From the NCBI RefSeq assembly GCF_030813695.1, contig NZ_JAUSVA010000002.1, positions 2,976,001 to 3,040,000 of the forward strand: DNA of 64,000 bases, in the 5' to 3' direction. The translations under genes were made by a program, and so were the position numbers. This document shows, in pieces, positions 1 to 64,000 of this stretch; position 1 is the first letter of the stretch; each line of letters begins with the position of its first letter. Under the pieces are notes generated by a model that made no database searches, was not told where the DNA came from, and was given only the letters and a program-made list of their open reading frames with translations. The stretch is from Kitasatospora herbaricolor (lineage in GTDB: Bacteria > Actinomycetota > Actinomycetes > Streptomycetales > Streptomycetaceae).

Positions 1-192
1 GTGTACCTGGAGCAGGCCTCCTCGCTGGAGGGCGCCGCCCGGATGCTCTTCGTCCACCCCAACACGGTGCGCTACCGGCTCCGACGTGTGACTGACGTCA
101 CGGGCTATGCTCCCTCCGACGTACGGTCGGCCTTCACGCTGCGCATCGCACTCGCACTGGGCCGGCTCGGCACGGTCGGGGAGCAGAACTGA
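1..192 (+). CDS. fasR: PucR-type transcriptional regulator, C-terminal fragment (FasR-like)
   Basis: Only the last 63 codons lie in the window; the real start is upstream of base 1, and the GTG at base 1 is just an internal codon. The segment is a PucR C-terminal helix-turn-helix: the stretch around residues 8-30 (EGAARMLFVHPNTVRYRLRR) fits the HTH_30 pattern, followed by a short helix ending in a TGA at 190-192. In Streptomyces the gene at this place, directly before fabD and on the same strand, is FasR, an activator of the fatty acid synthase operon. That identity rests on position and domain type. The full protein would carry further sensory domains that cannot be seen here. Confidence 0.8.
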   Translation: MYLEQASSLEGAARMLFVHPNTVRYRLRRVTDVTGYAPSDVRSAFTLRIALALGRLGTVGEQN

Positions 193-282
193 CAGCGCTG
201 TAGGGACTCCACAATCCCGCGTGCTTTTCTTCGTTACCGTCGCCTACCCGCCCCCGGGCTCCTGGCAAGAGAGGCTTGAACC

Positions 283-1242
283 GTGCTCGTAATCGTCGCC
301 CCTGGACAGGGTGCCCAGACTCCCGGATTCCTCAGCCCCTGGCTGGAGGTGGACGGCGTCGCCGACCGCCTGCGCGGCTGGTCCGACGTCGCCGGGCTCG
401 ACCTGGTGCGCTACGGAACCGAGGCCTCCGAGGAGGAGATCAAGGACACCGCCGTCGCCCAGCCGCTGCTGGTGGCGGCCGGCCTGGTGACCGCCCGCGC
501 GCTCTTCCCGGACGAGGACCTCGCCCGGGAGATCGTCGGCGCGGTGGCCGGACACAGCGTCGGTGAGATCACCGCCGCCGCCGGCGCCGGGGTGCTCAGC
601 GCGCACGACGCGCTGACCTTCGTCCGCGAGCGGAGCCTGGGGATGGCCGAGGCCGCCGCGGTCACCGCGACCGGCATGGCCGCCCTGCTCGGCGGGGACC
701 CGGAGGCGGTCGCCACCAAGCTCGCCGAGCACGGCCTGACCGCGGCCAACAACAACGGCGGCGGCCAGATCGTCGCGGCCGGCACGCTGGCCCAGCTGGA
801 GGCCCTCAAGGCCGATCCGCCGGCCGGCACCCGGGTGATCCCGCTGAAGGTGGCGGGCGCCTTCCACACCGAGCACATGGCCCCGGGCGTGCGGCGCCTC
901 GCCGAGCTGGCGCCGACCCTGAAGGTCTCCGACCCGGCCGTGGCGTACGTCTCCAACCGGGACGGCGAGGTCGTGCGGTCCGGCGCCGAGGTGCTGGAGC
1001 GGCTGGTGTCGCAGGTCTCCAGCCCGGTCCGCTGGGACCTCTGCATGGAGACCCTGCAGCAGCTGGGCGCGACCGCCGTGATCGAGCTCTCGCCGGCCGG
1101 CACCCTCACCAACCTGGTCAAGCGCAACGTCAAGGGTGTCGCGACGCTGGCCCTCAAGACCCCTGCCGATCTCGACAAGGCTCGCGCGCTGGTGGCTGAG
1201 CACGGTGCCCACGCGTCCGGCGGTCAGGAGCAGAACGCATGA
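283..1242 (+). CDS. fabD: malonyl-CoA:ACP transacylase FabD
   Basis: This cytosolic enzyme moves malonyl from CoA to acyl carrier protein, supplying extender units for fatty acid (and often polyketide) synthesis. The protein is 319 aa, normal for the family. It opens with the APGQGAQ motif and has the nucleophile motif GHSVGE near residue 90; the AFHTEHM segment near residue 198 supplies the catalytic His. The start is GTG at 283, behind an AGAGAGG ribosome site. The stop overlaps the fabH start as ATGA, so the two are probably translationally coupled. It is the first gene of the fabD-fabH-acpP-fabF unit, 90 bp after the FasR-like gene, and that gap presumably holds the promoter. Confidence 0.97.
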   Translation: MLVIVAPGQGAQTPGFLSPWLEVDGVADRLRGWSDVAGLDLVRYGTEASEEEIKDTAVAQPLLVAAGLVTARALFPDEDLAREIVGAVAGHSVGEITAAAGAGVLSAHDALTFVRERSLGMAEAAAVTATGMAALLGGDPEAVATKLAEHGLTAANNNGGGQIVAAGTLAQLEALKADPPAGTRVIPLKVAGAFHTEHMAPGVRRLAELAPTLKVSDPAVAYVSNRDGEVVRSGAEVLERLVSQVSSPVRWDLCMETLQQLGATAVIELSPAGTLTNLVKRNVKGVATLALKTPADLDKARALVAEHGAHASGGQEQNA

Positions 1243-2270
1243 CCACCCCACAGATCCGGCCCGCCACCGGCGCGGCGTTCTCGCGCATCCTCGGGGTCGG
1301 CGGGTACCGCCCGGTCCGGGTGATCCCGAACTCCGAGGTGCTGAACTGGATCGACTCCTCGGACGAGTGGATCCGCAGCCGCAGCGGCATCGCCGAGCGC
1401 CGCTGGGCCGGCCCGGAGGAGAGCGTCGCCGAGATGTCGGTGCAGGCCGCCGGCAAGGCGATCGCGCAGTCCGGGATCTCGGCGGAGCGGATCGGCGGCG
1501 TGATCGTCGCGACCGTCTCGCACCTCAAGCAGACCCCGGCCATCGCCACCGAGACCGCCCAGCGGCTCGGCTGCGGGACGGCCCCGGCCTTCGACATCTC
1601 CGCGGCCTGCGCCGGCTTCGGCTACGGCCTGGGCCTGGCGGACGGCATGATCCGCGGCGGCAGCGCCGAGTACGTGCTGGTGATCGGTGTCGAGCGGCTC
1701 AGCGACCTGACCGACACCTCGGACCGCTCGACCGCCTTCATCTTCGGTGACGGCGCGGGCGCGGTCATCGTCGGCCCGTCCGACACGCCGGGGATCGGCA
1801 AGGTCATCTGGGGCTCGGACGGCTCCCAGCGGGACGTCATCTCGCAGACCCAGGCCTGGGACACCGCCTTCGCCAAGCAGGACGCCGTCAACGGCGTCGG
1901 CGAGGAGCAGAAGTGGCCGGCCCTGCGGATGGACGGCCAGCCGGTCTTCCGCTGGGCCGTCTGGGAGATGGCCAAGGTGGCCCAGCAGGCGCTGGACGCC
2001 GCCGGGATCACCGCCGACCAGCTCGGTGCGTTCATCCCGCACCAGGCCAACATGCGGATCACCGATGCCATGATCAAGGCGCTCAAGCTGCCCGCGTCGG
2101 TACCGGTGGCCCGCGACATCGCCGAGACCGGCAACACCTCGGCGGCGTCCATCCCACTGGCGATGGAACGCATGCTGGAGAGCGGTGAAGCCCGGAGCGG
2201 CGACCTCGCCCTGATCATCGGATTCGGGGCGGGTCTGGTCTACGCGGCGGCAGTCGTTACGCTCCCCTAG
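1239..2270 (+). CDS. fabH: beta-ketoacyl-ACP synthase III FabH
   Basis: FabH condenses a short acyl-CoA starter with malonyl-ACP, the first committed step of type II fatty acid synthesis. In actinomycetes its starter choice sets straight versus branched chains. The protein is 343 aa. The Cys-His-Asn triad is visible: Cys near residue 124 in SAACAGFGYG, His near 268 in PHQANMR, and Asn near 299 in ETGNTSAAS. The C-terminus carries the glycine-rich IIGFGAGLVYAA. The ATG at 1239 overlaps the fabD stop. About 80 bp separate it from acpP, enough for a processing site or a weak internal promoter. Confidence 0.97.
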   Translation: MTTPQIRPATGAAFSRILGVGGYRPVRVIPNSEVLNWIDSSDEWIRSRSGIAERRWAGPEESVAEMSVQAAGKAIAQSGISAERIGGVIVATVSHLKQTPAIATETAQRLGCGTAPAFDISAACAGFGYGLGLADGMIRGGSAEYVLVIGVERLSDLTDTSDRSTAFIFGDGAGAVIVGPSDTPGIGKVIWGSDGSQRDVISQTQAWDTAFAKQDAVNGVGEEQKWPALRMDGQPVFRWAVWEMAKVAQQALDAAGITADQLGAFIPHQANMRITDAMIKALKLPASVPVARDIAETGNTSAASIPLAMERMLESGEARSGDLALIIGFGAGLVYAAAVVTLP

Positions 2271-2352
2271 GCACACCGCTGTACCGCTGTACCCACTGAA
2301 CCTGCGGCCGCCCGCCGGGCCGTCGCATCTACACCGAAGAGGAGCAGCCACC

Positions 2353-2598
2353 ATGGCTACCACCAAGGACGAGGTCCTGGAAGGTCTCGCTGAGATCGTC
2401 AACGAGATCGCCGGTATCCCGGCCGAGGACGTCGAGCTGGACAAGTCCTTCACGGACGACCTGGACGTCGACTCGCTGTCCATGGTCGAGGTCGTCGTGG
2501 CCGCCGAGGAGCGGTTCGACGTGAAGATCCCGGACGACGAGGTCAAGAACCTGAAGACCGTCGGCGACGCCGTGGACTACATCCTCGCCAACGCCTGA
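2353..2598 (+). CDS. acpP: acyl carrier protein AcpP
   Basis: This 81-aa acidic protein is the carrier of fatty acid synthesis. The 4'-phosphopantetheine attachment site is Ser near residue 40 in DLDVDSLSMVEV, the standard actinobacterial form. Helix III carries IPDDEVKNLKTVGDAV. A strong ribosome site (GAGGAG) lies about 8 bases before the ATG, in line with the high expression expected of this protein. It sits between fabH and fabF in the same operon, so it is the primary-metabolism ACP rather than a polyketide carrier. Confidence 0.98.
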   Translation: MATTKDEVLEGLAEIVNEIAGIPAEDVELDKSFTDDLDVDSLSMVEVVVAAEERFDVKIPDDEVKNLKTVGDAVDYILANA

Positions 2599-2754
2599 GC
2601 ACTGGTCACCACCTCCGGCCCGGTCGACCCGACCGGATCGCCCGGTGCGACCGCCTGAAAGACCGGCCGGGGCCCTGCGCCCCCGCGTAGCGCCCCGGCC
2701 GGGCCCCACCCCCGGCGCCGCCGAACCCCCGCCACACGTGAGAGAGAAAAACCA

Positions 2755-4020
2755 GTGACCGCTGAAAACCGCACCGTGGTCGTCACGGGTATCGGCGCCT
2801 TCACGCCGCTGGGCGGCGACGCCGCCTCCACCTGGGAGGGCCTGCTCGCCGGCCGTTCCGGCGTCGGCGTCCTGACCGAGGAGTGGGCGGCCGACCTCCC
2901 CGTGCGGATCGCCGCCCGCACCGCCGTCGAGCCGGGCGAGATCCTGCCCCGCCCGCTGGCCCGCAAGCTGGACCGCTCGGCGCAGTTCGCGCTGATCGCC
3001 GCCCGCGAGGCCTGGGCCGACGCCGGCTACGAGACCCCCGCCACCGACGTGTCCTCCAAGCTCGCCCCGGAGCGCCTGGGCGCCGTGATCGCCTCCGGCA
3101 TCGGCGGCGTGACCACCCTTCTCGACCAGTACGACGTGCTGAAGGAGAAGGGCGTCCGCAAGGTCTCCCCGCACACCGTCCCGATGCTGATGCCCAACTC
3201 CCCGGCGGCCAACGTCGGCCTGGAGGTCGGCGCTCGCGCGGGCGTGCACACCCCCGTCTCCGCCTGTGCCTCCGGCGCCGAGGCGATCGGCTACGCGATC
3301 GAGATGATCCGCAGCGGCCGCGCCGACGTCGTGGTGGCCGGCGGCACCGAGGCGGCGATCCACCCGCTGCCGATCGTGGCCTTCGCCAACATGATGGCCA
3401 TGTCCAAGAACAACGACGAGCCGCAGCGCGCCTCGCGTCCGTACGACAAGGCCCGTGACGGCTTCGTGCTGGGCGAGGGCGCGGGTGTGGTCGTGCTGGA
3501 GTCCGCCGAGCACGCCGCCGCGCGCGGTGCCCGGGTCTACGCCGAGGCGATCGGCCAGGGCCTGTCCTCGGACGCGCACCACATCGCGCAGCCGGAGCCG
3601 ACCGGTGCGGGGGTGGCCCGCGCGCTGGCCGACCTGTTCGACCGCAACCAGCTGGACAAGGCCGAGATCGTGCACGTCAACGCGCACGCCACCTCGACCC
3701 CGCAGGGTGACGTCGCGGAGCTGAAGGCCCTGCGCAAGGAGCTCGGCGAGCACCTGGACCACATCGCCGTCTCGGCCACCAAGTCGATGACCGGCCACCT
3801 GCTGGGCGGCGCCGGCGGCATCGAGACCGTCGCGACGGTGCTGGCCCTGTACAACCGGCTGGCCCCGCCGACCATCAACCTCGACGACCTGGACGACGAG
3901 GTCGACGCGGACGTGGTGACCGGCGAGCCCCGCAAGCTGCCCGAGGGCCCGATCGCGGCGCTGAACAACTCGTTCGGCTTCGGCGGCCACAACGTGGTGC
4001 TGGCCTTCCGCAGCGTCTGA
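2755..4020 (+). CDS. fabF: beta-ketoacyl-ACP synthase II FabF
   Basis: FabF carries out the elongating condensations of fatty acid synthesis. The protein is 421 aa. The active-site Cys lies near residue 171 in SACASGAEAIGYA. The two catalytic histidines follow in NAHATSTPQGD and TKSMTGHLLGGAGG, and the C-terminal NNSFGFGGHN loop is intact. The start is GTG at 2755, preceded by a purine-rich AGAGAGA tract. It is the last gene of the operon, and three strong hairpins follow it. Confidence 0.97.
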   Translation: MTAENRTVVVTGIGAFTPLGGDAASTWEGLLAGRSGVGVLTEEWAADLPVRIAARTAVEPGEILPRPLARKLDRSAQFALIAAREAWADAGYETPATDVSSKLAPERLGAVIASGIGGVTTLLDQYDVLKEKGVRKVSPHTVPMLMPNSPAANVGLEVGARAGVHTPVSACASGAEAIGYAIEMIRSGRADVVVAGGTEAAIHPLPIVAFANMMAMSKNNDEPQRASRPYDKARDGFVLGEGAGVVVLESAEHAAARGARVYAEAIGQGLSSDAHHIAQPEPTGAGVARALADLFDRNQLDKAEIVHVNAHATSTPQGDVAELKALRKELGEHLDHIAVSATKSMTGHLLGGAGGIETVATVLALYNRLAPPTINLDDLDDEVDADVVTGEPRKLPEGPIAALNNSFGFGGHNVVLAFRSV

Positions 4021-4024
4021 TCCA

Positions 4025-4095
4025 CGGGGGCGTCCTGACGCCCCCGGCATGACAGTGGGGCCGGTGTCCGCTCGGACACCGGCCCCACTGTCATG
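4025..4095 (+). terminator. double hairpin downstream of fabF
   Basis: Two perfect inverted repeats follow the fabF stop. The first has 10-bp arms (4025-4034 and 4037-4046, starting CGGGGGCGTC) with a 2-base centre. The second has 23-bp arms (4048-4070 and 4073-4095), also around a 2-base centre. Both are G+C-rich stems without a U tract, as is usual for Streptomyces terminators. The second is unusually long and could instead be a recombination or protein-binding palindrome. Confidence 0.75.
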
Positions 4096-4141
4096 TCCGG
4101 CTGTCGGATCCGGCCGTCATGTCCGGCTGCCGGGTCCGGCG
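4090..4141. repeat. 26-bp tandem direct repeat, two copies
   Basis: Copy 1 is at 4090-4115 and copy 2 at 4116-4141. Both begin GTCATGTCCGGCTG and differ at three positions. Copy 1 overlaps the right arm of the 23-bp hairpin, so the GTCATG end of that hairpin belongs to both structures. The function is unknown. Confidence 0.7.
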
Positions 4142-4157
4142 GCGGAGCGGGCGGGCG

Positions 4158-4198
4158 GCGAGGGTGCCGCGGGCCGGCCGGGCCCGCGGCACCCTCGC
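4158..4198. terminator. 18-bp-arm hairpin between convergent fabF and DUF3145 genes
   Basis: The arms 4158-4175 and 4181-4198 (starting GCGAGGGTGCCGCGGG) are perfect complements around a 5-base loop. The hairpin lies 15 bp after the end of the leftward DUF3145 gene and would terminate transcription from either side. Confidence 0.75.
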
Positions 4199-4212
4199 CC
4201 GGACGGCCGGGC

Positions 4213-4707
4213 TCAGACCACCTGGTGCAGCCAGCGCACCGGGGCGCCCTCGCCCGCGTAGCGGAACGGCTCCAGCTCGTCGTCCCAGGGCTTGCCGAGC
4301 AGCCGGGAGATCTCCGCCTCCAGGTCGCTGCCCTCGTTGCGGGCCCGCAGCAGGACGGCGCGCAGTCTGTCCTCGGGGATCAGGATGTCGCCGTGGATGC
4401 CGGTCACGGCGTGGAAGATGCCCAGGCCGGGCGTGCTGCTGTAGCGCTCGCCCTCGGCGGTCGCGCAGGGCTCGCTGGTCACTTCGTACCGCATCAACTG
4501 CCAGCCGCGCAGGGCGGAGGCGAGCTTCGACGCGGTGCCGGGCTCCCCCTGCCAGGAGAACTCGGCACGCCAGTGGCCGGGTGCGGCCGGCTGGCGGATC
4601 CAGTCGAGGCTCACCCGCACACCGAGCACGCCCGCCACCGCCCACTCGACGTGCGGGCACAGCGCGCGGGGCGCTGAGTGGATGTACAGGACTCCACGTG
4701 TCGTCAC
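4213..4707 (-). CDS. DUF3145 family protein
   Basis: A 164-aa protein of a conserved actinobacterial family of unknown function, in its usual place after fabF in streptomycetes. I chose the GTG at 4707 (product MTTRGVLYIHSAPRALCPH) because a GGAGGT ribosome site sits just before it and the resulting length fits the family. The frame stays open to 4794, but that extension looks non-coding. It has no membrane segment or signal peptide. Conserved-looking blocks include HVEWAVAGVLG and the end PVRWLHQVV. It converges on the fab operon and does not belong to it. Confidence 0.88.
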   Translation of the reverse strand: MTTRGVLYIHSAPRALCPHVEWAVAGVLGVRVSLDWIRQPAAPGHWRAEFSWQGEPGTASKLASALRGWQLMRYEVTSEPCATAEGERYSSTPGLGIFHAVTGIHGDILIPEDRLRAVLLRARNEGSDLEAEISRLLGKPWDDELEPFRYAGEGAPVRWLHQVV

Positions 4708-5104
4708 CGGGACCTCCAGGCTGTGGACGAGGGTCGCCTTCCCCAGCTGCCTCGTGCCTGCAGGTGATCCACAGTTACCCAAGTTAGGCGACATTAAGCC
4801 ACTAAATTGAGCAAAACGGACAGGCTTTCACTCAATGTTAGTCGGATCCTCAACGAGGTCCACCCCTCGTTCGGATCTCTCCCCCGAACGGCCCCATGAC
4901 GGGGCGGGACCACCGTACCGCGCCGCCCCCCACCTCGGGTGACGCTCTTTCGGATCCGGCCGGGATGCGGTAGTGCGCGGCCCCGGCCAGCGCCCGTACG
5001 CAAACCGCCCGCCGGCCCGGAGGGGGCGGCGGGCGGCGGGCGGAGCAGTTGACGCGGCACCAGGCCGGCTCCGACCGGGGGCCGGAGCCGGGAGGAGGGC
5101 CGGG
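4708..5104. other. intergenic region, promoter side of DUF3145
   Basis: I see no convincing gene in these 397 bp. The part from about 4780 to 4850 is much more A+T-rich than its surroundings (ACTAAATTGAGCAAAACGG and nearby) and probably holds the leftward DUF3145 promoter. The remainder is G+C-rich sequence without clear codon structure, next to the 3' end of the leftward oxidoreductase gene. Confidence 0.5.
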
Positions 5105-6130
5105 TCAGGGGGCGAGGCGGACGACCATCTTGCCGGTGTTGCCACCGCGCAGCAGTCCGATGAAGGCGTCGGTGGCGTGCTCCACGCCGTCCACCACCGT
5201 CTCGTCGTAGTGGAGGCTGCCGTCGCGCAGCCAGCCGGCCACCTCGGCGGTGAACCGGGGCTGCAGCTCGGCGTGGTCACGCACCAGCAGGCCCTCCAGG
5301 CGCAGCCGCTTGCCGATGGCGAGCGCCAGGTTGCGCGGGCCGGCCGGCGCGGAGGTGTCGTTGTACTGGGCGATGGCGCCGCAGAGCACGGCCCGGCCGT
5401 GCACGTTCAGCGCCCAGATCGCCGCCTCCAGGTGCTCGCCGCCGACATTGTCGAAGTAGACGTCGATGCCCTCGGGCGCGACCTTCTCCAGCTGTTCGCG
5501 GACCGGTCCGTCCTTGTAGTTGAAGGCGGCGTCGAAGCCGTAGTCGTCCACCAGCGTGGCGACCTTCTCCGCCGAGCCGGCCGAGCCGACCACCCGGGAG
5601 GCACCCTTCAGCCTGGCGATCTGGCCGACCAGCGAGCCGACCGCGCCGGCGGCGCCGGAGACGAAGACCCGGTCGCCCTCCTTGAGGCCCGCCACCGCGA
5701 GCAGGCCGGCGTAGGCGGTGAGGCCGGGCATGCCGAGCACGCCCAGGTAGTAGGAGAGCGGCGCCGCCTCGGCGTCCACCTTGACGGCGTGCCCGGCGTC
5801 CAGGGTGGCGTACTCGCGCCAGCCGAGCCCGTGCAGCACGGCGTCGCCGACCGCGAAGCCCTCGGCCTGCGAGGCGACCACCCGGCCGACCGCGCCGCCG
5901 TCCATCACCTCGCCGAGCGCGAAGGGCGGCACGTAGGACTTGACGTCGTTCATCCGGCCCCGCATGTAGGGGTCGACCGAGAGGTACTCGTTGCGGACCA
6001 GGATCTGGCCCGGGCCCGGCTGCCGGACCGGCGCCTCGACCAGCGCGAAGTCCGCCGGGGTCGGCCAGCCCTGGGGGCGGGCGGCGAGGTGCCATTCACG
6101 GGCGACAGTGGGCACTGCCTGCTCTGCCAT
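5105..6130 (-). CDS. MDR-superfamily NADP-dependent oxidoreductase (CurA/YncB-like)
   Basis: This 341-aa soluble enzyme is a zinc-free medium-chain reductase that probably reduces the double bond of enones or quinone-like substrates with NADPH. The N-terminal catalytic domain has NEYLSVDPYMRGRMND, typical of the leukotriene B4 dehydrogenase/CurA branch. The nucleotide-binding fold has SGAAGAVGSLVGQIA near residue 155, and VYFDNVGGEHLE follows. Zinc-ligand cysteines are absent. The ATG at 6130 follows a GGAGAGA ribosome site. It diverges from the MarR gene at 6281, so the pair is likely an electrophile- or drug-responsive unit controlled from the shared 150-bp region. The substrate cannot be read from sequence. 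Confidence 0.9.
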   Translation of the reverse strand: MAEQAVPTVAREWHLAARPQGWPTPADFALVEAPVRQPGPGQILVRNEYLSVDPYMRGRMNDVKSYVPPFALGEVMDGGAVGRVVASQAEGFAVGDAVLHGLGWREYATLDAGHAVKVDAEAAPLSYYLGVLGMPGLTAYAGLLAVAGLKEGDRVFVSGAAGAVGSLVGQIARLKGASRVVGSAGSAEKVATLVDDYGFDAAFNYKDGPVREQLEKVAPEGIDVYFDNVGGEHLEAAIWALNVHGRAVLCGAIAQYNDTSAPAGPRNLALAIGKRLRLEGLLVRDHAELQPRFTAEVAGWLRDGSLHYDETVVDGVEHATDAFIGLLRGGNTGKMVVRLAP

Positions 6131-6191
6131 CGATCTCTCCTTGCGGTTGCGGCGGGTCAGCCCGGGGGCGGTCCTGAGGACTCTCCCCCGG

Positions 6192-6247
6192 TTTACCGGC
6201 CCACCTGAAAGGTTGAGCCGGTAAAGCAATCGTGGGCATGAAAGGTT
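6192..6247. promoter_or_regulatory. candidate MarR operator region
   Basis: The divergent spacer has an inverted repeat TTTACCGGC (6192-6200) / GCCGGTAAA (6217-6225). It also has two direct copies of TGAAAGGTT at 6206-6214 and 6239-6247, 33 bp apart (about three helical turns). The region is A+T-richer than its flanks and lies before both the oxidoreductase and the MarR gene. Binding by the MarR product is an inference. Confidence 0.55.
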
Positions 6248-6280
6248 CACGTTGTCAAATGTTCAGGTAGACTGGTCGGT

Positions 6281-6787
6281 ATGGACACGCAGCCGACCGA
6301 GGTCATCGCCCCGCAGCCGACCGATGCGATCACCCGCGAGGTCGTCGACCTCATGGCGAACCTGGTCGCGCTCTTCCACCGCGAGTACGAGGAGGCCGCC
6401 GCCGCCCGCTCGCTCACCGGCGCCCAGGCCAAGGTGCTCGCCCTGCTGCGCCGCGGCCCGATGCCGATGCGGCACATCGCCCAGACGCTCAGCTGCGAAC
6501 CGTCCAACATCACCGGCATCGTCGACCGCCTGGAGTCCCGCGGCTTCGTCACCCGGGAGGCCGACCAGCACGACCGCCGGGTGAAGCTGGTCGCCGCCAC
6601 CGAAGCCGGCTCCGACGCCTCCGAGGAGCTGCGCGAGTCGCTGAACTTCGCCCGCGAGCCGCTGGCCGCACTCGGCGACGACGAGCGGGCCGTGCTGCGC
6701 GACCTGCTGCGCCGGATGCTCGACGGCGTCGGCCCGGGTACCCCGGCCGACCTCGCGTCCACCGACCCCGCCGGCCCGGCCGCCTGA
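6281..6787 (+). CDS. MarR family transcriptional regulator
   Basis: A 168-aa winged-helix regulator. The DNA-binding region spans roughly residues 45-110: MPMRHIAQTLSCEPSNITGIVDRLESRG is the helix-turn-helix, and DQHDRRVKLV is the wing with the conserved Asp-Arg pair. Flanking helices form the dimer interface. It diverges from the NADP oxidoreductase, the usual arrangement for a MarR repressor released by a small ligand or oxidant. No cysteine sits in the N-terminal helix where OhrR-type sensors carry one; the only Cys visible is in the recognition region (LSCEPSN). Confidence 0.92.
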   Translation: MDTQPTEVIAPQPTDAITREVVDLMANLVALFHREYEEAAAARSLTGAQAKVLALLRRGPMPMRHIAQTLSCEPSNITGIVDRLESRGFVTREADQHDRRVKLVAATEAGSDASEELRESLNFAREPLAALGDDERAVLRDLLRRMLDGVGPGTPADLASTDPAGPAA

Positions 6788-7010
6788 CCGCCCGTCGGGC
6801 CGGCCGCCGGCCCCGCCCGGCACGGTGCGGGCACGCGCGGGCCGCCGACCCCGGGGCGAACCGGGGCGAAAGCGGCCGCCGGGCGTGAGACGTGTCACAC
6901 GGCCCGACCGGATCGCCCGCGGGTGTAACCGAACGTTCTCCCGAAGCGTCTTACCCATGAGACCAGACCGCCGGCCCCGGGCCGGCGGCCGACGAGAGAG
7001 CACAGGGGCG

Positions 7011-8603
7011 ATGACCGATCCCACGAACGGCCGTACCGACGGCCGGCGCAGCGGCACGCCCCGGCGCCGGCGGCTCGCCCGTACGGCCATCGGGCTCACC
7101 GCCGTCCTGGTGCTCTCCGTCGCGGGTGCGGGTGCCTGGTTCTACCACCGGCTCGACACCAACATCAGCACCTTCGACCCGGGCGGTGTCGCCACCAGCC
7201 GCCCGCCGGCCCCCGTACCCGTCACGCCCGGCGCCAGGCTGCCGGTGAACGTGCTGGTCCTCGGCTCGGACACCCGGGAGGGCGGCAACGACGAACTCGG
7301 CGGCGGCGACATCGGCGTGGGCCACTCCGACACCGCGATCCTGCTGCACGTCTACGCGGACCACAAGCACGCCGTCGGCGTCTCGATCCCCCGCGACACC
7401 CTGGTCACCATCCCGTCCTGCAAGCTGCAGAACGGGACGTGGACGACCCCGCGCACCAACCAGATGTTCAACGAGGCCTTCACCGTCGGCGAGTTCCCCA
7501 ACGGCAACCCGGCCTGCACCCAGAACACCGTGGAGGCGCTGACGGGCCTTCGGATCGACCACACCGTCGTGGTCGACTTCCGCGGCGTGGCGGCGATGAC
7601 CGAGGCCATCAACGGGGTCGACATATGCGTCCCCAACGATGTGAACTCGCACGACATCCACCTGAAGAAGGGCCCGCAGAAGATATCCGGGCAGCCGGCC
7701 GTCGACTTCCTCCGGGCCCGCTACGGATTCGGCGACAACTCGGACATCGGCCGGATGAAGCGTCAGCAGGCCTTCCTCTCCTCGATGATCAAGAAGGTCC
7801 AGGGCCTGGGCTTCTCGCTGCCGACCCTGCTCCCGCTCGCCGACGCCGCCACCCGCTCGCTCACCGTGGACGAGGGCCTGGGCACCGCGATGAAGCTGGT
7901 GGACTTCGCGCAGTCGCTGCAGAACATCAAGCTCGCCGACATCACCTTCGTCACCACCCCCTGGCGCTTCGCCGGCGACCGGGTCGCCCTGGTCCACCCC
8001 GACGTGGACACCCTCTGGGCGCTGCTGCGCCAGGACCGCACGCTCGACGGCCGGCCCACCGGGCAGAGCGATCCGGCCACCGCCTCGCCGGCCGCCGGCC
8101 CGACCGCCCCCGGGACCCCGGGCGGCACGGCCCCCTCCTCCTCCGCCGCCCCGGCCACCGGCCCGGCCGCCCCCGCCACCGCCGCCTCGGGCCCCGCCGC
8201 CCCCGTCGCCGCGCCGATCGTGGTCGTCAACGGGACGAAGACCGCCGGGCTGGCCGGCCGCGCCGCGGACACCCTCCGGGCCAAGGGCTACCAGGACGTC
8301 ACCCTCGGCGCGAGCGGCGGCGGCCGGCTCACCACCGAGATCACCTACCCCGCGGCCCAGCAGGCCGCCGTCCAGCAGCTGGCCACGCTCTTCCCGGGCG
8401 CCCGGCTGGTCGCCGAGGCCGGCGCCGACAGCGTGGTGATCACCCTCGGCCGGGACTACGAGCCGGCCGCCGTGGGCCCGGCCGGCGGCGCCACCGGCGG
8501 CCCGAGCCCGTCGAGCACCATCCCGTCGACGATCCCCACCGGCATCGCCGACAACGCCCGGACGGCCGACACCGACCCCTGCGCCAACCTCACCTTCGGC
8601 TGA
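7011..8603 (+). CDS. LytR-CpsA-Psr (LCP) family protein with LytR_C domain
   Basis: A 530-aa membrane-anchored enzyme of the class that attaches anionic glycopolymers to peptidoglycan. An Arg-rich cytoplasmic N-terminus leads to one membrane helix near residues 25-45. The LCP domain follows at about 75-300, with NVLVLGSDTREG, HSDTAILLHV and SIPRDTLV, whose Asp and Arg residues bind the polyprenyl pyrophosphate. A proline/alanine linker leads to a LytR_C domain near 400-480 (VVVNGTKTAGLAGRAADTLRAKGY). I chose the ATG at 7011; an in-frame ATG at 6957 is the alternative. It stands alone between the MarR gene and a strong terminator. The polymer substrate is unknown. Confidence 0.92.
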   Translation: MTDPTNGRTDGRRSGTPRRRRLARTAIGLTAVLVLSVAGAGAWFYHRLDTNISTFDPGGVATSRPPAPVPVTPGARLPVNVLVLGSDTREGGNDELGGGDIGVGHSDTAILLHVYADHKHAVGVSIPRDTLVTIPSCKLQNGTWTTPRTNQMFNEAFTVGEFPNGNPACTQNTVEALTGLRIDHTVVVDFRGVAAMTEAINGVDICVPNDVNSHDIHLKKGPQKISGQPAVDFLRARYGFGDNSDIGRMKRQQAFLSSMIKKVQGLGFSLPTLLPLADAATRSLTVDEGLGTAMKLVDFAQSLQNIKLADITFVTTPWRFAGDRVALVHPDVDTLWALLRQDRTLDGRPTGQSDPATASPAAGPTAPGTPGGTAPSSSAAPATGPAAPATAASGPAAPVAAPIVVVNGTKTAGLAGRAADTLRAKGYQDVTLGASGGGRLTTEITYPAAQQAAVQQLATLFPGARLVAEAGADSVVITLGRDYEPAAVGPAGGATGGPSPSSTIPSTIPTGIADNARTADTDPCANLTFG

Positions 8604-8631
8604 CCCGGCCCCTGCGGGCCCTGCGGCCGAC

Positions 8632-8678
8632 CCGGTCCCGGCCGGCCCGCACCCCCGTGGCGGGCCGGCCGGGACCGG
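8632..8678. terminator. bidirectional terminator after the LCP gene
   Basis: Perfect 19-bp arms (8632-8650 and 8660-8678, starting CCGGTCCCGGCCGGCC) surround a 9-base loop. The hairpin lies between the converging LCP gene and the leftward oxidoreductase, 5 bp from the latter's stop codon. Confidence 0.85.
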
Positions 8679-8682
8679 TGGC

Positions 8683-9673
8683 TCACCCGCCCTCCGCCAC
8701 CCGCAGGACGATCTTGCCCTGGATGTGCCCGCGCTCCGCCCGCTCGTGCGCGTCGGCCGCGCGGGAAGACGCTGTCCACCCCCACCGTGAGCAGGCCCTG
8801 CTCGACCATCCGGGCCAGCTCGCCCAGCTGCGCCCCGTCCGAGTGCACCTGACCGGAGGGGAAGGTGATGCCCAGTGCGCCCGCGCGCTCGCGGTGGTAC
8901 TCGCCCAGGAAGACCGGGCTGAGGGTGCCGCCGCGTCGCACCACCGGCAGGAGCCGGTGGCCGTCGGGGCCGCCGACGGTGTCGACGAGGTGGTCGACCT
9001 CGCGCACCACGTCCTCGACGGCGGTGCTCGTGTAGTCGACGAAGCGATCCGCACCGAGGGCGCGCAGGAACTCCTCGTGCCGCCCGCTGGCCACCGCGAC
9101 CACCTCGGCGCCGATCGCCTCGGCGAGCTGGACGGTGAAGTGGCCGACCCCGCCGGCCGCGCCGTTGACCAGGACCGTCCGGCCCGCCGCCGCGTCCGGG
9201 CCCCGTTCCAGGCCGATGTGGTCGAAGAGGTACTGGTAGGCGGTCAGCCCGGCCATCGGGATCCCGGCGGCGCCCACGTGGTCCAGCCCGGACGGCTTGC
9301 GCGCGAGGTGCGTCCCCGGCGCCGTCGCGTACTGGGCGTACCCCCGGCCGGCGTCGCCGGCGGAGGGGAACCGCACCAGCCCGAACACCTCGTCACCGAC
9401 GGACCAGCCGGAGTCCCCCGGCCCCAGGGCCACCACCACGCCGGAGATGTCCGTCCCCGGGACGAACGGCAGCGTCAGGCGGGCCCGCAGCGCGGCGGGG
9501 ATGTTGGCGAAGCCGATCCGGGCGTACCAGTCCGGCGGGTTGAGCCCGGCCGCGCGGACCTCGACCAGCACCTCGCCCGGCGCCGGCTCGGGCACCGGCA
9601 CCTGCTCGTAGCGCAGCACGTCCGGGCCGCCGAAGGCGTGCACCCGAATCGCACCCATCGTTGCCTTGGTCAT
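8683..9673 (-). pseudogene. zinc-free NADPH:quinone oxidoreductase, frameshifted near its C-terminus
   Basis: The first ~305 codons encode an MDR-superfamily reductase: VHAFGGPDVLRYEQVPVPEP at the N-terminus, AAGLNPPDWYARIG, and the nucleotide fold VNGAAGGVGHFTVQLAEAIGAEV near residue 165. After VGVDSVFP the frame runs on into unrelated sequence. The expected family ending (ADAHERAERGHIQGKIVLRV) continues in another frame down to the stop at 8683-8685. One extra base between about 8753 and 8766 explains this, so the gene is either broken or mis-sequenced. The start is ATG 9673 behind GGGGAGAG. It diverges from the TetR gene at 9842, and its promoter region carries two palindromic sites. Confidence 0.85.
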
Positions 9674-9710
9674 GACTCTCCCCTGGTCGCGCGAGTGCCC
9701 CGTAGAATGC

Positions 9711-9746
9711 GGAGCAATGCTCCGGATATAACCGGAGCAGTGCTCC
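9711..9746. promoter_or_regulatory. two 13-bp palindromic TetR operator sites
   Basis: GGAGCAATGCTCC (9711-9723) and GGAGCAGTGCTCC (9734-9746) are each perfect GGAGCA/TGCTCC palindromes around one central base. They are offset by 23 bp, about two helical turns. They lie in the divergent spacer between the quinone oxidoreductase and the TetR gene. This is the expected picture for two dimers of the adjacent TetR protein repressing both genes, although binding itself is inferred. Confidence 0.75.
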
Positions 9747-9841
9747 ACTTGTCAACGGCCGCAGCCCGCGCGGCCGCCGACCGGCCCCCGCCGCGAAACA
9801 CCCGGACGCCCCGGCGACCGGCCCCCGACCGGAGAGAACGC

Positions 9842-10456
9842 ATGACCGCAGAGAGCCCCGCCGCCCCCCGCGGCCGACGCGCCGACGCCGAGCGCAACCG
9901 CGAACGCATCCTCGAAGCGGCCCGGACCGTCGTCGACGAACAAGGCACCCAGGCCTCCCTGCGGGACGTCGCCCGCCGCGCCGACGTCGGACTGGGCACC
10001 CTCTACCGGCACTTCCCGACCCGCGAGGACCTGCTGGAGACGCTGCTGCGCGAACGCTTCGACGGGCTCGCCACCCGCGCGGCCGACCTCGGGCGCACCC
10101 TGGAGCCCGCCGCGGCACTGACCGAGTGGCTGCGCGGCTTCATCGTCAGCACCGGCGGCTACCGGGGACTGGCCGGCTCGCTGATGGCCACCCTGAACGA
10201 CCCGGACTCACCCCTGCACGCGTCCTGCGTGGCGATGCGGCAGGCCGCCGGGGACCTGCTCGGGCGGGCCCAGGAGACCGGGCGGATCCGCCCGGACATC
10301 GACGGCACCGACCTGTTCACCCTGGTCAACGCCCTCGGATGGATCGCCGACCAGGCGCCCTCGGAGGCCGGCCGCGGCGCCCACCTGTTCACGGTCTTCA
10401 TGGACGGACTCGCGATCAGCCCCGGAGTTGCCGCACCGGGTCCGGCAGCCCCGTGA
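9842..10456 (+). CDS. TetR/AcrR family transcriptional regulator
   Basis: A 204-aa repressor. The N-terminal helix-turn-helix covers about residues 18-65: RNRERILEAARTVVDEQG, then SLRDVARRADVGLGTLYRHFPTRE, the typical recognition helix. The remainder is an all-helical ligand-binding domain of the type found in YxaF/SCO regulators, with a C-terminal ALGWIADQAPSEAGR segment. The ATG at 9842 follows GGAGAGAACGC. It diverges from the frameshifted quinone reductase and its last 41 bp overlap the 3' end of the convergent PLP-enzyme gene. Two palindromic sites upstream are the likely operators. Confidence 0.93.
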   Translation: MTAESPAAPRGRRADAERNRERILEAARTVVDEQGTQASLRDVARRADVGLGTLYRHFPTREDLLETLLRERFDGLATRAADLGRTLEPAAALTEWLRGFIVSTGGYRGLAGSLMATLNDPDSPLHASCVAMRQAAGDLLGRAQETGRIRPDIDGTDLFTLVNALGWIADQAPSEAGRGAHLFTVFMDGLAISPGVAAPGPAAP

Positions 10457-11342
10457 CGACCACCGTCACCCGGGTGCCCGGCGCCAGCTCGCCGGCCGCG
10501 GCCAGGTCGTGGACGGCCAGCAGCGTCTTGGCGACGTAGCGCCGCTCCAGTGCGACCCCGTGCCGGTCCTCGAACCCCGCGGCGAAGGCCTCCAGCTCCG
10601 CCGGGACCTTCCCGTAGCCGCCGCCGTGGTGCCCGTGGTCGATCCGCCAGTTCGCGAACTCCCGCCCGTAGGCCTCCCGGTGGAGCCGGGCCAGCTCGCC
10701 CTCCAGGTACCCCTCGCCGCCGCGCAGCACCGCCACCCCGAGGGCGCGCGCGCCCGGCGGCAGCCCGGCCGCGATGCCCGCGAGGGTGGCACCGGTGCCG
10801 ACCGGGCAGCAGAGCAGGTCGCCCGGGCCGAGATCCGGGATCTCGGCGGGAATCGCCGCCGCGCCGGTCACGGCCGGCCCGTTGGAGCCGCCCTCGGGCA
10901 GGACCAGGCAGCGGCCCCAGCGCTCGGCCAGCTCCGCCGCGACGGCCGGGTCCGCCAGCCCGGCCACCGTCCGGCGGTAGTCGCCGCGGGTGAGGAACCC
11001 CAGCTCCATCCCGGACGCCTCGGCCGCCCGCAGCGACCAGTTCCGCGGCGCCGCGGCCAGCTCCTCACCCCGGACCAGACCGACGCTGGACAGGCCGAGC
11101 GCCGAGGCCGCGGCGGCGGTCGCCCGCAGATGGGTGGAGTAGGCCCCGCCGAAGGTGAGCAGCCGGGTGTGCCCCCGCTCCCGCGCCAGCTCCAGGTTGG
11201 GCACCAGCTTGCGCCACTTGTTGCCGGGCACGGCCGGGTGCAGCAGGTCGTCCCGCTTGAGCCGCAGCTCCAGGCCGGCCCGCTCCAGCACCGGGTCGGA
11301 CAGCCGGTGCAGCGGGGTCGGCAGGGCGGCGGGTGCGAGCAT
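10416..11342 (-). CDS. PLP-dependent enzyme, ACC deaminase/D-cysteine desulfhydrase family
   Basis: A 308-aa cytosolic fold-type II PLP enzyme. It opens with TPLHRLSDPVLERAGLELRLKRDDL, and the PLP-binding Lys is in GNKWRKL near residue 43. The phosphate/ligand motif GGAYSTHLRATAAAA follows, and LLCCPVGTGATLAGIAAGL resembles the glycine-rich phosphate-binding loop. The family includes 1-aminocyclopropane-1-carboxylate deaminases and D-cysteine desulfhydrases, and sequence alone does not decide between them. Its 3' end overlaps the end of the TetR gene by 41 bp. No operon partner is evident. Confidence 0.85.
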   Translation of the reverse strand: MLAPAALPTPLHRLSDPVLERAGLELRLKRDDLLHPAVPGNKWRKLVPNLELARERGHTRLLTFGGAYSTHLRATAAAASALGLSSVGLVRGEELAAAPRNWSLRAAEASGMELGFLTRGDYRRTVAGLADPAVAAELAERWGRCLVLPEGGSNGPAVTGAAAIPAEIPDLGPGDLLCCPVGTGATLAGIAAGLPPGARALGVAVLRGGEGYLEGELARLHREAYGREFANWRIDHGHHGGGYGKVPAELEAFAAGFEDRHGVALERRYVAKTLLAVHDLAAAGELAPGTRVTVVVTGLPDPVRQLRG

Positions 11343-11433
11343 CGCCCCAGCTTACGGACCGTGCGGCTCACGGACCGTGCGGCCGGCCCCGGCGGTGGAG
11401 GAGCGGCGGCCGGCCCGGCGGACGGGGCGGGGG

Positions 11434-11955
11434 TCAGCCGAGCCGGATGCCGGCCGCCGGCACCACCGCGCCGAACCGGGGCAGGTCCAGCGTGACGGCC
11501 GCGCGGTGCTCCTCCTCCGTCAACGCGGTCATCGCGTCCTCGGCGAACACCAGCTCGTACCCGTGGTCGTCGGCCGACCGCGCGGTCGACTCCACCCCCA
11601 TGTTGGTCGCGATGCCGGCGAACACCAGGGTGTCCACCCCGCGCTCGCGCAGCAGAGCGTCCAGGCCGGTGCCGTGGAAGCCGCCGACGGTCCGCTTGAC
11701 CACCACCAGGTCGGCCGCCTCGGCGACCCCCGCCGCCAGCCCGCTGCCCGGCGGCTGCTCCGCGACGCCCGGCCGCTCCACCCGGATCGCGGCCACCGTC
11801 GCCCCGGCCGCCCGGAACCTCCCGGCGAGCGCGAGCGAGGTCGCCAGCACCTCGTCGCCGCTCCTCGGCCGCAACGGCAGCGCGACGATCCGGTCCATCA
11901 GATCGACCAGCACCAGGGCGGTGCGCGCCGCCCCCAGCTCCACCGACGTCTCCAC
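11434..11955 (-). CDS. isochorismatase-fold cysteine hydrolase homologue lacking the catalytic Cys
   Basis: A 173-aa protein of the isochorismatase-like hydrolase superfamily. The first catalytic Asp is in LVLVDLMDRIV near residue 17 and the Lys in VVKRTVGGFHGTGLD. The position of the nucleophilic Cys, normally in GIATN-x-CVE, reads GIATNMGVESTAR, so it is Gly. Hydrolase activity by the usual Asp-Lys-Cys mechanism is therefore unlikely; the protein may bind a ligand or catalyse something else. The start is probably GTG 11955 (GGGGG upstream); the frame is open to 12006. It is 91 bp from the PLP-enzyme gene on the same strand and could share its transcript. Confidence 0.82.
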   Translation of the reverse strand: METSVELGAARTALVLVDLMDRIVALPLRPRSGDEVLATSLALAGRFRAAGATVAAIRVERPGVAEQPPGSGLAAGVAEAADLVVVKRTVGGFHGTGLDALLRERGVDTLVFAGIATNMGVESTARSADDHGYELVFAEDAMTALTEEEHRAAVTLDLPRFGAVVPAAGIRLG

Positions 11956-12033
11956 GAGTTTGCCCCCGGTTCTCCGTGGTCGGGTGATCACCTTCTCGGG
12001 GCGCACTCTCTCACAGACCGCCGAGCGCCGTCC

Positions 12034-13122
12034 TCAGTCGGTGAACCCGGCGTGGACGTGATCGTGGTGGGTGTCGTCGGAGAAGAACTGATTGGCCGTC
12101 ACGCCACCCCTCAGCTGCCGCGGCCCGCCGACGTTGTAGGAGCCCGCCGCGGCGGCGGCCCGCATGAAGCCGTCGACCAGCGCGTGGTCGGTCGACGGGT
12201 CGGCGACGGTGTGGCCGTCGATCTGCCAGACGTCCACGCCTCGCCCCTGCGGGTGGTCGCTGGGCCGGTCGGTGCCGAAGACGTCCAGCGGGTGCCCGGA
12301 GCGCAGCACGGTCACCTGGAAGGTGTACGTCCCCGCCAGCGTGAGCATCGCCCGCAGCACGCTGTCGTGGACGGCGCCGCTGGTGACGTCGGCCAGCGCG
12401 GCGGGCGGCAGCTGGATCCGGGTGTCGGTCAGCACGGCGCGGGCTGCGGCGGAGAGGGCGGCCGCGGGCGGTCCCGGGTCGGCGGGGTGCAGCTCGGTCA
12501 CCGTCCAGCGCGGCTGCGCCCGGCCGAGCCGGACGTCGACCGTGGTGCCGCCCTCGGCGACGGTGCCGTCGGCCCGGGCCGTCCACTGGCGGCACACCAC
12601 CATGACACTGGCGCTGTCGGCCAGCAGTCCGCCGTACTGGGCGTACACCACCTGCACGACGGCCCGGTCGGCCGCCGGGAGCAGCGGCCCGGCCTGGGCG
12701 GCCAGGGCCGGGTTGAGCCCGAGCGCGGCGGCCCGGGCCCCGGCCGCGGCGACGCCCTGGCCGCCGGCCGGCCAGGTGCCCAGCGCCTCGACCAGCTGCA
12801 CGGCCCGCAGCTTCACGTCGGGGGCCACCTCGCCCGGGCCGGGCACCCAGGGCGTGACCGCCGGCAGGGCGGCGGCCGTACCGCCGGTGGCCACGGCGGA
12901 CGGGGAGCCGGTGGAGGGGGAGGGGCCGGTGGTCGTGGCGGGGGTCGGCGAGCCGGTCGGGGCGGCCGCCGAGGGGCCGGCCGGCCCTCCCCGGGCGCAG
13001 CCGGCCGCGCCCAGGAGCACCCCCGCGCCCCCGAGCAGCACCGCCCGCCGGGGCAGCACGCCTCGGAGCGGCACGGGCGTGGTCGGAGGCTGTCGCACCA
13101 CCCGGCCGAAGCTGGAGTCCAT
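12034..13122 (-). CDS. secreted lipoprotein with an M15-like metal-binding C-terminus
   Basis: A 362-aa protein. Residues 1-45 form a lipoprotein signal with twin arginines (LPRRAVLLGGAGVLLGAAGC), suggesting export possibly by Tat, lipidation at Cys and retention on the outer membrane face. A Ser/Thr/Pro/Ala linker follows, then a middle domain resembling low-complexity mce-type regions. The C-terminal part has SDHPQGRGVDVW and DDTHHDHVHAGF. This His-x6-Asp ... His-x-His arrangement matches zinc DD/LD-peptidases of the M15/M74 fold, so a cell-wall role is plausible. The start is ATG 13122. Substrate and activity are not established. Confidence 0.78.
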   Translation of the reverse strand: MDSSFGRVVRQPPTTPVPLRGVLPRRAVLLGGAGVLLGAAGCARGGPAGPSAAAPTGSPTPATTTGPSPSTGSPSAVATGGTAAALPAVTPWVPGPGEVAPDVKLRAVQLVEALGTWPAGGQGVAAAGARAAALGLNPALAAQAGPLLPAADRAVVQVVYAQYGGLLADSASVMVVCRQWTARADGTVAEGGTTVDVRLGRAQPRWTVTELHPADPGPPAAALSAAARAVLTDTRIQLPPAALADVTSGAVHDSVLRAMLTLAGTYTFQVTVLRSGHPLDVFGTDRPSDHPQGRGVDVWQIDGHTVADPSTDHALVDGFMRAAAAAGSYNVGGPRQLRGGVTANQFFSDDTHHDHVHAGFTD

Positions 13123-13490
13123 ACCCCAACTATGCGCGGCGGACGGACCGCCCGGGCGGGTGAGGAGCACCGGAGGAGTACGGGCGGCGCACCGTCCGGC
13201 GGCGGCCGGGCCGGACCATGCGGTCCCGCGCCGGCCGGTGCGCGGGCCGGTGGCCCGCCAGGGCCCGGTCGGGCGACCGGCGCGGGGATCCGCGACGCCA
13301 CGGCGGCGGGTTGTGCGGGCGGCGCCGGACGGATCGTCAATACCTCGGCGCCGGCGGCATCCCGGATGGGTGAACCTCGGCATGTCCGTGCCCGGAGGAG
13401 GGTGGCGCTGCCCTAGAGTTCCTCCAGGACAGTCGACCGTTTCGGCAGGTCAGCGCGGCGAATTCGCGGCGGGCCGACATCTTTCGACGG

Positions 13491-13564
<74 letters not shown>

Positions 13565-13804
13565 GGTTCGCCGTGCGCGCCCGGTGGGCCGGTCGCGGCA
13601 GCAGCAGACGGCCCCGGAAGGCCGTCCCGGGCAGCATAGCCGGTCGATCACCCGTGATGCGCGCCGGGGGCGCACATGGGTACGCGGGCCCGGTGCCCTC
13701 CCCGTCCGGGCGAATCCCGGTGGCCCGGCCGACCCCCGGGCCCGATCCTGGGAGCCGACGAGCCGGCCCGGTCCACGGTCCGGCGCGGCGCGGAGGGTGC
13801 CGGG

Positions 13805-14695
13805 GTGCGGCGGATGACGATGCGTGAGCTGACCGCGGGAACCTGCGCCCTGGCCCTCGCGCTGGCCTGCGCGGGGTGTCTGTCCCCGGCCGGGCCGCCC
13901 GCCGCCACGGCGTCCGGCACCCCGACCACCGGCACCCCGGCACCGGGCACCCCGACGCCGGCGGCCGGCGGCACCGACGCGGTGCACGGCTGGACCAAGG
14001 ACCGGATCCGAGCCGCCGTCGCCGAGCACCCCGGGACGACCCGCACCGCCGCTCCCACCGCGCTGAACAGCCTGGTCGGGGCGGTCTTCACACATTCGGC
14101 CGCCGGCGACCACTTCTGCACCGCGAGCGTCGTCGACAGCGCCGGCCTCAACCTGATCGTCACCGCCGCGCACTGCGTCGACGACCCGCGCCTCGGGCCG
14201 CGCGGCGACCTGGTGTTCGTCCCCGGCTACCGCGCCGGCGAGACCCCGAACGGCGTCTGGCCGCTGCTGTCGGTGACGGTCGACCCGCGCTGGGAGGAGT
14301 CCGGCGATCCCGACATCGACGTCGCCTTCGCGGTCGTCGCCCCGCAGAACGGCCGGCAGGTGCAGCAGGTGCTCGGCGCCAACCTGCTGGGCATCGACCG
14401 GGACCACCGGCTGCCGGTGAAGGTGACCGGCTACCCGAGCAGCGGCGACCTTCCCATCACCTGCAGCAACACCTCGCAGGAGCAGAGCCCGACCCAGCTG
14501 CGGATCGACTGCCCGGACTACACCGGCGGCACCAGCGGTAGCCCCTGGGTGACCGACTTCGACCCGGCCACCATGACCGGCACCGTGGTCGGGGTGATAG
14601 GCGGCTACCAGCAGGGCGGCGACACCCCCGACATCTCGTACAGCAGTTACTTCGGCGAGGACGTGCAGGCCCTGTACGACCGGGCCACCGGGTGA
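13805..14695 (+). CDS. secreted trypsin-like serine protease homologue (first of a tandem pair)
   Basis: A 296-aa exported protein. The start is GTG 13805, chosen for the GGAGGG site 7 bases upstream; ATG 13814 is the alternative. An Arg-rich n-region, a hydrophobic core and CAGC near residue 24 suggest a signal peptide, perhaps of a lipoprotein though the lipobox is imperfect. A Thr/Pro/Gly linker follows. The chymotrypsin-fold triad is visible: His in TAAHC, Asp in DPDIDVAF, and Ser in YTGGTSGSPW. It is about 50% identical by eye to the next gene, which points to tandem duplication. Confidence 0.9.
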   Translation: MRRMTMRELTAGTCALALALACAGCLSPAGPPAATASGTPTTGTPAPGTPTPAAGGTDAVHGWTKDRIRAAVAEHPGTTRTAAPTALNSLVGAVFTHSAAGDHFCTASVVDSAGLNLIVTAAHCVDDPRLGPRGDLVFVPGYRAGETPNGVWPLLSVTVDPRWEESGDPDIDVAFAVVAPQNGRQVQQVLGANLLGIDRDHRLPVKVTGYPSSGDLPITCSNTSQEQSPTQLRIDCPDYTGGTSGSPWVTDFDPATMTGTVVGVIGGYQQGGDTPDISYSSYFGEDVQALYDRATG

Positions 14696-14856
14696 GCGGG
14701 CCGGGCGGTGGCGCCGCCCCCGTCCGGACTGGTAGATCTTCCAGGTACGGGGCGCCGGACGACGGCGGCCCGGCGCGCCGGACGGCCGGCCCCCGGCGCG
14801 GCGCCCGTACACCCGACACGCGGCCGCCGGACGCGAGGACGAGAGGCGGAGTCCTG

Positions 14857-15606
14857 ATGGCACTCGGCCCGGCCCGGCCCGTACGCGCTCGGCTGCTGCC
14901 CCCCGCGGCCGCCCTGCTGATCGCCGCCACCGCCTGCAGCGCCGCCGTCGAGGCGCCCCCGGCGGCCCGCACCGCTCCCCGGGACGCCGCCGGGGACCGC
15001 GTCGGCACGCTCTCCCTCGGCACCGCCCAGGGGCCCCGCGCCTGTACGGCCAGCGTGGTGCGCAGCCCCCGGCACAACCTGCTGGTCACCGCCGCGCACT
15101 GCGTGGTGCCGGACGACTACGGCCCGCAGGAGGGCCTGGTTTTCACCCCCGGCTACCGCAACGGCACGTCCCCGTACGGCAGCTGGGCGCTGGACGCGGT
15201 GACCGTCGACCCGCGCTGGAGCGAGGAGGCCGACCCCGAGTACGACGTGGCGTTCGTCACGGTGAAGCCGTCGGGGGGCCGCCAGATCGAGGACGTGGTC
15301 GGCGGCAACAGCCTCGGCGGCGAGAGCGGCTTCGGGCTGGCCGTCTCGGTGACCGGCTACCCGAACGGCGGCGAGGAGCCGATCACCTGCTCCACCCGGA
15401 CGGCCTCGCAGAGCCCCACCCAGGAGCGCTTCGACTGCGACGGCTACACGGACGGCACCAGCGGCAGCCCCTGGATCACCGGGGCCGGCGCGGTGGTGGG
15501 CGTGATCGGCGGCTACCAGGAGGGCGGGGACACCCCGCGGATCTCCTACAGCGTGACCTTCGACGAGCGGGTCACCGAGCTCTACCACCGGGCGGCGACC
15601 GGCTGA
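14857..15606 (+). CDS. secreted trypsin-like serine protease homologue (second of a tandem pair)
   Basis: A 249-aa paralogue of the preceding protein with a much shorter linker between signal peptide and catalytic domain. The triad is intact: LVTAAHCVV, DPEYDVAFV and YTDGTSGSPW. Blocks shared with its neighbour include TVDPRW, GVIGGYQ, GGDTP and the QSPTQ-x-R-x-DC segment. The ATG at 14857 follows GAGGCGGAG. The gap of 161 bp to the first copy suggests its own promoter or a read-through unit. The G-T-S-G-S-P-W nucleophile context resembles glutamyl endopeptidase-like secreted proteases, but specificity cannot be assigned. Confidence 0.9.
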   Translation: MALGPARPVRARLLPPAAALLIAATACSAAVEAPPAARTAPRDAAGDRVGTLSLGTAQGPRACTASVVRSPRHNLLVTAAHCVVPDDYGPQEGLVFTPGYRNGTSPYGSWALDAVTVDPRWSEEADPEYDVAFVTVKPSGGRQIEDVVGGNSLGGESGFGLAVSVTGYPNGGEEPITCSTRTASQSPTQERFDCDGYTDGTSGSPWITGAGAVVGVIGGYQEGGDTPRISYSVTFDERVTELYHRAATG

Positions 15607-15676
15607 GGCCGGCCGAAGGCAGCGGACGGCCGGCCGGGGACGGGAGCGGGGCCTGACGGTGACGGGCCGGGAAACA

Positions 15677-15708
15677 CGAAGGCCCCCCGGTCGATCGGGG
15701 GGCCTTCG
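15677..15708. terminator. hairpin after the protease pair
   Basis: CGAAGGCCCCCCG (15677-15689) and its perfect complement (15696-15708) surround a 6-base loop. The hairpin lies between the rightward protease genes and the leftward tRNA-Asn genes and can serve both. Confidence 0.85.
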
Positions 15709-15742
15709 CTCTGAGCACTCACCGGGGACGAACCCGATGAAG

Positions 15743-15815
15743 CTCCCGCATTTGGACTCGAACCAAAAACCTGCCGGTTAACAGCCGGCTGCTCTGCCAA
15801 TTGAGCTATGCGGGA
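15743..15815 (-). tRNA. tRNA-Asn (GUU), copy 1
   Basis: A 73-nt cloverleaf reading leftward from 15815. The acceptor TCCCGCA/TGCGGGA closes perfectly with discriminator G; the D arm is GCTCAATTGGCAGAGC, the anticodon loop CTGTTAA (anticodon GTT), and the T loop TTCGAGT. CCA is not encoded. Confidence 0.97.
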
Positions 15816-15876
15816 TCGCGCGTACCGAGGTACTGCACAGCAGGCGTGCCGGGCCCGTGGGCCCGGCTTCCTGTGG

Positions 15877-15949
15877 CTCCCCCAATTGGACTCGAACCAA
15901 TAACCTGCCGATTAACAGTCGGCTGCTCTGCCAATTGAGCTATGGGGGA
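15877..15949 (-). tRNA. tRNA-Asn (GUU), copy 2
   Basis: A 73-nt second asparagine tRNA, 61 bp from copy 1 and on the same strand. The acceptor is TCCCCCA/TGGGGGA and the anticodon stem-loop GCCGA-CTGTTAA-TCGGC. Differences from copy 1 in the acceptor, anticodon and T stems are all compensated on the other side of the stem, so both copies look functional. Confidence 0.97.
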
Positions 15950-16193
15950 TCGGCTTCCGCTCCGGGCTTCCGGTCTCCCGGGCCCTCGGCGCTCGCTGCG
16001 GGACATACATTAGCGCACTCAGGGGGGTGGTCCGCCAATCGCTTTCCCGCCACCGCTCCGCGACCCCCCGCCCGGCGCGCCCGGCGCGCGGCCGGCGTAC
16101 CGCACGGGGATGCTGGGGACACGGACGGTTCGCCGCCGCGAACGGCGGGTAGGGCAATGCGGCACAGTCCGCGAGGAAGGGTGGAGACCGAGC

Positions 16194-16490
16194 ATGTGGA
16201 AGCTGAGTTTCATCGTGGGGGCCGCGGCCGGGTACGTGCTCGGTTCGCGGGCGGGCCGGCAGCGGTACGAGCAGATCGCCAAGGCCACCCGCAAGGTCGC
16301 GCAGAACCCGCGGGTGCAGAGCGCCGCCGGCAAGGCCAAGCAGCAGGCGGGCGCGGCGGCCGGCAAGGCGGCCGGCGCGGTGGCCGACAAGGTCGGTGAC
16401 AAGCTGCCGAACTCGCTGACCGAACGGGTGCCGTACTTCAACCGCGAGCCGGTGCCGGCGGACGACAGCTGGGGAACCTTCCGGCCGTGA
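16194..16490 (+). CDS. YtxH-like small membrane-associated protein
   Basis: A 98-aa protein. Residues 3-20 (KLSFIVGAAAGYVLGSRAG) form a short hydrophobic helix with GxxxG-like spacing, followed by a long basic Ala/Lys/Gln-rich helix (ATRKVAQNP ... AAGKAAGAVADKVGDKL) and a Pro-rich tail. This is the architecture of YtxH-type proteins, common in actinobacteria as stress-linked membrane proteins of unknown function. The ATG at 16194 is preceded by GGTGGAGACC. It stands alone between the tRNA-Asn genes and the kinase gene. Confidence 0.82.
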   Translation: MWKLSFIVGAAAGYVLGSRAGRQRYEQIAKATRKVAQNPRVQSAAGKAKQQAGAAAGKAAGAVADKVGDKLPNSLTERVPYFNREPVPADDSWGTFRP

Positions 16491-16689
16491 ACGGACCGCT
16501 CGCGCCCCGCGCGGACGCCGGGCCGGCGGGCGGCGGCACCACCGCGCCGGCCGGCCGCACCGGAGCGGTGCACGAGGCCGGGTCGCCCGCCGAACCACCG
16601 TGCGACCGGACGCCTACCGGCCGGTACCGACTGGGCAACACTTGTGCCGCCCGGCCGCGTCCGGCCGCCCGCTGAGGCATGATCTCGAC

Positions 16690-18123
16690 ATGGCCATCGT
16701 CGCGGGGATAGACAGTTCGACCAACCGCACCAAGATCGTGGCGTGCGACGCCGAGACCGGCACCGTGCTGCGCTCGGGCAAGGCCCCGCACCCGGCCCCC
16801 GAGGGCGACGACGCCCGGGCCGGGACGGACCCGCAGTCCTGGCTGCACTCGCTGGGGGAGGCCGCCGCGGGCGGCCTGCTGGAGAGCGTCCGGGCGATCG
16901 GCGTCTGCGCCCAGCAGCACGGCATGATCGGCCTGGACGCGGGCGGCGTGCTGGTCCGCCCCGCCATCCTGTGGAACGACCCGCGCTCGGCCGGCGCCGC
17001 GGCGGCCCTGGTGGACGCCCTCGGCGGCCCCGCCGCCTGGACCCAGGCCATCGGCGCCGTCCCGACCGCCAGCTACACCATCGCCAAGCTGCGCTGGCTG
17101 GCCGAGTTCGAACCGGCCTCGGCCCGGCGGATCGCCGAGGTGCTGCTGCCGCACGACTGGCTCATCTGGCAGCTCCTCGGCCACCCGCAGCGCCGCACCA
17201 CCGACCGCGGCGACGCCTCCGGCACCGGCTACTGGTCGCCGGTCACCGGTGACTACCGGCAGGACCTGGTGAAGCTCGCCCTCGGCCACGAACTGCGGCT
17301 GCCGGAGGTCCTCGCCCCGGCCGAACCCGCCGGGCACACCCCCGAGGGCCTGCTGATCTCGGCCGGCACCGGTGACAACATGGCCGCCGCCCTGGGCCTG
17401 GGCCTGGGCCCCGGCGACGCGGTGGTCTCGATCGGCGGCAACGGCACCATCTTCGCGGTGCACGACCGGGCCGTGGTGGACGCCTCCGGCGTCATCTCGT
17501 CCTTCGCAGACGCCACCGGCCGCCACCTGCCGATGGCCGCCACCCTCAACGCCGCCCAGGTGCTACGGGCCACCGCCGGGATGCTCGGCACCGACCTGGA
17601 GGGCCTCAGCGAGCTGGCCCTGCAGTCCTCCCCCGGCTCCTACGGCCTGGTGCTGCTGCCCTACCTGGACGGCGAGCGCACGCCCAGCCTGCCGCACGCG
17701 GCGGGCACCCTGACCGGCCTGCGCGCCGAGTCGATGGCGGCCCACCACCTGGCCAGGGCCGCCGTCGAGGGCATGCTCTGCAACATCGCCGACGCGCTGG
17801 ACGTGCTGCGCGCCAAGGGCGTGGAGGTCCGCCGGGTGTTCCTGCTGGGCACCGCCGGCCGGCTGCCCGCCGTCCGGCAGATCGCGCCCCAGGTGTTCGG
17901 CGTGCCCGTCGTCGTCCCGGCGCCCGGCGACCACGCGGCGCGCGGCGCCGCCCGGCAGGCCGCCTGGGCACTGGCCGGCGGCGCCGAGCCGCCGCACTGG
18001 GAGCTGCCGGAGGGGGCCGTCACCACCGTCCCCGACCAGGAGCGGGACCTGCCGGTCGGGTCGGCGGTGCGCCGGCAGTACGCGGCGGCCCGGGAGCAGA
18101 TCCACCCGGAGACCGCCTCCTGA
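16690..18123 (+). CDS. xylB: FGGY-family carbohydrate kinase, xylulokinase-like
   Basis: A 477-aa ATP-dependent sugar kinase. It has IAGIDSSTN at the N-terminus (the phosphate-binding ASKHA motif), QQHGMIGLD near residue 77 (substrate loop typical of xylulokinases), SAGTGDNMAAALGLG near 223, and the C-terminal adenosine-site region LLGTAGRLPAVRQIAPQVFG. Length and motifs fit D-xylulokinase (xylulose to xylulose 5-phosphate), though other ketose kinases share this pattern. No xylose isomerase or sugar transporter is adjacent. The ATG at 16690 follows a GAGG about a dozen bases upstream. Confidence 0.85.
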   Translation: MAIVAGIDSSTNRTKIVACDAETGTVLRSGKAPHPAPEGDDARAGTDPQSWLHSLGEAAAGGLLESVRAIGVCAQQHGMIGLDAGGVLVRPAILWNDPRSAGAAAALVDALGGPAAWTQAIGAVPTASYTIAKLRWLAEFEPASARRIAEVLLPHDWLIWQLLGHPQRRTTDRGDASGTGYWSPVTGDYRQDLVKLALGHELRLPEVLAPAEPAGHTPEGLLISAGTGDNMAAALGLGLGPGDAVVSIGGNGTIFAVHDRAVVDASGVISSFADATGRHLPMAATLNAAQVLRATAGMLGTDLEGLSELALQSSPGSYGLVLLPYLDGERTPSLPHAAGTLTGLRAESMAAHHLARAAVEGMLCNIADALDVLRAKGVEVRRVFLLGTAGRLPAVRQIAPQVFGVPVVVPAPGDHAARGAARQAAWALAGGAEPPHWELPEGAVTTVPDQERDLPVGSAVRRQYAAAREQIHPETAS

Positions 18124-18226
18124 GACCGTCCGGGGGCCGGCCGTGGTGGCACCGGACGTGCGTCACCCGGCCACCGGTGGCAGCGTGGAGCGGGACACGG
18201 CCGCCGGAGCGAAGGACGGATCCCCC

Positions 18227-19630
18227 ATGGCGCTGCACGAGGGAGCCGACGACGACCGGCGGCTGACGGTCAGCCCGTTCATCGGGGCGGCCGACCCGCT
18301 GGGGTCGATGGAGCTGGCCCCGCCGGTGCACCGGCTGGCCCGGGGCCCCGTCCCGGCGGAGACCGCCTACCAGCTGATCCACGACGAGCTGATGCTGGAC
18401 GGCAACGCCAAGCTCAACCTGGCCACCTTCGTGACCACCTCGATGGAGGCCCAGGCGACCCGGCTGATGACCGAGTGCCTCGACAAGAACATGATCGACA
18501 AGGACGAGTACCCGCAGACCGCCGAGCTGGAGCGGCGCTGCGTGGCGATCCTCGCCGACCTGTGGCACGCCCCCGACCCGAGCAGCTCCGTCGGCTGCTC
18601 CACCACCGGCTCCAGCGAGGCGTGCATGCTGGCCGGGCTGGCCCTCAAGCGCCGCTGGACGGCCCGCAACGCCGAGCGGTACGCCGCCGGGGCCCGGCCC
18701 AACCTGGTGATGGGCGTCAACGTCCAGGTCTGCTGGGAGAAGTTCTGCGCCTTCTGGGAGGTGGAGGCCCGCACCGCCCCGATGGAGGGCGAGCGCTACC
18801 ACCTCGGCGCCGAGCAGGCCGTGGCGCTCTGCGACGAGGACACCATCGGCGTGGTCGCGATCCTCGGCTCCACCTTCGACGGCAGCTACGAACCGGTGGC
18901 GGAGATCTGCGCGGCCCTCGACGGACTCCAGGGCCGCACCGGGCTCGACGTGCCGGTGCACGTGGACGGCGCCTCCGGCGGCATGGTCGCGCCCTTCCTC
19001 GACCCCGACCTGCCCTGGGACTTCCGGCTCCCCCGGGTCTCCTCGATCAACACCTCCGGCCACAAGTACGGGCTGGTGTACCCGGGCGTGGGCTGGGCAC
19101 TCTGGCGCGACAAGGAGGCCCTGCCGCAGGAGCTGGTGTTCCGGGTGAACTACCTGGGCGGCGAGATGCCCACCTTCGCGCTGAACTTCTCCCGCCCCGG
19201 GGGCGAGGTGATCGCCCAGTACTACACCTTCCTGCGGCTCGGCCACGACGGCTACCGGGCCGTCCAGCAGGCCTCCCGGGACGTCGCGCTGTACCTGTCG
19301 GGCGCCGTCGAGAAGCTGGGCTGCTTCCGGCTGCTCACCCGCGGCGACGAACTGCCGGTCTTCGCCTTCACCACCACCGGCGACGTGCCGTTCGACGTCT
19401 TCGACGTCTCGCGCCGGCTGCGCGAGCGGGGCTGGCAGGTCCCCGCCTACCGCTTCCCGGAGAACCGGACCGACCTCGCCGTGCTGCGGGTGGTCTGCCG
19501 CAACGGTTTCTCCCGCGACCTGGCCGACCTGCTGCTCGCCGACCTGACCCGGCTGCTGCCGGAACTCAAGAGCCAGCCCGGCCCGTTGAAGGACCTCGGG
19601 GTCCCGGCCCGGACGGCCTTCCACCACTGA
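18227..19630 (+). CDS. gadB: glutamate decarboxylase
   Basis: A 467-aa cytosolic PLP enzyme converting glutamate to GABA and CO2 with uptake of a proton. Landmarks are LNLATFVTTSMEAQA near residue 65, GCSTTGSSEACMLAGLALKRRW near 125, HVDGASGGMVAPF (the Asp contacts the PLP ring nitrogen), and the PLP Lys in SGHKYGLVYPGVGW near 282. The ATG at 18227 follows GAAGGACGGA. It sits 103 bp after the kinase gene with no other GABA-pathway gene nearby. The C-terminus (PARTAFHH) keeps the terminal His seen in GAD proteins. Confidence 0.95.
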   Translation: MALHEGADDDRRLTVSPFIGAADPLGSMELAPPVHRLARGPVPAETAYQLIHDELMLDGNAKLNLATFVTTSMEAQATRLMTECLDKNMIDKDEYPQTAELERRCVAILADLWHAPDPSSSVGCSTTGSSEACMLAGLALKRRWTARNAERYAAGARPNLVMGVNVQVCWEKFCAFWEVEARTAPMEGERYHLGAEQAVALCDEDTIGVVAILGSTFDGSYEPVAEICAALDGLQGRTGLDVPVHVDGASGGMVAPFLDPDLPWDFRLPRVSSINTSGHKYGLVYPGVGWALWRDKEALPQELVFRVNYLGGEMPTFALNFSRPGGEVIAQYYTFLRLGHDGYRAVQQASRDVALYLSGAVEKLGCFRLLTRGDELPVFAFTTTGDVPFDVFDVSRRLRERGWQVPAYRFPENRTDLAVLRVVCRNGFSRDLADLLLADLTRLLPELKSQPGPLKDLGVPARTAFHH

Positions 19631-19815
19631 CCCACCGTCGGGCGGCGCTCCGGGTGCCTGCCGGGCCGCCGCCCGTCCTGGGTGCGGGCGGCGCGCGCTA
19701 TGCTGCCCGACGGACTCTCAGGACCACCAAACCGCCGGGCCTTGAGGAGGGGGCCGTCCAGGCGCGTGGCACCGTCCCGTACTCAGCCGGACCCGGTCAC
19801 CCCCAGGCGAACGGC

Positions 19816-20796
19816 ATGACGATGACCACCGAGGACTCCCCCACCACGCCCCCGAACAGCGCCTCCGGCCCCGTACCGGACGCCGGGCCCGAGGCCGCCG
19901 AGCGGCTGCGCCTGGAGCTGCTGGCCTTCAAGGACGCCTCGGGGCTCAGCTACGCCAAGATCGGCGAGCGGACGCACTACGCCAAGTCCTCGTGGGAGCG
20001 CTGGGTCAACGGCAAGCAGTTCCCGCCCCGCGGGGCGGTGGAGAGCCTGGGCACCGCCTTCGAGCACGAGGTGGCCCCGCTGCTCGAACTGTGGGACCTC
20101 GCCGACCGGGAGCGCAGCGAGCGCGAGCAGGTGGCGGCCGGCGCGGCCGCCACCGGTGCCGGGGCGGCCGGCGCCGAGGGCACCGGCGCCGAGGACGGCG
20201 CGGCCGACGCACCGGCCGGACGCACCACCCGGTGGACCGCCCGCCGCGCGGTGGCCGCCGGGGCGCTCGCGGCCGTCCTGGTCGCCGCCCTGGTCCTGGT
20301 CCTCGGGCTGGCCCGGGACGGCGACGCCACGGACACGGCCGCCGGCGCCGCGCCCACCGTCGCCGCCACCGGCAGCGCGGCGGCCGCGCCCGCGCCCACC
20401 GGGTCCGCCTCCACCACCGCCTCCGCCCCCGCGACGCCGCGTCCGATCGGCTGCAGCGCGGCCGGCTGCAGCGGGAAGGACCCGGGCGCGATGGGCTGCA
20501 GCCAGGACGGCCAGACCCTCGTCCTGGGCAAGAACCAGGAGATCGTCATGGAGTTGCGCTACAGCAAGGCCTGCTCCGCGGCATGGGGCCGGATCACCTA
20601 CGCGGCGCCCAACGCCATCGTCTCGGCGGAGAACTCGGACGGGACCACCTCCCCGTACGCCGTGAAATGGGGCAACGACGCCTACTCGCCGATGGTGGAG
20701 CTGACCGGCGACAAGTCCGCCTGGGTCTGCGCCACCCTGCCCGACGGAGCCACCCGCGCCTGCACCGACCACGTGAAGGCGCCGGCCGCGCCCTGA
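19816..20796 (+). CDS. XRE-type helix-turn-helix protein with membrane helix and DUF2690 domain
   Basis: A 326-aa protein in three parts. The cytoplasmic N-terminus has an XRE fold (LLAFKDASGLSYAKIGERT followed by SSWERWVNGK). An Ala/Gly-rich linker and one transmembrane helix near residues 145-170 (VAAGALAAVLVAALVLVLGLA) follow. The outer C-terminal part is Cys-rich and matches DUF2690: GCSAAGCSGKDPGAMGC, YSKACSAAWGRI and VCATLPDG. The layout suggests a membrane-anchored regulator sensing something outside the cell. The start is ATG 19816 or 19822. A likely -10 element TATGCT lies near 19700. Partner and signal are unknown. Confidence 0.85.
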   Translation: MTMTTEDSPTTPPNSASGPVPDAGPEAAERLRLELLAFKDASGLSYAKIGERTHYAKSSWERWVNGKQFPPRGAVESLGTAFEHEVAPLLELWDLADRERSEREQVAAGAAATGAGAAGAEGTGAEDGAADAPAGRTTRWTARRAVAAGALAAVLVAALVLVLGLARDGDATDTAAGAAPTVAATGSAAAAPAPTGSASTTASAPATPRPIGCSAAGCSGKDPGAMGCSQDGQTLVLGKNQEIVMELRYSKACSAAWGRITYAAPNAIVSAENSDGTTSPYAVKWGNDAYSPMVELTGDKSAWVCATLPDGATRACTDHVKAPAAP

Positions 20797-20959
20797 GGCC
20801 TGCCTTCCGCCCGGCCGAAGGAGCCGCCGGACAGCCGACACCGTCCCCACTCCGCGACGTCCCTGCAGGTCAGAGCCTTGGGGACGCCGCGGCCCGGTTG
20901 GGGACGGCGTGGAGCTGGACCGCGCGGTGGGCCGGGCCGGAGCATGGTGATCACCGCAG

Positions 20960-20979
20960 GGAAGGCGTCCTCGCCTTCC
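20960..20979 (+). promoter_or_regulatory. hairpin in the leader of the 57-codon ORF
   Basis: GGAAGGCG (20960-20967) pairs perfectly with CGCCTTCC (20972-20979) around a TCCT loop, 52 bp before the small ORF. A second G+C-rich inverted repeat follows directly (CGGGCCC / GGGCCCG near 20982-20998). The pair could be an attenuator or the terminator of the upstream gene. Confidence 0.4.
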
Positions 20980-21031
20980 GTCGGGCCCGCCGGGCCCGTC
21001 GTCCGCGCGGCCGATCTCCACGGAGTCCCTC

Positions 21032-21205
21032 ATGTCCGTCGGCTCGCTGCTCGACCGCAGCTGCCTCCCGTCCGTCCTGACCCGCCCGGCCGCGGCCGGC
21101 CCCGCCGGAGCGCGCGGCCCCGCCGCCTCCGCCACCACCGCCGCCCCGGGCACCGGCCTCGCCGGCCTGGCCCGGCCGCTCGCCAACAACAGCATCTGGG
21201 GCTGA
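21032..21205 (+). CDS. small ORF, 57 aa, function unknown
   Basis: An ATG behind a GGAG 7 bases upstream opens a 57-codon frame ending at TGA 21203-21205. All but one sense codon after the ATG end in G or C (the exception is one GGA), a coding signature for this genome that the other frames lack. The product starts MSVGSLLDRSCLP, has an Ala/Gly/Pro-rich middle and ends ARPLANNSIWG. It contains one Cys and one Trp, and no transmembrane helix or classical signal peptide is evident. I recognise no family. The neighbours are the DUF2690 gene upstream (same strand) and hrdA, which converges 33 bp away. Confidence 0.55.
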   Translation: MSVGSLLDRSCLPSVLTRPAAAGPAGARGPAASATTAAPGTGLAGLARPLANNSIWG

Positions 21206-21238
21206 GTCCCGCACGATCCGGGGGCCGACCTCCGGACG

Positions 21239-22495
21239 TCAGTCCAGGTAGCCGCGGAGCTGCTCGGCGAAGGCGTGGTCGCGCAGTTTGCCGAGGGTCT
21301 TCGACTCGATCTGGCGGATCCGCTCACGGGTGACCCCGAAGAGGTGCCCGATCTCCTCCAGGGTGCGCGGGCGCCCGTCGTCCAGGCCGTAGCGCAGTTG
21401 CACCACCTGCCGTTCGCGTTCGCCGAGGGTGGCCAGCACGGCCTCCAGGTGCCGGCGCAGCAGCAGGAACGAGGCCGACTCGACGGGTGAGGCCGCGTCG
21501 GCGTCCTCGATCAGGTCGCCGAGGGCCACGTCGTCCTCCTCGCCGACCGGGGTGTGCAGCGAGATCGGCTCCTGGGCCAGGCGCAGCACCTCGCGGATCC
21601 GGGTCTCCGGCAGCTCCAGGACGGCGGCGATGTCGGCCGGGGTCGGCTCGACGCCGCGCTCCTGGAGCAGTCCCCGCTGGATCCGGATCACCCGGTTGAT
21701 CAGCTCGACCACGTGCACCGGGACCCGGATGGTGCGGGCCTGGTCCGCGAGGGCCCGGCTCATCGCCTGCCGGATCCACCAGGTCGCGTAGGTGGAGAAC
21801 TTGTAGCCCCGGGTGTAGTCGAACTTCTCCACCGCCCGGATCAGGCCGACGTTGCCCTCCTGGACCAGGTCGAGCATGGTCAGGCCGCGTCCGATGTAGC
21901 GCTTGGCCACCGAGACCACCAGGCGCAGGTTGGCCTCGATGAGCCGGCGCTTGGCGATCCGGCCGAGCACCACCAGACGGTCGAGCTCGTCGGCGAGGCG
22001 GTCGTCCGGGCCCGGGGTGCGGGAGAGCCGCTCCTCGGCGAACAGGCCGGCCTCGACCTGGCGGGCGAGCTCGACCTCCTCCGCCGCGGTCAGCAGCCGG
22101 ACCCGTCCGATCTCGCGCAGGTACTGGCGGAACAGGTCCGCGGCGGGGCCGGCGGCGGCGTCCAGGGAGGCCGCCCGGGCCGGCCCATCGCCGGGCCCTT
22201 CGTCGGGCTCCTCGACGGGCTCCTCGACGGGCTCCTCGGGCGGCTCCTCGACGAGCTCCTGGGCGGGATCCTCGACAAGCTCCTCCGGCGGCTCCTCGAC
22301 GGGTACCGCCGGCCGGCCGCCGGGGGTACCGGACCGGGCATGGGGCAGCTCCGGACCTGGTGGGCGCGGGCTCGCGGCGCCCCGGCCCGAGGCCTCCCGG
22401 CCGGGGCCGTGCGGGCCCGGGAGATCGGCGCTGTCGAAGGTGTCGGGGGTCCGGGTCGGCGTAGGACGAACTGTCGCGGCTGGGTCCACGGGCAT
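21239..22495 (-). CDS. hrdA: principal-type RNA polymerase sigma factor, HrdA-like
   Basis: A 418-aa sigma-70 protein. A long Glu/Pro-rich N-terminus (residues about 60-115, repeated EEP units) replaces the usual region 1.1. Conserved parts follow: region 1.2 ([21 protein letters not shown]), 2.1-2.4 ([50 protein letters not shown]), 3 ([15 protein letters not shown]) and the 4.2 helix-turn-helix ([28 protein letters not shown]). Residues reading -10 and -35 match group 1/2 factors. In Streptomyces coelicolor the gene beside dnaG is hrdA, a dispensable HrdB paralogue. The ATG at 22495 has GAGGGG directly against it, too close for an ideal ribosome site, so the start is uncertain. Confidence 0.9.
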
Positions 22496-22659
22496 CCCCT
22501 CGGGGCCGTGCGCGACTCTGGCGGACCCGCGCTGAACGGAGGTGGGACGCCCTCCAGTGTGGGGTACGCCACACGCTCCGGCCGAGACTCGTGCGCGCAC
22601 TTTCTGCCGCCGGGCCGCGGCGGGCCCGCGACCGGCCGTCACCGGCGGGGGTTCGCCGG

Positions 22660-24579
22660 CTAGAGCGCGGCGGCGCCCCGGCTGCGCAGCTGCTGGCCGT
22701 ACTGCTGGAGCTGCCACAGCTCGGTCTGCACCGCGTGCAGCTCCTCGGGGGCGGCCCGGTTGCCCAGCCGCTGGAGCTGGGCCCTGACCTCGGCCACCCG
22801 CCGCTCCACGGCCTGCAGCCGCAGCTTGACCAGGAACTCGCCCGCGTAGATCTCGTCGGGCTTGCGCCGGGTGCGCACCGGCTCGACGGTCAGCTCGGTG
22901 ACCAGCGAGCGCACCTGGTCGTCCGGCGCGATCTCCCGGACGGTCTTGGTGAAGTCGGGCAGGGCGGCCCCGTACGCGGCGCCGCCGGCCTGGCCGATCG
23001 CCCTGCGCACGGCCGTGTACGGCGGGGTCGGGAACTCGTCCTCGCCGTAGTTGTCGAAGGCCGGGCTGACCAGCGCCGGGTACTGCAGGGCCAGCTTGAG
23101 CAGCTCGCGCTCGACGAACTGCGCCGGGTCGCGCGGGTTGAGCCGGAAGACCGGGCGGGCCGGCTGCGCCGGCTGGGCCTGCACCTCCGGCCGGCGGGCC
23201 TGCTGCTGGTTGCCGCCGCGCTGGTTCTGCTGCTTGTTGTCGCGGTCCCAGCGGGCGAGCTGGCCGACCCGGCGGACCACGAACTGCTCGTCGAGGATGC
23301 CCAGCATGCCGGCCAGCTGGACGGCGTACTCGTGCTGGATCGAGCGGTCCTTGATCTTGGCGACGATCGGCGCCGCCTCCAGCAGCGCGGCGGACCGGCC
23401 CTCGGCGGTCTCCACCCGGTGGCGGGCCACGGCCGAGCGCAGCGCGAACTCGAAGAGCGGGACGGGGTTGTCGATCAGCGTCCGGACCGCCTCGTCGCCC
23501 TGGGCGAGGCGCAGGTCGCACGGGTCCATGCCGCCGGGGCTGACCGCGATGGAGGTGCGGGCGGCGAACTTCTGGTCGTCCTCGAAGGCCCGCAGGGCGG
23601 CCTTCTGGCCGGCCGCGTCGCCGTCGAAGGTGAAGACGGTCTCGCCCCGGTACTGGGAGGTGTCCATCAGCAGCCGACGGATGATCTTGATGTGGTCCTC
23701 GGCGAAGGCCGTGCCGCAGGTCGCCACCGCCGTGGTCACCCCGGCCAGGTGACAGGCCATCACGTCGGTGTAGCCCTCGACCACCACCGCCCGGCCCGAC
23801 TTGGCGATCTCCTTCTTCGCCAGGTCGATGCCGTACAGCACGTTGGACTTCTTGTAGATCGGCGTCTCGGGGGTGTTGAGGTACTTCGGACCGTTGTCGT
23901 CCTCGCGCAGCCGGCGGGCGCCGAAGCCGATCACCTCGCCGCCCATGTCCCGGATCGGCCAGACCAGCCGGCCGCGGAAGCGGTCGATCAGGCCGCCGCG
24001 CTGGCCCTGCGAGGCCAGGCCGCCGAGCAGGACCTCCTTGTCGCTGAAGCCCTTGCCGCGCAGGAAGCGCACCAGGTGCTCCCAGCCGGCCGGCGCGTAG
24101 CCGACCCCGAAGTGCTGGGCCGCCTCCTCGTCGAAGCCCCGCTCGGCCAGGAACCGCCGGCCGATCTCGGCCTCCGGCGACTGCAGCTGCTCCTGGAAGA
24201 ACGCGGCGGCCACCTTGTGCGCCTCGACCAGCCTGGTCCGCTCGCCCTGCTGGTGGCGGGGGTTGTAGCCGCCCTCCTCGTAACGCAGGGTGATGTTGGC
24301 CTGGGCGGCCATCCGCTCGACGGCCTCGGCGAAGGTGAAGTGCTCGATCTTCATCAGGAAGGCGATGGTGTCGCCGTTCTCCTGGCAGCCGAAGCAGTGG
24401 AAGACGCCCTTGGACGGGTTGACGTAGAACGACGCCGACTTCTCGTCGTGGAACGGGCAGACGCCCTTGTACTCGCCCCCGCCGCCGTTGGTCAGCTGGA
24501 CGTACTCGCCGACCACCACGTCGATGGGCAGCGCGCTGCGCACCGCCTGTACATCTTCATCCCTGATCCGCCCGGCCAC
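22660..24579 (-). CDS. dnaG: DNA primase DnaG
   Basis: A 639-aa primase making RNA primers at the replication fork. The N-terminal zinc ribbon is [25 protein letters not shown] near residues 41-65. The RNA polymerase core follows, with [13 protein letters not shown] and the TOPRIM motifs ([18 protein letters not shown]). A variable linker with QQQ/RGG-like stretches separates it from the C-terminal DnaB-interacting helical domain (about 490-639). GTG start at 24579. It lies between dgt and hrdA on the same strand; primase plus sigma factor recalls the macromolecular synthesis operon, but here with a non-essential-type sigma factor. Confidence 0.97.
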
Positions 24580-24620
24580 TGTGGAAGTCTACGTCCCCGG
24601 CGGCCCGTCCCCGGGTGCCT

Positions 24621-25955
24621 TCAGGTCCGGGCCGCCGGGCCGAGCAGCCGGGCGTGCAGGGCGAGTGCCGAGGCGTCGGTCAGGGTGGCGATCTGGTCGA
24701 TCACCGCGCGCAGGGCGGCGCAGTCGTCCTCGGCCTCCTCGTAGCGGGCGGCGAAGACCACGTCCAGACCCTCCGGGGCCCGCCGGGTCAGCACCTCGGC
24801 CAGCTCGGCGATCACGATCCGCTGGCGCGAGCGGAGCTGCTCCTGCTCGTCGCGCTGCATCACGTACCGGACGGCGACGGCCTTCAGCACCGCGCACTCC
24901 AGCCGCACCTCGCGCGGGACCACCAGCTCGGCCGCGTACCTGGTCAGCCGGCCGGGGCCGTAGCGGGCCCGGGTGGCCTGCTCGGCGGCCAGGCAGAACC
25001 GGCCGATCAGCTGGCTGGTGAGGTCCTTGAGCCCGGCCCGGGCGCGGGCCGAGCCGTCGTAGGCGGCGGGCCACCAGGGCTGGGCGTGCAGGCGGTCCAG
25101 CGCCTCCGAGAGCTCCTCGGGCGGGGCGTCCGGGGCGTACCGCCCGGCGACCTTGAACAGCTCGGCGCGCTCGACCGGGGAGCGCAGGGCGTCCGGGTCG
25201 ATGTGGCCGGCCTGCAGGCCGTCCTCGACGTCGTGGGTGGAGTAGGCGACGTCGTCCGACCAGTCCATGACCGTCGCCTCGAAGCACTTGCGGTCCGGCG
25301 GGGAGCCGGCCCGCAGCCAGCGGAACACCGGCAGGTCGTCCGCGTAGACGCCGTACTTGGTGGAGCCCGGGTCGGTGGGGTGGGCGCCGCGCGGCCACGG
25401 GTACTTGGTGGCGGCGTCCAGCGCGGCGCGGCTGAGGTTGAGGCCGACGCTGCGGCCGGGCCAGGGCGCGAGCCGGGCGGCCTCCTCGTCGAGCGGGGCG
25501 AAGCGCTTGGGCTCCAGGCGGGTCAGGATCCGCAGCGACTGGGCGTTGCCCTCGAAGCCGCCGCAGGCCTCGGCGGCCTGGTCGAGCGCCTCCTCGCCGG
25601 TGTGGCCGAACGGCGGGTGGCCGATGTCGTGCGCCAGGCAGCCGGTCTCCACCAGGTCCGGGTCGCAGCCGAGGGCCGCGCCCAGCTCGCGGCCGACCTG
25701 GGCGCACTCCAGCGAGTGGGTCAGCCGGGTGCGGGGGAAGTCGCTGCGCATCGGGGCGACCACCTGGGTCGTCCCCGCCAGCCGGCGCAGGGCGGCGGAG
25801 TGCAGGACGCGGGCGCGGTCGCGCTGGAACGCCGTACGGCCGGGGCGTTTGTCCGGCTCGGGCACCCAGCGGGCCTCGGCGGCCCCGTCGTACGGGCCCG
25901 GCTGGTTCGAGGGGGTCAGGTCCGGGGTGGCGGTGCGGTGCGCGGTGTCGTCCAT
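24621..25955 (-). CDS. dgt: deoxyguanosinetriphosphate triphosphohydrolase-like HD protein
   Basis: A 444-aa cytosolic HD-domain dNTPase that splits dNTPs into deoxynucleoside and tripolyphosphate, tuning precursor pools. Metal-binding residues are seen in [17 protein letters not shown] (His), [17 protein letters not shown] (His-Asp plus His) and YSTHDVEDG (later Asp). [10 protein letters not shown] near the N-terminus is typical. The ATG is at 25955. It is 41 bp upstream of dnaG on the same strand and probably cotranscribed with it, which fits a replication-supporting role. Confidence 0.95.
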
Positions 25956-26144
25956 ATGGCAGTCACGGTACGCCGCCCGTCCGACAGCCGGGGGGTGCCG
26001 CGCGTGACCGGGCGCACAACAGGGCGCGAACCCCGGGCGGGGGCGCGGCCTGCGGCCGGGCGCCCGCGGGCACCGGGTGCGGGCGGTCGGGCACCGGGTG
26101 CGGTCGGGCGGGGGCAGGCGGGGGCGGGCGGCCGCCGCCGCGGC

Positions 26145-27011
26145 TCAGGCCGCCGTCCGCAGCCGGGAGTGCTCGTAGCGGGCCAGCACCAGACGGGCCA
26201 TCAGCTCGTGCGCGCCGAGCGGGGCGCTGGTCAGCCAGTCCCCCGCCGCCGCGGCCAGCCGGGCGAAGTCGCCGGGGGCGGTGAAGTACCCCGCCACCGC
26301 GATCCGGCGGTAGCCGCGCGCGGACAGCCCGGCCACCGCCTCGGCCACGCTCGGCGAGCCGGCCGCCACGTACCCGGGCACCACCGGCACGTGCAACCGC
26401 CGCGCGAGCAGCCGGGCCTGGGCCTCGGTGTCGACCGCCGCGTCCGGGTCACGCGAGCCCGAGGCGGCCAGCACGACGGCGTCGCGGCCGTGCCGGTGCC
26501 GCTCGCGGACGGTCGCGGGGTCGCTCCAGCCGGCCTCCACCAGCCGCTCGTACAGCACTTCGGTGAGCAGCCCGTCCGGCCCGAGCGGGGCCGTGATCGT
26601 GCCGCTGACCTGCGGCGCGGCCGCCAGCAGGGCCGGCAGGTCGACCTTGACGTGGTAACCCCGGCCGAGCAGCAGCGGCACCAGGACCACCGGGCCGGCC
26701 AGCTCCGCCAGCACGTCCGGCAGCAGCGGCGCGTTCAGCCCGAGGTGGGCCAGCCGGACGTCGAGCTCGGGGCGGGCGCCGCGCAGCAGGGCGAGCAGCC
26801 GGCGGATCTCGGCGAGGGCCGCCGGATCGCGCGAACCGTGCGCGACCAGCACCAGGGCCGGGCGGCGGGCCGAGTGCAGGACCAGCGGCGGGCGGACGGC
26901 CGGGCGGCCGGCCGAGGTGCCGGCCGAGGTGCCGGCCGACCTGGCGGTGAACTGCTGCGAGATCTCGGCGAGGAGGTCGGAGGAGCTGGAGGTCCAGGTG
27001 GGCGGCGTCAT
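26145..27011 (-). CDS. sirohydrochlorin chelatase (CbiX/SirB type)
   Basis: A 288-aa protein with two tandem CbiX half-domains. The first starts LVLVAHGSRDPAALAEI near residue 52, with the catalytic His, and GRGYHVKVDLPALL carries the second His. The second half repeats the pattern in degenerate form (VVLAASGSRDPDAAVD). It inserts Fe (or Co) into sirohydrochlorin. Being divergent from the nitrate reductase gene, with nirBD 6 kb away, it most likely makes siroheme for nitrite reductase. ATG at 27011, behind a GGAA. The shared 158-bp promoter region has a candidate GlnR-type site. Confidence 0.9.
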   Translation of the reverse strand: MTPPTWTSSSSDLLAEISQQFTARSAGTSAGTSAGRPAVRPPLVLHSARRPALVLVAHGSRDPAALAEIRRLLALLRGARPELDVRLAHLGLNAPLLPDVLAELAGPVVLVPLLLGRGYHVKVDLPALLAAAPQVSGTITAPLGPDGLLTEVLYERLVEAGWSDPATVRERHRHGRDAVVLAASGSRDPDAAVDTEAQARLLARRLHVPVVPGYVAAGSPSVAEAVAGLSARGYRRIAVAGYFTAPGDFARLAAAAGDWLTSAPLGAHELMARLVLARYEHSRLRTAA

Positions 27012-27033
27012 GGTTCCAGCGTGGCCGCTCGCT

Positions 27034-27071
27034 GTTTCCCTGCCGTTGCCCGGCGGTCACGACTGGTTTCC
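27034..27071. promoter_or_regulatory. weak candidate GlnR-type box between the chelatase gene and nasA
   Basis: Four 5-mers spaced by 6 bases occur here: GTTTC (27034), GTTGC (27045), GTCAC (27056) and TTTCC (27067). Read on the minus strand this includes GTGAC-n6-GCAAC-n6-GAAAC, resembling the gTnAC-n6-GaAAC half-sites of the actinobacterial nitrogen regulator GlnR. Only some positions match, and GlnR control of nasA is known in Streptomyces rather than shown here. Confidence 0.4.
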
Positions 27072-27169
27072 CCGCCCTCACAGCCGGGGCCCGCCGGGGT
27101 GAGCCCGGTGTGCGGAAGCCGTAACGCGCGGGTCGTGGCGGCGAAACAGCGCCGTAGCAGGGTGACGGC

Positions 27170-29254
27170 ATGAGCAACGCCGTCGCCACCACCGACACGC
27201 ACTGCCCGTACTGCGCCCTCCAGTGCGGCATGGGGCTGCGCCCCACCGGGGGCGCCGTCCCGGTCTCGGTGGTCGAGCGGCCCGGCTTCCCGGTGAACCG
27301 GGGCGCGCTGTGCGGCAAGGGCTCCAACGCCGCCGCCGTGCTGGCCCCCGGGGCCCGGCTCACCACGCCGCTGGTCCGCCGCGACGGCACGCTCCGGCCG
27401 GCCCGCTGGGAGGAGGCCCTGGATCTGGTCGCCGACCGGCTGGCCGCCACCGCCGCGACGTACGGGCGGGACGCCGTCGGGGTGTTCGGCGGCGGCGGGC
27501 TGACCAACGAGAAGGCCTACCTGCTCGGCAAGTTCGCCCGGGTGGCACTGCGCACCTCGGCGATCGACTACAACGGCCGGTTCTGCATGTCCTCGGCCGC
27601 GGCCGCCGGGACCCGGGCCTTCGGGCTGGACCGCGGCCTGCCGTTCCCGGTCGCCGACATCCCGCGGGCCGGCTGCGTGATCCTGGTCGGCAGCAACCCG
27701 GCGGAGACCATGCCGCCCTTCGTCCGCTACCTGCGCGAACTGCGGGAGAACGGCGGCACCCTGGTCGTCGTCGACCCGCGCCGCACCCGCACCGCCGAGC
27801 TCGCCGACCTGCACCTCGCCCCGCGCCCCGGCACCGACCTGGCCCTCGCGCTCGGACTGCTGCACCTGGTGGTCGCGGACGGCCGCACCGACGAGGCCTT
27901 CATCGCGGAACGCACCACCGGCTGGGCCCAGACCAGGGCCGCCGCGATGGCGCACTGGCCCGAGCACGTCGAGGCGGTGACGGGTGTCCCGCTGCCGCAG
28001 TTGCGCGAGGCCGCCCGGCTGTTCTGCGACGCCGACGCCGCGATGGTGCTCACCGCGCGCGGCCCCGAGCAGCAGGCCAAGGGCACCGACACGGTGAGCG
28101 CCTGGATCAACCTCTGCCTGGCCACCGGCAACGCGGGCCGCCCGAACGCCGGCTACGGCTGCCTCACCGGGCAGGGCAACGGCCAGGGCGGACGCGAGCA
28201 CGGCCAGAAGGCGGACCAGTTGCCCGGCTACCGCAAGCTGGACGACCCGGCCGCCCGCGCCCACGTCGCCGCCGTCTGGGGCGTCGACCCCGACTCGCTG
28301 CCCGGCCCCGGGCGCAGCGCGTACGAGCTGCTGGACTCGCTCGGCGGGGAGGTCCGGGCGCTGCTGCTGACCGGCTCCAACCCGGTGGTCTCCGCCCCGC
28401 ACGCCGGGCACGTCACCGAGCGGCTGCGCTCGCTCGACTTCCTCGTGGTCAGCGACGTGGTGCTGTCCGAGACGGCCGAACTGGCCGACGTGGTCCTGCC
28501 GGTCGCCCAGTGGGCCGAGGAGACCGGGACGATGACCAACCTGGAGGGCCGGGTCGTCCTGCGCCGCAAGGCCGTCGACGCTCCGGCGGGCGTACGGACC
28601 GACCTGGAGGTGCTGCACGCGCTGGCGGCCCGGCTCGGCCACGGCGAGGGGTTCCCGACCGACCCGGAGAAGGCCTTCGACGAGCTGCGCCGCGCCTCGG
28701 CGGGCGGCGCGGCCGACTACGCGGGCATCAGCTACGAGCGGATCGCGGCCGAGGACGGCGTGTTCTGGCCCTGCCCGTCGCCGGAGCACCCGGGCACCCC
28801 GCGGCTCTTCCTGGAGCGCTTCGCCCACCCGGACGGACGGGCCCGCTTCGTCCCCGTCCAGCACCGGCCCGCCGCCGAGGAGCCGGACGCCCGGTACCCC
28901 GTGCGCCTCACCACCGGCCGGGTGCTGGCCCAGTACCAGTCCGGCGCGCAGACCCGCCGGGTCGACGCCCTGAACGCCGCCGCCCCGGGCCCGTACGTCG
29001 AGCTGCACCCGCTGCTCGCCGGCCGGCTGGGCGTGCGGGACGGGGACCAGGTCGCGGTGGTCAGCCGGCGCGGACGGACCGTCACCCCCGCCCGGCTGAC
29101 CACCGCGATCAGGCCCGACACCGTCTTCATGCCCTTCCACTGGGCGGGCGAGGGCAGCGCCAACATCCACACCAACCCGGCGCTGGACCCGGTCTCCCGG
29201 ATGCCGGAGTTCAAGGTCTGCGCCGTGCGGCTGGAGGCGGTGGCCGGCGCCTGA
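27170..29254 (+). CDS. nasA: assimilatory nitrate reductase catalytic subunit (molybdopterin oxidoreductase)
   Basis: A 694-aa cytoplasmic Mo-bisMGD enzyme reducing nitrate to nitrite. The N-terminal [4Fe-4S] ligands are in HCPYCALQCGM and later LCGKGSN. The Mo-cofactor body shows GVFGGGGLTNEKAYLLGKFAR, VGSNPAE and TGQGNGQGGREHGQKADQLPGYR, and the C-terminal molybdopterin dinucleotide-binding domain ends with FMPFHWAGEGSANIHTNPALDP. No Tat signal and no C-terminal BFD-type [2Fe-2S] extension are seen, so electrons must come from a separate protein, perhaps the flavoprotein at 31925. ATG 27170. Confidence 0.93.
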   Translation: MSNAVATTDTHCPYCALQCGMGLRPTGGAVPVSVVERPGFPVNRGALCGKGSNAAAVLAPGARLTTPLVRRDGTLRPARWEEALDLVADRLAATAATYGRDAVGVFGGGGLTNEKAYLLGKFARVALRTSAIDYNGRFCMSSAAAAGTRAFGLDRGLPFPVADIPRAGCVILVGSNPAETMPPFVRYLRELRENGGTLVVVDPRRTRTAELADLHLAPRPGTDLALALGLLHLVVADGRTDEAFIAERTTGWAQTRAAAMAHWPEHVEAVTGVPLPQLREAARLFCDADAAMVLTARGPEQQAKGTDTVSAWINLCLATGNAGRPNAGYGCLTGQGNGQGGREHGQKADQLPGYRKLDDPAARAHVAAVWGVDPDSLPGPGRSAYELLDSLGGEVRALLLTGSNPVVSAPHAGHVTERLRSLDFLVVSDVVLSETAELADVVLPVAQWAEETGTMTNLEGRVVLRRKAVDAPAGVRTDLEVLHALAARLGHGEGFPTDPEKAFDELRRASAGGAADYAGISYERIAAEDGVFWPCPSPEHPGTPRLFLERFAHPDGRARFVPVQHRPAAEEPDARYPVRLTTGRVLAQYQSGAQTRRVDALNAAAPGPYVELHPLLAGRLGVRDGDQVAVVSRRGRTVTPARLTTAIRPDTVFMPFHWAGEGSANIHTNPALDPVSRMPEFKVCAVRLEAVAGA

Positions 29255-29379
29255 ACCGTCCCGGGAACTGCCGGCCCACGGCTCAGATCGCCCGCCGCAC
29301 CTCGGCGGCGAAGCGCGGCGCGCCCGCCGAAAGGCGTTCGAGCAGCCCCCGGAGTTCCCGCGCCCCCGGCTGTTCGCCT

Positions 29380-29820
29380 TCAGACGACCGGGCGGCCGCT
29401 CGCGGTGCTCTCCGGAACGGCCTCGCTGAGGTCCCAGTGCTCGGCGATCAGGCCGTCGGCGATCCGGAAGACGTCGACGACGGCGCGGCCCGGGTCGCCC
29501 GGTGCGGCGGTGAAGTGGGAGTGGGCGAAGACCAGGTCGCCCTCGGCGGCGAGGCGGCGCAGCTCGAAGCGGAGCTCCGGGAGCTGCCCGCGCAGGCCGG
29601 CGACGAACTCGGCGAGCGGGGCGCGGCCGTCGGGGAGGTGGGGGTTGTGCTGCTGGAGGTCCGCGGCGAGGTAGCGGTCGGCGAGGTCGGTGCGGCCCTG
29701 GTTCCAGAAGTTCTCCAGGTAGTCCTGGACCAGCGCGCGGGCGGCGGCGGTGTCCGTGGGATCCCCCGCGGCGGGAACGGCGGCGGCGGGAACGGCGGGG
29801 GAATCGGTGGTGGCGGTCAT
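29380..29820 (-). CDS. SnoaL-like / NTF2-fold protein
   Basis: A 146-aa protein of the SnoaL-like ester-cyclase fold. After an Ala/Pro-rich N-terminus it has ARALVQDYLENFWNQGRTDLADRYLAADLQQHNPHLPDGR and DVFRIADGLIAEHWDLSEAVPE, typical of stand-alone SnoaL-like enzymes of unassigned substrate. Its ATG (29820) overlaps the stop of the MFS gene as ATGA, so the two are translationally coupled and under the TetR control described upstream. The cassette probably deals with one small molecule: exporter plus modifying or binding protein. Confidence 0.87.
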   Translation of the reverse strand: MTATTDSPAVPAAAVPAAGDPTDTAAARALVQDYLENFWNQGRTDLADRYLAADLQQHNPHLPDGRAPLAEFVAGLRGQLPELRFELRRLAAEGDLVFAHSHFTAAPGDPGRAVVDVFRIADGLIAEHWDLSEAVPESTASGRPVV

Positions 29821-31121
29821 CGGGTGACTCCTTCTCGGTCGGTGCCGGCCGTGGACGGGGCCGGCGTGGAGCGGACGGTGCGGCGGACGGAGGCCCGGTG
29901 GGCCAGGCCCGCGAGGGCGAGCGGCAGCAGGCCGAGGGCGGGCAGCGGGCCGGCGCCGAGGACGGGCAGGAAGGTGCCGGCGAGCAGGCTGCCGAGGCTG
30001 ATGCCGACGTAGAGCATCGAGGCGTTGAGGGCCAGCAGCAGGCCGCGCTGCCCGGGCGCCAGGGCGATCAGGCGGGCCTGCTGCGGCGCCTGGTAGAGCT
30101 GGCTGAAGAAGGCCCAGAGCGCGAACAGCAGGACCGCGGCCGGCAGGGCCCGCGGGGCGGCGAGCAGCCCCAGGAAGGCGGCGGCCAGGCCGGCCTGGGT
30201 GAGGGTCACCGTCCGGGCGCCGCCGAGCCGGGCGGAGAGCCGCGCGCCGCAGGCGTTGCCGGCCACCCCGCAGAGGCCGAAGGCGAACAGCACCAGGGTG
30301 ACGGCGCTCGGGGAGGCACCGAAGCGGGCCGCGACGTAGCCCCCGGCGACGCCGTAGACGGTGAACTGGGCGGCCATGTACAGCAGGGTGGTCAGCACGG
30401 TGGCGGCGGCGCCCGGGGTGGCGAGCACCCGTCGGTAGGCGGCGGCGGTGGGCGGCTCGCCCGCCGGGACGGCCGGCACCAGGGCGGCGACCAGCACGAG
30501 CGCCAGCAGGGTGGCGGCCGCGATGCCGGCCAGCGTCCAGCGCCAGCCGACCGCGCCGCCCAGGTAGGCCGAGAGCGGCACGCCGAGGACGGCGGCGACC
30601 GTCATGCCGGCGAAGACCGTGGCCAGCGCCCGCGGGCGGTGCTCCTCCGGGACGATCAGCGAGCCGACCGCCGAGGAGGCGGGCCCGAAGACGGCGCCGC
30701 CGAGCCCGGCCAGCACCCGGGCGCCGACCAGCACGGCGTACGAGGGGGCAAGCGCGCCGAGGACGCCGCCGGCGGCCATCAGGGCGAGGCCGAGGAGCAG
30801 CGCGCGGCGGCGGTCCAGGCGGCCCAGGACGGCCGGGGCGAGCGGGGCGGCCAGTGCGAAGGTGAGGGCGAAGACGGCGACCAGGACGCCGACGCCGCCG
30901 GGTGCGGTGTGCAGGTCGCGGCCGATCGGGCCGCCGAGCCCGACGACGGCGAGCGAGGCGGTGCCCAGGGTGAAGTAGCCGAGCGAGAGGGCCGCGAGCG
31001 CGGGCCGGGCGGTGCGGTGGGATCGGCCGGCGGGCCCGGGGGCGGCGCCGGGAGCGGTCGCGGCGGGGAGGGCCGGGACGGGGAGAGCTGGGCGGGCCAG
31101 TGGGGCCCGGGTGGTACGCAT
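29817..31121 (-). CDS. MFS efflux transporter (DHA1 type)
   Basis: A 434-aa membrane protein with about 12 hydrophobic helices. After a Pro/Ala-rich cytoplasmic N-terminus, the first helix is LAALSLGYFTLGTASLAVVGL. The loop 2-3 motif is GRLDRRRALLLGLALMAAGG and the motif C-like region AAVLGVPLSAYLG, as in drug/metabolite exporters such as AraJ/CmlA relatives. The start is probably ATG 31121; ATG 31160 lies inside the operator. It diverges from the TetR gene at 31207 and is coupled to the SnoaL-like gene. The substrate is unknown. Confidence 0.9.
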   Translation of the reverse strand: MRTTRAPLARPALPVPALPAATAPGAAPGPAGRSHRTARPALAALSLGYFTLGTASLAVVGLGGPIGRDLHTAPGGVGVLVAVFALTFALAAPLAPAVLGRLDRRRALLLGLALMAAGGVLGALAPSYAVLVGARVLAGLGGAVFGPASSAVGSLIVPEEHRPRALATVFAGMTVAAVLGVPLSAYLGGAVGWRWTLAGIAAATLLALVLVAALVPAVPAGEPPTAAAYRRVLATPGAAATVLTTLLYMAAQFTVYGVAGGYVAARFGASPSAVTLVLFAFGLCGVAGNACGARLSARLGGARTVTLTQAGLAAAFLGLLAAPRALPAAVLLFALWAFFSQLYQAPQQARLIALAPGQRGLLLALNASMLYVGISLGSLLAGTFLPVLGAGPLPALGLLPLALAGLAHRASVRRTVRSTPAPSTAGTDREGVTR

Positions 31122-31138
31122 CGGAGACCCCCATTCCA

Positions 31139-31184
31139 ATACGGTCCGTTGCGTATCCATATTTCAATACGAGACGGACCGTAT
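31139..31184. promoter_or_regulatory. paired TetR operator sites in the MFS/TetR spacer
   Basis: Two 18-bp ATACG...CGTAT elements face each other: 31139-31156 (ATACGGTCCGTTGCGTAT) and 31167-31184 (ATACGAGACGGACCGTAT). Each is the reverse complement of the other except at two central positions, giving an outer 11-bp perfect inverted repeat ATACGGTCCGT/ACGGACCGTAT. The spacing and location between divergent regulator and transporter genes mark them as the likely TetR binding sites. Confidence 0.7.
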
Positions 31185-31206
31185 GTCAATCCGTAAGGTG
31201 AAGGCC

Positions 31207-31779
31207 ATGACCGGACGCCCCCGTGACCCCGCCGTCGACGAAGCCATCCGCCGAGCCGCCGTCGACCTGACCGAGCAGCACGGCTACCGCGGCCTCAGCA
31301 TGGAGGGCATCGCGGCGCTCAGCGGTGTCTCCAAACAGACCGTCTACCGCCGCTACCGCAGCAAGGGCGAGGTCGTCCTGGACGCCCTGGCCGGCTACGC
31401 CTTCACCCACCTGCCCACCCCCGACACCGGCACGCTGCGCGGTGACCTCACCGCTCTGCTCACCGCGACCTTCGCGGGCCAGCAGGGCGTCAACGGCACC
31501 CTGAACCGGGCGCTTGCCGCCGAGGCCGTGCAGGACCAGGCGTTCGCCGCGCTGCTGTGGGAGAAGCTGATCGCCGTCCGCCGCGAGTCGGTCCGCGAAC
31601 TGCTGGCCCGCGGCCGGGCCCGCGGCGAGGTCGGGCACCCCGACGACGAGTTCCTGCTCGACCTGGTCTACGGGCCCATGTGGTACCGGCTGCTGTTCGA
31701 CCCCGCGGCCCTCACCCCGGCGTACGCCGCCGAACTCGCCCGCAGCGTGGCCCTGGTGGCCGCCGGGCCGGCGCACTGA
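31207..31779 (+). CDS. TetR/AcrR family transcriptional regulator
   Basis: A 190-aa repressor-type protein. The helix-turn-helix is at residues 8-55: AIRRAAVDLTEQHGYRGLSMEGIAALSGVSKQTVYRRYRSKGEV. The C-terminal domain (GTLNRALAAEAVQDQAFAALLWEKL ... LDLVYGPMWYRLLF) is the TetR_C_16/C_33-like type common in AcrR-type regulators. ATG 31207 is preferred over 31183, which would fall in the operator; an AAGGTGAAGG sequence serves as ribosome site. It controls, by inference, itself and the divergent MFS-SnoaL operon. A strong terminator follows. Confidence 0.93.
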   Translation: MTGRPRDPAVDEAIRRAAVDLTEQHGYRGLSMEGIAALSGVSKQTVYRRYRSKGEVVLDALAGYAFTHLPTPDTGTLRGDLTALLTATFAGQQGVNGTLNRALAAEAVQDQAFAALLWEKLIAVRRESVRELLARGRARGEVGHPDDEFLLDLVYGPMWYRLLFDPAALTPAYAAELARSVALVAAGPAH

Positions 31780-31782
31780 CGA

Positions 31783-31814
31783 CCGTCGCGCGCCGCCACC
31801 GCGGCGCGCGACGG
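31783..31814. terminator. terminator after the TetR gene
   Basis: CCGTCGCGCGCCGC (31783-31796) pairs perfectly with 31801-31814 around a 4-base CACC loop. It isolates the TetR gene from the nitrite reductase operon. Confidence 0.85.
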
Positions 31815-31863
31815 CGGGGCCCCGCGGGGCTCACACCCGGCCCTGGACCCCGCTGAGGTCAAC

Positions 31864-31901
31864 GTTCCGCCTCCGAAACAGACCGGCCCCGGACGGGAAA
31901 C
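31864..31901 (+). promoter_or_regulatory. GlnR-type box upstream of the nir operon
   Basis: Four 5-mers with exact 6-base spacing precede the operon: GTTCC (31864), GAAAC (31875), GCCCC (31886) and GAAAC (31897). The two GAAAC b-sites are perfect and the a-sites partial. This matches the gTnAC-n6-GaAAC-n6 double box of the actinobacterial global nitrogen regulator GlnR, ending 24 bp before the flavoprotein start codon. GlnR control of nirB is known in Streptomyces; occupancy here is inferred. Confidence 0.7.
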
Positions 31902-31924
31902 ACCCGCGCCACATGCTCAAAGGC

Positions 31925-33229
31925 ATGACAACAACCGGTACTCCCCCAGCGGACGGCATCGTGGTCGTCGGCGCGGGGATGGCCGGCCACCGGCTCGCCC
32001 AGCAGCTCGTCCAGCACGGCACCGACCGCCCGGTCGTGCTGCTCGCCGAGGAGGAGCACCCCGCGTACAACCGGGTGCTGCTCGCCGAGGTGCTGGCGGG
32101 CCGCTACGCCCCCGGCGTGGCCGCGCTGGCCGCACTCCCGCCGCAGGTCGAGCGCCGGCAGGCCCGGGTGGTGCGGATCGACCGGGAGCAGCGCCGGGTG
32201 CTCTGCGACGACGGATCCACGATCGGCTACGGCGACCTGGTGCTCGCCACCGGGAGCAACCCCGTCCTGCCGCCGCTGCGCGGCCTGTTCGACGACTCCG
32301 GGGCCGGGCGGGAGCGGCACACGCTGCCGAGCGGCGTCTTCGCCTTCCGGACGATGGCCGACTGCGCCGACATCGACGCCTACCTGCCCGGTGTCGCGCA
32401 GGCCGTGGTGGTCGGCGGCGGGCTGCTCGGGGTGAGCGCCGCCCGGGCGCTGGCGGCGCGCGGCGTCCAGGTGGTGCTGGCCCACCAGGGCGAGCACCTG
32501 ATGGAGCGCCACCTCGATCCGGCGGCCGGCGCGCTGCTGCGCAAGCACCTCACCGACCTCGGCATCGAGGTGCACACCGAGTGCCGGGTCCGCTCCGTGC
32601 TGACCGAGGACCGCACCGTCACCGGCGTCGAACTCGCCGACGGCTTCCGGCTGGAGGCCGGCCTGCTGGTGGTCGCCGTCGGGGTGCGGCCGCGGACCGG
32701 GCTCGCCGAGGCGGCGGGCCTGGAGACCCGCCGCGGCGTCGTGGTCGACGACCGGCTGCGGACCAGCGACCCGCACATCCACGCGGTGGGCGACTGCGCC
32801 GAGCACCGCGGCGTGCTCTACGGCCTGGCCGGCCCCGCCCAGGAACAGGCCGACACCCTGGCCCGGCTGCTCGCGGCCGGCCCGGCCGGCCCCTCCTACA
32901 CCGGCAGCCGGCTGCTCACCCGGCTCACCCTGACCGGCCCCGACCGTGCGCCGCTCGACCTCGCCGCCTTCGGCGAGACGGAGCCGGCCGCCCCCGAGGA
33001 CCGGGTGATCCGGCTCGCCGACGCCGCCGGCGGCACCTACCGCAAGGTGATCGTCCGCCGTGACGAGCGGGGCGACGACCGGCTCGTCGGCGGCGTCCTG
33101 CTCGGCGACCTCAGCACAGTCGGCACCCTGGCCCACACCTGGGAGGGCGACGAGGCCCTGTCAGCCCACCCGCTCCACCTGCTCACCGCCACCACGCAGA
33201 GCAGCACGACCCCCGGAGGGACCCGATGA
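31925..33229 (+). CDS. NAD(P)/FAD-dependent oxidoreductase, NirB N-domain paralogue (nitrate reductase electron donor candidate)
   Basis: A 434-aa soluble flavoprotein. The FAD dinucleotide motif is VVVGAGMAGHRLAQQL at residues 13-28, the NAD(P) motif VVVGGGLLGVSAARAL near 160, and the C-terminal FAD contact HAVGDCAEHRG near 290. It aligns by eye with the first domain of its downstream neighbour NirB but lacks the Fe-S and siroheme parts. Its stop overlaps the nirB ATG. Since NasA lacks its own electron-input module, this protein is the likely NAD(P)H donor subunit (NasB-like), an inference from context. I chose ATG 31925; ATG 31913 is possible. Confidence 0.85.
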   Translation: MTTTGTPPADGIVVVGAGMAGHRLAQQLVQHGTDRPVVLLAEEEHPAYNRVLLAEVLAGRYAPGVAALAALPPQVERRQARVVRIDREQRRVLCDDGSTIGYGDLVLATGSNPVLPPLRGLFDDSGAGRERHTLPSGVFAFRTMADCADIDAYLPGVAQAVVVGGGLLGVSAARALAARGVQVVLAHQGEHLMERHLDPAAGALLRKHLTDLGIEVHTECRVRSVLTEDRTVTGVELADGFRLEAGLLVVAVGVRPRTGLAEAAGLETRRGVVVDDRLRTSDPHIHAVGDCAEHRGVLYGLAGPAQEQADTLARLLAAGPAGPSYTGSRLLTRLTLTGPDRAPLDLAAFGETEPAAPEDRVIRLADAAGGTYRKVIVRRDERGDDRLVGGVLLGDLSTVGTLAHTWEGDEALSAHPLHLLTATTQSSTTPGGTR

Positions 33230-35835
33230 CCACCACCACCAGGCCGACCGTACTGCTGGTCGGATACGGCATGGTCGGCCACCGCTTCCTGGAAGCCCTG
33301 GCCGACGCCGGAGCCGCCGACCGCTACCGGGTCGTCGTCCTCGCCGAGGAGCCCCGGCACGCCTACGACCGGGTCGCGCTGACCTCCTACTTCTCCGGCA
33401 AGACCCCCGAGGACCTGCTGCTCGCCGAGGACGGCTTCGCCGAGAAGCACGGCTACGAGATCCACCTCTCCGACCCGGCGACCGCGATCGACCGCGAGGC
33501 CCGGACGGTCACCACCGCGAGCGGCCGCAGCATCGGCTACGACACCCTGGTGCTCGCCACCGGCTCCTACCCGTTCGTCCCGCCGGTGGACGGCAAGGAC
33601 GCCGAGGGCTGCTTCGTCTACCGCACCATCGAGGACCTGCACGCCATCGAGGCGTACGCGGCCGGCTCCCGGGTCGGCGCCGTGGTCGGCGGCGGCCTGC
33701 TCGGGCTGGAGGCGGCCGGCGCGCTCAAGGGCCTGGGCCTGCAGACCCACGTGGTCGAGTTCGCCCCCCGGCTGATGCCCGTCCAGGTGGACGAGGGCGG
33801 CGGCGACGCGCTGCGCCGCACCATCGAGGAGATGGGGGTGGTCGTCCACACCGGCATCGGCACCACCGCCGTGACGGTCTCGCCCGAGGGGGCGGCCAAC
33901 GGGATGATCTTCACCGACGGCAGCAGCCTCGACACCGACCTGGTGGTCTTCTCGGCCGGTGTGCGCCCCCGTGACCAGCTGGCCCGCGACTGCGGCCTGA
34001 CGGTCGGCGAGCGCGGCGGCATCGCCGTGGACGAGCACTGCCGGACCTCCGACGAGAACGTCTTCGCCATCGGCGAGTGCGCACTGGCCGTGGACGGCCG
34101 GGTGTACGGCCTGGTCGCCCCCGGCTACGAGATGGCGGGCGCGGTCGCCCACCAGCTGGCCGACAAGGCCGCCAAGCCGTTCACCGGCGCCGACCTGTCC
34201 ACCAAGCTCAAGCTGCTCGGCGTGGACGTGGCCAGCTTCGGCGACGCCTTCGGCACCACCCCCGGCGCGCTGGACGTCGTCTACTCCGACTCCCGCTCCG
34301 GCATCTACAAGAAGCTGGTGGTCACCCCCGAGGGCGCGCTGCTCGGCGGCATCCTGGTCGGCGACGCCGAGGCGTACTCCTCGCTGCGGCCGCTGGCCGG
34401 CACCGGAACCCCGCTGCCCGTCCCCGCCGAGTCGCTGGTGCTGCCCGCCGGGATGGGTGCGCCGGTCTCGCTGGGCAGCTCCGCGCTGCCGGACGAGGCG
34501 GTGGTCTGCAACTGCCACAACGTCACCAAGGGCGAGGTCCGCGCGGCCGTCACCGAGCACAGCTGCGGCACCGTCCCCGAGGTCAAGAAGTGCACCAAGG
34601 CCGGCACCGGCTGCGGCTCCTGCGTCAAGCTGCTCTCCACGATCGTCAGCGACGAGCTGGAGGCCTCCGGCATCGAGGTCGACAAGGGCCTCTGCCCCTG
34701 CTTCGGGCAGACCCGCGCGGAGCTGTACGAGATCGTCCGGGTGAAGCGGATCTCCACCCACCGCCGGCTGCTGGCCGAGCACGGCCGCCTGGGCGGGGAG
34801 GGCTGCGAGGTCTGCAAGCCGACCGTCGGCTCGATCATCGCCTCGCTGGCGCCCGAGCTGGAGGCCTCCGGCCACGTGCTGGACGGCGAGCAGGCGGCCC
34901 TGCAGGACACCAACGACCACTTCCTGGCCAACCTCCAGAAGAACGGCTCCTACTCGGTGGTCCCGCGGATCCCCGGCGGTGAGATCACCCCGGAGGGGCT
35001 GATCGTGATCGGTGAGGTGGCCCGTGACTTCGGCCTCTACACCAAGATCACCGGCGGCCAGCGGATCGACCTCTTCGGCGCCACGGTGGACCAGCTGCCG
35101 CTGATCTGGACCAAGCTGGTCGCCGCCGGCTTCGAGTCCGGCCACGCGTACGGGAAGTCCCTGCGGACGGTGAAGTCCTGCGTCGGCTCCACCTGGTGCC
35201 GCTACGGCGTCCAGGACTCGGTGGCCATGGCCATCCACCTGGAACTGCGCTACCGGGGCCTGCGCAGCCCGCACAAGCTGAAGTCGGCGGTCTCCGGCTG
35301 CGCCCGCGAGTGCGCCGAGGCCCGCGGCAAGGACTTCGGCATCATCGCCACCTCCAACGGCTGGAACCTGTACGTCGGCGGCAACGGCGGCGCCACCCCC
35401 CGGCACGCCGACCTGCTCGCCCAGGACCTCGACGACGACCAGCTGATCAAGCTGATCGACCGGTTCCTGATGTTCTACATCCGGACCGCCGACCGGCTGG
35501 AGCGCACCTCCGCCTGGCTGGAGCGGATCGAGGGCGGCCTCGACCACGTCCGCGACGTGGTGGTGCACGACAGCCTCGGCATCGCCGAGGAGCTGGAGGC
35601 CCTGATGGCCAACCACGTGTCCGACTACCAGGACGAATGGGCCGCCACGCTGGCCGACCCGGAGCGGATGCGCCGCTTCGTGTCCTTCGTCAACGCCCCC
35701 GGCGTGGAGGACCCGAGCATCCGGTTCACCCCCGAGCGCGGCCAGGTCAAGCCCGACCTCACGCTGCTCGCGACCGAGGCCGATCTGCTGGCCGCCCTCG
35801 ACCCCGACAACTCGCTCCTGCTGGAGGTCCGATGA
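33226..35835 (+). CDS. nirB: assimilatory nitrite reductase [NAD(P)H] large subunit
   Basis: An 869-aa enzyme reducing nitrite to ammonium by six electrons in the cytoplasm. Domains in order are: FAD/NAD reductase (VLLVGYGMVGHRFLEAL; AVVGGGLLGLEAAGAL); BFD-like [2Fe-2S] domain near residues 425-475 (CNCHNVTKGE ... CGSC); ferredoxin-like half domain; and the siroheme/[4Fe-4S] domain with Cys-x5-Cys in SCVGSTWC and Cys-x3-Cys in SGCAREC near 645-700. All cluster ligands are present. It overlaps its neighbours on both sides by ATGA, forming a tightly coupled flavoprotein-nirB-nirD operon behind a GlnR-type box. Confidence 0.97.
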   Translation: MTTTTRPTVLLVGYGMVGHRFLEALADAGAADRYRVVVLAEEPRHAYDRVALTSYFSGKTPEDLLLAEDGFAEKHGYEIHLSDPATAIDREARTVTTASGRSIGYDTLVLATGSYPFVPPVDGKDAEGCFVYRTIEDLHAIEAYAAGSRVGAVVGGGLLGLEAAGALKGLGLQTHVVEFAPRLMPVQVDEGGGDALRRTIEEMGVVVHTGIGTTAVTVSPEGAANGMIFTDGSSLDTDLVVFSAGVRPRDQLARDCGLTVGERGGIAVDEHCRTSDENVFAIGECALAVDGRVYGLVAPGYEMAGAVAHQLADKAAKPFTGADLSTKLKLLGVDVASFGDAFGTTPGALDVVYSDSRSGIYKKLVVTPEGALLGGILVGDAEAYSSLRPLAGTGTPLPVPAESLVLPAGMGAPVSLGSSALPDEAVVCNCHNVTKGEVRAAVTEHSCGTVPEVKKCTKAGTGCGSCVKLLSTIVSDELEASGIEVDKGLCPCFGQTRAELYEIVRVKRISTHRRLLAEHGRLGGEGCEVCKPTVGSIIASLAPELEASGHVLDGEQAALQDTNDHFLANLQKNGSYSVVPRIPGGEITPEGLIVIGEVARDFGLYTKITGGQRIDLFGATVDQLPLIWTKLVAAGFESGHAYGKSLRTVKSCVGSTWCRYGVQDSVAMAIHLELRYRGLRSPHKLKSAVSGCARECAEARGKDFGIIATSNGWNLYVGGNGGATPRHADLLAQDLDDDQLIKLIDRFLMFYIRTADRLERTSAWLERIEGGLDHVRDVVVHDSLGIAEELEALMANHVSDYQDEWAATLADPERMRRFVSFVNAPGVEDPSIRFTPERGQVKPDLTLLATEADLLAALDPDNSLLLEVR

Positions 35836-36221
35836 CCACCGTCGCCACTGAGACCGCCTTCACCGTCGCCACCGAGGGCGTCGCCACCGACCGGATCGAG
35901 GTGCTCGCCGAAGGCGTCTGGGCCCCCGTCTGCGACCTGGAGCGGCTCGCCCCGGGCCGCGGTGTGGCCGCCCTGCTGCCGGACGGCCGGCAGGCCGCGG
36001 TGTTCCGCGACCACCTGGACCGGATCCACGCGATCGCCAACCGGGACCCGTTCACCGGCGCGTACGTGCTCTCCCGCGGGCTGCTCGGCTCGACCCCGGA
36101 CGGCCGGGTCTACGTCGCCTCGCCGCTGCTCAAGCAGCGGTTCGACCTGGTCACCGGCGAGTGCCTGGACGACGAGTCGGTGCGGATCGTCGTCCACCCG
36201 ACCCGGCTGAGCCCGGCCTGA
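35832..36221 (+). CDS. nirD: nitrite reductase small subunit
   Basis: A 129-aa Rieske-fold protein, partner of NirB. The body has WAPVCDLERLAPGRGVAALLPDG, AVFRDHLDRIHAIANRDPFTGAYVLSRG and SPLLKQRFDLVTGEC. Like other NirD proteins it keeps the Rieske fold but lacks the Cys-His pairs that would hold a [2Fe-2S] cluster, so it acts as a structural or activating subunit. The ATG overlaps the nirB stop (ATGA). Confidence 0.95.
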   Translation: MTTVATETAFTVATEGVATDRIEVLAEGVWAPVCDLERLAPGRGVAALLPDGRQAAVFRDHLDRIHAIANRDPFTGAYVLSRGLLGSTPDGRVYVASPLLKQRFDLVTGECLDDESVRIVVHPTRLSPA

Positions 36222-36412
36222 GGCCGGTCCGAGCCCGGCCCGAATACCCGGCCCGAGAGCCCGGCCGGGCCCTGATCGGCACCTGAAGCACCCCCGCCAC
36301 CGGAACCCCCGGCCCCCCGGCGGCCGTCCGTGGTCATCGCCCTGACCGCGCGGACGGCCGCCGGCCCGTTTCCCGGGGCGTCCGCCCGGGCCGCCCCCAC
36401 CGGACCGCCGGA

Positions 36413-37405
36413 CTACCCCCGGACGGCCTGCAGCACCGCTGCCGCCATCCCCTGCTGGCCCTCGGCGTTCGGGTGCACGGCGGCCAGGCCGGGCGCCGGG
36501 AAGGGCGGCTCGACCCAGCGGGCCGCCCCCGCGCACATGTCGTGGCCCGCGGAGGGCGTGGCGGTGTCCACGAACCGGGCCCCGGCCGCCGCGGCCCGCT
36601 CGGCGAGCATGCCGTTGAGCTCGCGCTCCTTCTCGCCCAGGAAGCCCAGGTCGGCGGGCGCCACGCCGGCACCCAGCACGGGCGCGCAGGCGCTCGGGTC
36701 GGCCGGGAGCAGAGCCGGGTACCCGACCACCAGGACCCGCGCCTGCGGGGCCCGGCGCCGCACCTCGGCCAGGACCCCGGCGAGCTTCTCCCCAGCCGCG
36801 TCCACCTTGCGGCGGACCTGGTCGGCGCCGCCCGAGGCGTAGTGGTCCCGGCACGGCGCCGCGGCGGCCTCGCCGCCGGCCAGGCTCCGCGCCAGCGACT
36901 GCACCAGGATCTGCCGGGCGCACTCGCCGACCACCTCCATGAACCCGGCGTCGTTGCCGCCGATCCCGACGGTCACCAGCCGGGTGGCCGCCGAGAGGGC
37001 GTCCAGCTGGGGCGGGTTGGAGCCGTCGTCGGTGCGCTGGGCGCCGGTCAGGTCGGCCGTGCGGGCCGCGCTGCAGCTGACGTCCCGGAAGTCGGCCCCG
37101 GCCAGGCCGAGCGCCTTGGCCACCAGGGAGGGGTAGTTGACGGCCGAGCGGGCGCAGCCCCGGGGCTCTCCGACCTGCGGTTCGATCTTCAGACCGGAGG
37201 TGTACGAGTCGCCCAGCGCCACGTACGGGCCCGCCGGGGCGGCGGGCGTCGCGCTGGGGCTCGGACCGGCGCCGGCCCGGCCGGGACCCTGCTCCGCCGC
37301 CTTCGGGCCGTCCGTCCCGCCGGTGCAGCCCGCGGCCAGCAGCACGGCGGCGAGCAGGACCGCGACGCGGGCGGCGGCGGGGCCGCCGGGTGATCGCCTG
37401 TGCAC
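36413..37405 (-). CDS. secreted SGNH/GDSL hydrolase lipoprotein
   Basis: A 330-aa exported hydrolase. A lipoprotein signal (RVAVLLAAVLLAAGC, lipobox LAAGC near residue 26) precedes a Ser/Pro/Ala linker. The catalytic domain has GDSYTSG (nucleophile Ser) near residue 68, the oxyanion Asn in GIGGNDAGF, and the terminal His in AAVHPNAEGQQGM. Cys residues spread through the domain (GCARS, VSCSAA, ECARQ, PCRDH, SACAP, MCAG) suggest the three disulphides of the Streptomyces scabies esterase/SGNH lipase type. The GTG at 37405 follows a G6 tract. It probably cleaves esters at the cell surface; the substrate is unknown. Confidence 0.9.
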   Translation of the reverse strand: MHRRSPGGPAAARVAVLLAAVLLAAGCTGGTDGPKAAEQGPGRAGAGPSPSATPAAPAGPYVALGDSYTSGLKIEPQVGEPRGCARSAVNYPSLVAKALGLAGADFRDVSCSAARTADLTGAQRTDDGSNPPQLDALSAATRLVTVGIGGNDAGFMEVVGECARQILVQSLARSLAGGEAAAAPCRDHYASGGADQVRRKVDAAGEKLAGVLAEVRRRAPQARVLVVGYPALLPADPSACAPVLGAGVAPADLGFLGEKERELNGMLAERAAAAGARFVDTATPSAGHDMCAGAARWVEPPFPAPGLAAVHPNAEGQQGMAAAVLQAVRG

Positions 37406-37604
37406 AGCAGAGCCCCCCTGGGGATAGGAAAACCGCACGCCCTCGGTACGTGCGCGGCCGGCGACCCGTCCCCCGGGCACCTCGGCAGCAGCAACGAACG
37501 GGCCCGGCCCGAGGACTCCCGCCGGCGGAAACTTTTCGCGCCCCGGCCCCGCCCCGGGGTCGGGACGGAGCCGGGGCGCGGTTTCGGGCCGGGGCCGGGG
37601 CTTC

Positions 37605-37644
37605 GGGCCGGGGCCGGCTCCCTCGCGAGAGCCGGCCCCGGCCC
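37605..37644. terminator. terminator after the DUF1062 gene
   Basis: GGGCCGGGGCCGGCTC (37605-37620) pairs perfectly with 37629-37644 around an 8-base loop, just after the leftward DUF1062 gene. Just upstream, GGGCCGGGGCCGGGGC-like units recur in a short imperfect repeat at about 37575-37615. Confidence 0.8.
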
Positions 37645-37653
37645 GTGTCGGGC

Positions 37654-38202
37654 TCAGCGCTTGAGCGTGAAGCCGAAGTCGCCGGAGAGCTTGCCGCCCA
37701 GCCGGACGGCCGACACGAGTTTGCCCTGCTCGACCAGTCTCGCGACCTCCGCCCGCGAAAGGCCGCAGCCCTCCGCGATCAGCCGCAGCGGCCGGACCGG
37801 GATCCGCGCCGCGAAGCGGACCGAGACGTCGATCACCTCGCGGCCGAGGTGATCCGAACCGCCGGTGTCCAGGCGCCAGGCGTCGTCCCAGTCGAGGGCG
37901 ATGCGATTGCGCCGCCGCAGGACCGGGTCCTGCAGCAACTCGGCCGCCAGGCCGGGATCGTTGCCGTGCAGCCGGCCGAGCAGCCCGGGTCGTACGGAGC
38001 GAACGTTCACCCGCTCCAGGACGGTGAGCTTGGTGGTGTCCCCGCACCCGGTGCAGAGGGCGAGGAGCCAGGCGTCGACGACCTTGTGATTGGCGTTGAC
38101 GCGGAACTTTCCGCCGGCCCGGAAGCGCCCGGACGGGCACGCGTGACAGCGGCGGATGACGAGAGGGAGGCAGGTGGGCATGACCACCCAGTCCTTGAGC
38201 AC
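37654..38202 (-). CDS. DUF1062 domain protein
   Basis: A 182-aa protein of unknown function. The N-terminal part has Cys pairs that could hold zinc (RRCHACPSG and LCTGCGDTTKL, residues about 12-50). The rest is helical, ending with LIAEGCGLSRAEVARLVEQGKLVSAVRLGGKLSGDFGFTLKR, which reads like a short helix-turn-helix or S4-like segment. I prefer the GTG at 38202 (product MLKDWVVMPT...), consistent with the family N-terminus; the frame is open to 38238. Family members are widespread in streptomycetes and some Gram-positives. A nucleic-acid role is suggested only by the zinc-ribbon and S4-like look. Confidence 0.82.
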   Translation of the reverse strand: MLKDWVVMPTCLPLVIRRCHACPSGRFRAGGKFRVNANHKVVDAWLLALCTGCGDTTKLTVLERVNVRSVRPGLLGRLHGNDPGLAAELLQDPVLRRRNRIALDWDDAWRLDTGGSDHLGREVIDVSVRFAARIPVRPLRLIAEGCGLSRAEVARLVEQGKLVSAVRLGGKLSGDFGFTLKR

Positions 38203-38607
38203 AGAAGTACACCGGTTCCAGTGAGAAGACCGCAGCAAAAAGGTGCGCGGCGCACAGGTGCGACGCGCGACGAATCAGCGCTCGGGAGGTCTCACACGGT
38301 GTACAAGGGCTTGTCCTTCACTGGACAACTGGGTTCCGCAGCACGGTAGCGGCGCACGGCGACGCGGCTCCACCGGTTTTTCGAAGGCCGGGCCGGAGTG
38401 GAATCCGGCCGGTCGGTACGGGCGCGGGCGACGGCCGGCACGCACGCACGCAGACAGATATGCAGACAGGCAGACACGACGGTGGGCGGGATCGACCGGT
38501 CACATCACGGTCGTTCCCGCCCACCACCCCCGCGCGGGGCGGGGCACATTTGCCCGGGCCCGGCGCGGTCAGGTCGTCAGGGCCTGCCGGGCCCTGTCGG
38601 ACGCCCC
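38203..38607. other. intergenic region between DUF1062 and PAC2 genes
   Basis: It holds the PAC2 terminator (38482-38524) and, nearer DUF1062, an inverted repeat TTGTCC-n6-GGACAA at 38311-38328 that may be regulatory for the leftward DUF1062 gene. A run of related CAGACA/CACGCA units sits at about 38440-38480. I see no gene. Confidence 0.45.
38482..38524. terminator. terminator after the PAC2 gene
   Basis: Seventeen-base arms (38482-38498 GTGGGCGGGATCGACCG, and 38508-38524) pair with one mismatch around a 9-base loop, 84 bp beyond the PAC2 stop codon. Confidence 0.7.
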
Positions 38608-39552
38608 CTAGTCGGCGTCCCGCTCGTGCTCCGCCAGGAACTGCTCGAAGCGCCGGCCCAGCTCGTCCGCCGAGGGCAGGTCGACCGCCTCGGCGAGCAG
38701 GCTGTCCCGGCCCTCGGCGCCGGCCACCGCGTCGTACTGGCCCTCCATGCCGCGGATGGCCGAACGCAGCTCGCCGTCGCCCTGGGCCAGCTGCTCCTCG
38801 ATGTCGGCGTACACCTCGCCGACCCGGTCGCGCAGCGAGTGGCCGGGCAGCACCAGGCCGGTGGCCGACTGGACGGCCTCCAGGATCAGCACGGCGGCGG
38901 CGGGGTAGGCGGAGCGGGCCACGTAGTGCGGCACGTGCACGGCGAAGCCGAGGACGTCCTGGCCGGCCTCGGCCAGCCGGTACTCCAGCAGGGCCTGGGC
39001 GCTGCCGGGCACCTGGGCCTGCTCGAACCACTGCGGGTAGCCGGACGCCAGGTCGAGGCGGTTGCCGTGCGGGGTCAGGCCGACCGGGCGGGTGTGCGGC
39101 ACGCCCATCGGGATGCCGTGGAAGTCGATGGCGAGCCGGACCTCGAACCGCTCCGCCAGCTCGCGCACGGCGGCGGCGAATCGCTCCCACTCGACGTCCG
39201 GCTCGGGGCCGGTGAGCAGCAGGAACGGCGAGCCGGCCGCGTCCTCGACCAGCTGGAGCAGGATCTCCGGCGGGTCGTAGGAGGCCCAGTGCTCGCGGTC
39301 GAAGACCATCGCGGGGCGCCGGGCGCGATAGTCCACCAGGCGGTCGTGGTCGAAGCGGGCGACGACCTGCGGGGAGCCCTCCTCCAGCAGGTGCGCCACC
39401 ACCTGGCCTCCGGCCTCGCCTGCGTCCATGAAGCCCTCGAAGTGGTACAGCAGCACCAGGCCCGCGCCGGTGTCGCCCAAGGCCGCGTTCGCGGCGGCCA
39501 CGGCGGCCACACCCTGCGGTTCCAGCTCGTACAGCGCCTGGTGATCTCGCAC
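38608..39552 (-). CDS. PAC2 family (proteasome assembly chaperone-like) protein
   Basis: A 314-aa soluble protein. The PAC2 fold is indicated by [27 protein letters not shown] near residue 30, the mid-region [18 protein letters not shown], and [20 protein letters not shown] near 150. The C-terminal helical part ends [19 protein letters not shown]. Actinobacterial PAC2 proteins are conserved but their role is not settled; a link to proteasome assembly is by name only. Start GTG 39552 with GGGGTTGGG upstream. It stands alone on its strand. Confidence 0.85.
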
Positions 39553-40365
39553 CGCGTACCCAACCCCGTTCGTTCTCGTCGTCGGTCTGTCTCGGTCTGA
39601 CTGTCTCGGTCTGACGTCCTGCGTCGCGGGCCCGTTCCGGTCCGGCCGGGCCCTGCGGCCCGTCCCGGCCGGTTCCGGCCTCGGGATCCCCGCGCGGGCT
39701 GTTCGCCGACGCGGGTCTCCGCTCACTCCAGCGTGCCGGAGGCCCCTTGCATTCCCGTTGCGGCCGCGCTTCGTGCCGGGAACGGCGCCCGGCCCTCCCC
39801 CGGTCGGAGAATCATCGCACCCTGCCGGAAACCCGCTGGTCACACCCCCTCCGCGGGTCCGGCGCGGCGTGCGCCGGGCAAATTCCGGGGCCCGCGCCCG
39901 GGCGGCGCAGCGTACGGCGGGGACTCACACGCCCCCTTTCGCGTGCCGCGAAGTGACGCACCGCCCTTTGACGGGTATCGTCCTCTCGCTGCCTCGCATC
40001 GTCGCGTCGTCGTCTCGTCGTCGGTAACGCCGTTGACCACGTCCCGGACCGCTGTTGGGCCAGCCCACACGACGCACCTTGCCTTCATCTGGCCGCCTGC
40101 TTCCCTTCGCGTACTCGTTTCCCCCTCGGCCATATCGCGGACGCACACTGTCCCCTCGCTCATCCCGCCGGACCGGTCCGTGGACCCGTGTCCGTTCCGG
40201 CACCGCGCTGCCCGCCTCCGGGCCGCCTCCCCCGCCGTACGAACCGGGCACTCCGGCGTACGCCGGAACGGGCGGATCCCCCTGGAGCCGGGGCGAAGTC
40301 CAGTCGCCCTCCGCGCCGTATCCCGGCGCGAGGTCTCCCTCCGACGCCGAAGGACGGAAGGTTCC
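39553..40365. other. 813-bp intergenic region between divergent PAC2 and GNAT genes
   Basis: No recognised gene. Near the PAC2 start there is a tandem direct repeat (GTCTCGGTCTGAC twice, about 39588-39614). Bases 39950-40200 have relaxed G+C and many CGTCGT units. From about 40190 to 40365 one frame read through toward the acetyltransferase shows Pro/Ser-rich sequence with only moderate G/C at third positions, so it could be an old N-terminal extension or a leader. I would not annotate a CDS. Confidence 0.4.
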
Positions 40366-41094
40366 GTGCCCGTACCCGTCATCCTCGCCGGCCGCACCGT
40401 CCGGCTGGAGCCCCTTGCCGCGTACCACGCCGAGGCGCTGGCCCAGGCCGGCGCCGAGGACCGTACGACCTACGCCTTCACCCCCGTCCCGCACGGCCTG
40501 GAAGCGGCCCGCGACTACGTCGCCCGCGCCCTCGCCGACCAGGCGGCCGGCCGCTCGCTGCCGTTCGCGACGGTGAGCACCGCCGACGGCCGGGTGGTGG
40601 GCTCGACCCGCTTCCTCGAACTCGACTACTGGCAGGGCCCGCTGGTCTGGCCGCCGGCGCCGGGCATCCCGTTCGGCGATCCGGCCACCGCGGTGCCCGA
40701 CGCCGCCGAGATCGGCAACACCTGGCTGTCCCCGCGCGCCCAGGGCACCGGCATCAACACCGAGGCGAAGCTGCTGATGCTGCGGCACGCCTTCGAGGTG
40801 TGGGGCGTGCAGCGGATCTCGATGCGCGCCGACGCCCGCAACCAGCGCTCGCGGACCGCCATCGAGCGGCTCGGGGCCACCTGCGAGGGCGTCCGCCGGG
40901 CCCACTCGCGCGGCCTGGACGGCGTGGTCCGCAGCACCGCCTTCTACTCCATCCTGGACGAGGAGTGGCCCGCCGTGCGGGACATCATCGAGCTGCGGAT
41001 CGCCGCGGCCACCTCGCCCAGCGCCCCGGACCGGGCGATCAACCAGGAGTGCCTTAGACACGGCGGTGGCACTGGGCAGCTGATCCCCGCCTGA
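40366..41094 (+). CDS. GNAT family N-acetyltransferase (RimJ/RimL type)
   Basis: A 242-aa acetyl-CoA-dependent transferase. It starts VILAGRTVRLEPLAAYHAEAL, typical of RimJ/RimL-like enzymes. The acetyl-CoA pyrophosphate loop is near LSPRAQGTGINTEAKLLMLRHAFE, and the C-terminal motif RISMRADARNQRSRTAIERLGA fits motif B. Substrates range from ribosomal proteins to antibiotics and cannot be chosen here. GTG 40366 was selected for the GGAAGG just upstream. The last ~25 residues (INQECLRHGGGTGQLIPA) look like an unconserved tail. A strong terminator follows. Confidence 0.85.
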   Translation: MPVPVILAGRTVRLEPLAAYHAEALAQAGAEDRTTYAFTPVPHGLEAARDYVARALADQAAGRSLPFATVSTADGRVVGSTRFLELDYWQGPLVWPPAPGIPFGDPATAVPDAAEIGNTWLSPRAQGTGINTEAKLLMLRHAFEVWGVQRISMRADARNQRSRTAIERLGATCEGVRRAHSRGLDGVVRSTAFYSILDEEWPAVRDIIELRIAAATSPSAPDRAINQECLRHGGGTGQLIPA

Positions 41095-41108
41095 CCGACC
41101 GGTCGCTA

Positions 41109-41143
41109 CGCCGGCGGGGCCCGCCGGACGGGCCCCGCCGGCG
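41109..41143. terminator. bidirectional terminator between GNAT and ADP-ribosylglycohydrolase genes
   Basis: CGCCGGCGGGGCCCG (41109-41123) pairs perfectly with 41129-41143 around a 5-base loop, placed between converging genes. Confidence 0.88.
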
Positions 41144-41155
41144 TTCCCGCACGGG

Positions 41156-42420
41156 TCAGTACCCGCGGGCGGCCAGCCGCAGGACCGCGGCGAAGAACGC
41201 GTCGGCGTCGAGGGCGCCGACCCGCAGGCCCTCGAAGCGCTCCTCGACCAGTGCCGAGACCGGCCGCCACCCGCCGCCGCGGACGGGTGCCACCCGGACC
41301 TCCCAGACCGCGTCACCCGTCCAGCTGCGGTGCAGGTGGAGGGTGCCCTCGGCCGTCCAGGAGACCCACTTGTCCTCCATCGCCGCCGGGCGCAGGCCGC
41401 GCCGGACCCGTTGCCACTGCTCCTCGCTCCAGAGCAGGTCCGGCACCGCCTGCGGGCGCGGGGAGAGCAGCGGACGGGCGGCGACCGGGTCGGTCGTGGC
41501 GGTCGCGACGCTGCCCGGCTCCGGGGTCGCCCAGCCGGGCAGCGGCTCGCGGGCGGCGAGCCACCCGGCGGGGATGCCGGCCGTGCCGGTGCGCGCGGCG
41601 ACGATGCCGCCGGTGATCGCGGCCGTGGTGTCCATGTCCCCGCCCGCGGCGATCGCGTCCCGGACCGCGCCCGGGTAGTCCCCGAGCCGGCGGGCCGCGC
41701 ACCAGAGCGCGTACGGCACCGTGTCGGCGGCGCTGACCCGGCTGCCGTTGCCGAGCACCCGGGCGACCGCCCGCAGGTCCGGCGCGGCGAGCAGGCCGAT
41801 CGCCTCGCCGATGCCCTCCCGGACGGCGCCGGGCGGGGTGAGCTCCCGTACCGCCGTCAGAAGGGCGGCGGGGGTGGTGGGTTCCGGGCCCGGGCGGCGT
41901 GGGCGGCCGCCACCGCGACGGCGATCGCGCCGGCGACCGCCTGCGGGTGGGTGTGGGTGATCACGGCACTGTCGGCGGCGGGCCCGACGGCGGCCGCCGG
42001 GTCGTGGGCGAAGGCGGCGCCGAGCGGGGCGACCCGCATGGCGGCGCCGTTGCCGTACGAGCCCTGACCGTCGAAGAGTTCGGCCGCCAGGCGTTTCGGG
42101 TCGCCGCCCTCGCGGATCAGGCGCAGCAGCCGGTTGGCGGCGGGGCCGTAGCCGCGGTCGAAGTCGTGCCGGCGGGCGAAGGCGTGGGTCAGGTCGAAGG
42201 TGTCGATGCTGCCGCGTTCGCGGTGCGCGGCGTGGACGGAGCAGGCCATCTCGGTGTCGTCCGTCCACGGCCAGGGGCCGGGCGGGGTGGTCCGGGCGGC
42301 CAGGTGGCCTCCGGTGCCGGGGACGAAGAACTGGGCGCCGAGGGCGTCCCCGACGGCCAGGCCGTGCAGGGAGTCGAGGGCGGGGTCGGTGGTCGCGTCG
42401 CTGTCGGCGGGAAGGGTCAT
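41156..42420 (-). pseudogene. ADP-ribosylglycohydrolase family protein, split by a frameshift
   Basis: The 5' part (42420 to about 41890) encodes the DraG-type core: LHGLAVGDALGAQFF near residue 19, the metal motif PWPWTDDTEMAC near 49, and GSYGNGAAMRVAPLGAAF near 120. It then runs into a Pro tail and stops at 41857. The rest of the domain continues in another frame (PTTPAALLTAVREL ... GGDMDTTAAITGGIVAARTG, with the second metal site) to the stop at 41156, followed by a roughly 110-aa C-terminal domain of unknown type. Adding one base near 41883-41892 restores a single gene. It removes ADP-ribose from Arg or related targets. Upstream is a perfect 35-bp palindrome touching the start codon. Confidence 0.85.
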
Positions 42421-42421
42421 C

Positions 42422-42456
42422 GGGCGTCATGTTCTCAGACTGAGAACATGACGCCC
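42422..42456. promoter_or_regulatory. 35-bp perfect palindrome abutting the ADP-ribosylglycohydrolase start
   Basis: GGGCGTCATGTTCTCAG (42422-42438) and its exact complement (42440-42456) surround one central A. The repeat ends 1 base from the ATG at 42420. The core TTCTCAG-n-CTGAGAA is lower in G+C than the surroundings, which favours an operator over a terminator. No other ribosome site is visible before the ATG, so the palindrome would also form a hairpin in the mRNA. Confidence 0.8.
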
Positions 42457-42547
42457 AGTGCTTTTCCGGGCCGCCGTCCGGCCCGGTCCGACCGTGGCCG
42501 GCCCGGATGACCGGGCCCGGTGCGCCGGCCCGGGTGACCGGCCCGGT

Positions 42548-43063
42548 TCAGCAGCGCGGGTCGATCTCCTGGAAGCTCGCGTAGTGGTCGGCCGTCCAGT
42601 ACTGCTCGCCGACCGCGCCGGTGACGACGCGTCGGGTGCCGCGGTCCTGGGAGCCGGGGGTGACCACGGTGTACTCGTGGTAGTAGCCGGCGCGCTGCCG
42701 GGGCAGCCGGCTCTCGCGGTTCTCGAAGACGACGCCGTCGGAGCGGTACGGGTAGGGGCCGCCCGCGGCGATCAGGGCGAGGGTGCTGCGGGCCGGGGTG
42801 GGGAGCCTGCTCCGGCAGACGTCGGCGATCCGCGGGTCGGCCGGCACCCAGGCTGCGGCGGTGGGGCCGGCGCCGGGCGAGCCCGGACCGGCGGTGGGCG
42901 AACCGGGGGCCGAGCCGGAGGCGGCAGGCGGGGAGGGGGTCGCGCCGGCGTCCGCCGGGTCCCGGTGCGCACTGAGGGCGTAGGCGCCCGCGGCGGCGAT
43001 CGCGCAGACCAGGAGCACGGCGACGGCGATCAGGCGGTTGCGGCTGGTCATGGGACTGGTCAT
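42548..43063 (-). CDS. guanyl-specific ribonuclease (RNase Sa / N1-T1 family), exported or anchored
   Basis: A 171-aa protein. One hydrophobic helix at residues 9-30 (LIAVAVLLVCAIAAAGAYAL) acts as signal or anchor, followed by a Ser/Pro/Gly-rich linker to about residue 75. The last 95 residues match RNase Sa closely: VCRSRLPTPARSTLALIAAGGPYPY, the catalytic Glu in VVFENRESRLP, Arg in GTRRVVTG, and His in WTADHYASFQEIDPRC. The two terminal cysteines can form the family disulphide. No barstar-type inhibitor gene is adjacent, as expected for a secreted enzyme. The ATG is at 43063. Confidence 0.93.
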   Translation of the reverse strand: MTSPMTSRNRLIAVAVLLVCAIAAAGAYALSAHRDPADAGATPSPPAASGSAPGSPTAGPGSPGAGPTAAAWVPADPRIADVCRSRLPTPARSTLALIAAGGPYPYRSDGVVFENRESRLPRQRAGYYHEYTVVTPGSQDRGTRRVVTGAVGEQYWTADHYASFQEIDPRC

Positions 43064-43143
43064 GACATCCAGCTTGCCGGGCACGTCGCGCCGGCCGTCC
43101 GAACGGGGTGCGTCATCACCCGATCGGCGCAGGGAATGCGGAA

Positions 43144-43179
43144 GGGGCGGGAGCGGACGCCATTGTCCGTTCCCGCCCC
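43144..43179. terminator. terminator after ppdK
   Basis: GGGGCGGGAGCGGAC (43144-43158) pairs with 43165-43179 with one G-T position and a 6-base loop, 143 bp beyond the leftward ppdK stop. Confidence 0.75.
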
Positions 43180-43321
43180 AACTGCTGTACGTACGCCGGT
43201 TCTCCTGCGCCGAGCTCCGGTGTACGCCCCTCCCGGCGGGAGGGGATGCGGTCAGCGACCTGCGCCGAGGCGGGTCGGGCCCCGGACGGCCGATGCCTGG
43301 CCGCCCGGGTGCCCGCCACCG

Positions 43322-46030
<2,709 letters not shown>

Positions 46031-46593
46031 GGGTCGGTCTCCTCGCACACGGTTGCCCTGACGCCGGAGAACATACCCATTTCGAAGGCGTTCTTGCGCT
46101 GCCAATAGGCCGTACGAGGCCGGTACCGATCGGTAACCCAGCAGATCGAATGCCCGTCAGGGCGTTCACCTCTGGTGCTGAAATCGTCCGGCTGACGCTA
46201 GCTAGCATTCAAGTCTTGAACGCATGGAAACACGAAGATCACACGAAGCGGACAGAGCGTGATGGTGAGCGCCCGGCCGTGTTGCCCCGGTTTGATTTCC
46301 TGCACCCCGACCCTCCGATACTCCGCCGACCCCTTCGGAAGGCGATTTGCGCCTTCCGGGCCAAGACCGACACCTGACCGTATGTCAGTCGCCACGGTAT
46401 GTGGCAAGCGTCACGGGCGCATCTCACCAGTCGTGCGTAGCGACACTGCGCCAATCGTCGCACTGTGTCCAGAAACGTGTTCGTTCCGTGATCGGACCAA
46501 GCCCGAATGGAGCCCTCTTGGCCAGGTTGTCCAAGAGGGCTGGGCCGCTCCGGCAGTCACCCCCTCCGGGGCCGACCGGCCGGAACGTCCAAG
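46031..46593. other. 563-bp regulatory/intergenic region upstream of ppdK
   Basis: No CDS is recognised, and G+C falls clearly in 46080-46460. Visible structures: TACCGATCGGTA (46124-46135, a perfect palindrome 94 bp before ppdK), TTCAAG-T-CTTGAA (46208-46220), a 9-bp hairpin CGGAAGGCG/CGCCTTCCG (46336-46344 / 46350-46358), and the dus terminator (46511-46541). The first two are operator candidates for ppdK. Confidence 0.5.
46511..46541. terminator. terminator after the dus gene
   Basis: AGCCCTCTTGG (46511-46521) and CCAAGAGGGCT (46531-46541) pair perfectly around a 9-base loop, 53 bp beyond the leftward dus stop codon. Confidence 0.8.
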
Positions 46594-47778
46594 TCACCCG
46601 CCGGAGGTGTCCGATTCGGCGTCAACGCCCGGCAGGGCGCAGTCGTACGGATCGTCCAACCAGCCCTCGGGGAGGACCACCCGGTTGTTGCCACTGGTCC
46701 GGCCGCGGGGGCCGTCCGCGCCGGCCGGCCAGAGCTGCGACTGCTCCACCTCGGCCAGCGTCCCGCCCAGCTCGGCCAGCGAGCTGGAGTTGGCCAGCCG
46801 CACCCGCAGCTCGGAGCCGACCGAGAAGCCCTTGGTGTACCAGGCGACGTGCTTGCGGAAGTCCACCACCCCGCGCTGCTCGTCCCCCATCCACTCGCCC
46901 AGCAGCTGCGCGTGGCGCACCATCGCCCGGGACACGTCCGCGAACGAGGGGCGCGCCGGGTCGGCGTCCCCCTCGAAGACCGCGACCAGGTCCTTGAACA
47001 GCCACGGCCGGCCCAGGCAGCCGCGGCCTACCACCACACCGTCGCAGCCCGTCTCCCGCATCATCCGCAGCGCGTCGCCGGCCGACCAGATGTCGCCGTT
47101 GCCCAGCACCGGGATGTGCGCCGGGACGGACTCCCGCAGCCGGGCGATCGCCGACCAGTCCGCGGTGCCGCCGTAGTGCTGGGCGGCCGTGCGGCCGTGC
47201 AGGGCGATCGCCGAGACGCCCTCCTCGGCGCCGATCCGGCCGGCGTCCAGGTAGGTGAGGTGGTCGTCGTCGATGCCCTTGCGCATCTTCATGGTCACCG
47301 GCAGGTCGCCCGCGCCCGCGACGGCCTCGCGCAGCAGCTCCCGCAGCAGGTTCCGCTTGTACGGCAGCGCCGAGCCGCCGCCCTTGCGGGTCACCTTGGG
47401 GACGGGGCAGCCGAAGTTGAGGTCGATGTGGTCGGCCAGGCCCTCGTCCGCGATCATGCGGGCGGCCTTGCCGACGGTCACCGGGTCCACCCCGTACAGC
47501 TGGATGGAGCGCGGCTTCTCGCTCGGGTCGAAGCGGATCAGCTGCATGGTCTTGGCGTTGCGCTCGACCAGCGCCCTGGTGGTGATCATCTCGCTGACGA
47601 ACAGGCCCTTGCCGTCGCTCTGCTCCCGGCACAGGGTGCGGAACGGCGCGTTGGTGATGCCCGCCATCGGGGCCAGCACGACGGGCGGCCACACCCGCAT
47701 CGGGCCGATGTCCAGCGGCGCGAACTCGGAGTCGGCCGGGGCGGGCACGGGCGTGGCGGTGGCGGGCGTGGCGGTCAT
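46594..47778 (-). CDS. dusB: tRNA-dihydrouridine synthase
   Basis: A 394-aa FMN enzyme that reduces specific uridines in the D loop of tRNAs. The TIM barrel starts VVLAPMAGITNAPFR near residue 34. The catalytic Cys is in LNFGCPVPKVTRKGGGSAL near 124, FMN-phosphate residues in VLGNGDIWS and GVVVGRGCLGRPWLF, and the helical tRNA-binding domain covers the last ~100 residues. The Ala/Thr/Pro-rich first 20 residues look unconserved, and a later start is possible. ATG 47778. Assignment to the DusB clade rests on similarity by eye. Confidence 0.92.
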   Translation of the reverse strand: MTATPATATPVPAPADSEFAPLDIGPMRVWPPVVLAPMAGITNAPFRTLCREQSDGKGLFVSEMITTRALVERNAKTMQLIRFDPSEKPRSIQLYGVDPVTVGKAARMIADEGLADHIDLNFGCPVPKVTRKGGGSALPYKRNLLRELLREAVAGAGDLPVTMKMRKGIDDDHLTYLDAGRIGAEEGVSAIALHGRTAAQHYGGTADWSAIARLRESVPAHIPVLGNGDIWSAGDALRMMRETGCDGVVVGRGCLGRPWLFKDLVAVFEGDADPARPSFADVSRAMVRHAQLLGEWMGDEQRGVVDFRKHVAWYTKGFSVGSELRVRLANSSSLAELGGTLAEVEQSQLWPAGADGPRGRTSGNNRVVLPEGWLDDPYDCALPGVDAESDTSGG

Positions 47779-47862
47779 GCGCGGCGCATCCTCAGCAGCT
47801 AGGCGGTCCCGCCGGGCGCGGTCCGGGACTCTTCATTGTCCCCCACCCGGCCCGGTGGCCGG

Positions 47863-48735
47863 TCAGCCGTCGGACGACCTGATGAACACCGCCCCCGAGC
47901 GGGTGGAGACGTCGATCCCGCGCGGCGCCTCCGGGTCCTCCAGCACCGGGTCGATGCTGCGCCCGCCCGAGGACGAACGGCCGGTGATCCGGTACCGCGA
48001 ACCGGTGGGAACGGTGATCCACAGCTCCCCGGACGTGGTCGAGGCGGTGACCGCGTCCGGCGGACGGGCGAAGGCCAGCCGGGCGTCGCCGGAGCCGGTG
48101 CCCACCTCGACCCGCGCCGACGCCAGCGCCGTGCCCCAGACCGATCCCGAGCCCGACCGGGCGGTCACCCGCCCGCCGAGGCCCGTCAGCACCAACGCCC
48201 CCGAGCCGCTCCGCAGCCGGACCTCCCCGGTCAGACCGCGCACCTCGACGGACCCCGACGTGCTCAGGCCGGTCACCACGGTGGCGGCCGGCACCCGGAT
48301 GTCGAGGCCGACCCCACAGCCGAGACCGCCGAGGTCGAGCATCCGGTCGCAGCGCACCGTCACCTTCAGGGTGTCGCCCTCCCAGAGCATCGCCACCAGC
48401 GGTTTGCGCAGGGTCCAGTCCAGGCTGCTGCGGACCAGCACCTGCCCGGGCAGTCCCGGCTCGATCCGGACCTCCGCCCCGGTGGTGTCGAGCACCAGCT
48501 CGCGGGCGGCCAGCGCGTACGTCTTGTCCCGCACGGTGTGCTGCCGCACCAGCACGCCCACGGCCTGCGAGCCGGAGAGCACCAGCACCACCGCCATCAC
48601 CAGCCCGCCGCCGAGGCGCCAGACCCGGAGTCCGCGCGCCGTCCCGCCCGGCCGCCGCGTCCCCTCCGGACCGTCCGTCCAGGCCCCGTCCGCGTCCGCG
48701 GCCCCCGCCCTCTGCCCTCCGGCGACCCGCTCCAT
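47863..48735 (-). CDS. DUF4097 family membrane-anchored beta-repeat protein
   Basis: A 290-aa protein. After a charged cytoplasmic N-terminus, one membrane helix (WRLGGGLVMAVVLVLSGSQAVGVLV, near residue 45) is followed by an outer domain of short beta repeats: GSVEVRGLTGEVRLRSGSGALVLTGLGGRVTARSGSGSVWG and so on, the DUF4097 right-handed helix pattern. The start is 2 bp after the response regulator stop, so kinase, regulator and this protein form one operon. By analogy with LiaFSR-type systems it could modulate the kinase or be its target. No direct evidence. Confidence 0.87.
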   Translation of the reverse strand: MERVAGGQRAGAADADGAWTDGPEGTRRPGGTARGLRVWRLGGGLVMAVVLVLSGSQAVGVLVRQHTVRDKTYALAARELVLDTTGAEVRIEPGLPGQVLVRSSLDWTLRKPLVAMLWEGDTLKVTVRCDRMLDLGGLGCGVGLDIRVPAATVVTGLSTSGSVEVRGLTGEVRLRSGSGALVLTGLGGRVTARSGSGSVWGTALASARVEVGTGSGDARLAFARPPDAVTASTTSGELWITVPTGSRYRITGRSSSGGRSIDPVLEDPEAPRGIDVSTRSGAVFIRSSDG

Positions 48736-48737
48736 CG

Positions 48738-49382
48738 TCAGCCGACCTCCAGGAAGCGCAGCACCGCGAGCACCCGGCGGTGGGTCGCGTCCGCCGGCGG
48801 CAGGTCCAGCTTGGTGAAGATCGAGTTGATGTGCTTGGCGACGGCGCTGTCGCCGACCACCAGGGCCGCCGCGATGGCCGCGTTGGAGCGGCCCTCCGCC
48901 ATCAGGCCGAGCACCTCCCGCTCCCGCGGGGTCAGCCGCTCCAGCGGGTCGCTGTTGCGGCGCACCAGCAGCTGGGCGACCACCTCCGGGTCCAGCGCGG
49001 TGCCGCCCTCGGCCACCCGCTGCAGGGCGTCCACGAAGTCGTCGACGTTCGCCACCCGCTGCTTGAGCAGGTAGCCGACACCGCTGGTGTTGGTGGCGAG
49101 CAGGTCGGCGGCGTAGCGCTCCTCCACGAACTGGGAGAGCAGCAGCACCGCGACCTCCGGCCACTGCCGCCGGATCATCAGTGCCGCCCGGACGCCCTCG
49201 TCGGTGAAGCCCGGCGGCATCCGGACGTCCGTCACCACCACCTGCGGCGCGTGCTCCTCGACGGCGGCGAGCAGCTCCTCGGCGTCACCGACCGCGGCCG
49301 CCACCTCGAAGCCCACCGCCTCCAGGACCTTGACCAGCCCGGCCCTCAGCAGGACCGAGTCCTCGGCGATCACAGCACGCAC
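48738..49382 (-). CDS. NarL/LuxR family response regulator
   Basis: A 214-aa two-component regulator. The receiver domain has AEDSVLLRAGL (acidic pair), the phospho-acceptor Asp in VVTDVRMPPGFTDEG near residue 52, and conserved Ser and Lys positions in LLLSQFVEERYA and YLLKQRVANV. The C-terminal LuxR-type helix-turn-helix is LTPREREVLGLMAEGRSNAAIAAALVVGDSAVAKHINSIFTKL near 150-200. GTG 49382 overlaps the end of the kinase frame by 13 bp, indicating coupling. Targets probably include its own operon. Confidence 0.93.
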   Translation of the reverse strand: MRAVIAEDSVLLRAGLVKVLEAVGFEVAAAVGDAEELLAAVEEHAPQVVVTDVRMPPGFTDEGVRAALMIRRQWPEVAVLLLSQFVEERYAADLLATNTSGVGYLLKQRVANVDDFVDALQRVAEGGTALDPEVVAQLLVRRNSDPLERLTPREREVLGLMAEGRSNAAIAAALVVGDSAVAKHINSIFTKLDLPPADATHRRVLAVLRFLEVG

Positions 49383-50603
49383 GGCAGCTCCACGGTGATG
49401 GTGGTGGGGCCCCCGAGGGGGCTGTGGACGGCGAGGGTGCCGTCCACCGAGGCGGCGCGTTTGCGCAGTCCCGTGAGTCCGGTGCCGCCCGCCGGGTCGG
49501 CTCCGCCCACGCCGTCGTCGGTGACGGTGATCCGCAGCCGGCCGCCCCGCCCGCGCACCGACAGGTCGACCCTGGAGGCGCGGGCGTGCTTGGCGACGTT
49601 GGTCAGCGCCTCGGAGACGGTGAAGTACGCGACCGCCTCGACGGTCGGCGCGATCCCCGGCGGCACCTGGACGTCGAGGCGCACCGGCAGCGGGGCGCGG
49701 GCGGCGATGCCGGACAGCGCGGCGTCCAGGCCGCGGTCCTCCAGCACCACCGGGTGCAGGCCGCGGATCAGGTCGCGCAGCTCGGCGATGGCGGCCTGGG
49801 CCTCCTCGTGCGCGTCGACGATCACCTGCATCGCCTCCGGGGGGGACGTCCTTGAGGGTGCGCCGGGCGAGGCCCAGGTTCATCGCGAGCGAGGTCAGCC
49901 GCTGCTGGGCGCCGTCGTGCAGGTCGCGTTCGATCCGGCGGCGCTCGGCGTCGGCCGCGTCCACCACCCCGGCCCGGCTCTCGGCGAGGTCCTCCACCCG
50001 GCGTTCCAGTTGCTCCGCCCGGTTGGGGCCGAGCATCGCCCTGGTCACCCGCTCGTCCAGCCCGGCCAGCCGGCCGGCCGCGTACGGCGCGACGGCGAGC
50101 AGCACCAGACCCGCCAGCGTGACCAGGGCCTCCTGCGGGACGAGCCAGTTGTCCGCGTGCACCCGGCTGCCGGGCGGCATCAGCCACTCCCAGCCGTACA
50201 CCGTCGCCAGCACCAGGCCGACGCCCCAGCCGTACAGGACCAGGGCCGCGCCGACCGCCAGCAGCGGCGCGGCCACCAGGTGGTACCCCGCCTGCCGCCG
50301 GGCCGCCGGTGAACGCAGCCGGCGCAGCGGGCCCAGGCCGTCCCGGGCCCTGCGCGGGATCTCCACCCCGCGCAGCACCCGCATCCGGCTGCGCTGCGCG
50401 GCGCTCAGCGGGCCGAGCGAGAGCAGCACCAGCCCCAGCAGCGGGAAGAGCAGCTTCGGGACGAGCACCGCCGCCCAGAGCGGAACGCTCAGTGCGGCCC
50501 CGGCGGAGACGAAGAGCGTGTCGTGCCAGGGCCCGGCCGACCAGGGGGCCCGCCCGGCACTCGCGGTGAGCGCGCGGCGCAGCGGGGTGGGGGTCGGGGG
50601 CAT
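49370..50603 (-). pseudogene. NarL-type sensor histidine kinase, frameshifted at a G7 run
   Basis: The 5' portion encodes a membrane sensor with several hydrophobic helices (TLFVSAGAALSVPLWAAVLVPKLLFPLLGLVLLSLG; VALAAPLLAVG-like region; ALVTLAGLVLLAVAPYAAG), then the HisKA_3 motif ERDLHDGAQQRLTSLAMNLGLARRTL with the phospho-acceptor His. After LKDVPP the frame is lost at a run of seven G (49839-49845, plus strand). The dimerisation end and HATPase domain continue in another frame (AHEEAQAAIAELRDLIRGLHP ... VSEALTNVAKHARAS ... DDGVGGADPAGGTGLTGL) to 49370. Removing one G restores one gene. ATG 50603. Homopolymer error is likely. Confidence 0.88.
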
Positions 50604-50657
50604 GCCCGACAGCCTAGGACGTGATGATCACGGCCCGCCATGAAGGGGGCTGCCGGG

Positions 50658-50685
50658 CCGGGGGTGCAGCTGGCTACACCCCCGG
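50658..50685. promoter_or_regulatory. palindrome upstream of the two-component operon
   Basis: CCGGGGGTG (50658-50666) and CACCCCCGG (50677-50685) are perfect complements around 10 bases, centred about 68 bp before the kinase start in the divergent spacer. Position and symmetry suit an autoregulatory response-regulator site. Confidence 0.45.
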
Positions 50686-50738
50686 TCGGGTCGATCGCGC
50701 TACCGACATCTCCCGCCCCGACAGCAAGGCTTGACGGC

Positions 50739-51254
50739 ATGACGAGGACAACGGGGACAGCAGTGGAGGCGGCGGACGCACCGTCGGGCACCCGCGACGA
50801 AGGGCGGGAGCCGGCCGCGCCGGGAGGGCCGTGGGAGGTCCGCCGCAGCGGTGGCGGCGGTGGGCACCGGCGGGGGCGGCCCGCCCTGGAGGTCTACGAG
50901 CACGGCGAGTTGCTGGACGTCCTGGTCCTCTCGCGGCTCTCGGCCCGGCTGCTGCGGGGCGCGCGGCGCAGCACGGACGGCGGGCGGCGCCTCTCGTTCG
51001 CCTGGGGCCGGCTGCCGGCCCACGGGCCCGTCCCGGTGGTGGAGTTCTCCGCCGGACGGCTGCCGCTGCGGCGCCGGGCCCGGCTGGTGGCACCCGCCGT
51101 GACGGTGTCCGGGGTGTTCTGGCTGGCCTGGGCCGAGGGCCCGTTCAGCACCGTGACGGTACGGGACTCCACCGGTGAGGCACCCGCCGAGCGGCTGCCC
51201 CTGGTCCGGTCCCGGTCCAGGACCACGGGCGCCCACGGCGGCGATGCGGCGTGA
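50739..51254 (+). CDS. hypothetical protein, 171 aa
   Basis: I do not recognise a family. After an acidic, Gly-rich N-terminus (residues 1-45) comes a compact region: RPALEVYEHGELLDVLVLSRLSARLLRGARR, FAWGRLPAHGPVPVVEFSAGR, and a hydrophobic stretch VTVSGVFWLAWAEGPFSTVTV that looks like beta strand rather than a membrane helix. The ATG at 50739 has only a weak AAGG upstream. Its stop overlaps the next start (GTGA), so the two are coupled. It diverges from the two-component operon. Confidence 0.7.
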   Translation: MTRTTGTAVEAADAPSGTRDEGREPAAPGGPWEVRRSGGGGGHRRGRPALEVYEHGELLDVLVLSRLSARLLRGARRSTDGGRRLSFAWGRLPAHGPVPVVEFSAGRLPLRRRARLVAPAVTVSGVFWLAWAEGPFSTVTVRDSTGEAPAERLPLVRSRSRTTGAHGGDAA

Positions 51255-51835
51255 ATCCCGCCACCCGTCCCGGCCCTGGACGCCCGGAACCTCTCGGCCC
51301 CTGCGAACGCCTGGCCGTACGCCTGCCCGGCCCGGCCGCCCTCGCGCTGCTGCCCTGGCTGGCGGTGCTGGCCGCCTGCGGGGAGACCTGGTGGGTGGTG
51401 CTGGACACCCTGGAGTTCGGGGCGCTCGCCGCCACCCATGTCCTGCTCACACATCCTGCACGGTCGGCCCGTCGGACGGCGGCCGGCGCCGCGGTGCTGC
51501 TCTGCGCCGATGCCCTCGCCGACGTGGTCACGGCCGCACCCGGTGTCGCCCTCGCCTCGGCGCTGGTGATGGCCCTGTGCGTCGAACTGCCCCTGGCCGC
51601 CGCCTGCCTGCTCGTGGCCCGGGCCGGCGCCCCGGCCGCTCAGCCGTCGACCTCGCACCAGAGCCCGGTGCGGCTCGCGTACCCCCAGCGCGTGGTGGCG
51701 CCGAGCACCGGCAGCAGGGCGCCCTGGATCAGCGGGTCCGCCGGGGCCGCGAGGGTCAGGCGGTACCCGGCGGGAATCCTGGCGAGCCGGACGTCCTGGC
51801 CCGTCACGGCGGCGAGCAGTCCGGCGATCCGGTAG
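51251..51835 (+). CDS. small polytopic membrane protein with a probable spurious 3' extension
   Basis: The frame is 194 codons from a GTG that overlaps the previous stop. Residues 25-125 contain about four hydrophobic helices (ALALLPWLAVLAACGE; WVVLDTLEFGALAATHVLL; AGAAVLLCADALADVVTA; LASALVMALCVELPLAAACLLVA), a pattern shared by many unassigned streptomycete membrane proteins of about 130 aa. From residue ~130 the sequence becomes Ser/Arg-rich and lies antisense to the gene at 51640-51894, so the true ancestral stop was probably near 51640 and was lost. Function unknown. Confidence 0.6.
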   Translation: MNPATRPGPGRPEPLGPCERLAVRLPGPAALALLPWLAVLAACGETWWVVLDTLEFGALAATHVLLTHPARSARRTAAGAAVLLCADALADVVTAAPGVALASALVMALCVELPLAAACLLVARAGAPAAQPSTSHQSPVRLAYPQRVVAPSTGSRAPWISGSAGAARVRRYPAGILASRTSWPVTAASSPAIR

Positions 51836-51894
51836 GCCCGGGCGACGCCGCCGGTCCCTCCGCCGGGTCGGCGGGGCGGCGGGTCCGGGGTCAC
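51640..51894 (-). CDS. small hypothetical protein, 84 aa
   Basis: A GTG at 51894 overlapping the upstream stop (GTGA) opens an 84-codon frame. After a Pro/Arg/Gly-rich start, the body has ARAYRIAGLLAAVTGQDVRLARIPAGYRLTLAAPADPLIQGALLPVLG and ends GLWCEVDG, with good third-position G/C. It is the last of four overlapping leftward genes (52905 to 51640) and likely cotranscribed with them. No family recognised. It is antisense to the 3' part of the membrane-protein frame. Confidence 0.65.
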   Translation of the reverse strand: MTPDPPPRRPGGGTGGVARAYRIAGLLAAVTGQDVRLARIPAGYRLTLAAPADPLIQGALLPVLGATTRWGYASRTGLWCEVDG

Positions 51895-52382
51895 GGGGCG
51901 AACCCGGCGCCCGTCCGGTCCGCCCGGGCCACGGGGAGCTGCGCCGCGTGCCAGGCCTCCAGGTGCTCCAGGCAGGACGAGCAGACGTACAACGGCACCT
52001 CCACCCCGCCCCTGGCGAGCACCCCGGTCTCGGTCACCGCCGCAAGTCGGACGCAACCGAAGCAACGCCCTCGCCGCGGGGGCACCTCCTCCGCCGGCGC
52101 GGGCGGCGGCAGCACGGCCTCATGGCGGGCCGGCTGCCGCGCCACCGTCTCCTCCGTGTCTGCCCCCGTTCCTGCCGCTGTCTCCGCCCTTGCCCTTTCC
52201 GGTGCTCCCGAGACCGCGATGCCCGTCATCAGCGCCATCGCGAAGGCCAGCAGTGCCACCAGCCCCGTCGTCCCCGGCGGGCCGCCCCGGACCGGGATCA
52301 CGGCGGCAACGGCGACCGCCGCAGCGGCCACCACGACCACGCCCGCCGTGACCAGCGGCCGCACCCCGTCCGGACTCCTCAC
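51891..52382 (-). CDS. membrane protein with C-terminal double-CxxC (zinc-ribbon-like) domain
   Basis: A 163-aa protein with two N-terminal membrane helices (LVTAGVVVVAAAAVAVAAVIPV; TTGLVALLAFAMALMTGIAV, residues about 10-55), a Pro/Glu-rich linker, then RCFGCVRLAAVTETGVLARGGVEVPLYVCSSCLEHLEAWHAAQL. The CFGC and CSSC pairs are spaced like a zinc ribbon. The GTG at 52382 has GGAGGG upstream and overlaps the previous stop. The domain faces the cytoplasm if both helices form a hairpin. Family not recognised. Confidence 0.7.
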   Translation of the reverse strand: MRSPDGVRPLVTAGVVVVAAAAVAVAAVIPVRGGPPGTTGLVALLAFAMALMTGIAVSGAPERARAETAAGTGADTEETVARQPARHEAVLPPPAPAEEVPPRRGRCFGCVRLAAVTETGVLARGGVEVPLYVCSSCLEHLEAWHAAQLPVARADRTGAGFAP

Positions 52383-52585
52383 GCCGCACCCTCCTCCCCG
52401 TCGGCGCCCAGGTCCCCCAGCGGCGCGATGTGCTCGGGCCTCGCCGTCCACTCCACTCCCCCGCCCTCGGGGCTCAGGTAGACCCAGCCGCCCTGGGTGT
52501 CCATGCAGACACCGGTCAGCCGGCGCCTGCTGTCCCGTACCGTCTCGCCCTCGCGGGGCCGGTACGGCTTCGCCCGGTCGCTCAT
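52379..52585 (-). CDS. small basic/acidic hypothetical protein, 68 aa
   Basis: The frame starts at ATG 52585 (overlapping the upstream stop as ATGA) and ends overlapping the next GTG. The product reads YRPREGETVRDSRRRLTGVCMDTQGGWVYLSPEGGGVEWTARPEHIAPL, which looks like a small SH3-like beta barrel (residues 8-55), followed by an acidic tail. Similar short proteins sit in many streptomycete accessory loci, but I cannot name the family. Confidence 0.7.
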   Translation of the reverse strand: MSDRAKPYRPREGETVRDSRRRLTGVCMDTQGGWVYLSPEGGGVEWTARPEHIAPLGDLGADGEEGAA

Positions 52586-52905
52586 CGCGCACCCTCCTCC
52601 TGTTCCTCGCCCGTCCACGCCGCCACCTGGTGCACCCGCCGCAACCGCAGGTGCCCGAGCACCCGGACTGTCACCAAGTCACCCACCACGTCGACCACTT
52701 CGCCCCGGCAACGAGGGGCCGCCGGATCGGTGATCTCCCAGTCCGGGGGGACGACGGCGACGGCTTGACCAGCGCCAGGCGACCACGGGATCGGCGCAAC
52801 ACCAGCCGAAGGCCCTTCCGGTCGCACCGGATCAACCCAAGGGGCGGCTTTGCCCATGGACGAATCAAGCTCCTTCTCGAGCTTCGAAGAAACACCTGCT
52901 CCCAT
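52582..52905 (-). CDS. hypothetical protein, 107 aa, first of four coupled small genes
   Basis: ATG 52905 lies 8 bases after AAAGGA, the best ribosome site of this cluster. A short charged helix (SSKLEKELDSSMGKAAPW) and a Pro-rich stretch precede a beta-rich end, PDWEITDPAAPRCRGEVVDVVGDLVTVRVLGHLRLRRVHQVAAW. It leads the set 52905-51640 in which every junction is a 4-base start/stop overlap. It diverges from the XRE/TPR regulator at 53085 across a 179-bp spacer. No family recognised. Confidence 0.7.
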   Translation of the reverse strand: MGAGVSSKLEKELDSSMGKAAPWVDPVRPEGPSAGVAPIPWSPGAGQAVAVVPPDWEITDPAAPRCRGEVVDVVGDLVTVRVLGHLRLRRVHQVAAWTGEEQEEGAR

Positions 52906-52927
52906 ACGTATTTCCTTTCATATGAAG

Positions 52928-53000
52928 CTGGGGATACGCCCGAATTGGGGCACCTGGGGATGCCTCAAGGTTGCCGCCCCCGGAATCGCTTGGGAATGCC
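52928..53000. promoter_or_regulatory. direct repeats in the divergent spacer
   Basis: CTGGGGATACGCC at 52928, CTGGGGATGCCTC at 52954 and a weaker CTTGGGAATGCCG at 52989 share CTKGGRATnC. They lie between the leftward small-gene cluster and the rightward XRE/TPR regulator, so they could be the regulator's binding sites. Inference only. Confidence 0.4.
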
Positions 53001-53084
53001 GCAGCGTTGCACTTTCGTGGCAGTTCCGGAGCACCTTCGCCTCGATGCATGCTTCGATGAGTTCTCCCACAGTGCGAGGCGGAC

Positions 53085-54200
53085 ATGACGACTGTTCAGC
53101 AATGGAGTGGCATTGAGGCACGCGCCCTCCGAAAGGCAAGTCGGCGCAGCGTGCGGGACTTCGCAGGGGACCTGGGCGTGGCAGTTCGCACTGTGTCGAA
53201 CTGGGAGAAGCTCGGCGCCACGACGGTGCCTCGGGCAGACACTCAAGCCATCCTCGACACCGCGCTCGCGCGGTGCGACCCGGCGACGCACCTACGCTTC
53301 GAGTCGCTTCTGTCTGAGGGCAGCGGCCCAGCTCAATCTCAGCCGGACCCCGCAAACAGCCCACGATTGTGGGACTACGAGTCCTGGACCGAGGACATCG
53401 ACCGCTCCGTGGCCGCGCTCAGTCGTCAGGACTTCAACTTCGCTGCCAGCCTGCTCGACAGGTGGCGAGGGCGCTGGCCGGCACGGGAACTCGACGAGAA
53501 GGGCCTATACCTGTATGCCCGCTCCACCACGCTGCTCGGGGACCTCCAGCGCGACAAAGGCGCTCTCGTCGGGCCTCTGTCAGCCTCGCACTCATACTCG
53601 GAATCGCACGCTCTCTTCACTCAGTTGGGCATCCCTCGCCGAGTCGCTCAACTGGACCTGTCGCTGGCAGTAGTATCCGAGATGTCCGGCAAGCTGGACC
53701 TGGCAGCAAAGCGGTACGAACATCTTGCCGTCGATGACCGACTGAGCCCACGCGATCGGGCCCGCGCACGGCTCTGGGTGGGCACAGCACTCAGCAAGAG
53801 CGGCGAGCATGACTACGCTGCAAGCGTCATGGAATCCGCGATCCGGGCGTTCGAGGGTCTCGGCGAGCCCGAGGATTGGTCGGTGGCACACCAGAAATTG
53901 GCATTGGCCCACCGAGGCGCCGGCAACCTCGAGACTGCCTCTCGCCTGATCGAGGTGGCGAGGAGCACGAGCGCGGGTGACTCGCCGATGCAGCGTGTAC
54001 GCCTGACCACCGCCCACGGACACATCCTGCTGTCCGATCGGGCGACCGCCGGCGAGGGTCTGCATGTGCTGGACACGGCTGCACGGCAGGCCGCCCAGTA
54101 CGGTATGAGCCACCAACTGAAGAGCATCGAGGGAATCAGACGGCAGTTCACACAGTCGCCACCAACCCTCGGCCCCGGGGTGACTGGAGAGCCAGGATGA
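53085..54200 (+). CDS. XRE-family regulator with tetratricopeptide-like helical domain
   Basis: A 371-aa protein. The N-terminal helix-turn-helix is at residues 8-45: IEARALRKASRRSVRDFAGDLGVAVRTVSNWEKLG. The remainder is all-helical with TPR-like repeats (ALSRQDFNFAASLLDRWRGRW; YTHLAVDDRLSPRDRARARLWVGTALSKSGEHDYAASVMESAI; LALAHRGAGNLETASRLIEVARS), as in ligand- or peptide-sensing regulators. GAGG precedes the ATG. Its stop overlaps the YdcF-like gene (ATGA). G+C is visibly lower than in the neighbouring genes, suggesting transfer. Confidence 0.85.
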   Translation: MTTVQQWSGIEARALRKASRRSVRDFAGDLGVAVRTVSNWEKLGATTVPRADTQAILDTALARCDPATHLRFESLLSEGSGPAQSQPDPANSPRLWDYESWTEDIDRSVAALSRQDFNFAASLLDRWRGRWPARELDEKGLYLYARSTTLLGDLQRDKGALVGPLSASHSYSESHALFTQLGIPRRVAQLDLSLAVVSEMSGKLDLAAKRYEHLAVDDRLSPRDRARARLWVGTALSKSGEHDYAASVMESAIRAFEGLGEPEDWSVAHQKLALAHRGAGNLETASRLIEVARSTSAGDSPMQRVRLTTAHGHILLSDRATAGEGLHVLDTAARQAAQYGMSHQLKSIEGIRRQFTQSPPTLGPGVTGEPG

Positions 54201-54865
54201 CGGAAACGCAGCAGTGCCGCATCACCGACCAGCAGTGGGCCGATGCCGCGTTGATCTGGGACTACCACCAGATGAAGCACGAATTGCGCCCTTGCGACGC
54301 CGCGATCGGCCTGGGCAGTCACGACTTCGGCGTGCCGACCTACGCCGCCGAGCTGTTCCACGCCAACCTCTTCACCACGCTCGTGTTCACCGGCGGACCC
54401 AACCCGACTCACCCTGAGCGCTTCCCCCGGGGCGAGGCGGCTCACTTCACCGAGCAGGCCGTCGCCCTGGGCGTTCCCGCCAACGCCGTACTGCAGGAGC
54501 CGACGGCGCGGAACACCGGCCAGAACATCCAGTTCTCCCGCGATTCGCTCGCTACGGCGGGGCTGGACGTCCGGTCGGTGATGCTCATCTCCATGCCCTA
54601 CATGGAACGCCGGGCCTACGCGACGTGTCGCAGGCTTTGGCCGGAGGTCGAGGTGATTTGCGCGTCAGCACCCATGAGCCTGGACGACTACGTGGAGGCC
54701 ATCGGCGATGACACCCTCGTCATCGACAATCTGGTGGGCGACCTGCAGCGGGTCATCGAGTACCCGCGGCTCGGTTTCGCCATCGAGCAGGACGTACCAG
54801 TGAGAGTGCGTGACGCCTACGGACGCCTCCTGGACGGCGGCTTCGACAGCCGTCTCCTCCGCTGA
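54197..54865 (+). CDS. YdcF/SanA/ElyC-like (DUF218) family protein
   Basis: A 222-aa protein of the DUF218 fold. Landmarks are AAIGLGSHDFGVPTYAAELF near residue 35, LVFTGGPNPTHPERFPRGEAAHFTEQAVALGVPANAVLQEPTARNTGQNIQFSR near 65-110, and VMLISMPYMERRAYATCRR. The conserved acidic and Asn residues in EPTARNTGQN fit the family. No N-terminal membrane helix is present, so it is cytosolic, unlike SanA/ElyC. It is coupled to the XRE/TPR regulator; such pairs recur in streptomycetes, with unknown function. G+C is lower than the window average. Confidence 0.88.
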   Translation: MTETQQCRITDQQWADAALIWDYHQMKHELRPCDAAIGLGSHDFGVPTYAAELFHANLFTTLVFTGGPNPTHPERFPRGEAAHFTEQAVALGVPANAVLQEPTARNTGQNIQFSRDSLATAGLDVRSVMLISMPYMERRAYATCRRLWPEVEVICASAPMSLDDYVEAIGDDTLVIDNLVGDLQRVIEYPRLGFAIEQDVPVRVRDAYGRLLDGGFDSRLLR

Positions 54866-54957
54866 GCGGCTACCACAGGCCGCCTCGCTCGCCCTCATCC
54901 GCGCTGTACGGAAGGAATTCGAGAACCATGCAACGTGATTCGGCCATAGCTCCCTGA

Positions 54958-55133
54958 CGCAAGAGCACATACAGCGGCGGGCAGAACGGCTGCGTGGAGG
55001 TCGCCGACGGCTACCCCGACCTCACGCCCGTCCGCGACTCCAAGAACCCTGACGGCCCGCCCTCCTCTTCCCCGCCGAGGCCTGGCAGGCCTTCGTCACC
55101 GCCACCGCCACCGGCGAGTTCACCGTGGCCTGA
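54958..55133 (+). pseudogene. DUF397 protein remnant (truncated and frameshifted)
   Basis: Bases 54958-55058 encode KSTYSGGQNGCVEVADGYPDLTPVRDSKNPDG, the core of a DUF397 protein. After that, a one-base loss shifts the frame, and the family ending (ALLFPAEAWQAFVTATATGEF) continues in another frame to TGA 55131-55133. The N-terminus is missing: an in-frame stop (54955-54957) precedes the KSTYSGG block and no start codon is available. DUF397 genes normally sit beside Scr1/XRE-type regulators, so this is the relic of such a pair next to the surviving XRE/YdcF genes. Confidence 0.8.
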
Positions 55134-55699
55134 AAACTCCAGCCAGTGCCGACGGTTCGGCCACGGAGAGCGGCGGGTTCGCCGACCCGCGGTGGCGCCG
55201 ACCACCTCAGACAGGCCCGATCCCGCGCGAACGCGGCGCCTCCCCGAGGGTGTGAGGTCCCGCCCCGGCCGGCTGGCCGGCAGGCCGTCGGCCGGGGCGG
55301 GTTCCGCGGTGCCGACGGGCCTGGCCACCGACCGGTGACCGGTTCGCACCGGCGCGCGGAGCCACCAGTTGACCACATCGACGGGCAGAACCCGGTAGGA
55401 CGTCCCCGCCCGGTCGGCGGGCCCGGCGCAACCGCGGTCGGCGGAGGTCCGCCAGCGCGGAGCGGAGTCGTCCGGCAGGTCGGGGCTCGCGACGTGGAAC
55501 GGCACTCCGAGGCGCTCCGCGAGCGCCTGCCCGACCGGGCTCGCCTCCGGCGCACCTCCGGCCACGGCGGGACGGCGCCGTTGAACAGGCGCAGGTCCCT
55601 CCCGCGCTGGAGGTGCGCCGGAGGCTCCGCCCGCAGCGGCAACCGGTCCGCCACGGGAACCCGGTGGCATGTACGCCGCCAACCTGCCACCATGCCCGG
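55134..55699. other. intergenic stretch with a decayed leftward coding region
   Basis: No intact gene. On the minus strand, 55646-55560 reads RLPLRAEPPAHLQRGRDLRLFNGAVPPWPE, and after a frame change about 55550-55265 reads EASPVGQALAERLGVPFHVASPDLPDD ... YRVLPVDVVNWWLRAP, both with strong third-position G/C. Together they look like pieces of one former gene of unknown family. The sequence 55134-55260 shows nothing recognisable. Confidence 0.5.
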
Positions 55700-56491
55700 A
55701 TGATCAACCTCGCCGACGAACTCGGCCACCTCGCGTACACCGTCACCGGTGACGGTCCGCCCGTCGTCCTCGTGCATGCCGGCATCGCCGACCACCGGAT
55801 GTGGGACGCGGTCGTCCCCGCGCTCGCCGAGCGGTACACCGTCGTCCGGTACGACCTGCGCGGCTTCGGCGCATCCCCGGTGCCGAGCGGCGAGTTCGGC
55901 GAGACCGACGACCTGCTCCGGCTGCTGGACCACCTCGGCCACGAGCGGGTCCACCTGGTCGGGGCCTCCTGGGGCGGCCGGGTGTCGGTGGGCTTCACCC
56001 TCGCCCACCCCGAGCGGGTGCGGTCCCTCGCGCTGCTGGCCGCGCCGTGGCCGGGGTACGACTGGTCGGCGGACATGTTCGCCTACGACGAGGCGGAGAC
56101 CAAGGCCCTGGCTGCCGGAGACCTGGACGCCGCCGTCCAGGTGAACCTGGACATGTGGCTGCGCGGGGCGACCCGCGGCTGGGAGGAGATCGACCCCGGG
56201 CTGACCGAGCGGCTCCGGAGGCCGGTACGGACGGCACTGGCCAACCAGGAGGCGGTGGGCGAACTGTCCCGGGGCGTCACGGGCAACGAGGTCGCCACGA
56301 TCGGCGTCCCGGCCCTGGTCGGCATCGGCCTGCGCGACAACGCCGACTTCCAGGCCATCGCCGGCCGCTACGCCGCCGAGATCCCCGGCGCCGAGCTGGT
56401 CGAGTTCCCCGACGCGGCCCATCTGATCGCCGTGGAGTCGCCGGCCGAACTCACCGCCGCCCTGCGGCCGTTCCTCGACGCCCAGGGCTGA
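55700..56491 (+). CDS. alpha/beta hydrolase
   Basis: A 263-aa cytosolic hydrolase. The oxyanion segment VVLVHAGIADHRMWD sits near residue 21 (HAG instead of the usual HG-x-P), RYDLRGFGAS near 52, the nucleophile Ser in VGASWGGRVSVGF near 92, an acid in the GIGLRDNADF region, and the catalytic His in FPDAAHLIAVE near 238. Closest in style to haloperoxidase/epoxide hydrolase-like members; substrate unknown. I chose ATG 55700, though its ribosome site is weak. It follows the relic region and converges on the XRE regulator. Confidence 0.88.
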   Translation: MINLADELGHLAYTVTGDGPPVVLVHAGIADHRMWDAVVPALAERYTVVRYDLRGFGASPVPSGEFGETDDLLRLLDHLGHERVHLVGASWGGRVSVGFTLAHPERVRSLALLAAPWPGYDWSADMFAYDEAETKALAAGDLDAAVQVNLDMWLRGATRGWEEIDPGLTERLRRPVRTALANQEAVGELSRGVTGNEVATIGVPALVGIGLRDNADFQAIAGRYAAEIPGAELVEFPDAAHLIAVESPAELTAALRPFLDAQG

Positions 56492-56536
56492 CGGCCGGCC
56501 CGCCCCGGGCGCCGGCATCCGCCCGCCGGCGGCGGC

Positions 56537-57433
56537 CTACCGGGCGGCCAGCAGCGCCAGCCGCTCCCGGGTCTCCTCGCAGCGCGGGGTGTACACCACC
56601 ATCCGGGAGCCGGCCCGGGGGCCGAGCCACAGGCCGGTGTAGTCGAAGCTGAGCAGACCGGCGCCGGGGACCAGGAAGCGCTTGACGCCGTTGCCGGGCC
56701 GCGCCACCTCGTGGCGCGCCCAGGCGGCCTCGAAGTCCGGGGAGGCCTGCCGGAGCCGGGCCACCAGGGCCTTCCAGGCGGGTTCGGCGCTGTGGTCCGC
56801 CATCGCGGAGCGGAACCGGGCCACCATGCCCTCGCGCTCGACCTCGACGTCCACCAGGACGTCCTGGAAGCGCGAGGGGGTGAAGGCCATCCAGAGCAGG
56901 TTCCGGTCCTCGAAGGGCTGCGCCTCGAGGTCCCCGGCCAGGTGGGTGTAGGCGTGGTTGTGGGCCAGGATGTCGTACCGGCTGTTCACCACGGCCGCGG
57001 GCATCGGCCCGAACTGGTCCAGCATCAGGCGGACCGCCGGAGTCACCGTGGCGCACTCCTGCACCGGCGAGGGGTCGTCCGCGCCGGCGAGGGCGAACAG
57101 GTGCGCCCGCTCGTTCCGGTCCAGCAGCAGCGCGCGGGCGACCGCGTCCAGGACCTGGACGGAGACCTGGATGGCCCGGCCCTGCTCCAGCCAGGTGTAC
57201 CAGGTGACCCCGACGGCGGCGAGCTGCGCGACCTCCTCCCGGCGCAGGCCCGGGGTACGGCGGCGGCCGGTCACGGGCAGGCCGACCTGCTCGGGGGCGA
57301 TCCGCTCGCGGCGGCTGCGCAGGAAGGCCGCCAGCTCGTGCCGGCGCGCCTCGGCAGGCGCCTCCACGGGTGCGGACCGGCCGCCGGCGCCGATGCCGGC
57401 AACGGGGTCGGCGGGTGCGGTGCTCAGGCTCAT
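56537..57433 (-). CDS. XRE-family regulator with MmyB-like ligand domain
   Basis: A 298-aa regulator. The helix-turn-helix lies near residues 35-90: FLRSRRERIAPEQVGLPVTGRRRTPGLRREEVAQLAAVGVTWYTWLEQGR, the hallmark of MmyB-type proteins. The C-terminal half (VRLMLDQFGPMPAAVVNSRYDILAHNHAYTHLAGDLEAQP ...) is the MmyB-like PAS-type ligand domain, which in relatives binds fatty acids or small signals. The start is ATG 57433. It diverges from a DHA2 exporter, the usual target of this class, with palindromes in the 101-bp spacer. Confidence 0.92.
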   Translation of the reverse strand: MSLSTAPADPVAGIGAGGRSAPVEAPAEARRHELAAFLRSRRERIAPEQVGLPVTGRRRTPGLRREEVAQLAAVGVTWYTWLEQGRAIQVSVQVLDAVARALLLDRNERAHLFALAGADDPSPVQECATVTPAVRLMLDQFGPMPAAVVNSRYDILAHNHAYTHLAGDLEAQPFEDRNLLWMAFTPSRFQDVLVDVEVEREGMVARFRSAMADHSAEPAWKALVARLRQASPDFEAAWARHEVARPGNGVKRFLVPGAGLLSFDYTGLWLGPRAGSRMVVYTPRCEETRERLALLAAR

Positions 57434-57465
57434 GGCACCAGCATGCACCTTCTCGCAGCCGGTTG

Positions 57466-57507
57466 CCAGGTACTTCCTATACCTGGATAAAGAGACTCTG
57501 GTACCAG
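57466..57507. promoter_or_regulatory. operator candidates between XRE regulator and MFS exporter
   Basis: CCAGGTA-n7-TACCTGG (57466-57486) and the perfect palindrome CTGGTACCAG (57498-57507) share the half-site CTGG/CCAG with TAC. Their centres are about 27 bp apart, in a relatively A+T-rich stretch before both divergent genes. Binding by the XRE/MmyB protein is inferred. Confidence 0.6.
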
Positions 57508-57534
57508 GGTAGGCGGCGGCCGATCGTAGTAGTC

Positions 57535-59058
57535 GTGACCCAGCCACTAGAAGCAGTCAAGGCCCCCGCCACCCCGCACCCGGGACGATCGATCATCACC
57601 GCCACCGCTCCCGCCACCGGCTCCCGCGACACCGGCTCGACCGGCGCCGCGGCCGCCGGCGCCCCCACCCCGGGCGCCGGCACCCTCGGCACCGCCGGAC
57701 TCGTCACCGTCCTGCTCGGCGCCTTCCTGCCGATGCTCGACTTCTTCATCGTCAACGTCGCCCTGCCCACCATCGACCACGACCTCGCCGCCGGCCCGGC
57801 CCTGCTGGAGCTGGTCGCCGCCGGGTACGGCATCGCCTTCGCCGTCCTGCTCGTCCTCGGCGGACGGCTCGGCGACATCTTCGGCCGCCGCCGGCTGTTC
57901 GTGATCGGCGCCGCCGCCTTCGCCCTCACCTCGCTCGCCTGCGGGCTGGCCCCCGGCGCCTGGACCCTGGTCGCCGCCCGCGCGGCCCAGGGCGCCTCGG
58001 CGGCGCTGCTGCTCCCGCAGGTGCTCGCCACCATCACCGCGGCCACCGGCGGCGCCCGCCGGGCCCGGGCGCTGAGCATCTACGGCGCGGCCGGCGGCCT
58101 CTCCGTGGTGATCGGCCAGGTGCTCGGCGGCATGCTGGTCGCCGCCGACCTCTTCGGCACCGGCTGGCGCTCGGTCTTCCTGCTCAACGTCCCGTTCGCG
58201 CTGCTCACCCTGGTGCTGGCGCTCCGCTACGTGCCGGAGAGCCGCTCCCCGCAGGCCGCCCGGGTGGACGTGCCGGGCACCGCCCTGCTGACGGCCTCGC
58301 TGCTGGCGCTGCTGGTGCCGCTGATGGAGGGCCGGGCGGTCGGCTGGCCGCTCTGGACCTGGCTGCTGCTCGCCCTGTTCCCCTTCCTGGTCGCCGCCTT
58401 CGTCCAGGTCGAGCGCCGCTCGGAGCGGGCCGGCGGCCTGCCGCTCGTCCCGCCGTCGCTGCTGCGGATCCCCGAGATGCGGCGGGGCCTGGGCATCGCG
58501 GTGCCGTACTTCGCCGGCTTCGGCGGCTTCATGTTCGTCGTCGCCGTCGCCCTCCAGCAGGGCCTGCGGCTGGGGCCGGTCGCGGCCGGCTGGGCCCTCG
58601 TGCCGATGGCCGTCGGGTACTTCGCCGCCTCGCTGTCCGGGCCGCGGCTGATCGGGCGCTTCGGCAGCCGGGTGCTGGCCGCCGGCGCGGTCGTCCAGGC
58701 CCTCGGACTGGCCACCCTCGCCACCACGGTGCTCACCGACTGGGCGCACTTCTCGCCGCTGCGGATGGCACCCGGCGTCGCCCTGGCCGGCATCGGGCAG
58801 GGCCTGATCGGGACCCCGCTGTTCCGGATCGTGCTCTCCAAGGTCCCGGCGGAGCGGGCGGGTGTCGGCAGCGGCGTACTGGCGACCGGTCAACAGTCCA
58901 GCCTGGCGCTCGGGGTGGCCACCCTCGGCACCCTCTACCTCGCGCTCTCCCCCTCGCTCGGCATGAGCCACGCGCTCGCCCTCGTACTGGGCATCCAACT
59001 GCTGGGCTCGTTCACCATCCTCGGCCTCAGCCTGCGGCTGCCGAGGGTGGTGGGGTGA
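57535..59058 (+). CDS. MFS drug exporter, DHA2 (EmrB/QacA) type
   Basis: A 507-aa membrane protein with about 14 hydrophobic helices. The first helix is LVTVLLGAFLPMLDFFIVNVALPTI, with the conserved Asp/Asn of DHA2 antiporters. The A-motif loop is GGRLGDIFGRRRLF, ARAAQGASAALLLPQVLATI follows, and motif C lies around GGLSVVIGQVLGGMLV. It exports toxic compounds by proton exchange; substrate unknown. Start GTG 57535 with no clear ribosome site and a Thr/Ala/Pro-rich cytoplasmic N-terminus of about 55 residues. It diverges from the MmyB-type regulator and is followed by a hairpin. Confidence 0.92.
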   Translation: MTQPLEAVKAPATPHPGRSIITATAPATGSRDTGSTGAAAAGAPTPGAGTLGTAGLVTVLLGAFLPMLDFFIVNVALPTIDHDLAAGPALLELVAAGYGIAFAVLLVLGGRLGDIFGRRRLFVIGAAAFALTSLACGLAPGAWTLVAARAAQGASAALLLPQVLATITAATGGARRARALSIYGAAGGLSVVIGQVLGGMLVAADLFGTGWRSVFLLNVPFALLTLVLALRYVPESRSPQAARVDVPGTALLTASLLALLVPLMEGRAVGWPLWTWLLLALFPFLVAAFVQVERRSERAGGLPLVPPSLLRIPEMRRGLGIAVPYFAGFGGFMFVVAVALQQGLRLGPVAAGWALVPMAVGYFAASLSGPRLIGRFGSRVLAAGAVVQALGLATLATTVLTDWAHFSPLRMAPGVALAGIGQGLIGTPLFRIVLSKVPAERAGVGSGVLATGQQSSLALGVATLGTLYLALSPSLGMSHALALVLGIQLLGSFTILGLSLRLPRVVG

Positions 59059-59069
59059 GCGTACGGGCC

Positions 59070-59102
59070 CGCTCCCGTCCCCGGTGCCCCGGGGCGGGAG
59101 CG
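59070..59102. terminator. terminator after the DHA2 exporter
   Basis: CGCTCCCGTCCCCGG (59070-59084) pairs with CCGGGGCGGGAGCG (59089-59102) with a single bulged base and a 4-base loop, 12 bp after the exporter stop. Confidence 0.7.
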
Positions 59103-59171
59103 GCCTCGCGTCCGGGGGGCTGCGGCGCCGCGCCCCGGCCGCCCTTCGGCGGCCGTCGGCGGCCCGGCGGG

Positions 59172-59388
59172 TCACACCGCCTGCCGCACCTGCCGCATCA
59201 GGGTCGTGGCGGGCCTGCCAGGCGCTGCCGCCCTGCACCGCCCGGACGCTCGCGAACAGCCGGACGCCGGCCGGCTCGTGGCCGCGGACCCGCAGCGGCC
59301 GGAAGCCGCGGGCGGCCAGCCGGTCGAACTCGGCCTGGTGCTCCGCGGCGGTGGGGCCGCGCCGCCCCTGCCGTTCCGTCACGATCAC
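59172..59388 (-). pseudogene. fragment with one BTRD1-like tandem-repeat unit
   Basis: Reading leftward from GTG 59388 (or 59382), the product includes GPTAAEHQAEFDRLAARGFRPLRVRGHEPAGVRLFASVRAV and GSAWQARHD. This looks like one unit of the bacterial tandem repeat found in some secreted serine hydrolases. The frame then runs on without a stop into the antisense of the exporter, but a one-base change after WQARHD gives LMRQVRQAV and a TGA at 59174-59172. It could be a tiny intact gene with a sequence error or a relic of a longer one. Confidence 0.45.
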
Positions 59389-59560
59389 CGGTCGGCTCCG
59401 GGTTGCTCGCCGCAGCGGGACGTCACCCAGGGTGGTGGATCGGCCACGCCCCGCCCCGTCCCCGGGGGCTCGCCCGGCCCGGAGCACGGCGCGCAGTGAC
59501 CATCCGCGCCGCCCGGAAAACCCCGCGCCCCTCCCCCGCCGACGGTGCGAGGATGCCCCC

Positions 59561-60139
59561 ATGACGATCAGCCGCCCCACCGCCCCCGCCGAGACCCGCG
59601 ACCGCGAGGAGCTCACCGCCCTGGTGGCGGCCGGGGTCCGGCCGAAGTACCTGCTGTTCTGGGGTCACCGGCCGCAGCCCGGCGGCAGGATCGGCCCCGG
59701 GGCGCTGAGCCAGTGGTGGCCGTCGCCGTTCGTCGTCGACGGGGTGACCTACCCGACGGCCGAGCACTGGATGATGGCGGGCAAGGCGCGGATGTTCGGC
59801 GACGAGCAGATGGTGCCGCGGATCCTCAAGGCCCGCACGCCCGCGGAGGCCAAGGCGCTCGGGCGGCAGGTGACGGGCTTCGACGACCAGCGCTGGACGG
59901 CGGAGCGCTTCGAGCTGGTGGTCGCGGGCAGCGTCGCCAAGTTCGGGCAGGACCAGGCGCTGCGGTCGTACCTGCTGGACACCTCCCAGCGCGTCCTGGT
60001 GGAGGCCAGCCCGGTGGACCGGATCTGGGGCGTCGGGCTGGCCGCCGACCACGAGGACGTGACGAAGCCGGCCCGCTGGCGGGGGCTGAACCTGCTCGGC
60101 TTCGCCCTGATGGCGGCCCGCGCACGGCTCTCGGCGTGA
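59561..60139 (+). CDS. NADAR family protein (YbiA-like, DUF1768)
   Basis: A 192-aa cytosolic protein. The NADAR fold is recognised by LLFWGHRPQ, LSQWWPSPFVVDGVTYPTAEHWMMAGKARMFGDEQMVPRIL and RYLLDT-like SYLLDTSQRVLVEASPVDRIWGVGL, with the final WRGLNLLGFALMAAR. Family members are N-glycosidases; YbiA acts on early riboflavin intermediates, and others are linked to ADP-ribose removal. Which reaction this one performs cannot be told. The ATG at 59561 has GAGG 12 bases before. The next gene follows 7 bp after its stop. Confidence 0.93.
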   Translation: MTISRPTAPAETRDREELTALVAAGVRPKYLLFWGHRPQPGGRIGPGALSQWWPSPFVVDGVTYPTAEHWMMAGKARMFGDEQMVPRILKARTPAEAKALGRQVTGFDDQRWTAERFELVVAGSVAKFGQDQALRSYLLDTSQRVLVEASPVDRIWGVGLAADHEDVTKPARWRGLNLLGFALMAARARLSA

Positions 60140-60146
60140 GCGCCCG

Positions 60147-61445
60147 GTGCCCGCCCCGGTACCGCTGCTGATCGACGCCACCGTGCTGGCCTCCGTCCTG
60201 GCCGGCCTGCTCCTCGCCCCCGAGGTCCTGCGCGCGGCCCCCGGATCGCCCGCCCCGGCCGGCCCGGTGGCCCCGCCCCGCCGCCGGCCGCCCGGCACGG
60301 GCGCGGCCCTGGCCGTCGTGATCGCGCTGCTCACCCTCAACCAGGTGCTGGTCACCGTGTACGTGCTGCGCGAGCACGGCGGGGACACCTCCTTCATCAC
60401 CCGCCACCTGCCCGCCGGGTGGTTCGCGCTCGCCGACGGGAACGCGCCGGTGCGGTGGCTCGCCGCGCACTGGCCCGCCCCTCGGCTGCTCGCGCCGTCG
60501 GTGCTGCGCGTCCCCGCGCTGCTGGAACTGCCCTTCGTCCTGCTGGCGTTCGCCACCGTGCTGCGGATGCTCGACCCCGGGCTGTACCGGCGGGCGGCCC
60601 GCTCGCCGCTCCTCCCGCTGGCCGCCGTCTCGTACACGGTGGCCTTCTGCGCCGTCGAGTGGCAGCTGCACAACCCGTACACCGTCGACGACATCCTGCT
60701 GCGGGTGCTCTCCGCCGCCCTGACGCCGCTGCTGATCCGCCGGCTCGCGGCCCGGGACGACGCCCCGGCGCCGCCGGCCGGCGCGGCCGGGCTGCTGCTG
60801 TTCGGCGTCGGCCTGTGGGCGGTCGGCCGCCTGGTGCTCGCCCTCTACGACACCGTGCTGCTGTACAACCTGGGCCGGCTCGGCGCCGAACTCCCGGCCG
60901 CGGCCGGGGCGGTGGCCGTGCTCGCCGCCGTGCACCGGGTCCGGGTCGCGCTGCCCGCGCGGGGAGCGCCGGCCGGGCCCGCGGTCTCGGCGATCGGGAC
61001 GCTGCTGCGCCGGGGCCTGGTCCTCTTCCTGGTACCGGCGCTCGCCGTGCGCTACGGGACGGCGTTCGGGACGCCCGTGGTGGCGCTCGCCGGCGGACTG
61101 CTGGTCCTGCTCACGGCCGCGCTGCCCGCGCTGCGGGCGGGCGCGCCGGGCCGGCTCGCCCTCGCCGGCGCGGCCGGCCTCGCCGCCGCCCGGCCCGCGG
61201 CCCGCTGGGTGCCGGACGCGTACTACGAGGCCGGCCTGCTGCGCGCGGCCACCGCCTTCCTGCTGGCAGCCGTCGCCGCGGGCGCGCTGGCCGACCGTCT
61301 ACAGGCCGACCGCGCGCCGGCCGACCGCCTCCTGGACGGCCCCGGCGCCGCCCGCCGGCCCCGGGCGGCACCTCACGCCGACCCTGTTCGTACACCGGAC
61401 GGGCATTCCTCCCCGGACCGAAAACGAGCGGACTCACGGCCGTAA
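60147..61445 (+). CDS. polytopic membrane protein of unknown function
   Basis: A 432-aa protein with about ten hydrophobic segments: LLIDATVLASVLAGLLLAPEVL, ALAVVIALLTLNQVLVTVYVL, LLELPFVLLAFATVLRML, LLPLAAVSYTVAFCAV, GLLLFGVGLWAVGRLVLALYDTVLL, VALAGGLLVLLTAALPAL and others. The soluble loop HLPAGWFALADGNAPVRWLAAHWPAP and motif WQLHNPYTVDDILLR may hold conserved polar residues. I know no named family for it. GTG start 60147, 7 bp after the NADAR gene, so the two are probably cotranscribed. The C-terminal 60 residues are Arg/Asp/Pro-rich and cytoplasmic-looking. Confidence 0.75.
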   Translation: MPAPVPLLIDATVLASVLAGLLLAPEVLRAAPGSPAPAGPVAPPRRRPPGTGAALAVVIALLTLNQVLVTVYVLREHGGDTSFITRHLPAGWFALADGNAPVRWLAAHWPAPRLLAPSVLRVPALLELPFVLLAFATVLRMLDPGLYRRAARSPLLPLAAVSYTVAFCAVEWQLHNPYTVDDILLRVLSAALTPLLIRRLAARDDAPAPPAGAAGLLLFGVGLWAVGRLVLALYDTVLLYNLGRLGAELPAAAGAVAVLAAVHRVRVALPARGAPAGPAVSAIGTLLRRGLVLFLVPALAVRYGTAFGTPVVALAGGLLVLLTAALPALRAGAPGRLALAGAAGLAAARPAARWVPDAYYEAGLLRAATAFLLAAVAAGALADRLQADRAPADRLLDGPGAARRPRAAPHADPVRTPDGHSSPDRKRADSRP

Positions 61446-61518
61446 CACGCCCGCCGTATCGCCCCGCCAGGATGACCGGCAACCAGGGTCGGGGCACGGT
61501 GGAGAGGTCGGGCGGGCG

Positions 61519-62904
61519 ATGACGGTGCACCAGGAGAGCAGGACCCGCTCATCGGTGGGACAGGACGCCCGGGCGCTGCGGGCCGAACTCGACGAACTGC
61601 TGCGCGCCCGCCAGTACGCCACCCAGCGCGAACGCCGGCTCGGCGAAGCCGTCCGCGCGGTCAGCCTGCCCGGTCGTGACCACGGCTACGCCCAGCCCCA
61701 GCAGCAGCCCGACCCCGAACTGCTGCGCCAGCTCGACCACGCCCGGCAACTGCGCGAGTCCCTCGGCGCCCGCTGCCTGGAACTCAGCGAGCACCTGCTC
61801 ACCGTCGAGGACCGGCTCCGGCGCCAGGACGAGGCGGCCGTACCGGCGCAGGCCGCCGCCCCCGAGCCCGCGCCGGCCCCGGCGCCCGAGCCCCGGCGCA
61901 AGCGACCGACCGGGGCGCGCTTCGGCGGCGCGTACGAGCAGGAGCCCGCCGCACCGCCCGCGCCGGCACCCCCGGCCGACACCCCGCCGACGGCCGCCGC
62001 ACCGCGGGCCACGGGCGCCCGCTTCGGCGGCGGACGGGCCGCCCGGCAGACCGACCCGGACGACGCCGCCGCGGGCGGTCCGGCACCGGCCGAGGCCCGG
62101 ACCGACGATGCCGGGCCGGCCGACCTCCACGCCCCGCCTGCCCCGGCCCCGCAGCCCCGCACCCCCGCCGAACTGGCCGGCCTCGCCGAACGGATCGCCG
62201 GCCTGCACCGGCGCGGCTCCGCCCAGGAGTCGGCCGCCCTGGTCGCCCAGGCCGCCGTCACCCTCGCCCCCGCCGACGTCGCCCGGCTCACCGCGCTGCT
62301 CCGCTCCGGCGGCCCGGCCGGCGCCGCCGCCTACCTCGCCCGGGCCGTCGCCCACGGGGCGCCGGGCCACGCCGCCGGGACCCTCGCCGAACTGCGCCGG
62401 GCGGCCCTGGTCAGCGAGGCGGCCGAGCTGTTCCACGCCCTCTGGGGCTACCCGGCCGCCGTCCTGCCCGAGCTGCTGGCCGCACTGGAACGCTCCGGCC
62501 AGGACGCGGACGGGCAGACCCTGCTCTGGGAATGGGGCTCCGCGCCGCCCGCCGACCTGGCCGCCCTGGCCGAGCGGCTGCACGCGGCCGGCCGGCCCGG
62601 CGACACCCGGACCCTGCTGCGCCAGGCCGCCGCCCGGCCCGGCCCGGAGATCTCCGCCTTGGCCGCCGCCCTGACCGAGCCGCTGGCCGGCGCCCTGCTG
62701 CGGGAGCTGGTGGCGTTGCGGCAGCCCGCCGAACTGGCGCAGGTCGGCGTGGCGCTGGCCGGCGACCCCGGCCGGTACGGCACGCTGCTGACCGCCGTCG
62801 CCGAGGGCGACCCGGGCCGCCGGCGAGCGGCCGAGGCGGCCCTGCGCGCGGCCGGCCTGGCGACCGAGCCGCCGGCGCCCCGCTCCCGCCGCTCCCGCCG
62901 CTGA
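61519..62904 (+). CDS. hypothetical protein: coiled-coil N-terminus, disordered middle, helical repeat C-terminus
   Basis: A 461-aa soluble protein without a known family. Residues 15-110 are helical and coiled-coil-like (DARALRAELDELLRARQYATQRERRLGEAV; LLRQLDHARQLRESLGARCLELSEHLLTVEDRLRR). Residues 110-220 are Ala/Pro-rich and contain a duplicated ATGARFGG-type motif (PTGARFGGAY and ATGARFGGGR). The last 240 residues are repeated amphipathic helices (LAALAERLHAAGRPGDTRTLLRQAAARPGPEISALAAAL), resembling a HEAT/TPR-like solenoid. ATG 61519 has GGAGAGG upstream. The rightward operon ends at the terminator at 62939. Confidence 0.8.
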   Translation: MTVHQESRTRSSVGQDARALRAELDELLRARQYATQRERRLGEAVRAVSLPGRDHGYAQPQQQPDPELLRQLDHARQLRESLGARCLELSEHLLTVEDRLRRQDEAAVPAQAAAPEPAPAPAPEPRRKRPTGARFGGAYEQEPAAPPAPAPPADTPPTAAAPRATGARFGGGRAARQTDPDDAAAGGPAPAEARTDDAGPADLHAPPAPAPQPRTPAELAGLAERIAGLHRRGSAQESAALVAQAAVTLAPADVARLTALLRSGGPAGAAAYLARAVAHGAPGHAAGTLAELRRAALVSEAAELFHALWGYPAAVLPELLAALERSGQDADGQTLLWEWGSAPPADLAALAERLHAAGRPGDTRTLLRQAAARPGPEISALAAALTEPLAGALLRELVALRQPAELAQVGVALAGDPGRYGTLLTAVAEGDPGRRRAAEAALRAAGLATEPPAPRSRRSRR

Positions 62905-62938
62905 CCGGCGCCCCGCGGGCGGGTCCAGGACATACGAA

Positions 62939-62971
62939 GGCCCCCGTACGCCGCGATGGCGTACGGGGGCC
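62939..62971. terminator. bidirectional terminator before glyS
   Basis: GGCCCCCGTACGCC (62939-62952) pairs perfectly with 62958-62971 around GCGAT. It lies between the rightward hypothetical gene and the leftward glyS, 12 bp from the glyS stop. Confidence 0.88.
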
Positions 62972-62982
62972 GAAGCGTGCTG

Positions 62983-64000
<1,018 letters not shown>

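Follow-up and report, generated by a model that had tools for sequence, protein, structure and literature searches.

The window analysed here, a 64,000-nucleotide stretch of the Kitasatospora herbaricolor genome, contains a 57-codon ORF (positions 21032-21205, + strand, ATG to TGA), which, judged from its sequence, we favour as a lineage-restricted orphan small-protein gene of a Kitasatospora clade of three species. It is probably a real, unannotated, and young small gene that is ordinary in kind. A preliminary description of this DNA had reported a ribosome site, an ATG, 57 codons, and a stop, with nearly every third base being G or C, in the gap between a DUF2690 regulator and hrdA, and all of this was confirmed: a GGAG precedes the ATG by 6 nt, the third base is G or C in 56 of the 57 codons, and Pfam agrees with both neighbours, the sigma-70 gene being convergent and adjoining dnaG. 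The gap between the two genes is 440 bp long with a G+C content of 78.5%, and the ORF ends 33 bp from hrdA. The elements of the locus are as follows.

Positions 19816 to 20796, + strand: upstream neighbour, an XRE helix-turn-helix protein with one TM segment and DUF2690 (Pfam PF13560 and PF10901; TM peak at residues 145-163).
Positions 21022 to 21025, + strand: Shine-Dalgarno-like GGAG with a 6-nt spacer to the ATG, inside the longest invariant run (21007-21050).
Positions 21032 to 21205, + strand: small ORF, product MSVGSLLDRSCLPSVLTRPAAAGPAGARGPAASATTAAPGTGLAGLARPLANNSIWG, 5.4 kDa, pI 11.5 (codon statistics; orthologues in K. indigofera and genome G079).
Positions 21239 to 22495, - strand: hrdA, a primary-type sigma-70 factor, adjoining dnaG and convergent to the ORF (Pfam sigma-70 regions 1.2-4; start placed at an in-frame ATG).

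An ORF of such length is expected by chance because the gap is so rich in G+C, and 78% of the gap shuffles contained an ORF of at least 57 codons on some strand. This is one of the points in favour of a possible, if not preferred, reading, in which the ORF is open by chance within non-coding DNA that is conserved and the gap represents a 3' region of the DUF2690 gene or a regulatory RNA. The codon composition argues against that reading. The G+C contents at codon positions 1, 2, and 3 of the ORF are 0.72, 0.75, and 0.98, respectively; the excess of the third over the second position is significant for codons 2-57 of the window ORF (Fisher p=0.0009) and is also present in the ORFs of K. indigofera and G079 (p=0.008 each). 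The skew is limited to the ORF and begins at the ATG, the 27 codons 5' of which show no G/C-skew in any of the three species (p=1 in the window). In addition, the codon score of the ORF exceeds those of ~98% of spurious ORFs and of all five other frames, and none of 5000 dinucleotide-preserving shuffles of the gap yielded an ORF of at least 57 codons with an equal codon log-odds or a GC3 of at least 0.98. The codon composition, together with an intact syntenic frame and an identical NNSIWG end in three species, upholds the earlier view that the ORF is more than chance. No E. coli-type promoter was found for the ORF, a scan that says little for Kitasatospora.

The coding signal could also derive from an antisense ORF or from what is left of a longer, decayed gene in the same frame, which we consider improbable. 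The antisense frame with shared third positions is open and has an equal skew within the ORF, and in the 81 bp preceding the ORF, substitutions fall preferentially on the third positions of both frames. However, the skew stops at the ORF bounds in either frame, the antisense ORFs differ in length among the species (416, 90, and 116 aa; that of the window extends into the DUF2690 gene), and the antisense codon score is below that of the + strand ORF. A search of the genus with the antisense ORF found the same three species only, and it was rejected as a gene. As for a remnant, the frame contains no ATG, GTG, or TTG codon from the upstream stop to position 21032, and the searches recovered no parent gene. 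Of 15 pairwise changes in the 81 bp ahead of the ATG (20951-21031), 9 fall on the third position of the ORF frame, which is too small a number of events for certainty.

The ORF is present in 3 of 70 Kitasatospora genomes (the window, K. indigofera JCM 4646, and G079), with the same length and in the same place. A profile search of a 395-genome sample of the family retrieved only these three carriers above noise, a degenerate pattern for NNSIWG-stop gave no match in the other 392 genomes of this sample, and scanning 84,980 species genomes for the exact codons gave K. indigofera as the sole match. Thus, the 'conserved-looking' end of the preliminary description holds inside the three-species clade, but not beyond it. 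No useful relative was found in Pfam, NCBIfam, Rfam, plasmids, phages, viral contigs, or the PDB, and PHROGs gave a non-significant match only. A protein search of a genome collection missed K. indigofera despite its presence there, probably because the tblastn confirmation step masked the low-complexity middle of the product, and this negative result was set aside. Weak matches in relatives appear to be Ala/Pro-rich segments of other frames; two such loci that were read (L112 and L117) are not homologues, and a gapped 76% match in Streptomyces-side DNA from another genus of the family (L108) lies inside a different open frame and was rejected.

Thirty hrdA loci were fetched from the genus, namely those of the three carriers and 27 others, and the ORF is absent from all of the latter. 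Among these 27 loci, GadB adjoins hrdA in 13 (at distances of 7-118 bp where measured), a divergent DUF2690 gene does so in 12 (at most 69 bp away where measured), and another neighbour is found beside hrdA in the remaining 2. In the nearest outgroup (G089), whose hrdA fragment is 93% identical, GadB is the immediate neighbour of hrdA. A search with a C-terminal fragment of the DUF2690 protein that the carriers encode at this locus gave no match at E <= 1e-20 among the remaining 67 genomes of the genus. These comparisons indicate that the three-species clade gained the ORF and its leader; either an insertion or a de novo origin would be compatible with the sequences. Across the genus, XRE-DUF2690 membrane regulators recur beside hrdA, though patchily (loci L083-L104).

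The alignment of the three species (the window, K. indigofera, and G079) has 368 indel-free columns, 52 of them variable. The frame is intact in all three species and 42 of the 57 residues are invariant; this intact frame is weak evidence, since the species are only ~10% diverged. Variation is distributed unevenly over three segments.

Positions 21032 to 21073, + strand: conserved N-terminal codons 1-14, MSVGSL..RSCLPS (2 of 42 columns variable).
Positions 21074 to 21172, + strand: variable Ala/Gly/Pro/Thr linker, codons 15-47 (20 of 99 columns variable).
Positions 21173 to 21205, + strand: conserved C-terminal codons RPLANNSIWG and stop (1 of 33 columns variable, synonymous).

The NNSIWG-stop sequence is identical in the three species. 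The difference between the two ends (3 of 75 columns variable) and the linker (20 of 99) has a Fisher p of 0.0015, for a partition picked after viewing the data, and 44 consecutive invariant bp (21007-21050), more than anywhere else in the alignment, take in the ribosome site, the ATG, and the codons that follow it (P=0.04 by column permutation). Conservation is highest at the ribosome site and start and at the C-terminus, which again argues against a chance frame. On the other hand, the dN/dS values of the ORF (0.56, 1.04, and 1.43 among the three species) are near 1, as such a frame would predict, versus 0.07-0.09 for hrdA and 0.44-0.53 for the DUF2690 gene in the same species. The preliminary description had named two kinds of observation that would speak against a gene: pairwise substitutions did prove to be evenly spread over the codon positions (5, 3, 6; 5, 7, 5; and 5, 8, 4), while the frame and the C-terminal residues are conserved. 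With such an even spread among three species only ~10% apart, the substitutions are compatible with purifying selection on the protein as well as with its absence. Since conservation of the ends extends to their synonymous sites, and part of the non-coding leader is conserved too, a constraint at the DNA or RNA level is possible.

The leader between the DUF2690 gene and the ORF contains two structured regions.

Positions 20838 to 20916, + strand: inverted-repeat region in which CGTCCC and GGGGACG each form two arms (alignment fold z about -3, both strands).
Positions 20960 to 20998, + strand: two perfect hairpins, GGAAGGCG/CGCCTTCC and CGGGCCC/GGGCCCG (fold z=-3.6).

The hairpins noted earlier before the ORF are real (20960-20979 and 20982-20998), and the larger inverted repeat is added to them. 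The stem of the first hairpin is invariant in the three species and the second has a mismatch in G079. Nested or alternative pairing of the arms is possible in the inverted-repeat region, which has no Rfam match; it includes a 26-nt block (20853-20878) that is invariant in the three species, and K. indigofera carries one compensatory change, from C-G to A-U. The leader as a whole (20838-21031) is indel-free and partly invariant across the three species, and together with the fold score and the compensatory pair change this counts in favour of a conserved non-coding stretch harbouring a chance frame. The leader could be a terminator of the DUF2690 gene, a 5' UTR element, or an independent RNA.

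The preliminary description had also proposed that the product is a small signalling, leader-type, or regulatory peptide, a suggestion that found no support in an export stretch, TPR, or RiPP-type enzyme, or in the convergent orientation of hrdA. A leader-peptide role is unlikely because hrdA, the sole downstream gene, is convergent and leaves nothing to control. An exported signal is likewise unlikely, since the product contains neither an export-type hydrophobic stretch nor a hydrophobic N-terminus (maximum 15-residue Kyte-Doolittle value, 0.87). This bears on a very unlikely reading in which the ORF encodes a secreted, RRNPP-like signalling propeptide, with NNSIWG as the mature signal and the XRE-DUF2690 membrane protein as the sensor. 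The variable linker followed by a conserved hexapeptide at the C-terminus and the adjoining HTH regulator with a TM segment, beyond which its DUF2690 domain sits, are features that fit; the missing export features, the lack of TPR in the regulator (Pfam identifies HTH_31 and DUF2690 only), and the occurrence of other Kitasatospora with a DUF2690 gene beside hrdA and no such peptide all count against it. It is very unlikely that NNSIWG would be a processed peptide signal to which the adjacent membrane-anchored XRE-DUF2690 regulator responds; to our knowledge, a peptide-sensor pair of this kind has not been described in actinobacteria. The XRE-DUF2690 gene is best regarded as context for the ORF, with a functional link as a candidate only. 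The leader-like N-terminus, linker, and abrupt polar-aromatic end would also suit a RiPP precursor whose modifying enzyme is encoded elsewhere, but no RiPP-type modification enzyme occurs among the Pfam-scanned genes at 10.4-31 kb of the window and the product matches no Pfam or NCBIfam precursor, making this reading extremely improbable. Elsewhere in the window, two adjoining trypsin-like protease genes are located at 13676-15606, with a 4-base overlap between the end of the first and the second.

In the small-gene reading that we prefer, the gene and a ~200-bp structured leader would go back to the ancestor of the three species, where they arose or were inserted between the XRE-DUF2690 gene and hrdA. 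Translation would most likely proceed from the ATG at 21032 via the GGAG, as predicted from the sequence, and yield a cytosolic protein of 5.4 kDa that is very basic, not hydrophobic, and probably disordered; AlphaFold2 gave no fold for the product (pLDDT 54), and the model is uninformative. Its ends are nearly invariant, and its Ala/Gly/Pro middle would be able to vary. We infer that any function would reside in the two short ends, acting as linear binding motifs, possibly in a minor accessory regulator inside the cell, and the gene may still be near the proto-gene stage. If translated, the ORF would clearly exemplify a young gene of a GC-rich genome: three sister species have it, the other loci read lack it, its codon bias is already complete, and its middle is without clear selection. 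It could then serve to study the origin of small genes in actinobacteria; otherwise, it would be an ordinary annotation gap.

RRNPP receptors are defined by their TPRs (PMC10075063). The ORF resembles RRNPP propeptides in encoding a small protein beside an HTH regulator and in its conserved C-terminal hexapeptide, but differs from them in having no visible secretion signal and a neighbour without TPR (PMC10075063). Intergenic small ORFs and microproteins of Enterobacteriaceae, some of which have dN/dS values above 1 and which show high turnover (PMC11188072), are similar in being intergenic, 15-70 codons long, syntenic in few species, without a known domain, and unstructured. That set is of AT-rich intergenic origin and largely hydrophobic (PMC11188072), whereas the Kitasatospora ORF is GC-rich, basic, and not hydrophobic. 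For novel short ORFs of Mycobacterium tuberculosis, a positive G/C-skew was used to choose those that are probably functional (PMC9094748). Translation of these ORFs was measured, whereas that of the Kitasatospora ORF is deduced from its sequence; like them, it is an unannotated ORF of a GC-rich actinobacterium with a GC3 well above its GC2 (PMC9094748).
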